Positions 1-60,830 of a DNA stretch of 60,830 nucleotides are shown piece after piece. Below the pieces are notes generated by a model. It was given only the letters and a program-made list of their open reading frames with translations. It had not been told where the DNA came from and made no database searches. The first letter of the stretch is position 1, and every line of letters starts with the position of its first letter. The position numbers and the translations under genes are program-made. Source of the stretch: Clostridiaceae bacterium (GTDB taxonomy: Bacteria; Bacillota; Clostridia; Saccharofermentanales; DTU023); the NCBI GenBank assembly GCA_012841145.1, contig DUVH01000008.1, forward strand, positions 1 through 60,830. The letters are read 5' to 3'.

Positions 1-286
1 ATTGGAGGCCAAGAAAAATAAGTTCGTGAATACTATAGGATAGGGCGACTTGGAGAAAGACGAGCGGGAGGGTGCAGGCTTTTCCATCCACGTATTGATC
101 GGCGCCCGGGATACTGCAGGTGTGGATAACGGCACGATCGGGGCGGTAGAGGGGTTTGTCGGTGAAGATGACGTATTCTTCGGGGAAGATGATATCGGGC
201 GGTTCAATTTTGCCTCGGATGGCCGGCACGCCCCAGTAATCGAGTGCCGCTTTCCCACAGATGTATTTTTGGATGTAATTGCTCAT
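1..286 (-). CDS. Hypothetical protein, N-terminal part (runs off left edge)
   Basis: A reading frame opens on the minus strand at ATG 286-284 and stays open for 95 codons to the window edge. It begins MSNYIQKYICGKAALDYWGV and continues with a central PLYRPDRAVIHTC stretch and an LPLVFLQVALSYSIHELIFLGLQ end. The A-L-x-Y-W and L-x-F-L-Q-x-A patterns recall the N-terminal half of uncharacterised bacterial proteins whose C-terminal half can be nuclease-like, but that match is from memory. The plus-strand frame over the same bases (50-304) is its shadow. No clear ribosome binding site is seen, because the region upstream of the start is a degenerate tandem repeat. Function unknown. Confidence 0.6.
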   Translation of the reverse strand, partial: MSNYIQKYICGKAALDYWGVPAIRGKIEPPDIIFPEEYVIFTDKPLYRPDRAVIHTCSIPGADQYVDGKACTLPLVFLQVALSYSIHELIFLGLQ

Positions 287-600
287 GCTCGAAAATTCCC
301 CTAATGTAGTCGCTCATGCTTGAAATATTTCCCAAAGCGCAATCCGTAATCGCTCATACTCGAAAATTTTCCCCAATGTAGTCGCTTATGCTCGAATTAA
401 TTTCTCAAACGTAATTTCTCATACTCGCGGTCCAATGATTATTCAATTCGATTGCCTGTCCTCGGAGTTCAATGCATTATCGAGCATAATCGCTCATGCT
501 CAAATCTGTTTCCAAACGTATTTGCTCATACTTGAATATGCTTCTACACCTAATTGTTCATGCCCGAATATGCTTCCATACGTGATCGCTCACGCTCAAA
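280..600. repeat. Degenerate 32-bp tandem repeat array at a gene 5' end
   Basis: About ten copies of a core close to YGCTCATGCTCGAA lie at 280, 311, 351, 383, 416, about 453, 491, 523, 555 and 587. The right half is strictly 32 bp spaced and the left half varies from 31 to 40. The first unit covers the start codon of the minus-strand gene ending at 286, so on that strand many units carry an ATGAGC-type start. No stable hairpin is evident within a unit. The stretch 600-1229 holds no convincing gene apart from the 47-bp repeat. Confidence 0.75.
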
Positions 601-822
601 GTCTAACGAAGGGTGCAGGGTGAAGGTAGAGAAAATTAGGTCCTTAGCATACATTTGTGGCATTTTTGTCGAAACTGGGAGGGACTTGTCAAGTGTTTTC
701 TATATGATAGTGGGTGGTTAGGTTCTCATTGAACGAACGAACTATACACCTCGCGTGGAGACACTCAATGAAGGTGGTTTCTATCACAACAATGTAAACA
801 CGGGTGACAGAGGCAGAAGGCA

Positions 823-945
823 GGCGGCAGGTGTGTGTGGAAAGTGCCGCTGGTGGGCTAGTAGGAGCAGGCGGCAGGTGCGTGTGGAAAGTGCCGCTGG
901 TGGACAAGAAGGAGCAGGCGGCAGATACGCGTTGAAAGCCGCAAG
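823..945. repeat. 47-bp direct repeat, about 2.6 copies
   Basis: Units begin at 823, 870 and 917, each opening with GGCGGCAG. The first two units differ at few positions and the third is partial and diverged. The array lies in a gene-poor stretch. Short frames on both strands cross it, but they show no recognisable protein and no start signal. Confidence 0.7.
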
Positions 946-1229
946 CACAGGCGACTGACGCAGGTGATGCGTACATGGATAATAATGAAAGCGGAGTGTC
1001 TTTAATTATTTATTGAATGAGAATACCTTGATAATTAATAGTACTGTAAGATTAAACTGATCACGGAGATTAATAGCTAGCTCTAAGTTAGGTTAATCGG
1101 CGCCACGACGATCGTATTGATGCTTATGTATTTGGCAAGCTATGCCGGTGTTCAGTTAATTGATTTGGTTTTACGATGGAAATGGCGATTATACTTTAAG
1201 TAATAATTTGATTCACTCGGGGAAATATT

Positions 1230-1829
1230 GTGGAAATCATCGGGAATAAAATAAAGCTGAGGCCGTTCCAGGAAAGCGACATCGATGACGTCATCCATTG
1301 GATGCTCGTCGAAACGGAGTGGCAGAATTGGGATGCGCCATGGGAAGATTCCGGCGATTTCAATCCGGATGCTTACAGAAAGAGAATGCTGAAACAACTG
1401 AGGAATCACAGAAATCCGTCATTCTATGGTCGTTTAGAGATTGATGTTCTTGAGACTGGCGAGCATATCGGCTCGGTGAACTCTTACTATATTGATGACA
1501 ATTTCAACTATACGCGAGGTGGAGGCAATTTCACCATCGGTATCGATATTATCAAGCCTGCGAACAGGCGAAAAGGTTACGGGACGGAAGCATGGCTTTT
1601 GTTTGTCCGCTATGCATTGGAGAGCGGGGTGGAGGAAGTCTACACGCAGACTTGGGCAGGGAATTATCCTGTTTTAGCGCTGATGGAGCAAATCGGCTTT
1701 GAGCTCATCAACGTCAATAAAAAATATAGGGTTGTCAAAGGTGAAGAAGTGGATGGTTATACATTTATACTTAACAAGGATAAGTTTAGGAAGCTGCTTG
1801 CCGAGCATGAGTGGTCGTTTTCAAAATAG
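1230..1829 (+). CDS. GNAT family N-acetyltransferase (RimJ/RimL-like)
   Basis: This 199-residue protein has the RimJ/RimL-type acetyltransferase fold. The opening strand IGNKIKLRPFQESDIDDV is typical, and the acetyl-CoA pyrophosphate loop is visible as RRKGYGTEA around residues 114-122, followed by the usual helix and a late GFELINVNKKYRV strand-turn. The start is GTG 1230, with a purine-rich GGGGAAA just upstream. The stop is close to the next gene (spacing about 20 bp), so the two may be co-transcribed. The acceptor (protein N-terminus, amino sugar or antibiotic) cannot be read from the sequence. Confidence 0.85.
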   Translation: MEIIGNKIKLRPFQESDIDDVIHWMLVETEWQNWDAPWEDSGDFNPDAYRKRMLKQLRNHRNPSFYGRLEIDVLETGEHIGSVNSYYIDDNFNYTRGGGNFTIGIDIIKPANRRKGYGTEAWLLFVRYALESGVEEVYTQTWAGNYPVLALMEQIGFELINVNKKYRVVKGEEVDGYTFILNKDKFRKLLAEHEWSFSK

Positions 1830-1847
1830 ACTTCAAAGGTGAGTCAT

Positions 1848-2336
1848 ATGAACAAAGCAGAGGTGTACAGATTTCTTGATCAAAAGGGAGTTTCCTATGA
1901 AGTCACGGAGCATAAGGCCGTTTTCAAAATGGAAGAATTGGTAGACGTTGTTCTCCGTTATCCTGAGGATAACTCAAAGAACCTGTTTGTCCGAGATAAG
2001 AAGAAACATAACTACTATTTGATAACCGTGAAAGGCGATAAGCGGGTTGATTTGAAAGAATTTAGTGATACGCACGGCACGAAGCGGCTCAGCTTCGCAT
2101 CGGCTAAAGATCTTTTTGACATCATGAAACTTGAGCCCGGTTCGGTGACGCCGTTGGGTTTACTGAATGACGATGAGAGGCGAGTTGAGTTTTACCTCGA
2201 TAAATGTTTTTTCGAAGGGAATGTAAGGATAGGATGTCATCCTAACGACAATACGGCGACAGTGTGGATGAACAGTAACGATTTGCTTGAGCTTATCGTA
2301 GAGCACGGAAACGTAGTCCATGTTGTAGAGATTTAA
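1848..2336 (+). CDS. Prolyl-tRNA editing protein (ProX/YbaK family)
   Basis: This is a 162-residue stand-alone editing domain of the YbaK/ProX fold, which hydrolyses mis-charged Ala- or Cys-tRNA(Pro) in trans. The N-terminal YRFLDQKGVSYEVTEHKAVF segment, the KNLFVRDKKKHNYYLITVKG core with the conserved lysine region, and the PGSVTPLGLLND segment match the prolyl-tRNA deacylase type closely. I chose ATG 1848 over the in-frame GTG 1839 because AAAGGTGA sits 6 nt before it. It lies between an acetyltransferase and a DNA glycosylase, all on the same strand. Confidence 0.85.
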   Translation: MNKAEVYRFLDQKGVSYEVTEHKAVFKMEELVDVVLRYPEDNSKNLFVRDKKKHNYYLITVKGDKRVDLKEFSDTHGTKRLSFASAKDLFDIMKLEPGSVTPLGLLNDDERRVEFYLDKCFFEGNVRIGCHPNDNTATVWMNSNDLLELIVEHGNVVHVVEI

Positions 2337-2401
2337 AGTCCATTTTGTCACTGTTTGTTTTCTCATCGGCGTTGAAAGGAATCATCGGGAGAAGTATAAC
2401 G

Positions 2402-3040
2402 ATGGGCGTATTGGAAAAAATTTATCAAGTTCTATCTTCGCGCTATGGTGATCTTCAGTGGGGGACTGACACATCGCCATATGAGGTGATGGTTGGTGCG
2501 ATCCTCACACAGAACACGTCTTGGACGAACGTGCTTAAGGCTATGGAGCGTTTTGAGGGAGATCTGTCGCCTGAGCGAATCTTAGATTTACCCATAGAAG
2601 AGCTTCAGGAAATCATCCGGCCCGCAGGCTTTTACAGACAGAAATCTCAATATCTGAAAGCTGTAACCGAATGGTTTGTTAGCTATGAATGCGACGCTGA
2701 TTTTATACGAAGGAGTCCTTTGACAGATATTCGATCCGATCTTTTGCAAGTTAGGGGAGTCGGTAATGAGACGGCGGACTCTATCTTGCTCTACGGTTTC
2801 AATTTGCCGACATTCGTCGTGGATGCCTATACGATGAGGTTTTTCAGGCGTTTCCCGATTGATGCCGGAAAAACCTATTTAGAGGTGAAGAACTTTTGTG
2901 AGGGTGAGCTACCGCGAGATGTGGAGGTCTACGGCCGTTTCCATGCCCTAATCGTCCAGAACTGCAAGGAGCATTGTAAAAAGAAAATGGCCTGCACCGG
3001 CTGTCCCTTAGAGGAGCTTTGCCAAAAGATTTCTTTTTAA
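2402..3040 (+). CDS. HhH-GPD DNA glycosylase, endonuclease III-related (MagIII-like)
   Basis: A 212-residue base-excision repair glycosylase. The helix-hairpin-helix is VRGVGNETADSILLYGFNLP, followed by the catalytic-aspartate segment FVVDAYTMRFF. The GVGxETADSILLY pattern, with glutamate where endonuclease III has its catalytic lysine, is typical of 3-methyladenine glycosylase III-type relatives, so a monofunctional enzyme is inferred. A C-terminal cysteine cluster (CKEHC...CTGCPLEELC) should hold a 4Fe-4S cluster. The frame is open from TTG 2345, but ATG 2402 is preceded by GGGAGAAG at a good distance and gives the normal family length. Confidence 0.85.
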   Translation: MGVLEKIYQVLSSRYGDLQWGTDTSPYEVMVGAILTQNTSWTNVLKAMERFEGDLSPERILDLPIEELQEIIRPAGFYRQKSQYLKAVTEWFVSYECDADFIRRSPLTDIRSDLLQVRGVGNETADSILLYGFNLPTFVVDAYTMRFFRRFPIDAGKTYLEVKNFCEGELPRDVEVYGRFHALIVQNCKEHCKKKMACTGCPLEELCQKISF

Positions 3041-3249
3041 CTCGTTGCTCCGATGTTATACTGCTATCAAACAAAGTATTTGATGCTGTTAACAAATGAG
3101 AAAAGAAATAAGGTAAACAACGAGATCCGTTGAAGATCGATCCCGAAATTCCCGAACGTGAAATAGACAGAATATTAGAAACGTTAACTCATAGAAATTA
3201 AATGGTAAAGCTATCCGGTTTTAAGGAAGAAAATAGAGAGGGGGCGGAC

Positions 3250-3852
3250 ATGAATAAAAGAATTGTGATAACTCTTGTGCTCATTCTTGCGGTTTTGATC
3301 ACATCGTTTATGGTTGTTCAGGCGTGCAAGCCTGCAAATGAGCTGGAGTGTTCTTTAGAAGATTAGGTAGAGTTCTGTGGACGTGCGAACCAAGCTTATT
3401 GCGAGTTTATTGATGCTCATGGCGGTGAACCCTACTACATTGCCGGCGTCTACATCGACGGTTTGACGCTCACGATACTTGTCACGGAGCCTGTTGAGTC
3501 GGTGCGCGATGAGATCACACGTTATTTTCCCGACAACATTCTCGTGATCAAGCAAGCAAAATATTCGCTTGCCGACCTGAATAGAATCGTTGAAATTTTG
3601 TCAAACGAATGGCTCCCTTCATCGAAAGATGTGCGCGGTTTAGGTGCCGACGAGCGAAGCAATAAGGTCGTTATCGAAATCGTCGGTCATTCGACTCCTG
3701 TGGCGGCGGTTGAGGAGGAAATACTCTCATTGCTTTCAAAAAAGCGTATCTCGAAGGTGAATGGAGAGGCATGGCAAGATTCTGAGATTGTCGATGTATT
3801 TGAGTACGAAATCGTTAGAGGGTGGTACTCACATCCGCTACTCGAAGGTTGA
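3250..3852 (+). pseudogene. Secreted or membrane-anchored hypothetical protein, interrupted by in-frame TAG
   Basis: ATG 3250, behind a strong GAGAGGGGGCGG ribosome binding site, opens a hydrophobic signal segment (MNKRIVITLVLILAVLITSF). A TAG stop follows at 3364-3366, after 38 codons. The same frame continues without another stop to TGA 3850-3852 and encodes a plausible soluble domain (YIAGVYIDGLTLTILVTEPV onward), about 200 codons in all. The simplest reading is one secreted-protein gene broken by a nonsense mutation. Alternatives are a sequencing error or read-through. The cysteine after the signal (VVQACKP) could be a lipobox. No family is recognised. The 3' end is duplicated downstream (3898-3929). 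Confidence 0.7.
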
Positions 3853-3929
3853 GAAGGCAGTCCTAGTAGAAATTGAATGACGCTCTGAGATGACCGCTTC
3901 ACATCCAATTCTCGAAGGTTAACAGGCAG
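3828..3929. repeat. Duplicated gene 3' end, 70-bp spacing
   Basis: The last codons of the gene ending at 3852 plus a few bases past the stop (3828-3860) recur at 3898-3929 with about 80 percent identity. The shared core is CTCGAAGGTT followed by a GGCAG end. The second copy has TAA instead of TGA at the stop position. Confidence 0.7.
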
Positions 3930-3945
3930 AAAGCCAATAGCAGAC

Positions 3946-3982
3946 AAAAGCCCCCGGCCGCAGGATGGCAGGGGGCTTTTTT
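3946..3982 (+). terminator. Rho-independent terminator
   Basis: AAAGCCCCC pairs with GGGGGCTTT across a 15-nt loop and runs into TTTTTT. The A-run before the stem makes it potentially bidirectional. It lies between the interrupted plus-strand gene and the convergent amidohydrolase. Confidence 0.85.
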
Positions 3983-4096
3983 GCGAAACGCGTTATTCAA
4001 GTTACCCTGATTAACCTTTAATTACCCCGTAAGGTGATCAGGAGGCGGTTAAGTATTTCCCGCAGTCGTACTGGCTGATGATGCGTGCTCCTCAGG

Positions 4097-4202
4097 AGTC
4101 ACTATAGGACTGACTACGCGTGCTCTTCAAGCCCTGGATGATACAACCGAACTCACCCGCCCGATAGTCACTATAGGACTGACTACGCGTGCTCCTCAAG
4201 CC
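4097..4202. repeat. Duplicated gene 3' end, 69-bp spacing
   Basis: A 37-bp segment at 4166-4202, covering the last codons and TAG of the minus-strand amidohydrolase plus 17 bp beyond, recurs at 4097-4133 with a single mismatch. A third, poorer copy of its GCGTGCTCCTCA part is seen near 4081. Confidence 0.85.
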
Positions 4203-5358
4203 ACTTCATCGCGCAATGGGCCATGAGCGCACTGGCGATAGGCAGGGCGCGCTCGTCAAAGACGACCTTGGGGTTGTGGAGGAGGTTCTTCTCTAATCCG
4301 TCAGGCTTGCATCCGATGAAGAACATCACGGAAGGAACGGTACGTGCGACGTAACCGAAGTCGTCCGAAGCGGGCAGGCGGAAACTGGGATCACGCTCAA
4401 AGTCCATGCCGAAGTCTTCTAAATATCCGAGGACCTTGTCCACCATCTCCGGATCGTTGGAAATGGTCGGAGCGCTCGATACGATTTCAAGACTGCCCTC
4501 TGCGCGGAACAAGGAAGACACTTCTTTTGTGATCTGTTCAAGGCGCCCGACGACATAGTCACGGATCGCGGGATTGTAGGTGCGCATTGTGCCTCTCATT
4601 TCCACGCTGTCCGGAATGATATTGAAAGAAGAGCCGGAGGAAATGCTGCAGATACTCATGGCCAAGAACTCTGAGCTCTTAATCTCACGGAAACGCATGG
4701 AGGCGATCGCGTTATAAATCTGAACTGCGACGTTGAGAGGATCAATGGAGTTTTCCGGCATGCTGCCGTGGCAGCCGGAACCCTTGATCTTCATCAAGTA
4801 GTTATCCGCCGAAGTCGTGAAGGGGCCCTTAGAGAAATTGAGAACACCGACAGGTGATGAGGCATCAACGTGCAGGTCCAGAGCCGCATCGAGTGACGGA
4901 TTTTCCATAATGCCCGCTGCGATCATGGCTTTCATACCTTCAAAGGTTTCTTCGCCGGGCTGCCACATCAATTTGACGCGGCCATGAATCTGGTCTTTAT
5001 GCTTGTCCAGCAAGATAGCGGTACCGATCAGTGATGCCGCGTGCATGTCATGACCGCATCCATGACTCTTGCCCTCGAATTCAGATGCAAATTCTTCTCC
5101 GGATTCTTCTGCCAAGGGTAGGGCGTCCATATCCGCTCTGAGGAGTATTGTCTTGCCGGGCTTCCCGCCTTCAATAAGAACTGAAAGTCCGCAATCGATA
5201 ATTTGATCCACTTTGAGTCCATGCTTTTCCAGCTGTTCTTTCACAAAAGCCGTCGTGATCGGCAGATCCATGCCAACCTCCGGCTTCTTATGGATTTCAC
5301 GTCTAAACCATGACAGTTTATCTTGCATGGCCTTTGCTTCGTTCAATAAAACTGACAT
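4183..5358 (-). CDS. M20 family metallopeptidase / amidohydrolase (hippurate hydrolase type)
   Basis: A 391-residue M20D peptidase-like amidohydrolase, a group that removes acyl groups from N-acyl amino acids. The metal site is recognisable as HGCGHDMHAASLIG (conserved Cys, His, Asp, His), then the WQPGEET general-base region and the ALDLHVD segment. The dimerisation domain follows from about residue 180 (KIKGSGCHGSMPENSIDP). The length is normal. ATG 5358 is preceded by GAGGTGG. The terminal codons are tandemly duplicated downstream. Substrate unknown. It is divergent from the BMP lipoprotein gene, with a 273-bp AT-rich intergenic region that must hold both promoters. Confidence 0.9.
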   Translation of the reverse strand: MSVLLNEAKAMQDKLSWFRREIHKKPEVGMDLPITTAFVKEQLEKHGLKVDQIIDCGLSVLIEGGKPGKTILLRADMDALPLAEESGEEFASEFEGKSHGCGHDMHAASLIGTAILLDKHKDQIHGRVKLMWQPGEETFEGMKAMIAAGIMENPSLDAALDLHVDASSPVGVLNFSKGPFTTSADNYLMKIKGSGCHGSMPENSIDPLNVAVQIYNAIASMRFREIKSSEFLAMSICSISSGSSFNIIPDSVEMRGTMRTYNPAIRDYVVGRLEQITKEVSSLFRAEGSLEIVSSAPTISNDPEMVDKVLGYLEDFGMDFERDPSFRLPASDDFGYVARTVPSVMFFIGCKPDGLEKNLLHNPKVVFDERALPIASALMAHCAMKWLEEHA

Positions 5359-5631
5359 ATTCCACCTCTCATTACTAGCGCAACTCGATTGATCGATTAC
5401 TCCATTTTTAACAAAGAATAATCGTCAGCGCAATAAATTATATGCAAATATGCTAGCAAAGGAAGATGTTATTGTCAACGAAGAAGAACCTTAAAAATTG
5501 TGAAGTAAGAGTAATAACCTTACATTTTGCTTTACATTTTTTACAAATTCATATGGACTAAATATTATTTTTCTGTTAAACTAAGCAAAATCCACTGTTG
5601 GATTTACTATCCTGAAAGGCAGAGAGCAAGT

Positions 5632-6663
5632 ATGAAAAAAATTGCAAGTATTTTACTGATTACAATGATTCTGCTCCTGACCGCGTGTGGTGGTGGCAAG
5701 ATTTCCTACGTTGGGGACAGTCCCAACGTCGCCTTAATCATTGCCAACCGCGGAGACAAGGGATTTAACGACAGTGCGGTGATCGGCATGAATGTATCTG
5801 TACAAGATCACGGAACGAACTTGACCATCCTGGAACACGACAACAATCCGGATAATTACGAGAAAGTGTTTATGGATGCGGCAAAGGGTTATAACCACGT
5901 GATCATCACATCTTCCATGATGAAAGAGACATTAGAGGCACATGCCGCCGAGTATCCGGACGTTAAATTCCTCATGTATGACGGAGAGGTCGATTGGGAC
6001 AAGGGGGACTTAAGTAATGTCTATTGCATCATCTTTAGCGCCAATGAGGTATCGTATTTAGCCGGATACCTAGCCGCCGCAATGAGTAAGACGTCAAAGA
6101 TCGGCTTTGTCGGCGGCATGAAGAATACGAACATCGATGACTTCGCTATAGGTTTCGAGGCGGGCGCAAAGGAAAAGAATCCGAGTATTCAGATTTCTTT
6201 AGAGTATGCTGATAGTTTCAATGATCAGGAGAAGGGAAAAGAAATAGCCAAACGCATGGCAGATGGTGGCGTTGACATCATCTTCAGTGCAGCGGGAGCT
6301 GTCAACCTCGGTGTTTTGGATGTCGTTGCCGAAAATGATCTCTACATGATCGGCGTCGATACTGACCAATATGCACTTTTCAAGGCGGAAGGTAAAGAAG
6401 ATCTCGCGAAGTGCATTATCACCTCGGCGATGAAAGACATTGGCGATGTGCTTTACGGAGCAGTTGACAACTACACGAAGAGGGAAGTCATTACCGGTGA
6501 ATCAAAAACCATCGGCTTGGCAGAAGGGGGCGTTTCGTTGGCGAAAAATGACTACTACAAAGAAATTGTTCCTCAAGCGATACAAGATGAGATTGACGAG
6601 CTGGAAGACAAGATCATAAAGGGAGAAATCGAGGTGCCGACGGCCCGGAAGCCTTCCCCTTAA
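5632..6663 (+). CDS. BMP family substrate-binding lipoprotein
   Basis: A 343-residue basic membrane protein (PnrA/Med-like) lipoprotein. This family binds nucleosides or similar ligands for ABC transporters. The signal peptide ends in the lipobox LLTAC (Cys about residue 19). The mature part shows the periplasmic-binding fold: GDKGFNDSAVIGM, the KIGFVGGMKNTNIDDFAIGF hinge and GVDTDQY. The frame is open further upstream, but ATG 5632 is the start that gives the signal peptide, with AAAGGCAGAG before it. No ABC permease or ATPase genes follow. The next gene is a secondary transporter, so this binding protein is either an orphan or works with a transporter encoded elsewhere. Confidence 0.88.
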   Translation: MKKIASILLITMILLLTACGGGKISYVGDSPNVALIIANRGDKGFNDSAVIGMNVSVQDHGTNLTILEHDNNPDNYEKVFMDAAKGYNHVIITSSMMKETLEAHAAEYPDVKFLMYDGEVDWDKGDLSNVYCIIFSANEVSYLAGYLAAAMSKTSKIGFVGGMKNTNIDDFAIGFEAGAKEKNPSIQISLEYADSFNDQEKGKEIAKRMADGGVDIIFSAAGAVNLGVLDVVAENDLYMIGVDTDQYALFKAEGKEDLAKCIITSAMKDIGDVLYGAVDNYTKREVITGESKTIGLAEGGVSLAKNDYYKEIVPQAIQDEIDELEDKIIKGEIEVPTARKPSP

Positions 6664-6726
6664 CGAGATCGAAGCAAATTGAAATGCGTTCGACCAACAA
6701 AATAAATTTATGAAGAGGAAAATATT

Positions 6727-7704
6727 ATGCTTAAGTTTATGAGAAAAATTCCCGGCGGTTTACTCTTGATTCCCATGCTGATTTCCGCCCTCGTGAACAC
6801 TTTCGCACCCGGTTTCCTGGGCAAGTTCGGCGGCCTCACGGAAGCGCTGTTGACAGCGAAAGGAACGGGCTACGTTGTAGGACTCGTCTGTTTCTGTTCC
6901 GCAGCAATGCTTGATATCAAAAGCCTAGGCAAAGTCTTAAAAAAGCAGGGCGTATTGCTTCTTGTGAAAATTCTTGCCTGCCTAGGTTTGGCCGCGCTCT
7001 TCGTGGCGATTTTTGGAATGGAAGGTGTGGATACTGGTTTGTTTGCCATCTCTGCCCTCGGATTTACGGTAGCTATTTGCTCTGTCAACCCTTCGATGTA
7101 CTTGGCCATGGTCGGTGAATATGGTGTTGAACAGGACAAGGGAGCTTTCGGTCTGGTGGGGCTCCTCTGTGTTCCCGCTTTCCCGACCTTGGTGTTCAGC
7201 ATTATCCGCGGTGGTGACCTCGACTGGACGCCTATTCTCGCCGTACTGATTCCCATCGTCTTGGGATTGATCATCGGAAACCTCGACAAGGACTTGGCGA
7301 AGATGTTCGGTGGAATGGTTGGACCTCTCACGCCTTTCATGGGTTGGTCTTTCGGAGCCGGTATCAATTTGATTGATGCGGTTAAAGAAGGCGGAGTCGG
7401 CGGTGTCGTTATGACAGTCGTATACTATGTCCTGATGATCCCCATCCTGTTGCTTGTCGAGAGGCTGATACTGAAAGAAAGCGGTATTTCTACACTGGGC
7501 ATGAGCTCCATAGCGGGACTCAGTATCTCCATCCCCAGCATTATCGCATTCTCCGCTCCCGAGCTCGTACCTTATGCGCAAGTTGCGACAGCCCAAATCG
7601 CCTTTGGCGTTGTGCTCACGAGCATTATCACCCCGATCGTTACGCAAGCTTACGCTAAGAAAATGGGTTTGGTCAAACCGAAAGTTGCTGCTGAGCCTAA
7701 ATAA
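6727..7704 (+). CDS. 2-keto-3-deoxygluconate permease (KdgT family)
   Basis: A 325-residue integral membrane protein with about ten hydrophobic segments, matching the KdgT family of proton-coupled 2-keto-3-deoxygluconate symporters in length. It opens with the family-typical KIPGGLLLIPMLISALVNTF and has GTGYVVGLVCFCSAAMLDIK after it. ATG 6727 follows AAGAGGAAAA. It lies 60 bp behind the BMP lipoprotein gene and is closed by a strong terminator at 7736-7776. No hexuronate catabolic genes are in the window, so the substrate is uncertain. Confidence 0.85.
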   Translation: MLKFMRKIPGGLLLIPMLISALVNTFAPGFLGKFGGLTEALLTAKGTGYVVGLVCFCSAAMLDIKSLGKVLKKQGVLLLVKILACLGLAALFVAIFGMEGVDTGLFAISALGFTVAICSVNPSMYLAMVGEYGVEQDKGAFGLVGLLCVPAFPTLVFSIIRGGDLDWTPILAVLIPIVLGLIIGNLDKDLAKMFGGMVGPLTPFMGWSFGAGINLIDAVKEGGVGGVVMTVVYYVLMIPILLLVERLILKESGISTLGMSSIAGLSISIPSIIAFSAPELVPYAQVATAQIAFGVVLTSIITPIVTQAYAKKMGLVKPKVAAEPK

Positions 7705-7735
7705 GCAGTACTCGGTTACACAATTTATTTGAATA

Positions 7736-7776
7736 GAAAGAACGCAGTGACGGGTTCACGTCGCTGCGTTCTTTTT
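7736..7776 (+). terminator. Rho-independent terminator of the permease gene
   Basis: AAAGAACGCAG pairs with CTGCGTTCTTT, extended inward by TGACG/CGTCG around a short loop, and is followed by a T-run. It ends a few bases before the group II intron remnant. Confidence 0.92.
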
Positions 7777-7779
7777 AGG

Positions 7780-8020
7780 GTGTGCCGGGCATGGCGCTTC
7801 ATATGGGGGTGCAAGTCCCCTGCACGGGTAGGTAACGACCAAGTGCAAGCCAAGGAGAAGGGTTTCCGCCGCAAGTCGGAAACGGTGGTGTGGGAGGTCT
7901 CCCGGCCAAGTAATGGCAAGGATCCTATCCGATTGCAGGAAAGACGAGGGTGGTCAAAAGCTGAGCGGCGACCGCACCGTGAGCATCGCAGGGCAACTGC
8001 ATACTGCCGCGAACTGTTGT
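7780..8020 (+). mobile_element. Group II intron remnant (5' RNA domains only)
   Basis: The stretch opens with GTGTGCCGGGCATGGCGC, the GUGYG-type 5' end of bacterial group II introns. Typical domain I elements follow: GGGGGTGCAAGTCCCC, GTAACGACCAAGTGCAAGCC and a CGGAAACGGTGG helix. Homology fades near the T-run at about 8022. There is no reverse transcriptase, no domain V and no 3' end, so it is a fragment. Its first base is 3 bp past the T-run of a terminator, the habit of class C introns, but class assignment from this fragment is only inference. Confidence 0.75.
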
Positions 8021-8083
8021 TTTTTTCAAATTGTACCATCAAGCCCTGTGTTTCAAGATAGGGAGGTTCCTGATAACTTTCTT

Positions 8084-8734
8084 CTAAGTTTGGCTTGTTG
8101 GCGGCGGGAAATGATTTTCGTGTGCCGTCCTGTCCGATATATATCCGACCAATTTGGAAAAATCCTCTCGCGTATCGGCGTCCAATAAGCAGCCTCTGTC
8201 GTTGACTTCGACTTCAGCTATTTCGCCCTCGTAAGTTCGCCATAGTCCGCGAAGACCTCCTGGACCTTTAAACTCAAGTATATTATTGATGCATGTCGCG
8301 CTAATAAGCGGAGGATGCTTGCGTCGTCCGCCAACGGTAGGGAAAGTCACCTTTGATTTTTCACGCTCCATCGTCTCTCTTATCGCGACGAATGTCTCTG
8401 CATCAACTGCCGGCATATCTCCCGGAAGAAGAAAAAAGGCGTCACACGCACCAAGCGCGCGTACACCTATCTTGACGGAGGTGAACATGTCGGTTGTTGC
8501 AAAGTTCTCGTTGTAGGCAAAATTCAGTTTGTTCGTATAACTTGTCTTGCATAAAACTGCTTTTACTTCATTGGCGCCACGCCCAAGCACGACAGTAACA
8601 TTATGGGCACCTCCTGCCAAGAGAGATGTTACGGTATATTCAATTAATGTTTTATCCCCTATGCGCAAAAGGGGTTTGAATGCCCCCATTCTGCGTGACA
8701 TCCCGGCTGCGAGCACGAGGCCGTTAACAATCAT
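8084..8734 (-). CDS. MocA/YgfJ-like nucleotidyltransferase (molybdenum cofactor-type)
   Basis: A 216-residue NTP transferase of the MocA family, which attaches CMP or a related nucleotide to molybdopterin for molybdenum hydroxylases. The nucleotide-binding loop LVLAAGMSRRMGAFKPLL is intact, the metal-binding LLPGDMP is at mid-protein, and KHPPLISATCINNIL plus the GGLRG segment are family features. ATG 8734 has AAAGG upstream. The next upstream gene on the same strand (8916-9848) is a diverged relative fused to a DNA-binding domain. No molybdoenzyme is in the window. The gene 3' end abuts the group II intron remnant. Confidence 0.85.
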   Translation of the reverse strand: MIVNGLVLAAGMSRRMGAFKPLLRIGDKTLIEYTVTSLLAGGAHNVTVVLGRGANEVKAVLCKTSYTNKLNFAYNENFATTDMFTSVKIGVRALGACDAFFLLPGDMPAVDAETFVAIRETMEREKSKVTFPTVGGRRKHPPLISATCINNILEFKGPGGLRGLWRTYEGEIAEVEVNDRGCLLDADTREDFSKLVGYISDRTAHENHFPPPTSQT

Positions 8735-8915
8735 GCGCTTGAACCTTTATACCGTTGATTTTAAGTTGAAACATATAAATGGATCCCACCCTAACGAAAG
8801 CCGTTGTACAACAACACCGTAAAATCTTATTCAGTATAAGCCGGAGCAAAAAACTTGCCAAGTCCTTCCGCAGGGGAATACGGGATGATGGAATGAAACA
8901 GAAACAGTTTTGTTT

Positions 8916-9848
8916 CTAAGGCTCTAGCAGTCCCTTGTCCCTGAGCAGTTCTCGGAATAATTCTTTGCTCGTTTCAAGAACTTCCTCCTCATACTGCTGA
9001 AAGGCTTTCAAGAAAGCGATGCCTTTATCGGTCAGCGTACTGCCGCTTCCGGCTTTTCCGCCACGACGACGTATGATCACCTTATAACCAAGAGCGGTCT
9101 CCAACTTATTCAGGATATTCCACGCGTAGCTGAGAGACATGGCCATCATCTCGCTGGCTCCCAAGACGGAGCCTGTGACTCCCACGAGCAGGAGCAAGAG
9201 TTTCGTTCTGTCGTTAAAGAGCTCGCTCTCCCGCTCCATGCCAAAGCGCACAATTGGCTGCACAAATTCGTCGGATCGATTGGCAAAGTGGGCTCTCAAT
9301 TTCGCAGTCTCGTGCGAAGTGATCAGTATGCCTTCGTCGTCCACTTGAACGCGTGCGCGCACAGCCTCCATCTCTTTAAGAGCTCCGCGCAGTCCACTGT
9401 CGCCTTTGTAAGATAGAATTTGCGGAACAAGCTTGCTCTCGAGCACAACAGGATGTCCGTCGTTTTCCCTACAGACGGGAGAAACAATCGAGCTTTTCTC
9501 CTGGAGGAGGCGATGCAGTGTGCCGGGCAGGAACAAGGGGATTGTAGAGGGTGTAAAAACAATACGCTCACACTTATCCCTCAAGAAGTCCAAACCCATA
9601 CGAACGGATTCAAACATCTCGGTTTCGCGGTAATTTTTGTTGTGAAGAAACACAATGCCTTTTCCCGCTAAACGATACTTTACCTCTTCCGCTTCAAAAC
9701 CTGTTACTACAACGACAGGAAATAAACCGGCCTGCTGAAAAGTTTGAGCGATATGGTCTACGGCCGTCAATGAGCCGGGCAAAAGCTTAGGTCGCGTGGC
9801 TTCCGGTCCGGCGGCGGCAATAAGGCCTCCTGCTTTACTGATATGCAT
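8916..9848 (-). CDS. NTP transferase-like protein fused to a ModE-like winged-helix domain
   Basis: 310 residues in two parts. Residues 1 to about 195 resemble a MocA-type nucleotidyltransferase (VVVVTGFEAEEVKYRL, YRETEMFESVRMGLDFL, DGHPVVL, GDSGLRGAL). Its nucleotide loop is degraded: GLIAAAGPEATRPKLLPG lacks the S-x-R-M-G signature, so catalysis is doubtful. Residues about 215-310 are a LysR/ModE-type winged helix (LGASEMMAMSLSYAWNILNKLE, then GGKAGSGSTLTDKG). A regulator that senses a molybdopterin-related ligand is a reasonable inference. ATG 9848 has GGAGG at good spacing and is divergent from the lipoprotein at 9980. Confidence 0.8.
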   Translation of the reverse strand: MHISKAGGLIAAAGPEATRPKLLPGSLTAVDHIAQTFQQAGLFPVVVVTGFEAEEVKYRLAGKGIVFLHNKNYRETEMFESVRMGLDFLRDKCERIVFTPSTIPLFLPGTLHRLLQEKSSIVSPVCRENDGHPVVLESKLVPQILSYKGDSGLRGALKEMEAVRARVQVDDEGILITSHETAKLRAHFANRSDEFVQPIVRFGMERESELFNDRTKLLLLLVGVTGSVLGASEMMAMSLSYAWNILNKLETALGYKVIIRRRGGKAGSGSTLTDKGIAFLKAFQQYEEEVLETSKELFRELLRDKGLLEP

Positions 9849-9979
9849 GATTACCTCCGGATATAATATTGCTTTATATTAACTTAACATATTTCGTAAC
9901 CGACAGGCAGTTTTGTCGTCTTATTAGTTGAGGATCATTGAACGACTTTATGAGATGTTTTCTTCGGTAGGAGGTTCCT

Positions 9980-10660
9980 ATGAGCAAGTCAAGCAACAAA
10001 ACTATCTCAAAGAGGAATACCGCTCTGCTTTTGATCGCGATATTGCTGCCAATCTTGATCGTGTTGTCATCCTGTTCTTCTAACGATTCGGGAGAAACGG
10101 AATCCGCCCCTCAAGCGCCTAGCGCGTCTACAACACGTATTACTTTGCCCAAGTCAAGGTATACCGAACTGCCTGCACCTAGTGTTACGACAACGCGGAC
10201 CACTTTGCCGGACGATTTTTCATTCTCAATCACATGGGGCATCTATGGCGAGAGTTCTTACGACAGTCGCAGCGGGGAATTGGTAAAAACGAAAAATGCC
10301 ACGACGCCTTCTGACTACATAACGAAGCTGATCTTGACAGAGAACCAGAAGCTGACCATTTACAAACTCTTGACTGAAGACATTGATTTGTCCTTGTATC
10401 CTGCTTATTACGATCCCTTCAACGCCCCGAACACCGACATCTTTATTGCGAGTGATCCTTCGCAGACGATCCGCTTGTCATTCACGGCAAACGGGCACAC
10501 GAGATCTGTCGGTTGTGTTAATATCGCTGTCGCAGGAATGGAAGAATGTTACGAAAAGAAGGGCGAGGATTTATTGAAGGTTGCGCTTTCTATCAGCGAA
10601 TTACTTATGGATACCGAAGAATGGAAAACGTTACCGGAATATGAGTTTTTCTACGACTGA
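9980..10660 (+). CDS. Hypothetical lipoprotein
   Basis: 226 residues. A basic N-terminus and hydrophobic segment end in the lipobox LSSC (Cys about residue 32), so it should be anchored on the outer face of the membrane. Residues 45-80 are a Ser/Thr/Pro-rich linker containing a short internal repeat (STTRITLP and TTTRTTLP). The rest is a soluble domain with no motif I recognise. AGGAGG lies 8 nt before ATG 9980. It stands alone between divergent and convergent neighbours. Confidence 0.75.
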   Translation: MSKSSNKTISKRNTALLLIAILLPILIVLSSCSSNDSGETESAPQAPSASTTRITLPKSRYTELPAPSVTTTRTTLPDDFSFSITWGIYGESSYDSRSGELVKTKNATTPSDYITKLILTENQKLTIYKLLTEDIDLSLYPAYYDPFNAPNTDIFIASDPSQTIRLSFTANGHTRSVGCVNIAVAGMEECYEKKGEDLLKVALSISELLMDTEEWKTLPEYEFFYD

Positions 10661-10737
10661 AAAATGATGCTCACGGTAACGATCCTGTAAAAGGAATCGC
10701 TCCGGAGCATCAAGTCGTATGCTGTGTTTTTAATTGA

Positions 10738-11076
10738 TTAGAAGATAAGAACTTCGTAGCCGTCGTTCACATAGTCGAGCACCCCTGCGTGGTTGTACAT
10801 ATCGGAGAGAAAGCGAAGTCCCGCTTTCTCGTTGTCCTCATACACACCGAGTGTCTTTGAACACCCGAGGCAGACGCCCTGAATCGTCCCATCATTTTTG
10901 AGTCCGAGGTAGAGCGGATTCTTTTCCTCCTCCAATTCCTTGGGGAGCACGCACGACATGCCCTCCATGACAATTTTTACTTCGTGGCCGGCTTCTTTCA
11001 GCTGTTTCGCATTCATAAGCGAGTGCAAAAAGCACATTTTTTTGCCTTCCATCGTGTAGATCAAGAATTTTTTCAT
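10738..11076 (-). CDS. DsrE/DsrF-like family protein
   Basis: A small 112-residue cytoplasmic protein with the DsrE-type alpha/beta fold, a family linked to sulfur transfer and redox. Visible features are the opening strand KKFLIYTMEG, a long helix FLHSLMNAKQLKEAGHEVKI and a CLGC motif at mid-length where active-site cysteines of sulfur carriers can lie. ATG 11076 has GGAGAG upstream. It is a single-gene unit with no sulfur-pathway neighbours. Confidence 0.75.
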   Translation of the reverse strand: MKKFLIYTMEGKKMCFLHSLMNAKQLKEAGHEVKIVMEGMSCVLPKELEEEKNPLYLGLKNDGTIQGVCLGCSKTLGVYEDNEKAGLRFLSDMYNHAGVLDYVNDGYEVLIF

Positions 11077-11368
11077 GGCAGTAACTCTCCTTTATTGTGC
11101 CTGAAAGCAGATAGCATGATAATGATTTCTCTTCACAGGCATTCTAGCACAGCGCTTTGGCGGTCTACTGTTTGGGACAGACGTGTAACAAGGATGACGG
11201 TGCAGCCTAACGAGAATCAATGTGCAATGGTTTTAAAAGGTAGACGTGAGGGATTGATGAATAGAGGCTGATTATAAGACGTCATAATACAATCGTGATA
11301 TGATGAAAAAACGAGCCGGTTCGATCAGGTGTTTTACACACATTTTATTGTCATGATTTGAGGATTGT

Positions 11369-11746
11369 ATGGATTCATTAGAAGCTATCACGAAGAAAAT
11401 TCAATCTTTTTGCGAGGCACGAGATTGGGACAAATTTCATAGCCCCAAAGATTTGGCGATCGGGATAAGCACGGAGGCAAACGAGCTTTTGGATCTTTTT
11501 CGTTTCAAGACTGCTGAAGATATGGACAGGATGATGTCAGATGAAAAGAAGCGAAGTCTAATATCTGATGAGCTTGCGGATGTTTTCTATTTTCTGATTC
11601 GCTTTGCCCAAATGTATGATTTTGATTTGCTCGCTTCGCTGGAGAGAAAAATGACACTCAATGAGGAGAGGTATTCCGTCGAGAGGTCTCGCGGCAGTAA
11701 TGTCAAATACGATCAGTTTTTATGCGATTGTGAGGCAGGAGCATGA
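11369..11746 (+). CDS. MazG-like nucleotide pyrophosphohydrolase
   Basis: A 125-residue all-alpha NTP pyrophosphatase of the MazG/dCTPase (RS21-C6) group, which cleaves (d)NTPs to monophosphates. The metal-binding motifs are EANELLDLF (E-x-x-E/D type) and DELADVFYFL, and the C-terminal ERYSVERSRGSNVKY matches the KYP-x-EKAKGS-x-KY tail of this subgroup. ATG 11369 lies about 100 bp behind an AT-rich promoter-like stretch. The 3' end overlaps the next gene by 4 bp (ATGA), so the two are translationally coupled. That pairing suggests a joint role. Confidence 0.88.
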   Translation: MDSLEAITKKIQSFCEARDWDKFHSPKDLAIGISTEANELLDLFRFKTAEDMDRMMSDEKKRSLISDELADVFYFLIRFAQMYDFDLLASLERKMTLNEERYSVERSRGSNVKYDQFLCDCEAGA

Positions 11747-13668
11747 TACTATATCACGCAGAGCTGGGTGAGTTTAAGGACGACGTAGATAACAATCAGA
11801 TCGTTGACAGAATATTGGAGCAATTTCAGTATCATCTCGGATACACGCCCGGAAGGTCGGAACAACAGGCTTGGTCTAGCTCTCTGAAATATATGGAAAC
11901 AGCCGTTAGAAGAGCGGAGCTGCCCGATGATTGCGGGGTAATGATTGAGTTTAAACTCCCAACAACCAGTAGACGTGTCGATTTTATGGTAACTGGAAAG
12001 GACGTTGCGGGGAGAGACAATTACGTGTTGGTAGAGCTGAAGCAGTGGAGCGAGGCTGAAAAATCGGCTACCCCACGGTTAGTGAATACATTTCTTGGCG
12101 GAGGCTTTAGAGACGTTCCACACCCTTCTTATCAGGCGATGTCATACAATACTTTCCTAACTGAGTTTAACGAAGAGATCTACACCAGAAACATTATTGG
12201 CAGTGCTTGTGCCTATCTTCATAACTACCGTCAGAAAAGTCCTGAGCCACTTCTTGATGAACAATACGGTGATTTTATTCAACAAGCGCCATTGTTCTTC
12301 CAAGATGATACTGCGGAACTTCAAACGTATCTAAAGAGGTTTCTAAGTCAAGGGAATGGCATGAATATCTGCTATTTCATCGAAAACGGAAGACTTAAAC
12401 CCTCTAAAAAGTTAATTGAGAATGTGACTTCTCTTTTTAGGGGGAATGAGGCGTTCACATTGATAGACGATCAAGCCGTTGCATTTGAGAAGATTGTTCA
12501 CCAATGCTCATTACCGTCTCAACGAAAACGTGTCATCATCGTGGAAGGCGGTCCCGGTACCGGGAAATCGGTCGTCTCCATGAATGTCTTTGGCAAGTTA
12601 TTATCACAGGGCAAATATGTCAATTTTGTTGCACCCAACGCCGCATTCCGCACAGTTCTTGTTGAGAAACTCTATCAAGATAAGGCAGAAAAAAGAGCTT
12701 ATCTGGAGCAACTTGTGGGTGGGTCATCGTCTTTTCATGATGTTCCGCGTGGCCTTTTTGATGTCCTAATCGTCGACGAGGCGCACCGTCTAAAGGACGG
12801 GACTGCCTACATGTACAGAGGCGAAAATCAGGTCGAGGATATCATTAACGCTGCAAAGGTGGCAGTTTTCTTTATAGATGATGGACAGCAAATACGCAGG
12901 GAAGACCTAGGGAGTGTTTCCTCTATTAATGATGCCGCGAAACGATTCGGAGCTCTCGTTTCACACATGACCTTAACGGCCCAGTTTCGATGCAGTGGAG
13001 CTGAAGGTTATGTGAACTGGATCACGGATGTTCTGCAGTTAGAGCAGACGGGCAATGAAGAAGGTTGGGATGAGGGAGACTTCGATTTTAGAATACTTGA
13101 TACGCCTCAACAGGTCTACGAAATGATTCGTCGGCATCAACATAAAGGATCCGATGCGCGCATGCTTGCCGGTTATGCATGGCCTTGGACAAGCGCAGGC
13201 AACAATGATGCACAAGTGAATGATGTTTGCATCGATGAGCATAATTTCTCGATGCCATGGAATTCGAGAACGAAGTCGTCACTTTGGGCTATAAGACCGG
13301 AAGGAAAAGAGCAAGTAGGCTGTATTCACACATCGCAGGGATTGGAATTTGATTACGTGGGGGTTCTATTCGGTAACGATATTACCTTTGATCCATTGAC
13401 GGGAAGGGTTGAGGGAGTTTACGAAGAGTATTACGACAGAACCGGTAAATCCGGTCTGCGAGATAAGCCGGAAGAATTAACTCTCTACATCAAAAGCATC
13501 TATAAAATACTCTGTTCGCGCGGGATGAAAGGTTGTTACGTTTTTGTGAGAGATGAGAAATTGAAGCGATACATGAAACAACGCTTATTTGCCGCTGAGA
13601 ACAGGCAATACGATATGAGACATCTCCACGATACATATACGCAAGTGGCAGATCGCAATGACTACTGA
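11743..13668 (+). CDS. DUF2075-type nuclease-helicase (Schlafen-like AAA ATPase)
   Basis: 641 residues. The N-terminal region shows a PD-(D/E)XK-like nuclease pattern (Asp80, then Glu98-Leu-Lys100 in VLVELKQW). The C-terminal half is a superfamily I-like ATPase of the DUF2075 type: Walker A GGPGTGKS at 269-276, Walker B with DEAH at 345-348, a TLTAQFRCSG segment, and a late IHTSQGLEFDYVGVLFG motif. It overlaps the MazG gene by 4 bp. Such nuclease-helicases are often found in defence loci, and the MazG partner could deplete nucleotides, but defence is inference. The stop overlaps the convergent small gene by 7 bp. Confidence 0.88.
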   Translation: MILYHAELGEFKDDVDNNQIVDRILEQFQYHLGYTPGRSEQQAWSSSLKYMETAVRRAELPDDCGVMIEFKLPTTSRRVDFMVTGKDVAGRDNYVLVELKQWSEAEKSATPRLVNTFLGGGFRDVPHPSYQAMSYNTFLTEFNEEIYTRNIIGSACAYLHNYRQKSPEPLLDEQYGDFIQQAPLFFQDDTAELQTYLKRFLSQGNGMNICYFIENGRLKPSKKLIENVTSLFRGNEAFTLIDDQAVAFEKIVHQCSLPSQRKRVIIVEGGPGTGKSVVSMNVFGKLLSQGKYVNFVAPNAAFRTVLVEKLYQDKAEKRAYLEQLVGGSSSFHDVPRGLFDVLIVDEAHRLKDGTAYMYRGENQVEDIINAAKVAVFFIDDGQQIRREDLGSVSSINDAAKRFGALVSHMTLTAQFRCSGAEGYVNWITDVLQLEQTGNEEGWDEGDFDFRILDTPQQVYEMIRRHQHKGSDARMLAGYAWPWTSAGNNDAQVNDVCIDEHNFSMPWNSRTKSSLWAIRPEGKEQVGCIHTSQGLEFDYVGVLFGNDITFDPLTGRVEGVYEEYYDRTGKSGLRDKPEELTLYIKSIYKILCSRGMKGCYVFVRDEKLKRYMKQRLFAAENRQYDMRHLHDTYTQVADRNDY

Positions 13669-13859
13669 TCTTCACCCTTCTCGCTCGAGTTTTTAGCGTC
13701 AAAGGCGGAACCTAAAGCTATCCCCATACCTATACCGATGGGGAGCCACATGCCGATGTTGTTTAACGCTACTCCAAGGGCTACGCCAAGCCCTGCGCCA
13801 ATGGCAATGCCGATGCTGATCCCCGCTCCTGAAGAGTTCTGTTTCTTATTGTCGTTCAT
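13662..13859 (-). CDS. Small glycine-zipper membrane protein
   Basis: 65 residues. After a short polar N-terminus the protein is a glycine-rich hydrophobic stretch (ISIGIAIGAGLGVALGVALN, then IGMWLPIGIGMGIALGSAF) with G-x-x-x-G spacing typical of packed transmembrane helices, and it ends with a charged tail. GGAGATC lies just upstream of ATG 13859. It is convergent with the nuclease-helicase, overlapping by 7 bp. Function unknown. A plus-strand frame over it is a shadow. Confidence 0.7.
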   Translation of the reverse strand: MNDNKKQNSSGAGISIGIAIGAGLGVALGVALNNIGMWLPIGIGMGIALGSAFDAKNSSEKGEDQ

Positions 13860-13997
13860 CGTGATTAGATCTCCTTGTGCCCATTTTTCTACCGTTATGA
13901 TCTATCGCATTCTTTGCAAAAGTCTCTAAATCGTTCTCTAAACTCATTATAACCGGGTGAAACGCTTAAAATGTGCAGCTGGAAAAATACGAGTTTT

Positions 13998-14541
13998 GCT
14001 CAGACGTAAAATACAAAAATTCGGAATTAATTGAAAAAGTGTACACGGGTGTGGGGCGCTCGGCGAGGCCTGCTGCTGCCGAGTACAATAATTCGAAATT
14101 AACTGAAAATTTGCACATGGGTGTGGGGTGCTCGGAGAGACCGCCCACTGCTGAGTGCAAAAATTCGAAATTAACTGAAAAATTGCACATGGGTGTGGGG
14201 CGCTCGGAGATACCAGCCGCTGCCGAGTACAAAAATTCGAAATTAACTGAAAAATTGTACACGGGTGGGGGTGCTCGGAGAGACCGCTCGCTGCCGGGTA
14301 CAAAAAATCGATATTAACTGAAAAATTGCACACGGGTGTGGGGTGCTCGGAGAGACCGCCCACTGCTGAGTGCAAAAATTCGAAATTAACTGAAAAATTG
14401 TACACGGGTGGGGGTGCTCGGAGAGACCGCCCGCTGCCGGGTACAAAAAATCGATATTAACTGAAAAATTGCACACGGGTGTCGAGGGTAAACAAAAATT
14501 CGAAATTAATTGAAAAATTGTACATGGGTGTGGGGCGTTAG
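13998..14541. repeat. 72-bp tandem repeat array, about 7.5 copies
   Basis: Units of 71-72 bp run back to back. Each has an AT-rich part (AAAAATTCGAAATTAACTG, then AAAAATT) flanked by GTRC and GYAC, a GGGTGTGGGG part, and a GCTCGG...CCGAG-type arm that could fold. Because 72 is a multiple of three, several frames stay open on both strands and encode 24-residue repeats (for example CNFSVNFEFLHSAVGGLSE on the minus strand), but none has a convincing start. The last unit is cut near 14541. The array fills the gene-free stretch 13860-14560. Confidence 0.88.
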
Positions 14542-14565
14542 GGGAAATAGCGTGATGACTAGGGG

Positions 14566-14619
14566 GCTATCTCATTATCGCTTCAGCTGTCACTTCTAAT
14601 GAATGGTTTTGAGATAGCC
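14566..14619 (-). terminator. Long inverted repeat behind the small lipoprotein gene
   Basis: GGGCTATCTCA pairs with TGAGATAGCCC across a loop of about 30 nt. It lies 10 bp past the stop of the minus-strand lipoprotein gene and is probably its terminator. The T-run is weak, so this is uncertain. The TCTCA...TGAGA arms resemble hairpins at 18785, 35861 and 37798. Confidence 0.45.
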
Positions 14620-14628
14620 CTGTTCCTT

Positions 14629-14871
14629 TTATTTGCTCTTGCCGAGAGTCGCTTCAACGATGGCGAGGCAATCGTCGCATAACCAGTCTGAATCGCCGTA
14701 AGGATAAAACACATGTATTCTGTCGCCGATCGGAACGTTGCCTCGGCCAACTCCCGCATATCGGTACTGTGTGGTCGCTTTTTTATCGCATACTCTGCAT
14801 TTTTCGCCGCTGCAGGCAATGAGTAGAAGAGCGAGGGTTAAAATAAGAATTATCGTAATCGTTCGTTTCAT
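14629..14871 (-). CDS. Small lipoprotein with paired Cys motifs
   Basis: 80 residues. The signal segment TITIILILTLALLLIAC ends in a lipobox (L-I-A-C, Cys about residue 20). The mature part carries CRVC and CDDC pairs that could bind zinc or form a disulfide. It precedes a run of minus-strand genes encoding zinc-ribbon membrane proteins. AGGAGAATTAG precedes ATG 14871. The overlapping frame 14583-14819 is a shadow. Function unknown. Confidence 0.7.
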   Translation of the reverse strand: MKRTITIILILTLALLLIACSGEKCRVCDKKATTQYRYAGVGRGNVPIGDRIHVFYPYGDSDWLCDDCLAIVEATLGKSK

Positions 14872-14993
14872 TTCTAATTCTCCTGTTGAGCTAATGTTGT
14901 GATGTTGTGAGTTGCGATTTTCGGATATCCGGCCGGATGTTGCGGAAACAACTCCAGCCGGATGCCCTTGTCGAAGCCTTGATCATACAGATC

Positions 14994-15121
14994 AGCCTGG
15001 CGTCTTTAAAATCGCCTTTTTCTTCGTTAACCGTTCAGTCTGGCGTCTTTAAATTCGCCTTTTTCTTCGTTAACCGTTCAGCCTAGCGTCTTAAAAATCG
15101 CCCCTGTCTTCATTTACGGTG
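14994..15121. repeat. Triplicated gene 3' end, 43-bp period
   Basis: Three units begin at 14994, 15037 and 15080. The rightmost contains the last codons and TAA of the minus-strand TPR-like gene. The other two lie downstream of the stop and repeat it with few changes, but the stop triplet reads AAA there. The period is not a multiple of three. Confidence 0.88.
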
Positions 15122-16554
15122 ATGACGTCTTCGCCGCCGGGCGTTGTTACGGATCTCAGGGTAAGCGTGTAGATGTAATTGGCCTTTAGCGTAAAGATAT
15201 CGCTGGTGTCGCTGGCCAGTAATCCTTGATAGACGCCTTCATCTCCGAACATATCAGTCTCGCCGAACCATGGGCCGAAGCTGTAGGCCGCTTTGATTTT
15301 GTAATCATCTGGCGGAATCTTGATCTGTGCCTGATCTCCGGCATTGATAAAGACGCAGGAGACGAGCGTGCCGTCCGACGTGTAGATCTTGACATATGTT
15401 TTGCTACCATCGCTCTTTGGCGGAACAATCTTGAGCGTACAGCATGTTCCCGTGTAGTCATCGTTTCGATATACTTCTCCCGTGCGCGGGTTAGCGACGG
15501 TGCAGTCGGAGGAGAGCGTCGGGGAATCTTGAAAGTCTCCGAGTTCCTTGAAGATCTTGTAGGCGTCATAATTCTTGCCCGCTGTCAGCAGTTCCTGGGC
15601 GGCTAGGTAATCGCCCATGTTGTCGCACTCGCTGATCAGCTCGTCTCTTTCCGGAATGATCGCGGAGTCAAGCGGGAGAAGCAATTCCTTGGCGGCAACA
15701 TAGTCACCGGATTCCATGAGTAATTTTGCTTCGGCGTAATCTACTTGTGCACTGCTCTGTACTGCGAGCTGACTTGCATCCCGGTAATCCCCGGCGCTTT
15801 TGAATAAGGTTTCGGCCTCTTCATAATTGCCCGCATCGAACAAGGCTAACGCTTTCTCGTAGTTCAAGACCTTTTGGCACTTGGCCGCGAGCGCGGAGGA
15901 ATCTTTGAAATTTCCGAGTTCTTCGAATGCATTGATCGCCTCATTGTAGCGACCTGTATTCATTTTTTTGACGGCGCTTTCATACTCCAATCCTTGTTTG
16001 GCAAGCTTAGACTTGTCTTTTGAATCATTAAAGTCCTTTAGTTCTTCAAAAATCTCCAACGCTTCCTCGTATTCGCCTTTTTCCAGCAAGGTCGCTCCTT
16101 CGTCGTAGCGCACCTGTTTTTTCTTGTTACTCAAGGAAATCGGTATCAAGACAGCCGCCAAGATGACGACAAGTGCGATCGCGGCGATCAGAAGAATCTT
16201 CATAGTCTTCTTCTTTTTCTTCGGAGCGGGCGGCGCCGGATAATCCTCATAACGAGGCGCCTGCGATCTCGCCATTTCGTTATAAGGTTGCACCTGTGGT
16301 GTCACGGGTGGAGTTTCCGTTTTATAAGTGTCCGGGGGGGAGACCTCTTTTTGTACGGACTCTGTTTCCGGCGCCGCTGCTTCAGGTTTAGCGAAAATGG
16401 GTGCAGCAGACCTGATGTGGCTATTTGTACCATTTGCCTTGACTTCGCTCGCTTCCGGAGCTTGGTCGGGTTGTATGTCTTCTATATCTGTGCCGCAAAA
16501 AGGGCAAAACTGTGAATCTTGCGGTAAGGACATCCCGCACTTATGACAAAACAT
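15091..16554 (-). CDS. Zinc-ribbon membrane protein with TPR-like repeats
   Basis: 487 residues. An N-terminal zinc ribbon (FCHKCGMSLP...FCPFCG, residues 2-20) is followed by a Pro/Glu-rich linker and one transmembrane helix near residues 118-140 (KILLIAAIALVVILAAVLIP). A run of about five degenerate repeats follows, of the form G-x-Y-x-E-A-x-x-x-F-E-x-L-x-D-F-x-D-S, about 35-40 residues each. The C-terminal 110 residues form a probable beta domain (CTLKIVPPKSDG...TLTLRSV). The zinc ribbon should be cytoplasmic and the repeats outside. It follows the next membrane gene by 17 bp, so the two are probably co-transcribed. Its last codons are triplicated downstream. Confidence 0.8.
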   Translation of the reverse strand: MFCHKCGMSLPQDSQFCPFCGTDIEDIQPDQAPEASEVKANGTNSHIRSAAPIFAKPEAAAPETESVQKEVSPPDTYKTETPPVTPQVQPYNEMARSQAPRYEDYPAPPAPKKKKKTMKILLIAAIALVVILAAVLIPISLSNKKKQVRYDEGATLLEKGEYEEALEIFEELKDFNDSKDKSKLAKQGLEYESAVKKMNTGRYNEAINAFEELGNFKDSSALAAKCQKVLNYEKALALFDAGNYEEAETLFKSAGDYRDASQLAVQSSAQVDYAEAKLLMESGDYVAAKELLLPLDSAIIPERDELISECDNMGDYLAAQELLTAGKNYDAYKIFKELGDFQDSPTLSSDCTVANPRTGEVYRNDDYTGTCCTLKIVPPKSDGSKTYVKIYTSDGTLVSCVFINAGDQAQIKIPPDDYKIKAAYSFGPWFGETDMFGDEGVYQGLLASDTSDIFTLKANYIYTLTLRSVTTPGGEDVITVNEDRGDF

Positions 16555-16571
16555 TTCGAAAACCTCCTTTT

Positions 16572-18533
16572 TTACATTCCTCTAGGCGGATATTGGTAAG
16601 GATGTTGTTGATATTGGTATGCGTAAGGTGTTGCGATCGACGGAGCTAAGTCGGCATCCCAAGCGCCTTTTATGGAGAACCATGTGATCATCGGGTTAAG
16701 AAAACCGATGATCGCGGCGATCATCTGGGAAATGTAATGCATTTCTCCCATAAGCACGGCAGGAATGAAAGCTGAAGTAAAATGCCCCATCAGCGCAATA
16801 TACGTACTGAACAAGACGACATACCACCCCAAACGTCTTCCCGCGATCAACATGATGAAACCTACAAGGGCGGCAATGCTCATGAACAGATGTGATGAGA
16901 AGAAGGGGATTGTACGGGGCATAGCGCGGGGAATCATGAGCATCAAGATGGAAAAGGCCATACCTGCCGTGCACAGCCAGCACCAAACGAGTCCCCAGCC
17001 CGAGAGTTTTATGCGTTTCGTTCTCATGGTGGAAAGTCCATGAAGGGCAGGAGGTGTAAAGATGAGGGTTGCCGCTGTCAACATGCTGCTGAACAGGAGG
17101 ATGAAGATGCTGGTAAAATTCCTGAGGATAGCGGGAGCGAAAATGAGTGTGACCACGATATGGAGCAGCATGCTCACTAACGCCGTAAAGGAAGCTACGC
17201 GCCAAACTTTACTTTTTCCCAAAGCACCTGACACCACGCTGTTTGTGCCGTCACGGTAAACCGGTTGTCCTTGTTGGCTGTCTTTTAAAATATTGGCAAA
17301 TAGCAGCGCACCGCCAACCGTTGTTATGACGCGCAGAGCGATCGTTACAATTGCGAAGGTGTCAAATTCGTTTGCGTGTACCTCCACAGGATAGGGGGGA
17401 ATGGCCGGCAATAGATAATTGATAACCGTCACCAGCAGGCCGCCAAACGTTGTACAGGCTGCAAAGATTTTGGCTTTTGAACCTTTTTGCATGAACAGAT
17501 AGATACTTATGCCGTAAAGGGCGCTTGCGATCACACCTGTAACAGCGTTGCAATAAGGGAGACGAATCCCCACGAAACGCTGGATAATAGATATGATGAA
17601 CCATGCACCGAAGAGCCAAAGGCCTGTCCATACGGCACGCATGGGTTTTGCCTTAAGCGGAGCCGCTTTTTGTTGGGTCGACATCGCCGTTTGTTGGGCA
17701 GGCATCGCCGGTACGCCGGGTGCGAATCCTGGCTGCCACGTACCGGGTTCTGTCGGGGGCGGAGAGGGTGCAAAACGCCGCGTACCGCATTCCGCGCAGA
17801 AGACTTCGTCATCTTCCAACGGCGTGCCGCACTTGTGGCAGAATGTTGGTCGCACGCTTTGCTGTTGTACGCTTGCCGCCTGATACTGCGGTGCTGCGCC
17901 TTGTTGGACTTGCGGCGGTGAAGAAACAGGTTGCCCTTGCATTGGTGCAAAGGGTAGGGACAGGCCGATCGATTTTTCAGGCAGGAAACGATTGATCTTA
18001 AAGAATATCTGAGCCTGAGCTCCTGCAGCTACTTCAAATGTAAAAGGCGGCAGTTCCGTGCCGTAGCTGTCCGTTGCGACGAGAATGTTCTGCCTCTGAT
18101 TCGTCGTGACTGTCATTGCTTTGCCATTTCCGAGACTCCCGACTCGTTGACCGTTCAGCGTAAATGTCCACGAAACGAGCGAGCTCACCATGCTGCTCTC
18201 GCGCACAATCGTTATGTTCGCGGGGTAGTCGAGGTATTCAATGTTCGCGGCTATATTTTGGCTGATCACCTCTGCGGGAGCGACGTAATCGCCGCGCTTG
18301 CAGTTTTTCGCGATGAGGTATGAAGTGAGACCGCCGATCGCCGCCATGACAATGGCGATCAAATATGTTGTTATACCTAAATTTGCCGCAAAGCCGATCG
18401 CAATGCCCAAAAGTTCGAGCCCTACCCACAGGATGACGGTGAGCGCGGCAAATCCGCCGGGCTTACGTCCGCGAGCAACGGCATTTTTCTTGTTGACATT
18501 GACCAAAACCATGATTCCCAAAATTTCTAACAT
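16572..18533 (-). CDS. Multi-spanning membrane protein with internal zinc ribbon
   Basis: 653 residues. Two N-terminal transmembrane segments (ALTVILWVGLELLGIAIGFA and the following helix) lead into a beta-rich segment (ANIEYLDYPANITIVRESSM onward). A Gln/Pro linker with a zinc ribbon comes next (FCHKCGTPLEDDEVFCAECG), and then about nine hydrophobic segments to the C-terminus, which ends in a Tyr/Gln/Pro-rich tail. I chose ATG 18533 because AGAGGAAAG precedes it. The longer frame upstream has no start signal. The ribbon resembles that of the next gene, suggesting a shared assembly. No family function is recognised. Confidence 0.75.
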   Translation of the reverse strand: MLEILGIMVLVNVNKKNAVARGRKPGGFAALTVILWVGLELLGIAIGFAANLGITTYLIAIVMAAIGGLTSYLIAKNCKRGDYVAPAEVISQNIAANIEYLDYPANITIVRESSMVSSLVSWTFTLNGQRVGSLGNGKAMTVTTNQRQNILVATDSYGTELPPFTFEVAAGAQAQIFFKINRFLPEKSIGLSLPFAPMQGQPVSSPPQVQQGAAPQYQAASVQQQSVRPTFCHKCGTPLEDDEVFCAECGTRRFAPSPPPTEPGTWQPGFAPGVPAMPAQQTAMSTQQKAAPLKAKPMRAVWTGLWLFGAWFIISIIQRFVGIRLPYCNAVTGVIASALYGISIYLFMQKGSKAKIFAACTTFGGLLVTVINYLLPAIPPYPVEVHANEFDTFAIVTIALRVITTVGGALLFANILKDSQQGQPVYRDGTNSVVSGALGKSKVWRVASFTALVSMLLHIVVTLIFAPAILRNFTSIFILLFSSMLTAATLIFTPPALHGLSTMRTKRIKLSGWGLVWCWLCTAGMAFSILMLMIPRAMPRTIPFFSSHLFMSIAALVGFIMLIAGRRLGWYVVLFSTYIALMGHFTSAFIPAVLMGEMHYISQMIAAIIGFLNPMITWFSIKGAWDADLAPSIATPYAYQYQQHPYQYPPRGM

Positions 18534-18687
18534 AGTCTTTCCTCTTTTCTCTTGCCGCCACACAATTTTGAGGCGGCTACATCTGTACTGATAAAGCTTC
18601 GTCCGAGTTTGCCAGCGTCTACTTTTAACGAAAACACTTGGCATTTCGGTGGTGATGATGGAAGTATAAACGGAATAAAGTCGCCGG

Positions 18688-18721
18688 TTGTCTGCTCGGA
18701 GCAGACAAAAAGGGTTTTTTT
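18688..18721 (+). terminator. Strong hairpin followed by T-run
   Basis: TTGTCTGCTC pairs perfectly with GAGCAGACAA around one base, then AAAGGG and a run of seven T. The polarity is plus strand, yet the neighbouring genes are all on the minus strand. It may stop antisense transcription or be a relic. Confidence 0.6.
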
Positions 18722-18738
18722 GTAAATAATCTGAAAAA

Positions 18739-18801
18739 GAAAATGAGCGTCTAAAGAGACGTCCTCTTGTTTCTGCTTAATAAAGAGGGTGGCTCATTTT
18801 T
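18739..18801 (-). terminator. Terminator-like inverted repeat of the propeller operon
   Basis: AAAATGAGC at 18740-18748 pairs with GCTCATTTT at 18792-18800, with an inner CCTCTT/AAGAGG stem. Read on the minus strand it ends in TTTTCTTTTTC. It lies about 260 bp beyond the pseudokinase stop, past the 68-bp repeats. Confidence 0.55.
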
Positions 18802-18854
18802 GAGATAACACCTGATCGTGTTTTTGATTGTTTTCGGTTTGACAGGGCGAAGGG

Positions 18855-19075
18855 ATTACTCTTCGAGTCCGCGCTGTCAGAATCATGGAAGTCATTATGG
18901 CATATTGAAGGGGCATCCGAGTATTACTCTTCGAGTCCGCGCTGCCAGAATCATGGAAGCCATCGTGACATACTGAAGGGGCATCCGAGTATTACTCTTC
19001 GAGTCCGCGCTGTCAGAATCATGGAAGCCATTGTGGCATATTGAAAGGGCATCCGAGTATTACTCTTCGAGTCCG
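18855..19075. repeat. Gene 3' end repeated with exact 68-bp period
   Basis: ATTACTCTTCGAGTCC occurs at 18855, 18923, 18991 and 19059, exactly 68 bp apart. The last occurrence encodes the final Gly-Leu-Glu-Glu-stop of the minus-strand pseudokinase gene. The first three are downstream copies whose whole units are about 90 percent alike. Each copy keeps the TAA. Confidence 0.92.
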
Positions 19076-20583
19076 GCGTTGTCTGATCCGTTTACTCGGA
19101 CGCGCCACAGCTTACCGTCGTTGTCCATGTTCTGGTAGAAGATCCACTGTCCTGCAACGTTGAAAGAACCTGTTCTTTCGCAAACGACGGTGTAGCGCAT
19201 TTTGCCGTCAAAGGACAGCCATTCGAGCGTTCTGTCGTTGCCTGAAACGTAAAAGATACCGCCGTCCGATACATTGGGAGAACGTGCGGGCAGTGTCGTC
19301 AAGCGTTCAGGATTTCCGCCGTTCAGATCCATTCGGGTGAGGCCGTTTTCTGTGCCGGCATAGAGTTTCTCTTCGTAAATGCAGAAGCTCTCGTAGGAAT
19401 TGCTGCTGACCAGCATATCGTTTCCGCCGTCGAGATCACATCGGTAGATGCTGTTTCCTCGATCGGGGGCGATGTAATAGAGTTTTTCACCTACGATCTG
19501 CAAGGAAAGATAGTCCATCGCTCCGTTGAGCTGCGTCAGCTTTTTGTCGACGGGATCGATCTTGTACAGATAGAGGGTTGCGTTGTTATATAGATAGAGA
19601 GTGTTATCAAAAATATAGAACTGTCCCGTATGAGAATCACACAGCACGTCCTCCCGCATCGTTTTGGGGTCGATGCGCAGAACCTTCTTGTCTGTTGCAT
19701 AGTAGAGCTGACCGTCATAGTAATGAAGACTGTCGGCGCCGGAATCCTCCACGAGGATTTTCAGCTCTTTCGAATACGGATCCATCTTATAGATATTGTC
19801 ATTCAGCAGGACAAAGACGCTGTCTTCGCTTCGGACGGCGAAAGCGTCGTTTTCCGCTCCGAGGTTTCCGTTAAGATTTCCGTTCTCGGCGTCAAAGGAG
19901 GGGCCGCTCAGGCCGATTCCGGGCGCGTCGGCAAAACCCTGCTCATAGCCGCCGGCGTAACCTGAGCTGTAACCGGCCGATTCACCCGCCCTTGACCCTC
20001 GCATTCTTCCCCTTTCCCAAAGGATGTAAAAGATGCCTAGCAGAAGACCGACAATGACGAGAAGCAGCAAGACGTACAAGATTTTTTTACGCGATCCGGC
20101 TACACGTCTGATGGCTTCAAGCAGTTTGCTCGTGTTTTGCATTCGTTTTTTCGGATCGAATGCGATACAGCGGTCAATGAGAGAGAGAAGAGAACGATCT
20201 CCGATAACGGTCTCGATGTCCGTTTTCTTTTCTTTGCCACTTGCCATGAACAACATCAGCATGCCGAGCGCGTAGACGTTTGCCTCCTGTGTGTCCGGGT
20301 TGCTTCGATCGAATTCCGGAGGAAGATAGGATTCCATGGCGGAAAGCGGAAGGCTGCGATCAGCCAGCCGAACGTCTCCGTCAATGTTGACAATGACACG
20401 TTTCGGATGAATATATTCCCGTTCTCCTGTCTGTGCTTTGCCGTTCCTGTCATCGAGAAGAAGACACAGACGCCGAATGATGTAAAGGATGTCATTCGTC
20501 CGCATCACGCCGTCTTCGGAAACGATTTCGTATACCGAACGCTCTTCTACCTCTTTCCATTTGAACCGCATTTTCTTTCGCAT
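19060..20583 (-). CDS. Pseudokinase-transmembrane-DUF5050 beta-propeller protein
   Basis: 507 residues. Residues 10-160 align with the C-lobe of the kinase in the neighbouring large protein (RSVYEIVSEDG; NVYALGMLMLFMASG; LIDRCIAFDPKKRMQ). The whole N-lobe is absent, HRD is replaced by HPK and DFG by ADR, so it cannot be an active kinase. A transmembrane helix follows at about 168-189, then a Gly/Tyr-rich juxtamembrane stretch and a DUF5050-type propeller of YxxD/YRCDLDGGN repeats on the outside. GGAGG before ATG 20583 overlaps the preceding gene's stop region. The upstream open frame is the shifted end of that gene. Probably a duplicate of its 3' half. Confidence 0.85.
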   Translation of the reverse strand: MRKKMRFKWKEVEERSVYEIVSEDGVMRTNDILYIIRRLCLLLDDRNGKAQTGEREYIHPKRVIVNIDGDVRLADRSLPLSAMESYLPPEFDRSNPDTQEANVYALGMLMLFMASGKEKKTDIETVIGDRSLLSLIDRCIAFDPKKRMQNTSKLLEAIRRVAGSRKKILYVLLLLVIVGLLLGIFYILWERGRMRGSRAGESAGYSSGYAGGYEQGFADAPGIGLSGPSFDAENGNLNGNLGAENDAFAVRSEDSVFVLLNDNIYKMDPYSKELKILVEDSGADSLHYYDGQLYYATDKKVLRIDPKTMREDVLCDSHTGQFYIFDNTLYLYNNATLYLYKIDPVDKKLTQLNGAMDYLSLQIVGEKLYYIAPDRGNSIYRCDLDGGNDMLVSSNSYESFCIYEEKLYAGTENGLTRMDLNGGNPERLTTLPARSPNVSDGGIFYVSGNDRTLEWLSFDGKMRYTVVCERTGSFNVAGQWIFYQNMDNDGKLWRVRVNGSDNAGLEE

Positions 20584-20596
20584 ACGGTATCGCCTC

Positions 20597-23500
20597 CTAA
20601 GGCGCGGGATGGTCGTTCGAACCGTCGAGCCTGACACACCACAGCTTGCCGTCGTTGTCTTCGTTGTGATAAAAGATCCAGTCTCCTGCAATATTGAAGT
20701 CCGTAACGCGGTTGTTTGATATTTTCTCTCTGATACGTCCGTCAAAGGAAGAACGGTTGATTGTCCTGTCCGCCAAGTCGATGAAATAGATACCGTTTTC
20801 CGTGACGTTAAGCGTCGCAGCATCGACTTCCAGAAGCTTTTCCGATTCTTCCGTCGCCTTGTCTACCTTGAATAACCCTCCCGAATTGCCGTCATGGATT
20901 GAACAGAAGAGATCGTCTTCGAACAGGCAAATACTATTAAACGTTCCTTTTGCCATTTTCGTTGGACGATTCCCGGTCGTATCGCTGCGGTAGAGAGCGT
21001 GATCGGTTTCGCCGATGAAATACAAGTTTTCACCGTCCGTGTTAAGAGACTTGCAACGAGAGGGGAGATCCTCGAGCGCGGTTGTCTCTCCCGTCTTTAC
21101 GTCGAGCAGATGAAGAGCGTCCTGCCCGCGAATATAAAAGAGGTCTTCCGCGACAAAGAGCTCACCCGATACTTCTCTGGATAAGATGTCGCTATCCAGC
21201 GTATAGATGCTTGTCTGCATGATCATGTCACCGGAGGAATAGTAGAGCCAGCCATTCCTGTAACTGAGCGCCGAAACATCCGTATTCTGAATGATCAGTT
21301 CATTTTCCATGCCGTTTTCGGACATGCGCCGGATGCCTCCGTCAGTGATATAGAAGAGAGGTCCTTCGCTCTGCGCCGCAAAAGCACCGCCGGCAACAGC
21401 CATATTTCCCGCATCACTGCCTCCTTTTGTGGCGATCTTCTGCGTGTTCCGTCGGAAAACAGGCGATGCATTGTAGCCGTCCGTATAGCCATTGTCGAAG
21501 CCGCGTGCATAGCTCTGCTTTTCCGCTCGACTTCTTCCCGTCAGAAAGCCCGCACCAAAGAAAAGCACGGACAGAATGACGGAAACGACGAGTAACGCCG
21601 CTGCCGCAATGAATCCGCGTTTTCTTTTCGATGCGGGGCGTCTGTGGTCGTGGAGAATATAGTTTCGGATCGCTTCGGCGCTCTGGATGCGTGCTTTTGG
21701 ATTAAAGGCGATGCACTGTTCGATCAGGATGCGGAGCCTGTTGTTAACGATCTGGGCCTCCAAATCCGATCTCGCCGTTCGACCCGTGGCCAAAAACAGC
21801 ATTACAACGCCGAGAGAGTAGATGTCGGACAACGGTGTCGTCTGTTCGAATCCGTACTGCTCGGGGGAGGCATAGTCAAGCGTCAAAACGACGGCGGTAT
21901 CGTGACGACGCTCTTCTTTGTGTATCCTGGCTATGCCGAAATCGATGAGATGGATGCTACCGTCTTTTCCGGCGATGATGTTCTGAGGTTTAATATCGCG
22001 ATGGATGACGGGCGGAATCTGTGCGTGCAGGTAGCTGAGGATGTCTGTGAGTTTCAGCGCTATATCGAAAATGTCGTTGGCCGAGAGGCTCCCGCCCGTC
22101 GAAACAATTTCGTAAAGAGAGCGACCTTCAAGATATTCACGGATTAGAAAGTTCCTTCCATCCTTTTCATAAGAGGTAAAGACTTTTGGAATGCCCGGGT
22201 GATCGAGTCCTGACAGCAATTTGGCTTCCTCGAGGGCGTCTTCTTGAGGATAATCTTTCGTGATCCTGAGCAACGCCTTTTTGTTGTCTTTTTTCCTTCG
22301 CAGGATATACAGCTCTTTTTTGCCGTCAGGTTCTTTCCGAAGACAGCTTTCAATGAAATAATCGGAGAGAATTTCATCAGGCATGTCCTCGTCAAATAAC
22401 GAGACCTCCAGCGTCTCCCTGTAGGACGCGAGAAAACGCTCGATGTCTCTCGACGGTATGCCTTCGCTCGGCAGTTCATCTGTCATTTTCGAATAAGACA
22501 TACCGCCTCCCGTGTCCGGGAGATAGAGTGCTCCGGAGCTTTTCATCATGGCGTCACTCAATTCTGTAACCTCCGTTCCCGCGATGACTTTCGTTCTCTT
22601 GGCAAAACGGCCAAACAGCTGTGGTGTTAGCAGTATAGGGACGAAAATGGCACAAAAGAGGATATAACAATACGTAAATTTCGTCATCGGTTCAAGTCCC
22701 TGATTTGTAAGAAGAAAAATTCCTCGGTCGAGGCAAAAGAAGACTAAAACCGGCAGCCATAAGTTTTTTCGCGTATAGTCGGCCAGCAGTTTCACGCCGC
22801 CGGCAAAACTGTATTCCAACTCATCCACGTTAGTGGAGGGAAAGGCTTTTACGTTCTTTTTTATTTTGTTTACCAGATACCGGAAAGTACCTGCAAGAAA
22901 GGAAAAAGAATGAGCGACGAAAGAAAGAGCGATTGTGAATGTATGAATGAATGTTTCAGATTGTTCTTTAGGGAGTCGACGTCGCATAACCAAACTTCTC
23001 AGGAGAGGAAAAAACACAAAACAGGCGGTGCAGGAAAGAAAACCTGCCCACAGGAGATAAACATTTCCGAAATAACTCTCGATAAGCGCCGTGGGAAGCA
23101 ACAGTACTTGGTTGACGGCGGAAAAGAAGTATAAGGTCATGTAGAGAATATCGCAGGCGCGAGTTTTTCCCGGTACAACCGTCCCGTCAAACATCATTTC
23201 TAACAGACCGTAGGCGTATCGGCGTTGTTTACATGTCTCTTCCGTGAACGTCCTGCTGGCGTATTCGGTGAATTCCAGTCCGTGCAATTGGGCGTATTTG
23301 CCGTGATAGCCCAAGCTGTAAAGATTAATCGCTTTGTCGTAATCTTCAGAGACTCTGTCTTCCGCCCAGAGACCGCTCTTCTCAAGTATGCTCTTGCGAA
23401 GGAAAACGTTATGGCCGACGAGCGGAACGAAAAAACCCTGCATCGCTTTGCATGGCCAGAAATTGTGAAATAAATTGTTGACCTGATGTCCGGTGGCGTA

Positions 23501-24421
23501 GGTGAAGTAATTTTCATATAAATTGCAGGCATTCGTCGCGCACTGCACGTAAGCGAGTCGTTCATCGAGAGCAAATTCGGGGAGAATCGCCTCAATGATT
23601 CGCTCGTTTACGCCGGAATCTTTGTCGAGTAACAGGATTACCTCATGTGTCGTGATGTCTCCCTCCGCATAGCCTCCCTCGAATGCGCCGTCTGTCTTGA
23701 CGAGTGTTTTCAGCGGGACACCGCTGTTTACGGCGTTGCCGAGTCGCAATGTATAGTTGAGGTTTGAAGCCTTTTTGAACAGTCCCGCTCTCCCGGCAGC
23801 GGGACGAACGACGAAAGAAATCCCGTGCTTCCTGTAAAAGAAAATGCGCTCCAACGCCTTCTTCTCAAGCGGTGTCAGTTTCGCAACATCTTTCCTGTAA
23901 GCTTGAATCAGTCGATCGATTTTTTCTTTTGTGCAATTGCCTCCGAGCATCGGGGCGAGCCCGTCATCGGATACAAGAACATTGGCTTCTCTATAACTGA
24001 CTGTCCGATAGCGCCTCACGGCTGCGAGGCTGTCTCGCAGCGTTTGGAAAATAATGTCGTTACTTTCTGTATGAACCGGGATACTGACGGTAACGTGAAA
24101 GAGCGAGTCAGGATCGAAATCCTTTTGCACCGTATTCATGTAGTATTTTCGGTTGATTTTCGTCTTTCCTGAAAGGATGGCGCAGACAGACGGCCTGAGA
24201 GACCACAGCATATCGGTGACGTAATACATGGGGTAAATGAAGAAAATAAACGAGAAAAAAAGACGGGAAAAATATCGCCATGTCTGTCCGTAAAGAAAAA
24301 AGAGTGTTGCGTGCATAGCGGCGTTGACAATGAGAGCGACAACGTAGGGACGGACACCGCATACGCGATTCCCAAGAACTTCCGGGACTTTTCTTGTCTT
24401 TTTGACTCGTCTTCGTTGCAT
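20597..24421 (-). CDS. Glycosyltransferase 2 - Ser/Thr kinase - DUF5050 propeller fusion
   Basis: 1274 residues in one frame. Residues 1-610 form a processive-type family 2 glycosyltransferase. Its motifs are SDDG (151-154), DKDS (266-269), the SED acceptor motif (358-360) and QRRY (399-402), with transmembrane clusters near 25-70, 425-515 and 555-600. Residues 690-925 form a protein kinase: HRDIKPQN at 807-814, DFG at 827-829, SPE at 852-854 and a lysine near 716. A helix at 936-960 crosses the membrane, then YARGFDNGYTDGYN and a DUF5050-like propeller (about 1020-1274). All kinase catalytic residues are present, so activity is expected. It begins 10 bp past the lipoprotein gene. I know of no described protein with this order. 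Confidence 0.88.
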   Translation of the reverse strand: MQRRRVKKTRKVPEVLGNRVCGVRPYVVALIVNAAMHATLFFLYGQTWRYFSRLFFSFIFFIYPMYYVTDMLWSLRPSVCAILSGKTKINRKYYMNTVQKDFDPDSLFHVTVSIPVHTESNDIIFQTLRDSLAAVRRYRTVSYREANVLVSDDGLAPMLGGNCTKEKIDRLIQAYRKDVAKLTPLEKKALERIFFYRKHGISFVVRPAAGRAGLFKKASNLNYTLRLGNAVNSGVPLKTLVKTDGAFEGGYAEGDITTHEVILLLDKDSGVNERIIEAILPEFALDERLAYVQCATNACNLYENYFTYATGHQVNNLFHNFWPCKAMQGFFVPLVGHNVFLRKSILEKSGLWAEDRVSEDYDKAINLYSLGYHGKYAQLHGLEFTEYASRTFTEETCKQRRYAYGLLEMMFDGTVVPGKTRACDILYMTLYFFSAVNQVLLLPTALIESYFGNVYLLWAGFLSCTACFVFFPLLRSLVMRRRLPKEQSETFIHTFTIALSFVAHSFSFLAGTFRYLVNKIKKNVKAFPSTNVDELEYSFAGGVKLLADYTRKNLWLPVLVFFCLDRGIFLLTNQGLEPMTKFTYCYILFCAIFVPILLTPQLFGRFAKRTKVIAGTEVTELSDAMMKSSGALYLPDTGGGMSYSKMTDELPSEGIPSRDIERFLASYRETLEVSLFDEDMPDEILSDYFIESCLRKEPDGKKELYILRRKKDNKKALLRITKDYPQEDALEEAKLLSGLDHPGIPKVFTSYEKDGRNFLIREYLEGRSLYEIVSTGGSLSANDIFDIALKLTDILSYLHAQIPPVIHRDIKPQNIIAGKDGSIHLIDFGIARIHKEERRHDTAVVLTLDYASPEQYGFEQTTPLSDIYSLGVVMLFLATGRTARSDLEAQIVNNRLRILIEQCIAFNPKARIQSAEAIRNYILHDHRRPASKRKRGFIAAAALLVVSVILSVLFFGAGFLTGRSRAEKQSYARGFDNGYTDGYNASPVFRRNTQKIATKGGSDAGNMAVAGGAFAAQSEGPLFYITDGGIRRMSENGMENELIIQNTDVSALSYRNGWLYYSSGDMIMQTSIYTLDSDILSREVSGELFVAEDLFYIRGQDALHLLDVKTGETTALEDLPSRCKSLNTDGENLYFIGETDHALYRSDTTGNRPTKMAKGTFNSICLFEDDLFCSIHDGNSGGLFKVDKATEESEKLLEVDAATLNVTENGIYFIDLADRTINRSSFDGRIREKISNNRVTDFNIAGDWIFYHNEDNDGKLWCVRLDGSNDHPAP

Positions 24422-24430
24422 TTCTCAGAC

Positions 24431-25717
24431 TTATTCCGATACGCGAATAAAGGGATTGTCGTCCAGCTGAGCGAGGGCGAGCCAGCCGGTCGCGCTGATA
24501 CTCTGCACGTTGTTGAACTCCCAAAGTATATCCGTGCCGACGACGGCGAATCCCGTGGAAACACCGTCCCTGTCAGCAGCGGGAATGCTTCCGTCCTTGG
24601 CGGTCTGAGTCTCCAGATACGCCATGATCCTTTCATACTTTTCCGTGTTTTTCAGCTGTCGATAGCAGATGGCTATCTGAGCCGTTCCCTCATTCCAGAT
24701 ACCATCCAGATCGCCCGCGCTGAAATCGAAACCCTCGCCCACGGCCATCCGTTCTTCTACGAAAGATATCGTACGATGTCTGTTTTCCAGCTCCTCGCCG
24801 AGGATAAGACAGGCGAGGCTGTTTGCGTCGAGCGGTATGATCCCTTTGCTGATCGTGATTCCGTCAGCCGTTGTTCCCGTATAAAAACAGTGATATTCAT
24901 CGTCATACATGGAGAGAACGAAATCTTTGGCGTGCTTTGCCGCTTTGGCGCAGATATTCGATTGGTCCTGATCAGTGTCTTTCAAAGATTCAGAAAGAAC
25001 GGAAAAAGCGGCGACGAGACTGATGTTATGTTCTGTAGATTTGTAGGTTGCCTTCAACTGCGAATCATCCCAACCTTCGTAGCCCGCCGTGAATCCGCCG
25101 GTGTCCGATTTTAGGCTGAGCACAAACTCCGCCGCGCGAATGGCGGCGGTAAGGTATGCCTGTCGCTGCGAGTCTGACGCATTTTCAGCTGCTGTGCAGA
25201 GCGCGAGGATCGCCCAAGCCATGTTGCCTGTAGAGGTTGAAACGGTAAAGGAATCCTCCTGCCAGTGTCCGTCTTTCCAGAATCCTGGCAGTCGTACCGT
25301 GATTTTTCCCGCGGCGATGGAGCGCCCCGATTGACTTTTGGGGTCACCTTTGAGATAGGCGTTCCGAAGCCTTCCATCATGAAAAGTACGGTCGTGTTCC
25401 TGCACAAAGACGATGGCGTCAGCAATTTTCTCAGCGTGCCACTGCGCGCCCGCATAAGACAATGCGATGGCTGCGACGGCATTATCGTATAAATACGCGT
25501 AGTCGGATGCTTTATCTCTTTGTTCATCCGAGCCGATGAAACCTTCGTGTTTTTCTACCATGGAGGCCAAGAATCCGGCTGCTTTTGAGACGGCGGATAC
25601 TTCCGTTGATGAGGGGGTGATGTTCTTTGAAGGACTGCAGCCGGCAGAAAATATGGCAAAGATAATCATCAGAGAGAGCGTTATGCGCATCGTTCTTATC
25701 TTTTTGTTCAGATTCAT
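24431..25717 (-). CDS. Lipoprotein with probable alpha/alpha-barrel glycosidase-like fold
   Basis: 428 residues. The signal peptide ends at the lipobox FSAGC (Cys about residue 27). The mature protein has repeated helical pairs with motifs of carbohydrate-active alpha/alpha toroids: SDYAYLYDNAVAAIALSYA, STGNMAWAILALCTA, TEHNISLVAAFSVL and a late GIWNEGTAQIAICYR. I infer a glycan-trimming or binding role beside the glycosyltransferase, but the family is not certain and catalytic acids cannot be assigned. ATG 25717 is preceded by GGAGG. The longer frame upstream has no such signal. It leads the operon of the fusion protein, 10 bp apart. Confidence 0.75.
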   Translation of the reverse strand: MNLNKKIRTMRITLSLMIIFAIFSAGCSPSKNITPSSTEVSAVSKAAGFLASMVEKHEGFIGSDEQRDKASDYAYLYDNAVAAIALSYAGAQWHAEKIADAIVFVQEHDRTFHDGRLRNAYLKGDPKSQSGRSIAAGKITVRLPGFWKDGHWQEDSFTVSTSTGNMAWAILALCTAAENASDSQRQAYLTAAIRAAEFVLSLKSDTGGFTAGYEGWDDSQLKATYKSTEHNISLVAAFSVLSESLKDTDQDQSNICAKAAKHAKDFVLSMYDDEYHCFYTGTTADGITISKGIIPLDANSLACLILGEELENRHRTISFVEERMAVGEGFDFSAGDLDGIWNEGTAQIAICYRQLKNTEKYERIMAYLETQTAKDGSIPAADRDGVSTGFAVVGTDILWEFNNVQSISATGWLALAQLDDNPFIRVSE

Positions 25718-25856
25718 TAATAACCTCCACACGAAAGCATCATCATCGGCTTTATTCCCGGCTTGTGCTGTCAAGACCTCGATCCTCTCCTGCAAAAAGG
25801 TTTTACTGTCAGGTGCGGACGATGTCTGCGCTCTGCAAACAAGGACAGCGCCACGC

Positions 25857-26312
25857 TTATTCAGTTCCGTCCGATAGCGGGGTGAGGTCGAGAGAAGTCA
25901 TAAAGTCATACGTTTGGTAGTTGTCATAGCCGTGATTGATGGCAAAGATAACAGCTGCGTCGCGCTTGATCAAGGGGTGAAGCGCTCCGCAACGCGTGAC
26001 GGACAACATCCTCTGTGTCGTCCTGAGGTCCAGCGACATGGCGAGGGCAATCTGCAGGTAGTAATCCCTTTTCCCGAGTCGCCTCCCTTCCATCAGCTGG
26101 TAACCGTAAGTGCGGGAGAGGTTTGCTTTCCTGATGATGTCGCTTTTTTTCTGCCCCGTTTCTTCCAACAGAGCATCAAAAAAATTGCGGATATCGTCAT
26201 CGAGAAATGCATCCCAGTCTTCCGGGAAGGAGTCACCTTTCAACTTCTCCTGCATGTGTATCGTATCAAGAAGAGGCTTATAGTTTGTATCGTCCTTTTT
26301 GCTGTTCATCAT
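25857..26312 (-). CDS. XRE-like DNA-binding regulator of the kinase locus
   Basis: 151 residues. A helix-turn-helix is visible at mid-protein (KKSDIIRKANLSRTYGYQLM, followed by EGRRLGKRDYYLQIALAMSL). The C-terminus has the RDAAVIFAINHGYDNYQTYDFM segment, which I recall from small XRE-like proteins next to Ser/Thr kinase genes in Clostridia. AGGAAA precedes ATG 26312 and an ATG also follows at 26309. The upstream extension in the frame is unsupported. It lies 140 bp before the lipoprotein gene on the same strand and is the likely local regulator. Confidence 0.75.
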   Translation of the reverse strand: MMNSKKDDTNYKPLLDTIHMQEKLKGDSFPEDWDAFLDDDIRNFFDALLEETGQKKSDIIRKANLSRTYGYQLMEGRRLGKRDYYLQIALAMSLDLRTTQRMLSVTRCGALHPLIKRDAAVIFAINHGYDNYQTYDFMTSLDLTPLSDGTE

Positions 26313-26581
26313 TCTAGACGTTTTCCTAATCGACAAGTATTCCACGCGCAAGTACAAATATGCGAACCGTTATATGACATTAATAATATACGAATATCGG
26401 AATAATTTCCGAGTTCATTTAAGATTTTATTTACGGGTCGACGCTCACGCGGTACTTGTTTCGATTCCCGTATTTTTGTTTCGTCAACAGTCCCAATATT
26501 GAACGCAAATAAAGTAAGACGACGTTTCTGATTCATTGCGCAACATAAATAATAGTTTCAGCGTGGTGAATCGGTGACTGT

Positions 26582-27946
26582 TTAGATCTCTGCTTTACGG
26601 AGCATGTCGTCGACGCATTTGCGAGCTTCGTGGGCGATTTGTTCTTCGTCGATGCCGATGAGTATGCCGTCATGTGAGACGAGGACACCGTTCACATAGA
26701 CAAATCGCGCTGGCTTGGAGACGCCTACGGTACCGAGAAGATTCGCCGCATCATTCTCGGCGCACACGAACTCCAGTGAAGAAGTATCGATTGCGAACAA
26801 ATCTGCCGCCTTACCAACTTCTAGGCTGCCGATATCGTCGCGCCCCAGGATTGCCGCGCTACCTTTCGTAGCGATTTTTAAAATATCGTATCCTGATGGG
26901 GCTTTATCGGACCACGTAAGCCGATGCAGCAAGTATGCGCTTCGGATCTCCGCCAACAAGTTGGAGCAATCATTACTTGCGCTCCCGTCAACGGCGAGTC
27001 CGACGGGGACTCCGAGCTCCAACATCTCGGGGACTTTGCAGACGCCTGATGAGAGCTTCATATTCGACACGGGGCAGTGCGCGACGCCCGTGCCCGTATC
27101 GGCAAGTCGCTGCAGCTCGTTGCTGTTGAAGTGAATGCCGTGAGCATACCAGACATCATTGCCGATCCATTCACAGCTCTCCATGTAATCAAGCGGCCTG
27201 AGTCCGAACAAGTCGAGGCAGAATTGTTCTTCGTCATACGTCTCGCAAAGATGCGTGTGGAGTCTGACTCCCAGTTTCCGAGCGAGGCGCGCAGATTCTC
27301 TGAGCAAGTCAGTCGTCACGCTGAAAGGCGAGCAGGGTGCGAGAGAGATTTGCCTCATCGAAAAGGGCGACGGATCGTGAAATTTGCGCACGAGTCGTTC
27401 GCTATCTTCAAGAATCGTCGTGATGTCTTGGACAAGGTCATCGGGCGGAAGTCCGCCGTCACTTTTTCCTCTCGACATGCTCCCGCGCGTTGCGTGGAGG
27501 CGGACTCCGAGTGCTTCCGCTGCATCGAACTGCCTGTCAATAAAGCGTTCAGATCCTTCTTTCGGAAAAACGTAGTGGTGATCCATCGCCGTAGTGCATC
27601 CGTATCTGACGAGCTCGCCCATGGCGGTTAGTGAACTGTAAAAGATGCACTCATCATCCAAGTGGCGCCAAATCTCATACAGCGCCGTAAGCCAAGGAAA
27701 CAATTCCAAGTTCTGCACTTGCGCAAGATTTCTCGTGAACGTTTGATAGAAGTGATGGTGTGTATTGATGAGTCCCGGATAGAGAATAAGGTCACTCGCG
27801 TCGATGATACGATCAGCATCAACATCGTCGTGCCCAATGTAATCGATCACGTTTCCCTTGATTCGTAAGTTCGCATTGAGCAAAACACGGTCAGCCCCAT
27901 CTACCGTTACAATAGCCTTGGCATTTTTAAATCGCGTTGTATTCAT
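26582..27946 (-). CDS. Amidohydrolase, 8-oxoguanine deaminase / TRZ-ATZ type
   Basis: 454 residues of the amidohydrolase superfamily. The metal ligands are visible as GLINTHHHFYQT, LHTHLCETYDEE, the AHGIHF histidine and VDGSASNDCSN. Together these match 8-oxoguanine deaminases, which turn 8-oxoguanine into urate. A related reading is an SsnA-like aminohydrolase linked to molybdenum hydroxylases, in line with the MocA genes at 8-10 kb. ATG 27946 is preceded by GGGGA. The frame extends upstream without a signal. It is divergent from the Crp-type regulator at 28216. Confidence 0.85.
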   Translation of the reverse strand: MNTTRFKNAKAIVTVDGADRVLLNANLRIKGNVIDYIGHDDVDADRIIDASDLILYPGLINTHHHFYQTFTRNLAQVQNLELFPWLTALYEIWRHLDDECIFYSSLTAMGELVRYGCTTAMDHHYVFPKEGSERFIDRQFDAAEALGVRLHATRGSMSRGKSDGGLPPDDLVQDITTILEDSERLVRKFHDPSPFSMRQISLAPCSPFSVTTDLLRESARLARKLGVRLHTHLCETYDEEQFCLDLFGLRPLDYMESCEWIGNDVWYAHGIHFNSNELQRLADTGTGVAHCPVSNMKLSSGVCKVPEMLELGVPVGLAVDGSASNDCSNLLAEIRSAYLLHRLTWSDKAPSGYDILKIATKGSAAILGRDDIGSLEVGKAADLFAIDTSSLEFVCAENDAANLLGTVGVSKPARFVYVNGVLVSHDGILIGIDEEQIAHEARKCVDDMLRKAEI

Positions 27947-28215
27947 ATTATTAGTCCCCATCTTAAAAACAAAAAGAAATAGTCGCAGACGGCATATCGC
28001 GCATACGGTCAGAGACATCTCCTGTCCCGTGTACGAGGCAGTTTCTCGGCAACTTGTCGAGAGCTTACGGGATCGCCTCACGGCACAATTCAATTTTACC
28101 AGTATTCTGAGTATAAAATGTATAAGTATTGCGTGGTGAACTGCACGACAAACGGCTCGTTTTTTGTTATTCTATTTAATGGGTTTATATGTATTGAATC
28201 GAGGAAATCACTTGT

Positions 28216-28953
28216 ATGAAAAAAATATGTGAAACGATGGCATTGTCTCCGCTTTTCGCAGGGTTGGATCACGATATCTATCATGTGCACTGTGAAAATA
28301 CCCCCATTCATACGTTCTGGAAAGGTCAGCTTATCGTAATGGAAGGTGACCTTTGTAAGGGAATCGGCATCGTAATTGAGGGCCGGATCGCGCGTCAGAA
28401 ATACACTCCTTCGGGCGAGTTTACGACGCTTGAACTTCTGGGTGAGGGTTCCGTCTTCGGCGAAGATCTGATTTTCTCGACTCAAAAACAGTTTTCATAT
28501 TCTCTCGAAGCTTTGACGCACGTGAAAGCGATTCAAGTGTCGCGTGAGGATATCCTCGCTCTCATCTCGAAGAGTCCGCGTCTGCTGCTAAATTACTTGG
28601 CGCTTCTCTCGGACAGGAGTCTGGAGCAGGATCGTAGGATTCATCTCCTCTCACAGAAGACTTTACGTTTGAAAATCTCAGGTTATCTGCTAGCTCTCCT
28701 TGAAGAAAAGCTTACTAAAGAGGGCAAAATGCTCAGAGAGGCGCTGGAAGGATCTGCCGCGATGTCAGTCGAGTTGCCCGTCTCGAAGGAAGTCGTCGCT
28801 CGCCTGCTCGCGATGCCGCGACCCTCTTTTTCGCGCGAATTGATCAGCATGGAAAAAGACGGACTTGTGCGCGTAGACGGGCGCGTCGTGTGGCTTGAAG
28901 ACATTCAAGGGTTGGCGTGCGGTCTTTATGAAGATTGCGGGGTTGAAGAGTGA
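28216..28953 (+). CDS. Crp/Fnr family transcription regulator
   Basis: 245 residues. The N-terminal cyclic-nucleotide-like beta-roll (QLIVMEGDLCKGIGIVIEGR, then LGEGSVFGEDLIF) is followed by a long dimer helix and a C-terminal winged helix with the recognition segment SVELPVSKEVVARLLAMPRP. There is no Fnr-type cysteine cluster, so the signal is probably a small molecule. GAGGAAA lies 11 nt before ATG 28216. It is transcribed away from the amidohydrolase gene, which is a possible target. Confidence 0.88.
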   Translation: MKKICETMALSPLFAGLDHDIYHVHCENTPIHTFWKGQLIVMEGDLCKGIGIVIEGRIARQKYTPSGEFTTLELLGEGSVFGEDLIFSTQKQFSYSLEALTHVKAIQVSREDILALISKSPRLLLNYLALLSDRSLEQDRRIHLLSQKTLRLKISGYLLALLEEKLTKEGKMLREALEGSAAMSVELPVSKEVVARLLAMPRPSFSRELISMEKDGLVRVDGRVVWLEDIQGLACGLYEDCGVEE

Positions 28954-29139
28954 AAACGAGCGGGGTTTGAGTATTTTGCTCATACCGGAGGGATCGTCGT
29001 GAGGCGGGAACATGTCCTCAGGGCAGAGTTGCCGGCCTTTCCGTCGGTTGAAACGATTATAACGCCTTCTTATGAAGGACGTTGAAAGAGGATAGAAAAT
29101 TCAGCCGCAAGGGCTGATACACATTAAGGAGGATAATGT

Positions 29140-30819
29140 ATGGGTTATAAGTCGGATATTGAGATTGCTCAGGAAGCAGTTTTGCGCCCGATCGACGAGA
29201 TCGCTATCGAAGCGGGACTTGATCTGAACGATCTCGAACATTACGGAAAATATAAGGCAAAGGTGTCCTTAGACGCTCTTAAGGGAGAGCCTCGCGGTAA
29301 GGGCAAGCTTGTCTTGGTTACAGCCATTACGCCGACTCCTGCCGGTGAGGGCAAGACAACGACGTCGGTGGGTCTGGCGGATGCTTTGAGGAGAATCGGT
29401 AAGCGCAGCACGATAGCGCTTCGCGAACCATCGATGGGCCCGGTGTTCGGTATCAAGGGCGGTGCCGCCGGCGGCGGATACGCTCAGGTCGTCCCGATGG
29501 AAGATATTAACCTTCACTTCACGGGTGACTTCCACGCGATCGGCGCGGCGAACAATTTGCTCGCGGCTATGATTGATAACCATATCATCAAAGGCAACGT
29601 TCTCGGGATCGATCCGCGTCAGATCACATGGAAACGTGCAGTTGATATGAACGACCGTCAGCTGCGTTTCATCGTCAACGGTCTCGGCGGGCGTGCCAAC
29701 GGTGTGCCTCGTGAGGACGGCTATGAGATTACGGTTGCATCGGAAGTGATGGCGGTCTTCTGTCTCGCCACCTCGCTTGCTGATTTGAAAGAGCGCTTAG
29801 GCCGCATCGTGATCGGTTACACTTACGATGGTAAGCCGGTGACGTGTAGTGAAATCAAAGCGGAGGGCGCGATGACGGCGCTTCTGAAGGATGCCCTGAA
29901 GCCGAACCTCGTCCAGACGCTCGAAGGGACGCCGGCGTACGTACATGGCGGACCGTTCGCCAACATCGCGCACGGCTGCAACAGTGTTTTGGCGACGCGT
30001 ATGGGCCTTCATTATGCCGATTATCTTGTTACTGAAGCAGGTTTCGGAGCCGATCTCGGCGCGGAGAAGTTTATCGACATTAAGTGCAGGACGGCAGGTC
30101 TCGCACCCGACGCAATCGTTCTGGTTGCGACGGTTCGTGCGTTGAAGATGCACGGCGGAGTGCCCAGAAAAGACCTCAAGGGCGAGAACCTCGAAGCGTT
30201 GAAAGCCGGAATTCCGAACTTGACACAACACGTCAGCAACGTCATCGAAGTCTTCAAGCGTCCCGTCGTCGTCGCGATCAACCGTTTCCCCGATGACACG
30301 GAGGCGGAACTCGATCTCGTGCGCGAAGAGTGTGAAAAATTCGGTGTTCACGTCGCTCTGTCAGAAGTTTGGGGCAAGGGCGGAGCAGGAGGCATTGAGC
30401 TCGCCGAAGAAGTCGTACGTCTTTGCGATCTTCCGGACAAAGAAGAGCTCGGCTTCGTGTACGACATGGATACAACGATTGAAGAAAAGATCGAAGCGAT
30501 CGCGAAGCGTATTTATCGCGCTGACGGTGTCGACTTTGTCGGGCCGGCCGTCAGGCAGCTCAGGCAGCTCAAGGAACAAGGATTCGGCGATTTGCCCGTC
30601 TGTATCGCTAAGACACAGTATTCGTTCTCGGATGATCCGAAGAAAATCGGTGTACCCAAGGACTTCAGAATTTCTGTTCGCAACTTGAAAGTATCGATGG
30701 GAGCTGGTTTCATCGTCGCGCTGACGGGTGACGTCATGACGATGCCGGGATTGCCCGCTGTTCCGTCGGCAGAGAAGATTGACGTCGATGAGAACGGTCG
30801 TATCACAGGACTGTTCTAA
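29140..30819 (+). CDS. fhs: Formate-tetrahydrofolate ligase
   Basis: 559 residues, full length for this enzyme. It makes 10-formyltetrahydrofolate from formate, ATP and tetrahydrofolate and links formate to purine synthesis or degradation and to the Wood-Ljungdahl methyl branch. The ATP-binding loop [16 protein letters not shown] is present, as are [21 protein letters not shown] and the MNDRQLR segment. AAGGAGG precedes ATG 29140, with a small CAGCC/GGCTG hairpin just upstream. It stands alone, about 190 bp after the Crp-type regulator. Confidence 0.97.
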
Positions 30820-30979
30820 AAGATCGACGATCTCGATGTCATTTGTGGCGCGTTGCCTTCTCTTTCGGGAGACGGTGGCGCGCCATGTGGTAGAATGCGG
30901 TAGTCATTACGTGACGAAAGAAAACGGTTGCGCGATAGCGACGCAGTAAACATATGAGAAAAGACGAGGATTAAAAAAG

Positions 30980-32137
30980 ATGAAAGATCTGCAGTTAAAA
31001 CTTAAGGAATTGACGCTCCCGCAGGACCGCGCGCTCGGCGTTGCCGACGAGAGGGGCGTCATCATCGTAGCGTCCGATGAACAAATTATCGGCGAGCAGG
31101 ATGCCGCGGTTCGTGCATTTCTCGCATCCGGAGATATTCAGTCGTTTGCCGGCGATCGCACCTATCGTGTCGTTGACCGTCCGAGCGGTACACGATTGAT
31201 CTGTTTTGTTGACGGAGCGGATGAGCTCGCAGCCGGTATGTTGGAGCTTTTCTCCCTTTGGGTTAAGGCTGAATTGAAACAGTTCGATGATTTTGAAGAG
31301 CGCGATCAGAAACAGAAATTGGCGTTTTTGAAGAATGTCTTGCTCGAGAACGAGCTGCCGGGCGACATCCCGTTGAAAGCTCGCGAATATCGTGTCAAGT
31401 ACAACGTCAGACGTCTTCTTGTGATCATGCGTACAAAACCTGAAGAGTTCAAGGCCTGCCATGAGGCGCTTGAAGAGCGTTTCGGCGATCGCGAAGATGA
31501 CTACATTCTGCCCATGGACGAGGCCAATTTGGTTCTCCTGCTCGAAACACCCGACGAAGAGAATTGCGAGACGCGGGAAGCGATCTTCAGCAAGCTCGTT
31601 GCCGATATGAAAGAAGAGGCCATGGCGGACGTCAAGGTCGGCGTCAGTATGAATTTCGCGTCGTTGAAAGACACTGCGAAAGCGTACAAAGAAGCGTCGC
31701 TCGCACTGATTGTCGGCGATATTTTCAAGAGCAAAACACCGGAAGTGATGATGTATTGCAATCTCGGTTTGGGGCGCTTGATCTATCAACTCCCGATCAC
31801 GCTGTGTGAGCTTTTCCTGCGCGAAGTCTTCGCGCCCGGAACGTACGAAGCGCTTGACCCCGAGACGTTGCTGACGATCGAGAAATTCTTCGAGAACAGC
31901 CTGAACGGCAGCGAAACGTCGCGACAGCTGTTCGTCCATAGAAATACGCTCGTGTATCGCCTCGATAAAGTTGAGAAGATCACGGGGTTGGATCTCCGTA
32001 ACTTTGAGGACGCCGTTCTGTTCAAGCTTGCCGAGATGGTCAGAGACTATCTCACCTACGTCGAAGAAAACAAGGTAACGCGTTACGCACGTATGGGCAT
32101 GGAGTTGGGCGCCGAAGATTATTTGCCGATGGTCTGA
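30980..32137 (+). CDS. CdaR/PucR-type helix-turn-helix regulator
   Basis: 385 residues. The C-terminal helix-turn-helix of the PucR/CdaR type is clear (ETSRQLFVHRNTLVYRLDKV then EKITGLDLRNFEDAVLFKLA). The middle part has the GGDEF-like fold common to this group (LLVIMRTKPEEF; KVGVSMNFASL). The N-terminus may be a sensory domain. It lies 60 bp upstream of ftsE on the same strand. This neighbourhood is familiar from Clostridia, so a cell-envelope role is possible. The ligand is unknown. The minus-strand frame 30995-31939 is a shadow. Confidence 0.82.
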   Translation: MKDLQLKLKELTLPQDRALGVADERGVIIVASDEQIIGEQDAAVRAFLASGDIQSFAGDRTYRVVDRPSGTRLICFVDGADELAAGMLELFSLWVKAELKQFDDFEERDQKQKLAFLKNVLLENELPGDIPLKAREYRVKYNVRRLLVIMRTKPEEFKACHEALEERFGDREDDYILPMDEANLVLLLETPDEENCETREAIFSKLVADMKEEAMADVKVGVSMNFASLKDTAKAYKEASLALIVGDIFKSKTPEVMMYCNLGLGRLIYQLPITLCELFLREVFAPGTYEALDPETLLTIEKFFENSLNGSETSRQLFVHRNTLVYRLDKVEKITGLDLRNFEDAVLFKLAEMVRDYLTYVEENKVTRYARMGMELGAEDYLPMV

Positions 32138-32197
32138 TCATTGAACGGTGCGAGAGCACCGTTCATAATGAGAAGCGATTCGAGCGAAGGAGCATAG

Positions 32198-33412
32198 ATG
32201 GCATTCATAGATTTTCGAGACGTAACGAAAGTTTACCCGACAGGGACTAAGGCTTTAGACAACGTATCGTTCTCGATTGAAGAAGGTGAATTTGTTTTTT
32301 TTATCGGGGAGAGCGGCGCCGGCAAATCGACGATCTTCAAATTGCTGACATGTGAGGAGCGACCGACATCCGGCGAAGTTCTGCTCGATAATTTCGATAT
32401 CGGTCAGATTAAAGATCGCCACATTCCCTTTCTGAGAAGAAAAATCGGCATGGTTTTTCAGGATTTCCGCCTGATCGAATCTTTGACGGTCGGGGAAAAT
32501 GTCGCGTTCGCCATGGAGATTATCGGTGAGCCTAAACGTAAAATTCGTCAACGCGTACCTCTCGTCCTCGCGGTTGTCGGGCTGAGAAATAAGATCAACG
32601 ATTATCCGTCCGAGTTATCGGGCGGCGAGCAGCAACGCGTCTGTATTGCGCGCGCTCTTGTCAACAGACCGCACTTGATCATTGCCGACGAGCCGACAGG
32701 CGATCTCGATCCCGTCAACGGAGAATCCATCATGGCGCTTCTCGACCGTATCAACCGGAATAACGGAACGACCATCGTTACGTGTTCGCACGACAGCCGG
32801 CTTATCAACAGGATGAACAAACGCGTTCTGGAAATTCGAGATGGCGTCCTCATCCGCGATGATGCACGAGGTCAGTACTTCAAGCGCGACGAACGCGCCG
32901 ATCGCTATGTCCACGACCACGAGGCAGTTTCAGCGTCCGAATGGCCCGAAGAGGAGTGGGCCGAGGGCGATCACGCGATGGAACTTTTAAAGCGTGTCGA
33001 TCAGCAGGAACGCGAAGAACGACTCAAAAAGCTCGATTCGAAACTAAGTCGCCATAACGAAAGTCTTCAAAGTGAAGGTTTCTTCGAAGAGCTTCGCAAG
33101 AATCAGGCGGAAAGGCGCAATCGTCCCGGGACGAAGGAGAGGAGGGAGCAGCTCAAAAAGCGTCTCGAAGAGACTGGCGTTCACAAGCGACTTGAGGCTG
33201 AAACATTGCCGCACGATGCGCGGTCTTTGCGCGAAGCATCGCAAAACGAGAACGCTTCGGCTGAATCCGTTGAAGCACATGAGCCGTCTCCGGAACGTAC
33301 GACCGTGAACAACGTAAGGGTGCGCACATCTACATCACCCCATTTTCCCAATGTGATCCGTAAGCGTTCGGAGCTTAGAAAAATGGATGAAAGTCAGGGG
33401 GATCGCACATGA
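32198..33412 (+). CDS. ftsE: Cell division ATP-binding protein FtsE with long C-terminal extension
   Basis: Residues 1-225 are a canonical FtsE ABC ATPase: Walker A GESGAGKST, Q-loop VFQDFRLIESL, signature LSGGEQQR, Walker B LIIADEPTGDLDP. FtsE drives FtsX to activate peptidoglycan hydrolases. The usual length is near 230, and here about 175 further residues follow. They are highly charged, rich in Glu, Arg and Lys, probably helical (QQEREERLKKLDSKLSRHNE) and end in a disordered tail. The stop overlaps the ftsX start by 4 bp. GGAG lies 7 nt before ATG 32198. Confidence 0.93.
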   Translation: MAFIDFRDVTKVYPTGTKALDNVSFSIEEGEFVFFIGESGAGKSTIFKLLTCEERPTSGEVLLDNFDIGQIKDRHIPFLRRKIGMVFQDFRLIESLTVGENVAFAMEIIGEPKRKIRQRVPLVLAVVGLRNKINDYPSELSGGEQQRVCIARALVNRPHLIIADEPTGDLDPVNGESIMALLDRINRNNGTTIVTCSHDSRLINRMNKRVLEIRDGVLIRDDARGQYFKRDERADRYVHDHEAVSASEWPEEEWAEGDHAMELLKRVDQQEREERLKKLDSKLSRHNESLQSEGFFEELRKNQAERRNRPGTKERREQLKKRLEETGVHKRLEAETLPHDARSLREASQNENASAESVEAHEPSPERTTVNNVRVRTSTSPHFPNVIRKRSELRKMDESQGDRT

Positions 33413-34308
33413 AACGCAATGAGTGGCGATATTCAATAAAAACAGGCTTTCAAAGTCTCGGGCGACATCCTCTGTTATCGATTGCCGCGATCACGACGTT
33501 GGCGCTGATGCTTTTTCTTATGAGCGCTTTTGTAGCCTTTGCGCTTAATGCTAATCATTTGTCAAAAATCGTATCTCAGCAGCCGCCAATCGAGATATCC
33601 ATGGCTTTGAGCGCGGAGCAAGCCGAAATTGATATTGTCGAAGACTTTCTACAAGATAACGTGTTCGTACAAATGTATGAGAAGAGAACACCGCTGCAGA
33701 ATTATGAGCAGTTTAAGGAAGATTTGGGGAAGGACGAGCTGTGGAAGGATTTCGACTACAAGACTTATATTCCTCATACGTTTAACGTTCGTCTCAAGGA
33801 TCCTGCGATGGCGGACGAGTTTGAACAAGCGATCGATGATTTGCCCGCGGTTCATGAGGTCATGATGGAATCGCAGCTGATGGCTTTTCTCGATAAAGTC
33901 AAATACTGGACGGCGCGCGTCGGCGTCATTGCCTTTATCGTCTTGACACTCATTGCGACACTTGTCATGACGAATACCGTTCGCATTGCGGCACTCTCGC
34001 GCTCACGCGAAATCAACATCATGAAGTACGTCGGTGCGACCAACAGGTACATACGTATTCCTTTCGTCATCGAAGGGGCGACGATCGGTTTGGTCGGTGC
34101 TTTGCTCGCCAGTATTTCCGCATCGCTGCTGTACAGCGAAGTTGCTAAAAGGCTTTCTCCCGATCCGTTGACGGCGCCTGTCTCCCGTTATGCGCTCTTG
34201 CCTTCCGGTCGTGTGACGCTCATCCTTTTTTTACTCAATATCCTGATCGGGATATTGCTCTGCACCATCATAAGCGCCGTCTCCGTCAGGAAGTACGCTA
34301 AAGTATAA
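33409..34308 (+). CDS. ftsX: Cell division protein FtsX
   Basis: 299 residues with four transmembrane helices: one near residue 25, an extracytoplasmic domain of about 110 residues (VSQQPPIEISMALSAEQAEI onward), then three helices with the FtsX/MacB-type fold (MTNTVRIAALSRSREINIMK, YVGATNRYIR, FVIEGATIGLVGALLASISA). It partners FtsE through a translationally coupled 4-bp overlap. The murein hydrolase activator two genes on is a likely downstream target. Confidence 0.93.
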   Translation: MKRNEWRYSIKTGFQSLGRHPLLSIAAITTLALMLFLMSAFVAFALNANHLSKIVSQQPPIEISMALSAEQAEIDIVEDFLQDNVFVQMYEKRTPLQNYEQFKEDLGKDELWKDFDYKTYIPHTFNVRLKDPAMADEFEQAIDDLPAVHEVMMESQLMAFLDKVKYWTARVGVIAFIVLTLIATLVMTNTVRIAALSRSREINIMKYVGATNRYIRIPFVIEGATIGLVGALLASISASLLYSEVAKRLSPDPLTAPVSRYALLPSGRVTLILFLLNILIGILLCTIISAVSVRKYAKV

Positions 34309-34535
34309 CGCTTGCCGACCAGCCAATATCATCGAACGGGCCGCGAAAAAGACGACAGATAGGACTGAACGTGACGGCCGCATCTTGGACTGTCAGGACT
34401 TCCATGCCCGTCGGCCTTGTTCTCTTTGTTCGTGATGTCATGTCTTTGTCACATTCCAAAACTTGGCAGCGGGAATATATCAATGATAAAATAAGTGTCC
34501 GCGGTGTCGTTGTTTGACTCAGTGAAGGAGGTTGC

Positions 34536-35780
34536 ATGTCTAGAAAAACAACCGTAAAGCGATGGTCGATGCGACTTTTAGCGTCGTTTCTCGTTGTTTT
34601 GACCGTTTCGATCGGTTTTGCCCCTTTGACGGGCAGAGTAGAGGCTGCATCTTCGAAAGTCACTCAGGCGCAAAAGAAACTTAAGGGTATCCAGGATCAA
34701 TTGGCGGCAACTAAGAGTGATCGCAACAAACTGGCGAACCGCCAGAAGAAATTGACGGGCGAGCTCGCATACCTCGAGAATCGTTCCAAGGAGCAGCGCA
34801 AAGTATACGACGAAGCACTTGAGCAGAAAGAGCTCGCGCTGGAAACAATGGTGATGTATCAGCAGAGCTATGCCTGCGCGTTGCAGGATCTGGACGATAA
34901 GGTGGCTCAATACGAACAGCGAATCGCTCGTATGTACGAATGGAATCAGAAGTCCGTCTTTGAGATGTTGATCACGTCGGACGATCTGGCAAGTTTCTTT
35001 ACGACGATGCGTCTTATGAAAATTGTTGCTGATGCGGATGAGCAGGCGTTATCTGATCTTGAAGCCGCTTCCGCTCTTGCGGAAGAGCTGAAACAAGAGG
35101 CCGAAGAGTCGTACGAAGAGATGACGCAGCTTGTCAATGAAGCGGATGCCGTGCTCGCAGAGATAAAAAAAGAGCAGGCGTTGGCGAAAAAGCAGCTCAG
35201 CAAATTATCGAATTCGCTTGAATTGACAAAACAGAAGCAGGCGCAGCTTGAGAGAGACAAGACGAGTGCGGAACGTAATCTTAAAGCGATTAAGATTGAA
35301 GAAGAGGCAAAGAAAAAGCGGGCTTCGACAAAGACAACGAATATTCCTAGCTCCCGGAATGCGCTTTATGTCGGAACGGGTAAGTACATCTGGCCGACGC
35401 CCGGGTCTTTTTGGGTTACATCGCATTTCGGATGGCGCGCTAAGTACGGTCGCTTCCACTATGGGACAGATATCGGGTGTGCGACGGGTACACGTATCGT
35501 GGCGATGGCGGACGGTGTCGTCACTTATGTCGGATGGCCGGGCAGCAACTACAACTGGGCGTATGGGAAAATGATCGTAATCAATCATTACGACGGTACG
35601 CAGACACGCTACGGTCACTTGAGCGCTTTTAATTGTCATATGGGACAGAAGGTTAAAGCCGGGCAGGTTATCGGTTACACAGGTAACACGGGTCGTTCGT
35701 CAGGTCCGCACCTGCACTTTGAAATTCGCGTCAACGGCAAACACGTCAACCCGATGAACTATTTCAAAAGGACAAGATAG
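34536..35780 (+). CDS. M23 peptidase, EnvC-like murein hydrolase (activator)
   Basis: 414 residues. A signal sequence (residues 10-32) is followed by a long coiled coil (about 35-265, LKGIQDQLAATKSDRNKLAN and repeats). After a short linker comes a LytM/M23 domain with HFGWRAKYGRFHYGTDIG, the GHLSAF segment and PHLHFEIRVNG. The zinc ligands (H in FHYGTD, D, and HLH) are all present, so unlike E. coli EnvC it may be an active endopeptidase. GAAGGAGG precedes the start at 34536. It follows ftsX, as expected for a protein controlled by FtsEX. A terminator lies at 35898-35933. Confidence 0.9.
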   Translation: MSRKTTVKRWSMRLLASFLVVLTVSIGFAPLTGRVEAASSKVTQAQKKLKGIQDQLAATKSDRNKLANRQKKLTGELAYLENRSKEQRKVYDEALEQKELALETMVMYQQSYACALQDLDDKVAQYEQRIARMYEWNQKSVFEMLITSDDLASFFTTMRLMKIVADADEQALSDLEAASALAEELKQEAEESYEEMTQLVNEADAVLAEIKKEQALAKKQLSKLSNSLELTKQKQAQLERDKTSAERNLKAIKIEEEAKKKRASTKTTNIPSSRNALYVGTGKYIWPTPGSFWVTSHFGWRAKYGRFHYGTDIGCATGTRIVAMADGVVTYVGWPGSNYNWAYGKMIVINHYDGTQTRYGHLSAFNCHMGQKVKAGQVIGYTGNTGRSSGPHLHFEIRVNGKHVNPMNYFKRTR

Positions 35781-35860
35781 TACGTCACGGCGTAAATGGC
35801 GAACACCTTCCGGTGGTTGCATGATGGTTCGCTTTGTCCATAACTTTGATCCGGAGAGGT

Positions 35861-35882
35861 GGTGTCTCAAAAATGAGGCGCC
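35861..35882 (+). other. Compact hairpin, GTCTCA family
   Basis: GGTGTCTCA pairs with TGAGGCGCC around AAAA, with two G-T pairs that hold only in plus-strand RNA. It resembles the hairpin at 37798-37819 and less closely those at 14566 and 18785. The 428-bp gap 35781-36209 otherwise holds the terminator at 35898 and nothing else I recognise. Confidence 0.5.
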
Positions 35883-35897
35883 CCTTGTATATTAGTG

Positions 35898-35933
35898 CCC
35901 GCTAGGGTCGTGGTACCTCAGCGGTATTTTTTT
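35898..35933 (+). terminator. Rho-independent terminator
   Basis: CCGCT plus GG pairs with CC plus AGCGG across a short loop and runs into TATTTTTTT. It lies about 120 bp behind the M23 peptidase stop. Confidence 0.7.
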
Positions 35934-36209
35934 GTTGATCCTATAAGCCTCGCGGGATAATAGATCCGTGCAGTTGAGGTGAGCTAGACCACTGGTTAAA
36001 CAGAAATATTGCGCGAAATTGAGATACCCCTCGTTTTTTCCGTATATGGTTTTTCTTTGAAATGCGTTACACTGCTTCTGATTTCGGTGCGAGACGTGTA
36101 CGGGCAAGTGGTATGATGATCTGAGTGGCTATATGACGATCATGCGCCTGCTTAAAAAGAAAATAGAATCATTTTATTTGTTGATTATCATTTGAAGCTG
36201 GGTAATTTT

Positions 36210-37781
36210 ATGGATGAGCAAAAGAAAAATAATGAAGATTCGGTAGAACAACCTGCGACACATGATGTGCCGCCTGTCGATAACACGACGCAATATGGTC
36301 CGACGTACGGTCAGACTCCGTATGCTGAGAGTCGTCCGCCTGAACCCGGACCTTACTATCATCGCGATGATTACGGGCCGTACGCGCCTTCGCCGTATTC
36401 ACCGCAACACGGTGCGAGGCCTGTCAATTATCAGAAGAAGCCTTCGTGCAAATGGCCCGTCTTTTTTGCCGTGTTGCTGACGGCGTCTCTCACATTTTTG
36501 GCAACGGTCGGAATAGGTTTCGTCTTGTTCGGACACGCAATCGTCGATGGAAAACCTGCACAAACAACGCCTCCCGGATCATCGTCGTTTACTTCGCCGC
36601 AGACGGATCAGACGGAGCCGAGCGCAAATGGCGGTAGGGGGGTTGTCGTATCTCAAGACGGCCTGTCGATCACTTTTCAGGATCAAGAGGGCATTAAGGA
36701 CGCGCTCACAAAGTTTGCCTCAGTCTACAATCTTCTTCAAGATAATTACTTTGAGGAATTCTCTGACGGCGAGATGGTCGAAAAGATGATTGAAGGTCTC
36801 GCCGGACAAATGGGAAGTCCGTATACGTCCTATCTCACGCCTGAGTACTACGAAACGATTGAAGATTCAATGAAAGGCGAGTACGTGGGAATCGGCGCGA
36901 TTGTTATGCGTGATCAGAGCAGCCAATACATTGTCAATGACCTGATTCCGGGAGGACCTGCCGAAAGGGACGGTCTGCACGTAGGCGATGTCTTTCGCGA
37001 GATTGATGGAGTCGATGCGTCGACGTTTGAAGATGTCGGTCAGTTGGCCGCATTTGTGCGCGGTGAAGAGGGTACGGATGTGACGCTCATTGTCTATCGT
37101 TCTTCGACGAATGAAGAGTTGACAATCACGCTTACGCGTGAGCATATTACGAACGTCTCCGTGCGTTCGCGCATGCTTGCGGACAATATCGGTTACATAC
37201 ACATCTCCGAGTTCTCGGAAAGCGCCGCGAAGAACTTTGAAAAGGCGGTGAAAGAACTCTATACGGGCGGCGCGAAGTCGTTTATCTTTGATTTGAGAAA
37301 TAATGGCGGAGGCTATGCGCATGAATGTATCGGTATGCTCGATGTTCTGCTGCCGCCTATGGAAGTCGCATCTATTAAAGGACGTCAGGACGGCAAGGAG
37401 TATACGGATGTATGGAAGACGAAAAAGCCTGCCGTTATCCCGGAAGATGTGAAGTTTGTCATTCTCCTCAACGAGAATTCAGCCAGCGCGAGCGAACTGT
37501 TCTCCGGTGCCTTGCGCGATTTGGAACGAGCCGTTATTGTCGGACAACAGTCTTTCGGCAAAGGTGTCGGTTCGATAACGGTGCAGCTGGCGGATAAATC
37601 TGCTGTTCAAGTGACAAATTTCGCGTATTACCTGCCGAACGGCGAATCGGTTGAAGGCGTCGGACTCGAGCCGGACTTTATCGTCGAGTTGCCGGTCGAA
37701 GTGTCCGGCAAGCCGATCAGTTCGCTGACGCTTGAAGAGGATACGCAGCTTACAAAGGCGATCGAGCTGCTCCTGCCTTAA
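36210..37781 (+). CDS. C-terminal processing serine protease (S41 family)
   Basis: 523 residues. A Pro/Tyr-rich cytoplasmic N-terminus (1-80), a transmembrane helix at about 83-108, a linker, a PDZ domain (YVGIGAIVMRDQSSQYIVND...GGPAERDGLHVGD) and an S41 protease core with FIFDLRNNGGGY, the catalytic Ser in NENSASASEL (421-430) and the partner Lys at 451 in SFGKG. CtpA-type proteases process envelope proteins, including murein hydrolase regulators, which fits the ftsEX-M23 neighbourhood. ATG 36210 is preferred to TTG 36192, which lacks a ribosome binding site. Confidence 0.92.
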   Translation: MDEQKKNNEDSVEQPATHDVPPVDNTTQYGPTYGQTPYAESRPPEPGPYYHRDDYGPYAPSPYSPQHGARPVNYQKKPSCKWPVFFAVLLTASLTFLATVGIGFVLFGHAIVDGKPAQTTPPGSSSFTSPQTDQTEPSANGGRGVVVSQDGLSITFQDQEGIKDALTKFASVYNLLQDNYFEEFSDGEMVEKMIEGLAGQMGSPYTSYLTPEYYETIEDSMKGEYVGIGAIVMRDQSSQYIVNDLIPGGPAERDGLHVGDVFREIDGVDASTFEDVGQLAAFVRGEEGTDVTLIVYRSSTNEELTITLTREHITNVSVRSRMLADNIGYIHISEFSESAAKNFEKAVKELYTGGAKSFIFDLRNNGGGYAHECIGMLDVLLPPMEVASIKGRQDGKEYTDVWKTKKPAVIPEDVKFVILLNENSASASELFSGALRDLERAVIVGQQSFGKGVGSITVQLADKSAVQVTNFAYYLPNGESVEGVGLEPDFIVELPVEVSGKPISSLTLEEDTQLTKAIELLLP

Positions 37782-37797
37782 AAATCGATTAAAACGG

Positions 37798-37819
37798 GGG
37801 TGTCTCAAAAGAGGCTCCC
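37798..37819 (+). terminator. Hairpin behind the S41 protease gene
   Basis: GGGTGTCTC pairs with GAGGCTCCC around AAAA with one mismatch. There is only a weak T-rich tail (AAATTTT at some distance). Probably a terminator. Confidence 0.5.
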
Positions 37820-37932
37820 TATCCTAAATTTTGACGCTCAGAGTTAAAATCTGGATTACATCGCACCGTGAGCGCGCTTAGCGAGCGGCATTCAGCTGGC
37901 ATTCGGCGCGGTCAGCGTCGATAAAATGGCGT

Positions 37933-37962
37933 TTGACATCGATGTCTCTTCTGTCGTATCAT
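37933..37962 (+). promoter_or_regulatory. SigA-type promoter of the rplU operon
   Basis: TTGACA at 37933-37938 and TATCAT at 37957-37962 are separated by 18 bp. They lie about 90 bp before rplU, leaving room for the structured leader. Confidence 0.7.
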
Positions 37963-37967
37963 AGTTC

Positions 37968-38050
37968 GGCGACCGCTCCGGCGGGGTCTTTTAATGTTGT
38001 CTGAAACAACAACCTCAGTCGGGCGAGACTGTTAAGTAGGAGGAACCGCA
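37968..38050 (+). ncRNA. Putative L21 leader (ribosomal protein autoregulation)
   Basis: Between the promoter and rplU there are a GACC...GGTC hairpin with a GC-rich loop, then TGTTG...CAACA, then a CAGTC...GACTG stem ending just before AGGAGGAA. The position and two-hairpin layout suit the L21 leader known upstream of rplU in Firmicutes. The family match is by position and general shape only. Confidence 0.5.
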
Positions 38051-38052
38051 CA

Positions 38053-38367
38053 ATGGGTTATGCCATTATTAAAACCGGCGGAAAGCAATACCGCGTAGCC
38101 GTCGGGGACGAGATTTTTATTGAGACGATCGCCGGTGAGCCGGAGGACGAAGTGACGTTCGACGAAGTTCTCGCCGTATCCGATGGAAAGTCTCTTACGA
38201 CAGGGACGCCCCTCGTCGAAGGCGCGACCGTTACGGGTAAAATCGTGAAACACGGTCGCGGTAAGAAAATCGTCGTTTTTAAGTACAAAGCGAAAAAGGG
38301 TTATCGCCGCAAGCAAGGTCATCGACAGCCCTACACGCGCGTGTTGATTGAAGCGATCAACAGTTAG
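38053..38367 (+). CDS. rplU: 50S ribosomal protein L21
   Basis: 104 residues, normal length. It opens [19 protein letters not shown] and ends with the [17 protein letters not shown] tail that contacts 23S rRNA. AGGAGGAA precedes the start. First gene of rplU-prp-rpmA-obgE, the standard Firmicute order. Confidence 0.97.
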
Positions 38368-38378
38368 AGTTAGCCGTT

Positions 38379-38729
38379 ATGATACTCGCGACCTTCCACC
38401 ATGATCATAAAGGTCGTATCACGGCCTTTCAGCTGGAGGGACATGCGAGAAACTGGAGACCATGGCCGGATATTATCTGTGCAGGCGTCTCTGCGATCGG
38501 GCAGACGACGATCGGAAGCATACAGGAACTCACCGGTGTCGAGCCTGATTACGTGTTGGAAAACGGAAACATCCGATGCGCCGTCGAGTACCCCGATGAC
38601 GATAAACAGTCCGACGTCATCGCCACGCTGATGGCATCGACGAGAATAGGATGTCTTCAACTTGAAGACAGTTACGGAAAGAAATTTGTGACAGTCAACG
38701 ATGTCTTCTATAGTGACACGGAGACTTAG
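38379..38729 (+). CDS. prp: Ribosomal-processing cysteine protease Prp
   Basis: 116 residues. The catalytic pair is visible: His in LEGHARNW and Cys in DIICAGVSAIGQTTI. Prp removes the N-terminal extension of L27, which is encoded directly downstream with such an extension. Spacing to rplU is 11 bp with no strong ribosome binding site, so translation is probably coupled. Confidence 0.92.
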   Translation: MILATFHHDHKGRITAFQLEGHARNWRPWPDIICAGVSAIGQTTIGSIQELTGVEPDYVLENGNIRCAVEYPDDDKQSDVIATLMASTRIGCLQLEDSYGKKFVTVNDVFYSDTET

Positions 38730-38787
38730 AGAACAACATATCACGCGACTATTATTTTCGGCGCGTCAATGACATAGGAGGCAACAA

Positions 38788-39072
38788 ATGATTAAAGTTA
38801 ATCTTCAATTACTGGCTCATAAGATGGGCATGGGCAGTACGCGCAACGGTCGCGATTCCCGGTCTAAACGCCTAGGCGCGAAACTTGCAGACGGTCAGTT
38901 CTGCACGGCGGGAAGCATCATCTACCGTCAGCGCGGAACGAAAATTCATCCCGGCAATAATGTCGGTATCGGTAAAGACGACACGCTCTACGCAAAAGTG
39001 GACGGGACGGTGCGGTACGAGCGCATTTCCCGCAAGCGCAAACAGGCGAGCGTCTATCCTGTTGAAATGTAA
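38788..39072 (+). CDS. rpmA: 50S ribosomal protein L27 with cleavable N-terminus
   Basis: 94 residues. The body starting at [20 protein letters not shown] is typical. The N-terminus [12 protein letters not shown] corresponds to the Prp-cleaved extension, whose common form is LNLQFFASKKG. Here Phe-Phe-Ala is replaced by Leu-Leu-Ala. AGGAGG precedes the start. A GAGCGGC hairpin separates it from obgE. Confidence 0.96.
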
Positions 39073-39079
39073 GGATCGG

Positions 39080-39097
39080 GAGCGGCGTAAGCCGCTC
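39080..39097 (+). promoter_or_regulatory. Intercistronic hairpin between rpmA and obgE
   Basis: GAGCGGC pairs perfectly with GCCGCTC around GTAA. It is followed by a T-poor stretch, so it may stabilise the upstream mRNA or attenuate obgE rather than terminate fully. Confidence 0.6.
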
Positions 39098-39108
39098 TCA
39101 TTCATTAG

Positions 39109-40377
<1,269 letters not shown>

Positions 40378-40558
40378 TATTTGTTTTACATTTTTCCGCA
40401 AATTATTACAGAATAGCAGCGCAAGCCGTTGATTGTTTGAGTCGTATGAAAAAGAATGTTACTTATTTTTTTACTGAAAGCAAATCATGTATAATCAAGT
40501 TACAGTTGAACGTAACGGTTGATCGCGTCAATAAGCGGTCAATGAGGAAGGAGTCATC

Positions 40559-40723
40559 ATGAAGAAATATATCTGTGACATGTGCGGATACATCTATGAT
40601 CCCGAAATGGGAGATCCTGACAACGGTGTGGCGCCCGGTACGCCGTTCGAAGACATTCCTGACGAGTGGGTATGCCCGCTTTGCGGAGTGCCTAAGAGCG
40701 AGTTTTCACTACACGAAGACTAA
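40559..40723 (+). CDS. Rubredoxin
   Basis: 54 residues, [20 protein letters not shown] onward, with the two CxxC pairs (CDMC and CPLC) that hold one iron, and the typical [18 protein letters not shown] core. It transfers electrons, often to the flavodiiron protein encoded just downstream, for oxygen or NO reduction in anaerobes. AGGAAGGAG precedes ATG 40559. A TATAAT at 40490-40495 may be its -10 box. The gene is closed by a terminator at 40752. Confidence 0.97.
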
Positions 40724-40751
40724 GCTTAGTCATACCTGAACGAAACTATGA

Positions 40752-40782
40752 TGAGAAAGCCGGGTCTGCCCGGCTTTCTTTA
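40752..40782 (+). terminator. Rho-independent terminator of rubredoxin
   Basis: AGAAAGCCGGG pairs with CCCGGCTTTCT around TCTG and ends in TTT. Confidence 0.9.
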
Positions 40783-40884
40783 TACGGTTCAGTTCTTTTT
40801 TATGAGTGAACCTGATAAGATAAAAAAGTGAATGAAAGCAATTACATAATCTGTCGTTATGACAATCTGAAAGGATGGAACAGA

Positions 40885-42099
40885 GTGATACAGAGAATAA
40901 GTGATCGCGTCTCGCAAGTAGGCGCGCTTGATCCGCGATTGCCGTATTTTGACGCTTTGATGCCTACACCTTATGGCACGACCTACAACAGTTATTTTGT
41001 CCGCGGCGATGAAAAAACAGCTCTGATCGATCCTGTTCAAGAAGACACGGTTGATCAGTTATTGCAGAACCTCAAAGGGCTTCAAGTTGATAAGCTCGAC
41101 TATATTTTCTGCCTGCACACGGAACAAGACCATGCCGGCGCAATTCCCGTACTGCGCGATATCTTTCCCGATGCTCAGCTCGTCGGAACGGCAAGGGTCG
41201 CCGAATTGATGGAATACCATTTCCATATCCCGCGCGATACATTCAAAATCGTCGCCGAGGGTGATTCAATCGAGCTTGGCGGCGTATCACTTATATGCAT
41301 GCCGATACCTTTCGCGCATTGGCCGGACAACACGATGTTTTGGGTGCCGGAAGAGCGCGTCCTGTTCAGCTCTGATTTGTTCGGTAGCCACTATTCGCCC
41401 GCTATTCCGAACTGTCCCGACGAAGATATTTGGCTCCTTGAGACGCGCGCATACTTTTCCGAGATCATGATGCCGACGCGCAATCACGTCGCGCGTTACA
41501 CGGCAAAAGTGAGGGAGCTCGATCCGAAGTTCATCTGTGCTTCACACGGTCCGGTGTGGCGCGATCCCTCAATCGTTCTGGATGCGTACGAGGAGATGGT
41601 CTCCGATAAAGTCCGTCGAGATGTTGTCATCGCCTATGTTTCGATGCACGGGAGTACCGCCCGTATGGTCGATGTTGTCGCGGATGAACTCTGTGCAGCC
41701 GGCATTCGCGTCGCACTCTTCGATCTCGGCGATCCGAACCGCGATCTTCGCACGTTGGTCGGCTCCGTCGTGACAGAGACCGTCAATGCCGGATCGCTGC
41801 TTTTGGCTTCGCCGACCGTGTTGGGCGGTCCGCATCCCGCGGTAGCGGCGATGGCGCTGTTAACAAACGCTTTCAACCCCGCGATTCGTTATCTTGGACT
41901 GCTCGGATCGTACGGCTGGGGAACTCAAATAGAAAAGCAGATCAGCGGGCTGACAGCGCGAGTGAAAGCCGAGCGGCTCGAGTCGGTTCTCGTCCGAGGG
42001 CTCCCGACAGAAGATGATGAGGTATCGCTCCGCAGGTACGCGCGCAACTTGGCCGATCTCCTGAAAGCGATCCCCGATGCGGAGGTTATTGGCGATTGA
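40885..42099 (+). CDS. Flavodiiron protein (FprA-type A flavoprotein)
   Basis: 404 residues. A metallo-beta-lactamase-like diiron domain carries HTEQDHAGAIP (H-x-E-x-D-H) and FAHWPDNTMFWVPEERVLFS with the FSSDLFGSH ligands, and a C-terminal flavodoxin domain starts at VIAYVSMHGSTARMVDVVAD. It reduces oxygen to water or NO to nitrous oxide. The frame is open from GTG 40828, but GTG 40885 has AAAGGATGG at the right distance and gives the usual N-terminus. The rubredoxin 160 bp upstream is the probable electron donor. Confidence 0.93.
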   Translation: MIQRISDRVSQVGALDPRLPYFDALMPTPYGTTYNSYFVRGDEKTALIDPVQEDTVDQLLQNLKGLQVDKLDYIFCLHTEQDHAGAIPVLRDIFPDAQLVGTARVAELMEYHFHIPRDTFKIVAEGDSIELGGVSLICMPIPFAHWPDNTMFWVPEERVLFSSDLFGSHYSPAIPNCPDEDIWLLETRAYFSEIMMPTRNHVARYTAKVRELDPKFICASHGPVWRDPSIVLDAYEEMVSDKVRRDVVIAYVSMHGSTARMVDVVADELCAAGIRVALFDLGDPNRDLRTLVGSVVTETVNAGSLLLASPTVLGGPHPAVAAMALLTNAFNPAIRYLGLLGSYGWGTQIEKQISGLTARVKAERLESVLVRGLPTEDDEVSLRRYARNLADLLKAIPDAEVIGD

Positions 42100-42130
42100 G
42101 TTTTCACCGATAGCCTTATCTTATAAAGAA

Positions 42131-42164
42131 GAAAAAGCGCGGGTCTTTTCGAGCCGCGCTTTTG
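42131..42164 (+). terminator. Rho-independent terminator
   Basis: AAAAGCGCGG pairs with CCGCGCTTTT around an 11-nt loop. A-rich and T-rich flanks allow use from both sides, serving the flavodiiron gene and the convergent DUF4364 gene. Confidence 0.88.
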
Positions 42165-42223
42165 TGTGTACCTTGTGAAGTAGATTTTTCGTTTCGGATG
42201 ATCCCGATAATGTAATCTCTGTT

Positions 42224-42814
42224 CTAGTCGTCAGACTCTTTCGATTCCCGGGCATGCTTTTCGGAAGTATCTTTCAGAAGTGACTGAATCAACATGTTGA
42301 CGATTTCATCCGATCGTTCACGCCAAGCCTGAGCCGCTTTATCCGCCATTTCCTCAGTCGGGAAACGAAGTTGCAAGAGAAAACTCGTGTCATTTCCTTC
42401 TTTTTGGCGGCACATAAGTTCGTATTGACCGTCCGAAGTGAGCTCGACTTTTACGGTTACGGCATCGGCCACTTTCCAGCGAAAACTGTGCTCATCGAGG
42501 TATTGGGTAATAAAACGTCTTGTCGCAGGGGGAATTTGGTGGTTGAGCGCCTCGATGACGGCCATTCCTTTCGCCGTGAGGTCGCACCGTTCAATGGTTC
42601 GATTGTGGGCGTCGAGAGCTTCTTCACCTTTGCGCGCCCCGACGTGCACGAGCCCCGTATCGACGAGTTCATCGAGCGCACGCGCCATAGCAAAATAGTC
42701 CATCGACAGCGTCGCGAGCGCTGTATCTTGGAGGTATGAGCGGCGAAGTCCCGGCGCTTGCTCAATGATGTAAAGCAACGTTAATTTATGGATTGAAAGA
42801 TTCGTTTCGTGCAT
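42224..42814 (-). CDS. DUF4364 family protein
   Basis: 196 residues. MHETNLSIHKLTLLYIIEQA opens a probable winged helix, followed by LSMDYFAMARALDELVDTGL and the RCDLTAKGMAVIEAL segment, as in the clostridial DUF4364 family. It is probably a transcription regulator, and its target is unknown. GGAGG lies 8 nt before ATG 42814. The longer frame to 42895 lacks a signal. Divergent from cvpA. Confidence 0.85.
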   Translation of the reverse strand: MHETNLSIHKLTLLYIIEQAPGLRRSYLQDTALATLSMDYFAMARALDELVDTGLVHVGARKGEEALDAHNRTIERCDLTAKGMAVIEALNHQIPPATRRFITQYLDEHSFRWKVADAVTVKVELTSDGQYELMCRQKEGNDTSFLLQLRFPTEEMADKAAQAWRERSDEIVNMLIQSLLKDTSEKHARESKESDD

Positions 42815-42927
42815 CTGCGATCCTCCGGGCAACGCGATCTGTCTAAAATCGATCATATCATAATGTGCCTTTGCCTCTTCATTTGCTATAATCATTCATG
42901 TAGCTTTGAGGGAGTGCGAGATCTAAT

Positions 42928-43581
42928 ATGACTTTTGATATACTCATTATTCTTATACTGCTGTTTTTCGTCTGGCTCGGCCACCGGCGCGGTCTGCTCC
43001 TGACTGCAGTCAGTTTTGTCAGTTCTCTGATCTCGATTGTCATCGCTTTTCTTTTAGTTCGACCGATTTCTAATTGGCTGTACAAGCTCGGTCTCTTTAG
43101 CGGAACGATGAAAGCTTTCTCCGATCAGATTCACGAGAGCGCCGGATCGTATCCCGCTTCCATTGCTCCCGTTCTCGAGAAATTCGGGATGCCTGAATCG
43201 TGGACGAGGCGAATTTTGCAAGCCCCCTCAACAGGTGGTGAGACGGCCGTCGAGACGGCTGTAAACTCTGTCTGGCTGCTCGTCCTCAGCGCTTTGGCGC
43301 TTATCGTCATCTATCTCGTTGTCAAAATTGTTCTCGGGCTTTTGGCGCGACTTCTCACTCCGACTCTCAACGGTATTCCTATCATCGGATGGTTCAATCG
43401 CGTCGGCGGACTTGTGCTCGGATTTGTCTGGGGCATTTTCACTTTGTGGATCGTCATGATGGTGCTCACTTCTTTCAGCATCTTGAGTCCTTCAATACGT
43501 CATTTCATCGACGATTCGAAGATTCTCGCCTTCATCTCTGAAAAAGATTTATTCAGATCACTCTTAGACACGATCTTTTAA
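42928..43581 (+). CDS. CvpA family membrane protein
   Basis: 217 residues with four hydrophobic segments: 3-21, 26-48, about 113-138 and about 155-182. FDILIILILLFFVWLGHRRGLLL is the CvpA-type start. The family is named for colicin V production in E. coli, but its role in Firmicutes is not established. It lies just upstream of the groE promoter. Confidence 0.82.
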   Translation: MTFDILIILILLFFVWLGHRRGLLLTAVSFVSSLISIVIAFLLVRPISNWLYKLGLFSGTMKAFSDQIHESAGSYPASIAPVLEKFGMPESWTRRILQAPSTGGETAVETAVNSVWLLVLSALALIVIYLVVKIVLGLLARLLTPTLNGIPIIGWFNRVGGLVLGFVWGIFTLWIVMMVLTSFSILSPSIRHFIDDSKILAFISEKDLFRSLLDTIF

Positions 43582-43591
43582 TTTCACCTAG

Positions 43592-43620
43592 TTGACAAAA
43601 CGAGTAATTCTGATTATATT
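43592..43620 (+). promoter_or_regulatory. SigA-type promoter of groES-groEL
   Basis: TTGACA at 43592-43597 and TATATT at 43615-43620 with an exact 17-bp spacer. The CIRCE operator starts 10 bp downstream, around the start of transcription. Confidence 0.9.
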
Positions 43621-43629
43621 GTTTATTGG

Positions 43630-43656
43630 TTGGCACTCGACCCTTTAGAGTGCCAA
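43630..43656 (+). promoter_or_regulatory. CIRCE operator (HrcA binding site)
   Basis: TTGGCACTC, nine bases, GAGTGCCAA: a perfect 9-bp inverted repeat differing from the consensus TTAGCACTC only at the third position, compensated on the other arm. HrcA should repress groE from here until heat shock. No hrcA in the window. Confidence 0.95.
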
Positions 43657-43696
43657 TTCCAAGAATTAGACAATATTTTAATACGGGAGGTTAGAA

Positions 43697-43981
43697 ATGA
43701 ATATCAAACCATTAGCTGACCGCGTGGTCATCAAGAGATTAGAAGCAGAAGAGACGACAAAGGGCGGTATCGTTTTACCGGGATCTGCGAAAGAGAAACC
43801 GCAAATCGTTGAAATCGTCGCCGTAGGTCCGGGGGGAATCGTCGATGGAAAAGACGTCATCATGGAAGTTGAAGTGGGCGATCGCGTCCTGATCAGCAAA
43901 TATGCCGGGACTGAAGTGAAAATCGATGACGTGGAATATACGATTTTGAGACAGAGCGATATTCTCGCGATTGTTGACTAA
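43697..43981 (+). CDS. groES: Co-chaperonin GroES
   Basis: 94 residues, normal length: [20 protein letters not shown], then the mobile loop with [16 protein letters not shown], and the terminal [22 protein letters not shown] lies before the start. It caps GroEL and shares the CIRCE-controlled transcript. Confidence 0.98.
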
Positions 43982-43998
43982 TCGCATGATAAAGATAG

Positions 43999-45627
<1,629 letters not shown>

Positions 45628-45701
45628 GCCGAATGAATTAGTAAAGTAGGCGGCTCAGCCTCCCACATGAGTGTCGCAGGCAAAAGCTGAGTCAGCCATA
45701 T

Positions 45702-45753
45702 TTTAGGAGAGTTCTCGTAAACGAAGTTGTTTCGCGAGAGCTCTCCTTTTACT
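45702..45753 (+). terminator. Rho-independent terminator of groESL
   Basis: AGGAGAG plus TTCTCG pairs with CGAGAG plus CTCTCCT, followed by TTT. Long and strong. Confidence 0.85.
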
Positions 45754-45842
45754 TTGCGATCGTATCCGTGATGGTTGAGTTAGGCGATACGGGTAGCCGT
45801 GGTATAGTGTTCTATGTATCAAGGAATTGAGAACGAGCGGCC

Positions 45843-47015
45843 GTGAACAGAGAGAACAAATCGTCAGAATATCACGAATCTTCTGCCATGCAGCGGGCAT
45901 TTCAGCGTCCCGTTATTGTTGCTGTCGTCGTTGCATGGGTCGTTTTGTTCGTGTCGGTCGTCGCTCTTTCACAAGTATCGCAGGAGCAAACCGAATTGCC
46001 GGATGATACCGGCAGAGGCATCGTCGTCAGTGAATCTTTCTCGTTGCAGAACGCTCCCGCGTCGTCTATACGGATTCACGCAAATGTTCCTATGAGAGTT
46101 GAGGACAGCGGCCTTGCGATTCTCGATGCGGGCGGACGGGAACAGTCATTCATCCAATATCCCTATCGACAACCGAGTCTTCATGAAACGGGAGACGCTC
46201 TGATGATCGTTCCAAGACACGAGACGGAGATGATGCTTGTCTTGCCCGACGCGACGACGATTGAGCTCGTCGTTGAGATGATCGTTCAGTGCGGAGACTA
46301 TCGTGACGGATACGTGCTTGCGCTCGGACAGGCAGCCAACAATGTTACCGGAGTCTCGCTTTATAAAATACCGCAGGCAACGCCCTTGTTGGAAATACCG
46401 ATATCAGAAGACGGGCGGCCGATCCGTGTTTCTTTTGCAAAGAGCGGGCGATTTTTCGACGTGCTGCTCGCCGATTTTTCTGACGGGAGGCCCGTAACGC
46501 GTGTGCAGCGTTTTAGTTTTTCCGGTGATTTGGTTTCCGATCGACGGTATTCCGATTTCAGTTTCATGCCCGCTATTCTCCAGCTTCACGATAAAGAACA
46601 AGTGCTTTTTAATGAACGGGACATTCTTGCCATCAATCCGGAATCAGGCGAGGTGAGGCTCACTCGTTCATTCGATCAAATTGTGCAGATTGAGCTGAAA
46701 TCGGGATGTCTGGGCATGCGTACCATCGATGAGGGGCGGATGTCTCTGTTGTTTCTTCGGGAAGCATCCGACCGAAGTGACCGGGTATTCATAGAGGCGG
46801 AATGTGAGGAAGAATTGCTCGGTTTTGCACTTTCAAGTGATGGCGTTTACGCGCTGGGCATGACGGAGAAGACCTTAAAGCTGTTTGACACCATGACAGG
46901 CAAACTTGTCTCTGAGCGGGACGGCTTGCTTGGGATGACGAGAGTTTTGACGATAACGGAGCGCGATTTCCTTGTGCTGACGGAAGAGGAAGCGGCTATC
47001 GTCTCCATTCGATAA
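45843..47015 (+). CDS. Membrane-anchored beta-propeller-like protein (possibly DUF5711)
   Basis: 390 residues. One transmembrane helix at about 24-44 (VIVAVVVAWVVLFVSVVAL) precedes an all-beta extracytoplasmic part with repeated strand-turn units (LLEIPISEDGRPIRVSFAKS; LLGFALSSDGVYALGMTEKT; KLFDTMTGKLVSER). The layout resembles the clostridial DUF5711 family, by general shape only. It starts at GTG 45843. It differs in sequence from the DUF5050 propellers at 19-24 kb. Function unknown. Confidence 0.75.
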   Translation: MNRENKSSEYHESSAMQRAFQRPVIVAVVVAWVVLFVSVVALSQVSQEQTELPDDTGRGIVVSESFSLQNAPASSIRIHANVPMRVEDSGLAILDAGGREQSFIQYPYRQPSLHETGDALMIVPRHETEMMLVLPDATTIELVVEMIVQCGDYRDGYVLALGQAANNVTGVSLYKIPQATPLLEIPISEDGRPIRVSFAKSGRFFDVLLADFSDGRPVTRVQRFSFSGDLVSDRRYSDFSFMPAILQLHDKEQVLFNERDILAINPESGEVRLTRSFDQIVQIELKSGCLGMRTIDEGRMSLLFLREASDRSDRVFIEAECEEELLGFALSSDGVYALGMTEKTLKLFDTMTGKLVSERDGLLGMTRVLTITERDFLVLTEEEAAIVSIR

Positions 47016-47094
47016 ATGCAATGTCGGGAGGTCAGTTTCTTCTTATGAACGCTCTGAACGGCAAAAGGATTACGACAGGTAAGAGGTTTTTTGA

Positions 47095-48474
47095 TTGAAC
47101 GCTGATTATCAGGCAGTCCACGAATGCGATATGCTCATCGTCGGAGGCGGGGCTTCCGGTATTCTCGCGGCGCTCGGTGCCGTGTATGATGCGGGTTTCA
47201 GCGGCTCCGTTATGATTATCGAAAAAGAGGATCGTCCGCTTCGCAAAGTACTTGCCAGCGGTAACGGACGATGCAATCTTGCCAACATGTCGGATCTTGA
47301 AGGGCGTTATCATGGGGCGAATCCGTCTTTTGTGAACGGCGCGCTTCACAGGCTGCCCGTGACCGAGATGCTTGATCTTTTCGAAAGATGGGGACTCAGG
47401 ACAAGAGTCGATCATGCCAACCGTGTCTACCCGTGCTCCATGCAGGCCAAATCGGTTTCGCTCGTCCTTCTTAGGGCGCTCGCACATTACGACCTTTCAG
47501 TGCGGACGGAGACGGAGATTCTGTCGATCGAAAAACTGGAAAACGGTTTCGAAGCAGCGCTTTCCGATGGAACAGCTGTAAAAACGCGTGCCGTTATTAT
47601 GGCGGCGGGGAGCCCCGCGTCGCCCAATCTGGGAGGATCGTTTTCCGGTCTTTCTATCTTACAGCGGCTCGGACATACTGTTTTCGAGCCCATGCCGGCT
47701 CTTGTTCCTCTGACTTTGACGAAGGCCGATGTTTTGAAGGGCGCGGAAGGCGTTCGTTTTCGCGGCGGCGCCCGTTTCGAATCGTACTTCGGCGAAAGCT
47801 CGCCAACCGTGAAAGGCGAATTCCTCGTCACGTCATACGGACTGTCAGGTATCGCGTCGATGGAGCTGGCGCGCTACGTCTCCAAAGCGGAAGTGCGTGG
47901 CAGGGCGGAAAGTCGAGAAAACGGTGACGGTATCGGGCAAGTCGTCATCGATTTCCTTCCCGAGATCGGTCTGAACGAGCTGAAAGCACACCTTGAGTCG
48001 TCCGCGTATGCTTTTCCGACCGACCGTGCAAGACAGCAAGATCGCCACGACTCAAGGAGGCTCTATACAGAGCAACCGGCTTCGTCGTCGTGTAAAAAGG
48101 AAGACATGGTCGATTTGAATGCGCTGTTAGCCGGTGTCGTTCCGGAAAAAATCGGTCGCGTAATCCTCTCATCGATCAATAGCAACCGTTTGCGGAAACC
48201 GCAATTGTTTGCGGCGATCGCCGAATCCTTGAAAAAATTCGAGCTCTCAGTCGAGGGGACGCGCGGCTTTGAATTTGCCCAAGTCGCGGCGGGCGGAGCC
48301 GCGACGGCGGATTTCGATGCCGTTACCTTGATGTCCGAGAAAGTCCCCGGTCTTTTTGCCTGCGGTGAAATACTTGACATCGACGGCGACACGGGCGGCT
48401 ACAATCTTCTCTGGGCATTTGCTTCGGGATATCAAGCGGGTATCAGCGCTGCCCGCTACTTGATGGACGATTGA
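47095..48474 (+). CDS. HI0933-like FAD-dependent oxidoreductase (BaiN/YhiN type)
   Basis: 459 residues. The dinucleotide-binding DMLIVGGGASGILAALGA is followed by LRKVLASGNGRCNLANMS, the hallmark of the HI0933 family. The C-terminus has the expected GVPGLFACGEILDIDGDTGGYN-type segment (here KVPGLF...) and NLLWAFASGYQAG. About 30 residues near 300-330 (ARQQDRHDSRRLYTEQ) look like a low-complexity insertion. It starts at TTG 47095 with GAGG upstream. It is followed after 4 bp by mutY. Confidence 0.88.
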   Translation: MNADYQAVHECDMLIVGGGASGILAALGAVYDAGFSGSVMIIEKEDRPLRKVLASGNGRCNLANMSDLEGRYHGANPSFVNGALHRLPVTEMLDLFERWGLRTRVDHANRVYPCSMQAKSVSLVLLRALAHYDLSVRTETEILSIEKLENGFEAALSDGTAVKTRAVIMAAGSPASPNLGGSFSGLSILQRLGHTVFEPMPALVPLTLTKADVLKGAEGVRFRGGARFESYFGESSPTVKGEFLVTSYGLSGIASMELARYVSKAEVRGRAESRENGDGIGQVVIDFLPEIGLNELKAHLESSAYAFPTDRARQQDRHDSRRLYTEQPASSSCKKEDMVDLNALLAGVVPEKIGRVILSSINSNRLRKPQLFAAIAESLKKFELSVEGTRGFEFAQVAAGGAATADFDAVTLMSEKVPGLFACGEILDIDGDTGGYNLLWAFASGYQAGISAARYLMDD

Positions 48475-48478
48475 GTCG

Positions 48479-49828
48479 GTGACAGGCGAAGTGAACCGAA
48501 ATCGGCCTATTGATGTCCGTCATCAGGCGGCAATTGCCGACGCGTTGCTCACGTGGTTTGATATACACGCGCGCGATCTTCCGTGGAGACGGGAGATACC
48601 GTATCGCGTTCGCACAGATTTACGACATCGCTTGAAGGAATTTACAGAGGGACACCCATACGCGGAACGCCTGACGTTGAGGCGCGATCCCTACACGGTT
48701 GTCGTGTCGGAACTAATGTTGCAACAGACGCAAGTCAGCGCCGTTATTCCCTATTACAAGCGATTCATGGAACGTTTCCCGACTGTTGAGGCGCTTGCTG
48801 AAGGTGACGAGACAGACGTTCTCAAGCTGTGGGAAGGACTCGGTTATTATCGGCGTGCGCGTTCCCTTAGCGCTCTGGCAAAAAATGTTGTCGAAAACTA
48901 CGACGGCATTATTCCTCCGAACAAAAAAATGTTGCTGTCCTTGCCCGGTATCGGTCCGTACACTGCCGGAGCGATTCTCTCTTTTGCTTACGATTTGCCT
49001 GAGCCTGCTGTTGACGGCAATGTTGTCCGTGTCTTTTCAAGACTGGATGCCGAGCCCCATGTGCGAGGCGATGTAAAAGCCATGCGATCCGTTGCCGGTC
49101 GAGTGCGGGAGTTGATTCCGGGCGATCGTGCAGGGGACTTCAATGAAACGCTTATGGATTTAGGGGCAACCGTCTGCACGCCATCGTCACCCGAGTGTTC
49201 GGTTTGCCCATTACAAAGCCTGTGTCAAGCCTGCGTTCTCGACGCGGTCGATCTCTTCCCTGTGCGTAAAGACAGCGAAGAACGGCCGGTCGACAAGTTT
49301 TCATACGTACTGCTGCACCGCGGTGACCTCGTCTACGTTCAACGTAGGGCGAAGGGATTGCTTGAAGGATTGTATGAGTTTTGTCCTTTGGATCGCGCCT
49401 ATGGAATGGAAGAGGAGGAGTCCTTCCGTAAGTCGCTTTGTCAGGAGTTGAGGGGCGAGCGGCTCGCAAATGCTTTGCCGGACGATATGAACGTCAGGGA
49501 GGGTATAGGTGAATATGGAGATGCAAGTTCATATGAAGTAGGGCGCGCCGAGCTTTCAGGATTCGATAACGCCGATCATTCGGCTTTAGGCGGCATCGTC
49601 GACGGATCGGCATCGGTGAATTTTGTCGGTGACAGAAGGGCCGTATACTCTCACAGAATTTGGGAAGTCGCGTGTTGGGAAGTTGAATTTACGGCACGTG
49701 CTGAAAAGTATCCGAATATTAATGCCGACCTTACAGGAGAGTGGGTAACGCTGAAAGAACTCTCTGAACTGCCTTTCCCTGCTGTACTTGTTCCATGGCG
49801 CGACGCATTTCTTGCGCGTTACAGGTAG
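48479..49828 (+). CDS. mutY: A/G-specific adenine glycosylase MutY
   Basis: 449 residues, longer than the usual 350-370. MutY removes adenine mispaired with 8-oxoguanine. The catalytic VVVSELMLQQTQVSAVIPYY (Glu in SELML), the helix-hairpin-helix LLSLPGIGPYTAGAIL, the PAVDGNVVRV aspartate and the iron-sulfur cysteines (CTPSSPECSVCPLQSLC) are all present, then a Nudix-like C-domain (VYVQRRAKGLLEGLYEF). Two insertions account for the length: about 30 residues between LPWRRE and DPYTVV, and about 50 residues within the C-domain before SHRIWEV. GTG 48479 is 4 bp past the upstream stop. Confidence 0.93.
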   Translation: MTGEVNRNRPIDVRHQAAIADALLTWFDIHARDLPWRREIPYRVRTDLRHRLKEFTEGHPYAERLTLRRDPYTVVVSELMLQQTQVSAVIPYYKRFMERFPTVEALAEGDETDVLKLWEGLGYYRRARSLSALAKNVVENYDGIIPPNKKMLLSLPGIGPYTAGAILSFAYDLPEPAVDGNVVRVFSRLDAEPHVRGDVKAMRSVAGRVRELIPGDRAGDFNETLMDLGATVCTPSSPECSVCPLQSLCQACVLDAVDLFPVRKDSEERPVDKFSYVLLHRGDLVYVQRRAKGLLEGLYEFCPLDRAYGMEEEESFRKSLCQELRGERLANALPDDMNVREGIGEYGDASSYEVGRAELSGFDNADHSALGGIVDGSASVNFVGDRRAVYSHRIWEVACWEVEFTARAEKYPNINADLTGEWVTLKELSELPFPAVLVPWRDAFLARYR

Positions 49829-49887
49829 CCGTCTTGTCAATTCCCAATCACTGTGATACCATAGCGTACGTTATCAATTCGATTCAT

Positions 49888-49961
49888 TGCCGATTAGTGT
49901 AACGGTAGCACACCTGACTCTGACTCAGTTTGTCCGGGTTCAAATCCTGGATCGGCAGCCA
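49888..49961 (+). tRNA. tRNA-Gln (anticodon CTG)
   Basis: TGCCGAT pairs with ATCGGCA as acceptor stem. The D-arm is GTGT...GCAC, the anticodon loop is CTCTGAC giving CTG, the T-arm is CCGGG TTCAAAT CCTGG, and GCCA ends the gene (discriminator plus encoded CCA). The first anticodon-stem pair is a C-U mismatch. It is the attachment site of the prophage to its right. Confidence 0.93.
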
Positions 49962-51117
49962 TACTGTGAAACCCTTGCGGCTGTAGCGTTGCAAGGGTTT
50001 GCACTTCACCGAACTTTTGTTTTGTATTATAGTTTTGCTCCATATTCCGCACACGATTCGATATCGCCATCTTCGCATTGTCCATCATAGAGTCGGTTAG
50101 CCCGATGTAATACTTTAGTGTTGTTGAGATGTCGGTGTGCCCCATAAGAGACGTAAGTGCTTGTTCCGGCACACCAGCCTCGGCCATGTGGGTTGCAAAT
50201 GTATGACGAAAATCATACAGCGTAAAAGAGATTCGTGGCGTTGTTTTGCGTCTAAGCCTATTGAATGCTGTTAGTACAGAACTCATTGTGGGCTTACCTA
50301 TTGCGGATGGGAATAGCCAATTTTCTTGCGTGGTAGATATTCCTACTCTATTTATTTGATCCTTTAAGATTGCTCTAATTTCAGGCGTTATAGGGATGTC
50401 GCGCATGGCGTGTTTGTTTTTGAGGGCAGACAGACCGTGCATGGTCACGCCACGTCTGATTTCGATCATATTCCCCGTTACATCTTGAATTTGTAAGCCT
50501 AGCGCCTCAGATGGGCGCATCCCAGTTGCAAATAGTATGCGATAGTAGTTTTCGTATTTTGTTCCACGCGCAACATTAAAAAATCGCTGAAGCTCATCGT
50601 CTGAAATAACACGGTTTTTAGTCGGTTTGTTGCTTGTTGTTTTGTAATTAAATCTGAATCCTGCTGTTGGTGAGGTTAACGCTATACCTAATGAGTGGAT
50701 CGCCCAATTATATGGACGCGAGATACAACCGCGGATTTTTTTGATGGTTGATGTAGCTAGCCCTTTCTTCATAGCAGACGTTAGAACTCGGTTTACGTCA
50801 TAGCTTGTTATATCGTGTAGCTTTTTATGACCTATAAGAGGCTTAACGTGATCTCTGTATAGGCCAGCCGTAGTCTCCGCATCAGATTGAGAATTATGAA
50901 AGGCTAGGTATTGGTCAAAAAACATTTCAAACAACTCGTTAAGTGTTTCGGCTCGTATTTCTCCGTCAGCTAATTTATCTAACTCTTCGCAACGCCTTAA
51001 AAACGCTGAGCGAGATTCTTTGCGACGGGATGTAAGTTTGTGGCGCTTACCAAACGCATCGGTGACTGAGTAGATGTACCTACCGTCAGATCGTTTGTGA
51101 ACACGGTTTTTTGGCAT
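49894..51117 (-). CDS. int: Tyrosine recombinase (phage integrase)
   Basis: 407 residues. An N-terminal AP2-like arm-binding part (DGRYIYSVTDAFGKRHKLTS), a core-binding domain (about 60-160) and the catalytic domain with Arg201 (GMRPSEALGL), Arg304 in YDFRHTFATH, His327 in LMGHTD and the nucleophile Tyr near 336-337 in TTLKYYIG. GGAGG precedes ATG 51117. The frame runs on past the phage DNA into the tRNA: the last 22 codons (from ATGGCTGCC) are antisense to tRNA-Gln and the stop at 49894-49896 lies inside it. The C-terminus is therefore encoded by the attachment site and would change on excision. Confidence 0.95.
   Translation of the reverse strand: MPKNRVHKRSDGRYIYSVTDAFGKRHKLTSRRKESRSAFLRRCEELDKLADGEIRAETLNELFEMFFDQYLAFHNSQSDAETTAGLYRDHVKPLIGHKKLHDITSYDVNRVLTSAMKKGLATSTIKKIRGCISRPYNWAIHSLGIALTSPTAGFRFNYKTTSNKPTKNRVISDDELQRFFNVARGTKYENYYRILFATGMRPSEALGLQIQDVTGNMIEIRRGVTMHGLSALKNKHAMRDIPITPEIRAILKDQINRVGISTTQENWLFPSAIGKPTMSSVLTAFNRLRRKTTPRISFTLYDFRHTFATHMAEAGVPEQALTSLMGHTDISTTLKYYIGLTDSMMDNAKMAISNRVRNMEQNYNTKQKFGEVQTLATLQPQGFHSMAADPGFEPGQTESESGVLPLH
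49969..50000 (-). terminator. 10-bp inverted repeat near attL
   Basis: AAACCCTTGC pairs perfectly with GCAAGGGTTT around 12 nt, 7 bp past the tRNA CCA end and inside the integrase frame. It may end the tRNA transcript or mark a recombination-associated structure. There is no T-run on the minus strand beyond it. Confidence 0.45.
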
Positions 51118-51195
51118 GATATGTCCTCCTTGCTTGTTGTTTATTGGAGGCTATTCGGTGTGATACAATAACCGTAAGCCTCTGGCTTATGTAAT

Positions 51196-51254
51196 CAGCC
51201 GCCCGCTCCTTATAAAGTTATATGACTAGCTATCACAAAGGGCGGCTGGTTTTT
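51196..51254 (+). terminator. Inverted repeat with T-run between integrase and lipoprotein genes
   Basis: CAGCCGCCC at 51196-51204 pairs with GGGCGGCTG at 51240-51248, followed by GTTTTTT on the plus strand. The loop is long (35 nt). Its polarity opposes both flanking genes, so it could block antisense transcription into the lysogeny genes. Confidence 0.45.
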
Positions 51255-51258
51255 TAAT

Positions 51259-51711
51259 TTAATCAAATCTTACTCCAACCTCTTTGCCGATATCCTTAAG
51301 ATTTTCCATCAATATGTGAAGCATGACGAGTTCAGCTAGAGATAAGTCGCGCTCCTCCATCATGGCCATGTTAAATATACCCATAACAGAGTAAGTGTTC
51401 TGGACTAATCGATTAGAGGCACTTACAGCATCTTCCATGAACATCAGCTTGCCTGTGTTGGACGTTAAAGTGCTATATACCGTACCGTCAGGGCTATAAT
51501 GCTGGCTCACTGCCTCCGATACTCGTTCATGAACTTTTGCATAATAACCGAGAACCTCATATGTGTCGGCTATGGATTTCTTTAATTCAGGCGAGAGCGT
51601 TACTGTCGGCGTCGGTTCTTCCGTCTCTGTCGGCTCAGGTTCGCTAGCACCGCACGCCGCCACGGGCAGTGCGATGGCAAATAATACAACAATAGCCATT
51701 AGTCGTTTCAT
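51259..51711 (-). CDS. Prophage lipoprotein in the lysogeny module
   Basis: 150 residues. The signal peptide MKRLMAIVVLFAIALPVAAC ends in a lipobox (V-A-A-C). A Glu/Pro/Thr linker (PEPTETEEPTPTVT) leads to a helical domain rich in Met, Glu and Ser. GGAGGAGA precedes ATG 51711. It lies between integrase and repressor on the same strand, the place where lactic streptococcal phages carry superinfection-exclusion lipoproteins such as Ltp of TP-J34. It should be expressed in the lysogen. A superinfection-exclusion role is inferred from position only, with no sequence similarity claimed. Confidence 0.78.
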   Translation of the reverse strand: MKRLMAIVVLFAIALPVAACGASEPEPTETEEPTPTVTLSPELKKSIADTYEVLGYYAKVHERVSEAVSQHYSPDGTVYSTLTSNTGKLMFMEDAVSASNRLVQNTYSVMGIFNMAMMEERDLSLAELVMLHILMENLKDIGKEVGVRFD

Positions 51712-51721
51712 ATTCTCCTCC

Positions 51722-52459
51722 TTATCTAGCCGGTGTCTCCCAACCGACCACAATACCCTCAATCCGCGTCTGCTTCAGGTCGTAGCCTGTCACGGTACGA
51801 TCCCGCCAGTCTGGATTATCCGAGACTAGCGTGATCTGGTCTGTGTCGAAGTAGACGCGCTTAATCACAGTCTCGCCGTCTATATCTAAAACGTAAATCT
51901 GGCCGTCCATCCGGTCGTAGTTTTTCCGCACGAACACGATATCGCCGTCACTGATCGTGGGCGACATGGACTCACCCGTAACATCGAGCGTGAAGTCGTG
52001 GTCGGGAATTTCAGTTGTGTGAATAATGCGATGTGCCTGTACAGGGTCGAGGTTGCCATAACCCGTACCCGCGGCGGCACGACCGAGGGTGTAGATGTGC
52101 TGGTCGTCCTCGACGACGGTGGGGCGGTCGTATTTGCCGGAGGCTTTGAGTAGCTCTGCGTGGTCGTAGACGGCTTGCTGGCCGTCATCATTAAGCGTTT
52201 CCATCACCTCGACGGTTTTAGTTATCCTATAAGAAGGTATAGACTTTTTACGTTTACTGTTCCACTGCAACAAAACAGCCACGTCAACGTTCAGCGCTTT
52301 TGCAATCTTATAGGTATTATTTTGTTTAGGCACATACTCGCCCGATAAGTAAGAGCTGATAGCGCCTTTACTAATTCCAGTCAACTTAACTAAATCGGAT
52401 TGCTGCATGTTTCGTTCAATCAATAGAGCTTTCAAAATATCCGCAAAACTATCGCTCAT
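51722..52459 (-). CDS. CI/LexA-like phage repressor with S24 autoprotease domain
   Basis: 245 residues. An N-terminal XRE helix-turn-helix (QQSDLVKLTGISKGAISSYL) and a C-terminal S24 peptidase: cleavage site Ala-Gly in GRAAAGTGYG, catalytic Ser in GESMSPTISDGD and Lys in ETVIKRVYF. RecA-stimulated self-cleavage should induce the prophage. I chose ATG 52459, 6 nt behind GAGGTGA (GTG 52465 also possible). It is divergent from the Cro-like gene across an operator region at 52470-52600. Confidence 0.94.
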   Translation of the reverse strand: MSDSFADILKALLIERNMQQSDLVKLTGISKGAISSYLSGEYVPKQNNTYKIAKALNVDVAVLLQWNSKRKKSIPSYRITKTVEVMETLNDDGQQAVYDHAELLKASGKYDRPTVVEDDQHIYTLGRAAAGTGYGNLDPVQAHRIIHTTEIPDHDFTLDVTGESMSPTISDGDIVFVRKNYDRMDGQIYVLDIDGETVIKRVYFDTDQITLVSDNPDWRDRTVTGYDLKQTRIEGIVVGWETPAR

Positions 52460-52469
52460 AATCACTCAC

Positions 52470-52581
52470 CTCGCTCCATTTACAATATACAGTATAATTC
52501 CAGAAAAGTAAATTAATGTGGAAAATATTTTTAGAATTATGAACAAAAGTGCTTGACAAGTGTTTTTGCTTGCGTTAAAGT
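52470..52581 (+). promoter_or_regulatory. Divergent immunity operator and early promoter
   Basis: TTGACA 52553-52558 and TAAAGT 52576-52581, 17 bp apart, form the rightward early promoter. The leftward repressor promoter may use a TATACT-type -10 near 52488. Palindromic candidates for operators are TATACAGTATA near 52488 and TTCCA...TGGAA near 52498-52522. Confidence 0.65.
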
Positions 52582-52613
52582 TAGTTCAGATACCTAAACA
52601 GGAGGAGAGCTTG

Positions 52614-52829
52614 ATGGTATGGGATTACTCTAAATTAAGAGGTCAGATCAAAGAAAAGTTCGGAACTCAAGCGGCTTTCGCCAAAGCAATCGGAATTTCT
52701 ACGACAAGTTTATCTCTAAAGCTCAATAATGAGCGCGAATTTACGCAAGCTGAGATAAATGCAAGCGTAGATGTGCTTGGTGTGCCGTATTCCGACGTAG
52801 AGTCACTTTTTTTTACCCAAGTGGTTTAG
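52614..52829 (+). CDS. DUF739-like Cro repressor
   Basis: 71 residues. YSKLRGQIKEKFGTQAAFAK and AIGISTTSLSLKLNNEREFT form the helix-turn-helix of DUF739-type phage regulators, which act as Cro against the CI-like repressor. AGGAGGAG lies before ATG 52614. The frame is open upstream to 52560 but overlaps the promoter. First gene of the rightward early transcript. Confidence 0.88.
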   Translation: MVWDYSKLRGQIKEKFGTQAAFAKAIGISTTSLSLKLNNEREFTQAEINASVDVLGVPYSDVESLFFTQVV

Positions 52830-52861
52830 AAAACTGAACAACAATAGAAAGGATCGCACAG

Positions 52862-53170
52862 ATGCAAGACCCAATCATTATTAAATTCGATCTAAATGCT
52901 GACGACGCGTTTATGGAAAATCTTCACAGAGAGTTGCGCAAAGGGTACATAAAAATTCCTAGCAACCAAAGAATCGAAATTATCAACCCAAACCAAAAAC
53001 CAATCGAACAGCTAGAGGAAGAACTGAAGCGAGAGGCGTTGGAGTACGCGATTGCGCTCTTAAAACAGAGTTACGTCAACGACGAAGAAGCGGCTCAAAT
53101 CAAGGTCATTCTCGATCACGTGCTTCAAGACATTTTCAACCCGAACGTTGAGGGCGGAGGCACACCATGA
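52862..53170 (+). CDS. Hypothetical phage early protein
   Basis: 102 residues, no recognised family. The N-terminal half is beta-like (DPIIIKFDLNADDAF) and the C-terminal half is helical and acidic (QLEEELKREALEYAIALLKQ). AGGA precedes the start. It overlaps the next gene by 4 bp (ATGA). Confidence 0.7.
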   Translation: MQDPIIIKFDLNADDAFMENLHRELRKGYIKIPSNQRIEIINPNQKPIEQLEEELKREALEYAIALLKQSYVNDEEAAQIKVILDHVLQDIFNPNVEGGGTP

Positions 53171-53418
53171 CCCGCAACCAAATCGACTACACCTCGCTCG
53201 ACGAATGGCGACGCGACCGCGGTATCACGATTATCCAACTGTCGGAAGTCGCACGCGATAAAGGCGTGAAGGTCGCACCCCGGACTATCGGTGAGGCGTT
53301 TAGGTTCGGTCTGCCGTTGCACGGACGCGTGATGCTTGCATGGCGGGACGCGTTCGGGTGGACGAACGAGGAAATGCTGTGGCTGTGCATGAACGGCCCG
53401 CAAGTGAAATTGAACTAA
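53167..53418 (+). CDS. Hypothetical phage protein
   Basis: 83 residues. YTSLDEWRRDRGITIIQLSE reads like a small helical DNA-binding protein (helix, turn, RTIGEAFRFG helix), but no family is assigned. It is coupled to the previous gene by a 4-bp overlap. Confidence 0.65.
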   Translation: MTRNQIDYTSLDEWRRDRGITIIQLSEVARDKGVKVAPRTIGEAFRFGLPLHGRVMLAWRDAFGWTNEEMLWLCMNGPQVKLN

Positions 53419-53445
53419 GGAAGATTAGAAAGGAATGTAGAAACA

Positions 53446-53682
53446 ATGAAAATCAAAGAAATCACACATCAACACAGAAGAGACTTTTACGCCATTTACG
53501 AGTGCCAATTTTGCGGCCACGAAGAAAAGGGCACAGGATACGACGACGCTAACTTCCACAACAACGTTATCCCAAAAATGAAATGCAAAAGCTGTGGCAA
53601 GTCAGTCATCGAAAACGGCGATGAACTCAAGTCCGAGTATCGCCCTTTAAGCACGAAGTATCCGGCAGGATACCAAATTTAA
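53446..53682 (+). CDS. Small zinc-ribbon phage protein
   Basis: 78 residues with CQFCGHEEKG and CKSCGKS, two CxxC pairs of a zinc ribbon, 37 residues apart. AAAGGA precedes ATG 53446. Common type among phage early genes. Role unknown. Confidence 0.75.
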   Translation: MKIKEITHQHRRDFYAIYECQFCGHEEKGTGYDDANFHNNVIPKMKCKSCGKSVIENGDELKSEYRPLSTKYPAGYQI

Positions 53683-53692
53683 GGAGGAACAC

Positions 53693-53902
53693 ATGATCGA
53701 TTTGGACAGGATTCAAGAACTAATGGACGAGAAGTACATGTCCAGCAGACAGGTTGACTTGAAGGCTGGACTGGGCGTGGGGGTGACTAAGCGATTGTTG
53801 CGGACAGGCAAGGGCAGTTTCACAACGATTAAGAAGATCGCCCGCGCGCTGGAGGTAGAACCGATTGAGCTGATTAAGGGTGAGAAGGGAAAGAAGAAAT
53901 GA
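53693..53902 (+). CDS. XRE-like small DNA-binding protein
   Basis: 69 residues: SSRQVDLKAGLGVGVTKRLL is a helix-turn-helix, followed by FTTIKKIARALEVEPIELI, as in XRE regulators. GGAGGAA before ATG 53693. It overlaps the next gene by 4 bp. It may regulate the early operon. Confidence 0.78.
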   Translation: MIDLDRIQELMDEKYMSSRQVDLKAGLGVGVTKRLLRTGKGSFTTIKKIARALEVEPIELIKGEKGKKK

Positions 53903-54231
53903 GAGCAGGAATAAAAAAGAGCGGCTATATGCGTGCAGAAATAAAAAAGAGCGGCTCGACCGCAAATCACACCGCTCTACGACACACTGGCCGCACAGCT
54001 ATTGTATCACGTTCCAGATCGCTTGTCACGCTTGCGTGGCTATCCGTTTATATCGGCATAGCGTTGCTGGTAGCCCTCGTTGGGAGATTCGATACGGAAT
54101 TACTAGCGGGGCGCATAGGTGAACTGTATGCGTTCGAGGCGATCACGTCAGCGGTGGCAATCGTGATGGGTCTGATCGTCATCAAGTTGGAAGGAGCGTT
54201 CGATGAAACTGAACTTGAAGATGATCGCTAA
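53899..54231 (+). CDS. Two-helix membrane protein of the prophage
   Basis: 110 residues. A basic N-terminus contains a 10-residue direct repeat (AGIKKSGYMR, AEIKKSG) that comes from a 30-bp DNA repeat at 53905 and 53935. Two hydrophobic helices follow (LVTLAWLSVYIGIALLVALV and AITSAVAIVMGLIVIKL). It overlaps both neighbours. Function unknown. Confidence 0.65.
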   Translation: MRAGIKKSGYMRAEIKKSGSTANHTALRHTGRTAIVSRSRSLVTLAWLSVYIGIALLVALVGRFDTELLAGRIGELYAFEAITSAVAIVMGLIVIKLEGAFDETELEDDR

Positions 54232-54400
54232 GCGCTGTCAGTGGGAATACGAACGTGCGGTTGACCGAGGCGATCACGACGTGGCTAGAGTGCTTAGGTA
54301 CTGCTTGTGCGGTTCAACCTATAACGGGTCACCGGACTACAAATACACGCCGACCAGCAACACGATCAGGGCGTTAAACGCGACGGAGGGGTTGAGATGA
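54203..54400 (+). CDS. Hypothetical small phage protein
   Basis: 65 residues, basic and helical at the N-terminus (MKLNLKMIAKRCQWEYERAV), no recognised family. Preceded by GGAG and overlapping the previous gene by 29 bp and the next by 4 bp. Confidence 0.6.
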   Translation: MKLNLKMIAKRCQWEYERAVDRGDHDVARVLRYCLCGSTYNGSPDYKYTPTSNTIRALNATEGLR

Positions 54401-54666
54401 GTAACGATGCAAGGCTTGACGGATTTAACCCATGTCCGCTATGCGGGCGTAAGGATTACTTGTGGGCGGACTCGGAGGAGAGTTATGAACGCGGGCTTGA
54501 GCGGTATATGTTTTCGTCCGTTGCGATTACGTGCAATCGTTGCGGGCTTACCCTGCAAAATTTCCAAAAGGAACTTGGGTTCGACGAGCGCCGAACCGCT
54601 CTACGCAAGCAATGGAACCGCCTAGCTGCGGTACCGGAATCATCGGAGGTGCCCTGTGACAGCTAA
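54397..54666 (+). CDS. Lar-like zinc-ribbon protein
   Basis: 89 residues. NPCPLCGRKD and ITCNRCGLTL form a zinc ribbon, with a C-terminal ALRKQWNRLA helix, the pattern of the Lar/restriction-alleviation family carried by many phages. A role against host restriction is possible but inferred. GGAGGGG precedes ATG 54397. Confidence 0.75.
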   Translation: MSNDARLDGFNPCPLCGRKDYLWADSEESYERGLERYMFSSVAITCNRCGLTLQNFQKELGFDERRTALRKQWNRLAAVPESSEVPCDS

Positions 54667-54916
54667 ATATTACTACGGCACCCGCCGCAGATTCAGACCG
54701 TCGATGGCACTGCCGGTAAACGGGTTCCACGAACTGCAAGAAACCGACGCAAACCGGCACTGGTTCACGGCGATTGTGACGTATAAGCGCCCGTTGACGG
54801 ACGAGGAGTTAGATGAGTTCGGGTTGGTTGTACTCAGTCCGAGTCTGGCTAGGCGGATATTGGGTAGATACGAAAAATTAGAGATTAGGGATAAAAAGGA
54901 GAGATCACATGACTAA
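54656..54916 (+). CDS. Hypothetical phage protein
   Basis: 86 residues starting at GTG 54656, overlapping its neighbours on both sides. LPVNGFHELQETDANRHWFT then AIVTYKRPLTDEELDEFGLV looks like a compact alpha/beta domain. No family assigned. Confidence 0.65.
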   Translation: MTAKYYYGTRRRFRPSMALPVNGFHELQETDANRHWFTAIVTYKRPLTDEELDEFGLVVLSPSLARRILGRYEKLEIRDKKERSHD

Positions 54917-55496
54917 GACACACTGGAGAAAAATACTAGAGACAGACTACCTCGGAGGGTTCGATCTCGACGACGGTAAGGGAAATTTTAGAGAGATCGA
55001 CGCAACAATCAAGAAGGCTGAGCGTCGTGAGGTGAAAGACCAGAACGGGAACAATGAGACGTGCTTAGTGATCGAGTTTACCGACAAGGATATAAAACCG
55101 ATGATCCTGAACGTCACGAACTCGCGGATGCTCGAGAAGCTGTTCAAATCGTCCTATATCGAGGACTGGGAAGGTAAAACAATTCGTATCGGTACGGAGA
55201 AGGTCAGGGCGTTCGGTGAGTGGCATAACGCGCTTAGGGTAAGAAATTTTATCCCTAAGCCTAAAAACACCGACATCATCTGCTCCGACTGTGGAGGAGT
55301 CGTTAAGGGTCGCGGCAAGGCTACGGCACAGATCGTGGCGGATAACGCCGTGAAGGAGTTCGGCCAGCCTGTGTGCCTTGATTGTTGGGAGAAACGCAAG
55401 GCGGTCACGGAACAGTACGCGAACGAGTTAGGTGAGAAGCCAGAACAGCTCGGCGGTATGCTGGGCGAGTTGCCTGATCCGAGGGAGGCAGAGTAG
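54909..55496 (+). CDS. Phage protein with C-terminal zinc motif
   Basis: 195 residues. The N-terminal half is beta-rich (ERREVKDQNGNNETCLVIEF; DWEGKTIRIGTEKVRAF), perhaps an OB-like fold. The C-terminal half has CSDC and CLDC pairs for zinc. It lies two genes before the nuclease, where recombination accessory proteins are common. AAAGGAG before the start. No firm function. Confidence 0.7.
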   Translation: MTKTHWRKILETDYLGGFDLDDGKGNFREIDATIKKAERREVKDQNGNNETCLVIEFTDKDIKPMILNVTNSRMLEKLFKSSYIEDWEGKTIRIGTEKVRAFGEWHNALRVRNFIPKPKNTDIICSDCGGVVKGRGKATAQIVADNAVKEFGQPVCLDCWEKRKAVTEQYANELGEKPEQLGGMLGELPDPREAE

Positions 55497-55868
55497 ATGG
55501 ATTACGTTATGAAGTTCATGGCTGAAGAAGCCTTCACGGAACAGGTTAAGCGCGGCGAATATGACGATGACATCCGCGGGTTCATGCGCGAGAGTGCGAA
55601 GGCGGCGATTGTCGCGAGGTGGGTGCAAACGTTCCTGATCCCGCAACTGCTTCTATCCAAGATGGCTGGCGATCAGCGTATGAAAAAACAGGCAGATTTC
55701 CTACTTAACAACCTCGATAAAGTGCTGGAGAGTATTGAGATAACGACAAGGGCGATGGAGGATGACGACGACCCCGAACCCGACTTCGAGTTCAACTTCC
55801 TCCACGACATGACAAACGGTATCGGTATGATCCTGCCGTTCGAGGATAAGGGGGGTACGCCGTGTTAG
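55497..55868 (+). CDS. Hypothetical phage protein
   Basis: 123 residues, mainly helical with an acidic DDDDPEPDFEFNF tract near the end. It starts directly after the previous stop (TAGATG) with GAGGGAGG upstream and overlaps the nuclease gene by 7 bp. No family recognised. Confidence 0.65.
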   Translation: MDYVMKFMAEEAFTEQVKRGEYDDDIRGFMRESAKAAIVARWVQTFLIPQLLLSKMAGDQRMKKQADFLLNNLDKVLESIEITTRAMEDDDDPEPDFEFNFLHDMTNGIGMILPFEDKGGTPC

Positions 55869-56644
55869 TTACTCATGAGAACTACCGCTCACCCGAAGCC
55901 AATCAATTCTACATGTCATACAGCCAGTACACGGACTTCCAACGCTGTGAGGCACGCGCACTGGCAATCATCCGCGGCGAGTACGAGGAGGAAGTAACCA
56001 CAGCGTTGTTGCAGGGTGGTTACGTGGACGCCTACGTTGCGGGTACGCTCGACCAGTTTAAGGAAGAACATCCTGAAATGTTCTCGTCACGTGGTGCAAC
56101 CAAGGGCGAACTCAAAGCCGATTTCAGACACCTCGACACCGTGATCGCACGGTTCATGTCAGACGCGGTGTTCACGGAATACCTCAAGGGCGACAAACAG
56201 GTCATCGTCACGGGCGAGATTAGCGGCATCCCGTTCAAGGGCATGGTGGACGTGCTACATCGTGACCGGATCGTGGACATGAAGTGCGTTAAGGATTTCA
56301 GCCGTGTCTGGAGCGACAAACACGGACAGTACGTAAACTTCGTCACGGCATGGGGTTACGCGTATCAGGCGGCGATCTACCGCGAGCTGGTACGCCAGAC
56401 CACGGGCGATACGTTGCCGTTCTACATCGCGGCGGTCACGAAAGAGAAAACGCCCGACATCGCCGTGCTGTCGTTTCAGGATCAGGAGCTGGACGTACTG
56501 CTCGAAGAAATTTCGTACTGGGCGGAAAAATATCAACAGGTCAAAACCGGCGAGGTCGAACCCGAGCGTTGTGGGCAATGCGATTACTGCAAGCTGACGC
56601 GTGTTTTGACAGAGCCGGTGGAATACAGAGAATTTCTAGGATAG
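55862..56644 (+). CDS. PD-(D/E)XK exonuclease (RecE/Cas4-like)
   Basis: 260 residues starting at GTG 55862. YMSYSQYTDFQRCEARALAI, the GGYVDAYV segment, GEISGIPFKGMVDVLHRDRIVDMKC (metal-binding Asp and D-x-K) and a Gln/Tyr motif (GYAYQAAIYREL) define the nuclease core. The C-terminal CGQCDYCK cluster with an upstream Cys may bind iron-sulfur as in Cas4/AddB types. It probably resects phage DNA ends for recombination. SSB follows. Confidence 0.85.
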   Translation: MLVTHENYRSPEANQFYMSYSQYTDFQRCEARALAIIRGEYEEEVTTALLQGGYVDAYVAGTLDQFKEEHPEMFSSRGATKGELKADFRHLDTVIARFMSDAVFTEYLKGDKQVIVTGEISGIPFKGMVDVLHRDRIVDMKCVKDFSRVWSDKHGQYVNFVTAWGYAYQAAIYRELVRQTTGDTLPFYIAAVTKEKTPDIAVLSFQDQELDVLLEEISYWAEKYQQVKTGEVEPERCGQCDYCKLTRVLTEPVEYREFLG

Positions 56645-56655
56645 GAGATTAAGGA

Positions 56656-57060
56656 ATGAATGTATTTGTAGGAGTGGGTCGGCTCACGAAAGACCCTGAA
56701 CTAAGGGAGACGCGATCAGGAACGGAGGTATGCAATTTCACGCTCGCATTACAGCGACCTTTTAAGAACAGCGACGGTGACTACATAACCGACTTCCCGA
56801 TGTGTACGGCATGGAAACACAACGCACGGTTCATCAGTAAGTATTTCAAGAAGGGCGATCCGATCAGTATTGTCGGTTCAATCCAGACACGCAACTACGA
56901 CGGAGACGACGGCAAGCGTGTGTACATAACTGAGATCAACGTAGACCGCGCCGAGTTTGTTGGGAGTAAGTCCAACAATTCCAGCCGTAATAGCGACAAC
57001 TATTTCGACGAACCCGAATACCCGTCCGGCGGCGATAACGATCTGCCGTTCGACTTCTAA
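56656..57060 (+). CDS. ssb: Single-stranded DNA-binding protein
   Basis: 134 residues. MNVFVGVGRLTKDPELRETR, the FTLALQRPF strand and SIVGSIQTRNYD form the OB fold. The C-terminus ends DNDLPFDF, the acidic tip that recruits replication partners. AGGAGATTAAGGA lies before the start. Confidence 0.95.
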   Translation: MNVFVGVGRLTKDPELRETRSGTEVCNFTLALQRPFKNSDGDYITDFPMCTAWKHNARFISKYFKKGDPISIVGSIQTRNYDGDDGKRVYITEINVDRAEFVGSKSNNSSRNSDNYFDEPEYPSGGDNDLPFDF

Positions 57061-57065
57061 TTCGT

Positions 57066-57569
57066 ATGTTCGACCGCATCAAACAAACCGTTTCGATGGC
57101 AGACATCCTCGACCACTACGACCTAAAACCGAGCCGGTCAGGGCACATCGTCTGCCCGTTCCATCCCGATACTGATCCGTCGCTAAGTATATTCGGCAGA
57201 CAGCGCAGATGGCACTGTTTCGGGTGCGGTCGTGGGGGTACAGTGCTCGATTTCGTGATGCACATGGAGGGGGTATCGCTGACAGAGGCGGCGGGGCTGA
57301 TAGAGGGGTGGTTTAACATCGCAACCCCGTCGCCACAGTCGAGAGAAGAACGGGTCAAACAAGGGATAGCACGCCTAGAAAAGAACCGAAACAGACGTAG
57401 GCGTGCAAACGACGAACTAAGACTGTTAAACATGATTAAAACTATTAATAGGTATAACAAAATACTATCTACCGCAACCGAATGGACTCCAGAGCTAGAG
57501 GAAGCGTGCGCGAACATCGCCCAAGTGGAGTACGAGGCGGATTGTCTTGAGGAGAAATTGTATGGCTGA
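57066..57569 (+). CDS. CHC2 zinc-finger primase fragment-type protein
   Basis: 167 residues. The DnaG-like CHC2 finger is clear: CPFHPDTDPSLSIFGRQRRW then CFGCGRGGTVLDFV. No TOPRIM catalytic core follows in this gene, only a basic helical tail. It probably acts with the DUF927 protein, whose start overlaps its end by 8 bp, as a split primase-helicase. Confidence 0.88.
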   Translation: MFDRIKQTVSMADILDHYDLKPSRSGHIVCPFHPDTDPSLSIFGRQRRWHCFGCGRGGTVLDFVMHMEGVSLTEAAGLIEGWFNIATPSPQSREERVKQGIARLEKNRNRRRRANDELRLLNMIKTINRYNKILSTATEWTPELEEACANIAQVEYEADCLEEKLYG

Positions 57570-59394
57570 CAAGGATATGATCGCGTTTGATTTCTCCAAG
57601 CTGACAGAGGAGATGTTACTGCGTAGCGACGAACCGTATGCGTACATCTATTCGCTGAGGCATGACGAGTTTTATCAAGAACAAGAACTGTACGCAATGT
57701 CAGAGTATGTGCGCAAGAAGTTCGGGTTCAGGCGATTCATGACGATGTACAGAAGCTACGAAAGCTCAATGAAACTCGTACATGCTCGCATTGTCGGTAT
57801 GACGGAATTTCACGGGCAACCGTTGCAGATGAGCCTTATCGGGTGGGTTGCCGACGATGCTGGTGTTTACCGCGAAACCAACTACGGCAGAGAATACGCT
57901 TGCAAGCATCCGATCATGCCTGTTGAACGCATACGCAACATCGACACAGGATCAGAGAAGATCAGACTCGCATACAGGTTGCCGGGCGCTGGATGGAGTA
58001 CACAGTTAGTTGTTGATAAATCAGTTATAGCGTCGCCGCAGCAGATCATTAAATTGGCTGACTACGGCGTGTCGGTCACGACCGAAACAGCTAGACCGCT
58101 GATCGCGTTCCTGCAAGACGTTGAGGCACACAATTACGAGCTGATTCCAACCATTATGTCAGCGTCGCGCATGGGTTGGGTAAATGGTCAATTCCTGCCA
58201 TACGACGCTGAGATTATGTTCGACGGCGAGGCATCGTTTAAGGCGCTCTACGACAGCATAGGAAGCGAGGGAGACTACGAGGAGTGGTTGACGGTAGTCC
58301 GTGACGCACGACGCGCACATCCAGCTGTTAGGGCGGTTCTAGCGACATCGTTTGCATCGGTGCTAATCGAGCCTCTAGGTATTCTCCCTTCATTTACTCA
58401 CATATGGAGTACGGAATCTGCAACAGGCAAGACGGTTATTGCAATGTTAGGCGCGTCCATATGGGGCGATCCTGATGGCGGACGATACATGCAGACGTTT
58501 AATACGACCGAGGTGGCTAGTGAAAAAACGTGCGCGTTCCTTAATTCAATGCCGTTGGTCATGGACGAACTTCAAGTATCGAACAGCAAACAATTCAATG
58601 TGTACAAGATCGCGCAAGGCGTAGGACGCGCTAGAGGAACTAAGGATGGCGGTATCGAGAAAACGTCGAGCTGGAGGCTTACGTGTATCACAACAGGCGA
58701 GTCACCGCTTGTATCTTCCTCAGATGGCGCGGGCGCGGTTGCACGTGTGGTTGATATCGAGATTGACGGGGTGGTGTTCGATGTTGATAGCGGGCAACGC
58801 ATTACAGGCGTGATTAGACAGAATTACGGTCACGCCGGAAAGAAGTTCGTACAAGCGGTTAAGGATGTAGGGCTAGAGGAGCTGAAAGAAAGATACGCCG
58901 AACGGTTATCCGACGTAAGAAAGAACTTAGACGTACAGGACAAGCAAATCATGACCGCCGCGGCGCTATTGGTCGCTGACGAGATCGCGGATGAGTTTAT
59001 CTTCCAAGACGATATGGGACGGTTAGGCATGAACGATTTAGCGCCGTATCTAAAAACCCGTGAACAAGTCAGTATCGAGCAGCGCGCATACGACCTACTG
59101 ATTGACTGGATCGCATCGAACGCAAACAAGTTTTCAGACGATTATCCGTATGAACGATACGGTGTAATCGAGGGCAATGTCGTCTATATCATCCGAAAGA
59201 TATTCAATGAAATTATGCAAAACGAAGGGTTCACACACCAGTCCGTAGCGTCTGCGATGGCAAAAAAGGACATGATTATCGTAAATCACGCCTCAGATCA
59301 CAGAAGAAATGACATCGGAAAGCGAATTAACGGTCATTTGTGCAGATGCATAGCATTAAGGGTCGATAACGAGGAGGATATTGTGTGGTTATAA
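57562..59394 (+). CDS. DUF927 family replicative helicase/primase protein
   Basis: 610 residues. The N-terminal 250 residues are of the kind found in DUF927 proteins (LIGWVADDAGVYRETNYGRE; SASRMGWVNGQFLPYDAEIM). The ATPase core has Walker A STESATGKTVIAML and Walker B LVMDEL, then SWRLTCITTGESPL. GAGGAGAAA before ATG 57562 fixes the start. It lies after CHC2 primase and before the candidate origin, so it is the likely replication initiator or helicase of the phage. Confidence 0.88.
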   Translation: MADKDMIAFDFSKLTEEMLLRSDEPYAYIYSLRHDEFYQEQELYAMSEYVRKKFGFRRFMTMYRSYESSMKLVHARIVGMTEFHGQPLQMSLIGWVADDAGVYRETNYGREYACKHPIMPVERIRNIDTGSEKIRLAYRLPGAGWSTQLVVDKSVIASPQQIIKLADYGVSVTTETARPLIAFLQDVEAHNYELIPTIMSASRMGWVNGQFLPYDAEIMFDGEASFKALYDSIGSEGDYEEWLTVVRDARRAHPAVRAVLATSFASVLIEPLGILPSFTHIWSTESATGKTVIAMLGASIWGDPDGGRYMQTFNTTEVASEKTCAFLNSMPLVMDELQVSNSKQFNVYKIAQGVGRARGTKDGGIEKTSSWRLTCITTGESPLVSSSDGAGAVARVVDIEIDGVVFDVDSGQRITGVIRQNYGHAGKKFVQAVKDVGLEELKERYAERLSDVRKNLDVQDKQIMTAAALLVADEIADEFIFQDDMGRLGMNDLAPYLKTREQVSIEQRAYDLLIDWIASNANKFSDDYPYERYGVIEGNVVYIIRKIFNEIMQNEGFTHQSVASAMAKKDMIIVNHASDHRRNDIGKRINGHLCRCIALRVDNEEDIVWL

Positions 59395-59718
59395 CAAACG
59401 CTGTTACCCATGTTACCCATTTACCCCCACGAAATTACCCCTATATAGAGAGTGTGTATAACTTTGATTTTTTGAGTCAAAAACAGGGTAGTTATACACA
59501 CATTCCCCTTAAGGAAATTCTTAAAAATATGGGTAAAAAGGGTAACAGGGTATCTCAAACACCGTCGTATCAATGCTTTCAGCCGTTACCAGTAAAAAAT
59601 CCTACTGGTAACAGTAAAAATGAAAACCGCTGTAACGCCGTCACAGCAACAGTTACAGCCGTTACCCGTAAATAATGGCTACTGGTAACATGAATAATAT
59701 TCACAGAAACGAGTAAAT
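59395..59718. other. Candidate phage replication origin
   Basis: Structure is dense here. GTTACCAGTA at 59585-59594 and TACTGGTAAC at 59603-59612 form a perfect inverted repeat. A second copy with one change sits at 59661-59688, 76 bp on. Further GTTACC or GGTAAC motifs lie at 59403, 59412 and 59541. A 12-bp inverted repeat, GTGTGTATAACT at 59452 and AGTTATACACAC at 59490, contains two TTATACACA sites matching the DnaA-box form TTATNCACA. The region is AT-rich and lies between the DUF927 helicase and the SF2 helicase. The frame 59385-59675 across it is probably not a gene. Confidence 0.65.
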
Positions 59719-60830
59719 ATGCAACCAAAACTAACACTTAGGCCCTACCAGAACGAGATCGTCCAGCGTATGCCGGTCGAGTGGCGGCGTGGGAATAAAC
59801 GGTTGCTGATCTGCTCGCCATGCGGTTCAGGAAAAACGACCGTGTTTGCCGAGGTCGCCCGCCGCGTACAAGAAAACGGCAAGCGTGTCTGGTTCCTAGT
59901 CCATCGCCGGGAACTCCTAGACCAGACCAAGGACACGTTCAAGCGGTTCGGCATACCGATGGATACCATTCATATCGGTATGTTCAGCACGGCTATTAAA
60001 CGTCTGCCCCCAAACCCAGATCTGATCGTGCATGACGAGTGTCACCGTACCTTAGCCCGGACGTGGCTGAACGTTATCAATCAGTACCCGGACACGCACA
60101 TGGTCGGACTCACGGCGACACCGTGCCGGCTCGATGGGAAACCGTTAGGCGCGGTGTATGACGTGCTGATCGAGGGCGCGACGACGCAGAGCCTGATCGA
60201 TCAGGGTTATTTAGCACCGTATCGGATGGTGGTCGCGGATGTGGCACAGTTCGACGATTCAGGGACGGTCGCGGGCGAGTACGACATGGGTCAGGCGAGC
60301 CGGCTACTCACAGAGCGAGCCGTATACGGGGCCGTGATCGATACGTACAGGGAGTATTCGGTAGGTACGACAGGCAGGGCGATCTATTTTTGCACGACCA
60401 TCGAACACTCGAAGCAGACCGCGGATGAGTTCTGCTGTGCCGGATACCGCGCGGAACACTTCGACGGTACGACACCGGCGAAACTGCGACGGGCGATCAT
60501 AGACCGGTTCCGGCGCGGCGAGACACAAATCCTGACGAACGTGAACCTCGTATCGGAGGGGTTCGACGTACCGGACTGTGACATCGTAGGGATGCTGAGG
60601 CCGACCCAGAGCCTGACGGTGTACATCCAGCAGACGGGCAGGGCGTTACGTCCACAGGAAGGGAAGGTCGCCACGCTGATAGACCACGTGGGGAATCATT
60701 TACGGCATGGGTTCCCGTCCGACCCGCGGGAATGGTCGCTCACGGAACAGGTCAGGTCAGGACGGGTCGTGACCGAGGACGGGCTGTACGCGGTCAGGCG
60801 GTGCCAGAACTGTTACGCCGTGTATCCGGC
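59719..60830 (+). CDS. SF2 DEAD/DEAH-type helicase (cut by window end)
   Basis: ATG 59719 opens a frame with no stop for 370 codons to the right edge. LRPYQNEIVQRM is followed by motif I CGSGKT, LVHRRELLDQT, motif II DECH, motif III GLTATP, LTNVNLVSEGFDVP and motif VI QQTGRALRP. It therefore covers nearly the full SSL2/RecQ-like core of phage helicases. A CQNCYAVYP zinc motif begins at the edge. It belongs to the phage replication block. Minus-strand frames here are shadows. Confidence 0.93.
   Translation, partial: MQPKLTLRPYQNEIVQRMPVEWRRGNKRLLICSPCGSGKTTVFAEVARRVQENGKRVWFLVHRRELLDQTKDTFKRFGIPMDTIHIGMFSTAIKRLPPNPDLIVHDECHRTLARTWLNVINQYPDTHMVGLTATPCRLDGKPLGAVYDVLIEGATTQSLIDQGYLAPYRMVVADVAQFDDSGTVAGEYDMGQASRLLTERAVYGAVIDTYREYSVGTTGRAIYFCTTIEHSKQTADEFCCAGYRAEHFDGTTPAKLRRAIIDRFRRGETQILTNVNLVSEGFDVPDCDIVGMLRPTQSLTVYIQQTGRALRPQEGKVATLIDHVGNHLRHGFPSDPREWSLTEQVRSGRVVTEDGLYAVRRCQNCYAVYP

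Follow-up and report, generated by a model that had tools for sequence, protein, structure and literature searches.

It is established that the processive GT2 synthase BcsA is gated by a PilZ module at its C-terminus (PMC10374906, PMC11470070), and in RiGT2, a mixed-linkage glucan synthase from Romboutsia ilealis, a C-terminal module is required for activity (PMC10374906). Kinases and glycosyltransferases also occur together in one operon, as in EpsA/EpsB-EpsE of B. subtilis, where the kinase phosphorylates the glycosyltransferase of its own operon (EpsB/EpsE; PMC4262085). Two further groups are relevant. The receptor kinases of the PknB/StkP type and the clostridial HTH-linked LRR kinases have a cytosolic kinase, one TM helix and a sensor outside the cell, and in LanL, LanKC and the TOMM kinase-cyclase a kinase-like domain is fused to a biosynthetic enzyme.

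The protein studied here, P0001, is encoded in a window of 60,830 nucleotides, the whole stretch of DNA that was analyzed, and resembles each of these in part. It shares with BcsA a processive GT2, a regulator fused behind the last TM helices and an FxxT segment at a similar distance. Both systems have a glycosidase-type partner, in one case the periplasmic glycosidase BcsZ and in the other a lipoprotein with a predicted toroid fold. In contrast to BcsA/BcsB, a kinase-TM-propeller module replaces PilZ, KQxRY replaces QxxRW, a BcsB-like gene is absent, and the lipoprotein is unrelated to BcsZ in sequence. A Pfam scan of P0001 revealed no PilZ domain, placing the protein outside the BcsA group as defined by PilZ plus BcsB. 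RiGT2 is likewise a clostridial GT2 synthase with a C-terminal module, but it has PilZ and QxxRW, and neither kinase nor propeller. The locus has an HTH neighbor in common with the HTH-linked LRR kinases; unlike these and the PknB/StkP kinases, P0001 has its kinase in the middle of an enzyme, a DUF5050 propeller as putative sensor and a degenerate N-lobe. The Eps system differs in using a tyrosine kinase of another fold, on a protein separate from the glycosyltransferase, and is not a single-chain synthase. The LanL, LanKC and TOMM enzymes, to which NCBIfam matches lay below cut-off, have kinase domains acting on the peptide product or its pathway, and lack the synthase, membrane channel and propeller. 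A first-pass annotation was aware of no described system with this order; within the literature searched, covering the architecture, DUF5050 and the Butyrivibrio GT2-GGDEF-EAL protein discussed below, we found no description and the statement holds.

Domain order and reality of the fusion

All the Pfam matches of P0001 lie in one frame: Glyco_trans_2_3 at residues 261-470 (1.5e-22), Pkinase at 722-895 (1.4e-32) and DUF5050 extending to 1270 (6.2e-26; PF16472, 91.7 bits against a cut-off of 27). The order is a BcsA-like processive GT2 synthase, a Ser/Thr kinase, a TM helix and a DUF5050 propeller. Hydropathy places TM segments on both sides of the GT core, and a single helix at 934-964 separates the kinase from the propeller, so that the propeller should be outside, in agreement with the first-pass annotation. 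GFxxGYxxGY repeats that follow this helix in the alignment are also predicted to lie outside. The chain laid out by the sequence is a cytosolic GT2 core with a predicted membrane channel, a cytosolic kinase, a TM helix and, by prediction, an outside propeller.

Six other genomes of the order encode orthologues with identical domain order (59-75% identity). Including a scan of named genomes, synthase, kinase and propeller were scored in one frame at 22 loci outside the window, in two of which the frame is broken inside the synthase; at a 23rd kinase-type locus it breaks before the propeller. Fusion and gene order are conserved across these 22 loci, which come from Bacillota and Actinomycetota and include isolates. 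An origin in faulty assembly, which the first-pass annotation had named among the findings that would overturn its claim of three domains in one protein, is therefore rejected; the fusion is real because more than 20 other genomes share it, together with the gene set around it. Phylum-wide, a GT2 search of 398 genomes returned only the genome of origin, and a class-wide search with the lipoprotein gave matches in 4 of 391. The system is therefore rare.

Table 1. Features of the P0001 locus (positions in the window).
Feature	Position	Strand	Details
P0001, three-part fusion protein	20597-24421	-	1274 aa, single frame
GT2 processive synthase domain of P0001	22607..24421	-	residues 1-605; 2 + 4 TM around cytosolic GT core
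FPSTNV, candidate counterpart of BcsA gating loop FxVTxK	22826..22843	-	residues 527-532
Ser/Thr kinase domain of P0001	21644..22456	-	residues 656-926; Pfam Pkinase 1.4e-32
Single TM helix of P0001	21530..21622	-	residues 934-964; hydropathy maximum 2.89
Extracytoplasmic DUF5050 beta-propeller of P0001 (predicted)	20600..21406	-	residues 1006-1274; Pfam DUF5050 6.2e-26
Lipoprotein, (alpha/alpha) toroid, glycosidase-like (predicted)	24431..25717	-	AlphaFold pLDDT 88.7; Foldseek 6e-10
XRE-like HTH protein, kinase partner	25857..26312	-	about 150 aa; alignment; ATG at 26312/26309
Pseudokinase-TM-DUF5050 paralogue, downstream of P0001	19060..20583	-	507 aa; Pfam, alignment
Zinc-ribbon multi-TM protein, downstream	16572..18644	-	Pfam Zn_Ribbon_1
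Zinc-ribbon, TM, TPR protein, downstream	15091..16554	-	Pfam

The synthase and its lipoprotein

The synthase domain carries the motifs VSDDG, LLLDKDSG, GHN, SEDYD and KQRRY, and matches Pfam PF13632. The acidic motifs VSDDG, DKD and SED, correctly read as those usual for GT2 enzymes at first pass, are conserved across more than 30 homologues. What had been missed is that KQxRY stands in place of QxxRW, with [KR][QE]xRY in closely related homologues. A PDB profile search with a seven-row GT2 alignment gave no match, and the profile match of the synthase domain to BcsA structures is weak (6e-4). The segment FPSTNV lies 129 residues past KQRRY, compared with 124 from QRIRW to FNVTAK in E. coli BcsA, and its F527, T530 and V532 are invariant among 20 homologues. 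An OpgH-like glucan synthase, suggested by the GHN and K/RxRR[WY] motifs, was not adopted, with an hhalign probability of 1.8 compared with 78 for BcsA and 25 for PgaC.

The lipoprotein begins near 25717, 3' of a GGAGG, and has a SAGC lipobox. An AlphaFold model built from 33 rows has the toroid fold and matches glycosidases in Foldseek with a TM-score of 0.6, which upholds the toroid assignment made at first pass; an earlier seven-row model was poor (pLDDT 65) and its matches were set aside. Residues E161, E236, E350 and D116 are invariant in the 33 rows. By sequence the lipoprotein falls in no known GH family: no Pfam family scored over cut-off, PDB sequences gave no convincing match, and no similarity to BcsZ/GH8 was found. 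The earlier proposal was that it trims or holds the product, and of these trimming is the better founded, given the predicted glycosidase-like fold. The lipoprotein accompanies the synthase in 33 of 34 loci of this synthase family outside the window, comprising 22 of 23 kinase-type and all 11 kinase-less loci. The constant unit of the system is synthase plus lipoprotein.

It is conceivable, if rather improbable, that the product of the GT2 is a glycolipid, or a glycan that is wall-bound or decorated with phosphoglycerol, instead of a free exopolysaccharide, and that the system serves cell-wall homeostasis. Sulfatase-fold and GDPD families elsewhere handle glycerol- or ethanolamine-phosphate groups, and the homologous operon of Butyrivibrio encodes a sulfatase-fold membrane protein and has a GDPD domain on its lipoprotein. 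However, both are absent from the operon in the window, and in length and TM layout the GT2 of P0001 is still like processive synthases.

The kinase and the proposed control slot

The motifs HRDIKPQN, LIDFG and SPEQYGF of the P0001 kinase are intact, yet the description of a complete kinase at first pass was too strong. The Pkinase match begins at profile position 38, the Gly-rich loop is absent, and the beta-3 strand (ALLRIT) has Arg for Lys. Such a replacement and loss abolish activity in many kinases. The domain might be an inactive nucleotide-binding switch, KSR- or EssB-like, whose shape alone conveys propeller signals, or the ATP level, to the synthase. Arg occupies beta-3 in most members of a 24-orthologue alignment, and the P0001 paralogue is clearly a pseudokinase. 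Some of the catalytic residues should have disappeared from a dead domain, whereas all the aligned orthologues have the HRD Asp, the catalytic-loop Lys and Asn, the DFG Asp and the PEQ motif, and six have Lys at beta-3. We consider an inactive switch unlikely.

Among kinase paralogues, an LRR receptor kinase comes closest, with 43% identity. The pseudokinase-propeller paralogue, already recognized at first pass on the same strand, is 31% identical to P0001 residues 758-1270; its N-lobe is missing, and HRD and DFG are lost. Its real start is near 20583, as the 587-aa ORF has a wrong-frame overhang. Proteins related to the downstream zinc-ribbon multi-TM and zinc-ribbon/TM/TPR proteins are encoded near the operon in 12 and 13 of the other loci, respectively. 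In the window, no riboswitch was found that could control the operon, only a tRNA, and a promoter scan performed no better than shuffles.

The idea of a dedicated operon is supported. The HTH, lipoprotein and pseudokinase-propeller genes share a strand and recur at other loci: of the 23 kinase-type loci outside the window, 22 have the HTH gene and 21 the pseudokinase-propeller gene. The XRE-like regulator noted earlier is present on that strand, but belongs with the kinase and not with polysaccharide synthesis as such. At 22 of 28 unrelated loci lacking this synthase, a member of its family neighbors a Ser/Thr kinase; the family is a general partner of these kinases. The 11 kinase-less relatives all keep synthase and lipoprotein, and none has the HTH or pseudokinase gene. 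Two of their synthases (L041 and L043) group with kinase-bearing ones in a 100/100 clade; the regulatory genes thus probably disappeared jointly, leaving synthase and lipoprotein in place. In Butyrivibrio a GGDEF-EAL module occupies the kinase slot, with catalytic motifs that we take to be degenerate, as expected of a receptor, and in Ohessyouella a histidine kinase paired with a response regulator follows. The case for the kinase module as a regulator that can be removed from the synthase/lipoprotein pair is strengthened: the module is lost along with the HTH and pseudokinase genes, and in Butyrivibrio GGDEF-EAL takes its place.

Signals might also flow in the reverse direction. The kinase would read the state of the synthase, such as a chain occupying the channel or product on the outside, and phosphorylate the HTH protein and other targets; the fusion would then monitor polymer synthesis and set transcription accordingly. 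The HTH-kinase pair is widespread without the synthase, so that the ancestral kinase output was probably the HTH protein, and the HTH gene is gone whenever the kinase is gone. On the other hand, some loci keep synthase and lipoprotein but have no kinase, and GGDEF-EAL in the same place looks like control and not reporting. We regard reverse flow as a minority possibility.

Proposed control in cis and its meaning

The reading that we favor, with a probability of roughly 0.5, is that P0001 is a processive synthase and exporter with an exchangeable control slot, here filled by an HTH-linked receptor kinase that would control the synthase in cis. P0001 would be a membrane-embedded polysaccharide synthase and exporter of BcsA-like order, with a receptor-type Ser/Thr kinase sitting behind the last TM helices where BcsA has its c-di-GMP-sensing PilZ. 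Outside the cell, the propellers of P0001 and of the pseudokinase may associate with each other and recognize a ligand, which could be the polymer or a wall glycan, and binding would alter the state of the kinase. The kinase could then open or close the synthase in cis, either through a conformational effect or by phosphorylating it near the gating-loop-like segment, and might also adjust transcription by way of the HTH protein. The lipoprotein would trim, release or transglycosylate the emerging chain. In favor of this reading we count the conservation of the fusion and gene order, the absence of the HTH and pseudokinase genes from all kinase-less relatives and their probable joint loss, the BcsA-like FxxT segment at a matching distance, the LRR receptor kinase paralogue, the HTH-kinase pairing and the GGDEF-EAL module in the same slot, along with the PilZ gating of BcsA and the EpsB/EpsE precedent. 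Against it stand the beta-3 Arg and absent Gly loop, a KQxRY unlike the QxxRW of proven processive enzymes, the weak BcsA match, and the lack of any recurrent BcsB-like gene among the clustered neighbors.

More tentatively, P0001 might be a single-chain feedback machine that makes, exports and, via its propeller, senses a polysaccharide, adjusting itself through the kinase. The slot would be exchangeable within the family between a receptor kinase, a c-di-GMP receptor, a neighboring two-component system or nothing, with phosphorylation and c-di-GMP as interchangeable inputs.

Most of what is known about in-cis control of polymer synthases concerns c-di-GMP (PilZ). The fusion would couple polymer production to an outside signal in a manner that has apparently not been described. 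With a receptor Ser/Thr kinase in the PilZ position, and close relatives that have GGDEF-EAL or nothing, it allows the gating of one catalytic core by different signals to be compared. It also points to an unclassified family of glycosidase-like lipoproteins accompanying the synthase, and to a pairing of HTH proteins with Ser/Thr kinases that is widespread in Clostridia and apparently undescribed.

The fusion and its recurrence

The single 1274-residue frame proposed by the first-pass annotation is present, and its three-domain content is borne out by Pfam matches in the order Glyco_trans_2_3, Pkinase and DUF5050, each above cut-off. For the encoded protein (P0001) hydropathy predicts transmembrane segments flanking the glycosyltransferase core and one strong transmembrane helix at 934-964. 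The neighboring genes are as that annotation described them, except that their start codons needed correcting. An amidohydrolase gene and a divergent gene for a Crp/Fnr-type regulator lie upstream of the operon, outside the conserved set.

Location of features in the window and at loci (L-numbers) of compared genomes
Feature	Position	Strand	Remark
Fusion gene	20597-24421	minus	
Pseudokinase-propeller gene	start near 20583	minus	begins directly past fusion-gene stop
Lipoprotein gene	start near 25717	minus	GGAGG site ahead of start; SAGC lipobox
HTH protein gene	start 26312/26309	minus	corrected start codon
GFxxGYxxGY-type repeats, fusion protein	21440-21530 (approximate)		
GFxxGYxxGY-type repeats, pseudokinase	19890-19990 (approximate)		
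Amidohydrolase gene	26582-28093		
Crp/Fnr-type regulator gene	28216-28953		divergent
LRR receptor kinase	L027:6712-8460		elsewhere in own genome
WG beta repeat protein	L025:16477-19170		
Ohessyouella blattaphilus genes	L047:6627-12543		
Butyrivibrio genes	L056:2360-8052, L057:7938-13369		
Elusimicrobiota proteins	L062:5220-11228, L063:2855-8059, L064:5922-11153		

Full-length orthologues with 59-75% identity were found in six genomes of the same taxonomic order. Scanning named genomes with the GT2 domain gave 37 loci; with duplicates removed and own-domain scoring applied, synthase, kinase and propeller were found in one frame at 22 loci outside the window. Two of these (L049 and L053) have the frame interrupted within the synthase, and at a 23rd locus (L046) the break comes ahead of the propeller; draft-genome errors and decay are both possible. 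The fusion-bearing records include isolates COT-073 and OH1046 and two Actinomycetota. An origin of the fusion by assembly artefact is ruled out by the 22 one-frame loci, isolates included. The two Coriobacteriia entries are placed within a Bacillota group of the tree, which suggests transfer. The lipoprotein was found in 4 of 391 genomes of the class and the synthase in 1 of 398 of the phylum. We conclude that the architecture is real and recurrent, but rare.

Synthase and kinase

The GT2 acidic motifs are invariant in over 30 homologues, but the QxxRW position is [KR][QE]xRY in every member of the close family. Solved cellulose synthases are the nearest match in profile searches, weakly (E = 6e-4), and hhalign prefers BcsA over PgaC and OpgH. 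Past the QxxRW position, at a distance of 129 residues, is an invariant F.[SAT]T.V segment; in E. coli BcsA 124 residues separate that position from FNVTAK, the gating loop under PilZ control (PMC10374906, PMC11470070). The kinase starts ~50 residues past the final synthase transmembrane helix, where BcsA has PilZ. By analogy, the kinase would be the positional counterpart of PilZ, and F.[SAT]T.V that of the gating loop.

Aligned orthologues keep the catalytic loop HRD[IL]KPQN, DFG, [SP]PEQ[YF]GF and the alpha-C Glu, and this strong conservation of catalytic residues argues for an active kinase. The state of the N-lobe argues for caution: the Gly-rich loop is absent from the aligned orthologues, beta-3 is LLRIT in most and LLKIT or similar in six, and the Pkinase match to P0001 does not begin until position 38 of the profile. 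The closest paralogue of the kinase is encoded elsewhere in the same genome (L027) and is an LRR receptor kinase of 43% identity; four relatives (L023-L026) have its counterpart near the operon, two genes further downstream. Also downstream, L025 encodes a ~900-residue protein with WG beta repeats, in place of which L023 and L026 have proteins of similar size.

Partner proteins

The pseudokinase protein is a tandem paralogue of the kinase-transmembrane-propeller part of P0001 (31% identical), without N-lobe, HRD or DFG. Both proteins have GY-repeat segments immediately outside the membrane, which might possibly pair them, perhaps as a helix.

No Pfam family matched the lipoprotein above cut-off. 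Its AlphaFold model with 33 homologues (pLDDT 88.7) gave Foldseek matches to (alpha/alpha) toroid glycosidases, phosphorylases and epimerases, with E as low as 6e-10, and E161, E236, E350 and D116 are invariant in the homologue alignment. It is likely a glycosidase or transglycosylase, predicted to work on the emerging chain.

The HTH family, seven operon-type members of which gave no Pfam match, is represented in 54 of the 391 class genomes. A Ser/Thr kinase lies within 1.5 kb of the HTH gene in 22 of the 28 loci read outside the fusion system, against a chance expectation of ~1% based on four kinase matches in the 1.57 Mb genome of the window; the HTH protein is therefore a partner of the kinase, through which the kinase probably acts on transcription. 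Among the partner kinases checked, two have LRRs. Across Clostridia, ~150-residue XRE-like HTH proteins adjoin Ser/Thr kinases (L071-L098, at least two with LRR domains), the gene pairs being codirectional or divergent.

Two units and a proposed exchangeable slot

The operon splits into synthase plus lipoprotein, and kinase-propeller plus pseudokinase-propeller plus HTH protein. Within the close family the lipoprotein is present at 22/23 kinase-type and 11/11 kinase-less loci, whereas HTH protein (22/23) and pseudokinase-propeller (21/23) are confined to the kinase type (0/11 each). Kinase-less L041 and L043 share a clade with kinase-bearing L037 and L052 in the synthase tree (support 100/100); in these lineages synthase and lipoprotein were therefore probably retained while the regulatory genes disappeared together.

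In four Butyrivibrio genomes a GGDEF-EAL module occupies the slot behind the synthase, the lipoprotein homologue bears a GDPD domain and a gene for a sulfatase-fold membrane protein precedes (domains called by Pfam scan in two genomes, otherwise by homology and length). The module's GGDEF motif and several of its EAL catalytic residues appear to be missing, so a role as c-di-GMP receptor is more likely than an enzymatic one. In Ohessyouella blattaphilus lipoprotein, synthase, histidine kinase and response regulator genes are consecutive, the end of the synthase gene overlapping the start of the histidine kinase. Elusimicrobiota proteins of 1700-2000 residues have a related GT2 domain centrally, with long flanks to which no domain is assigned.

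We found no published description of the architecture in the open-licence papers searched, and one elsewhere is possible. It is a variant of the already known theme of a synthase with a built-in regulator.
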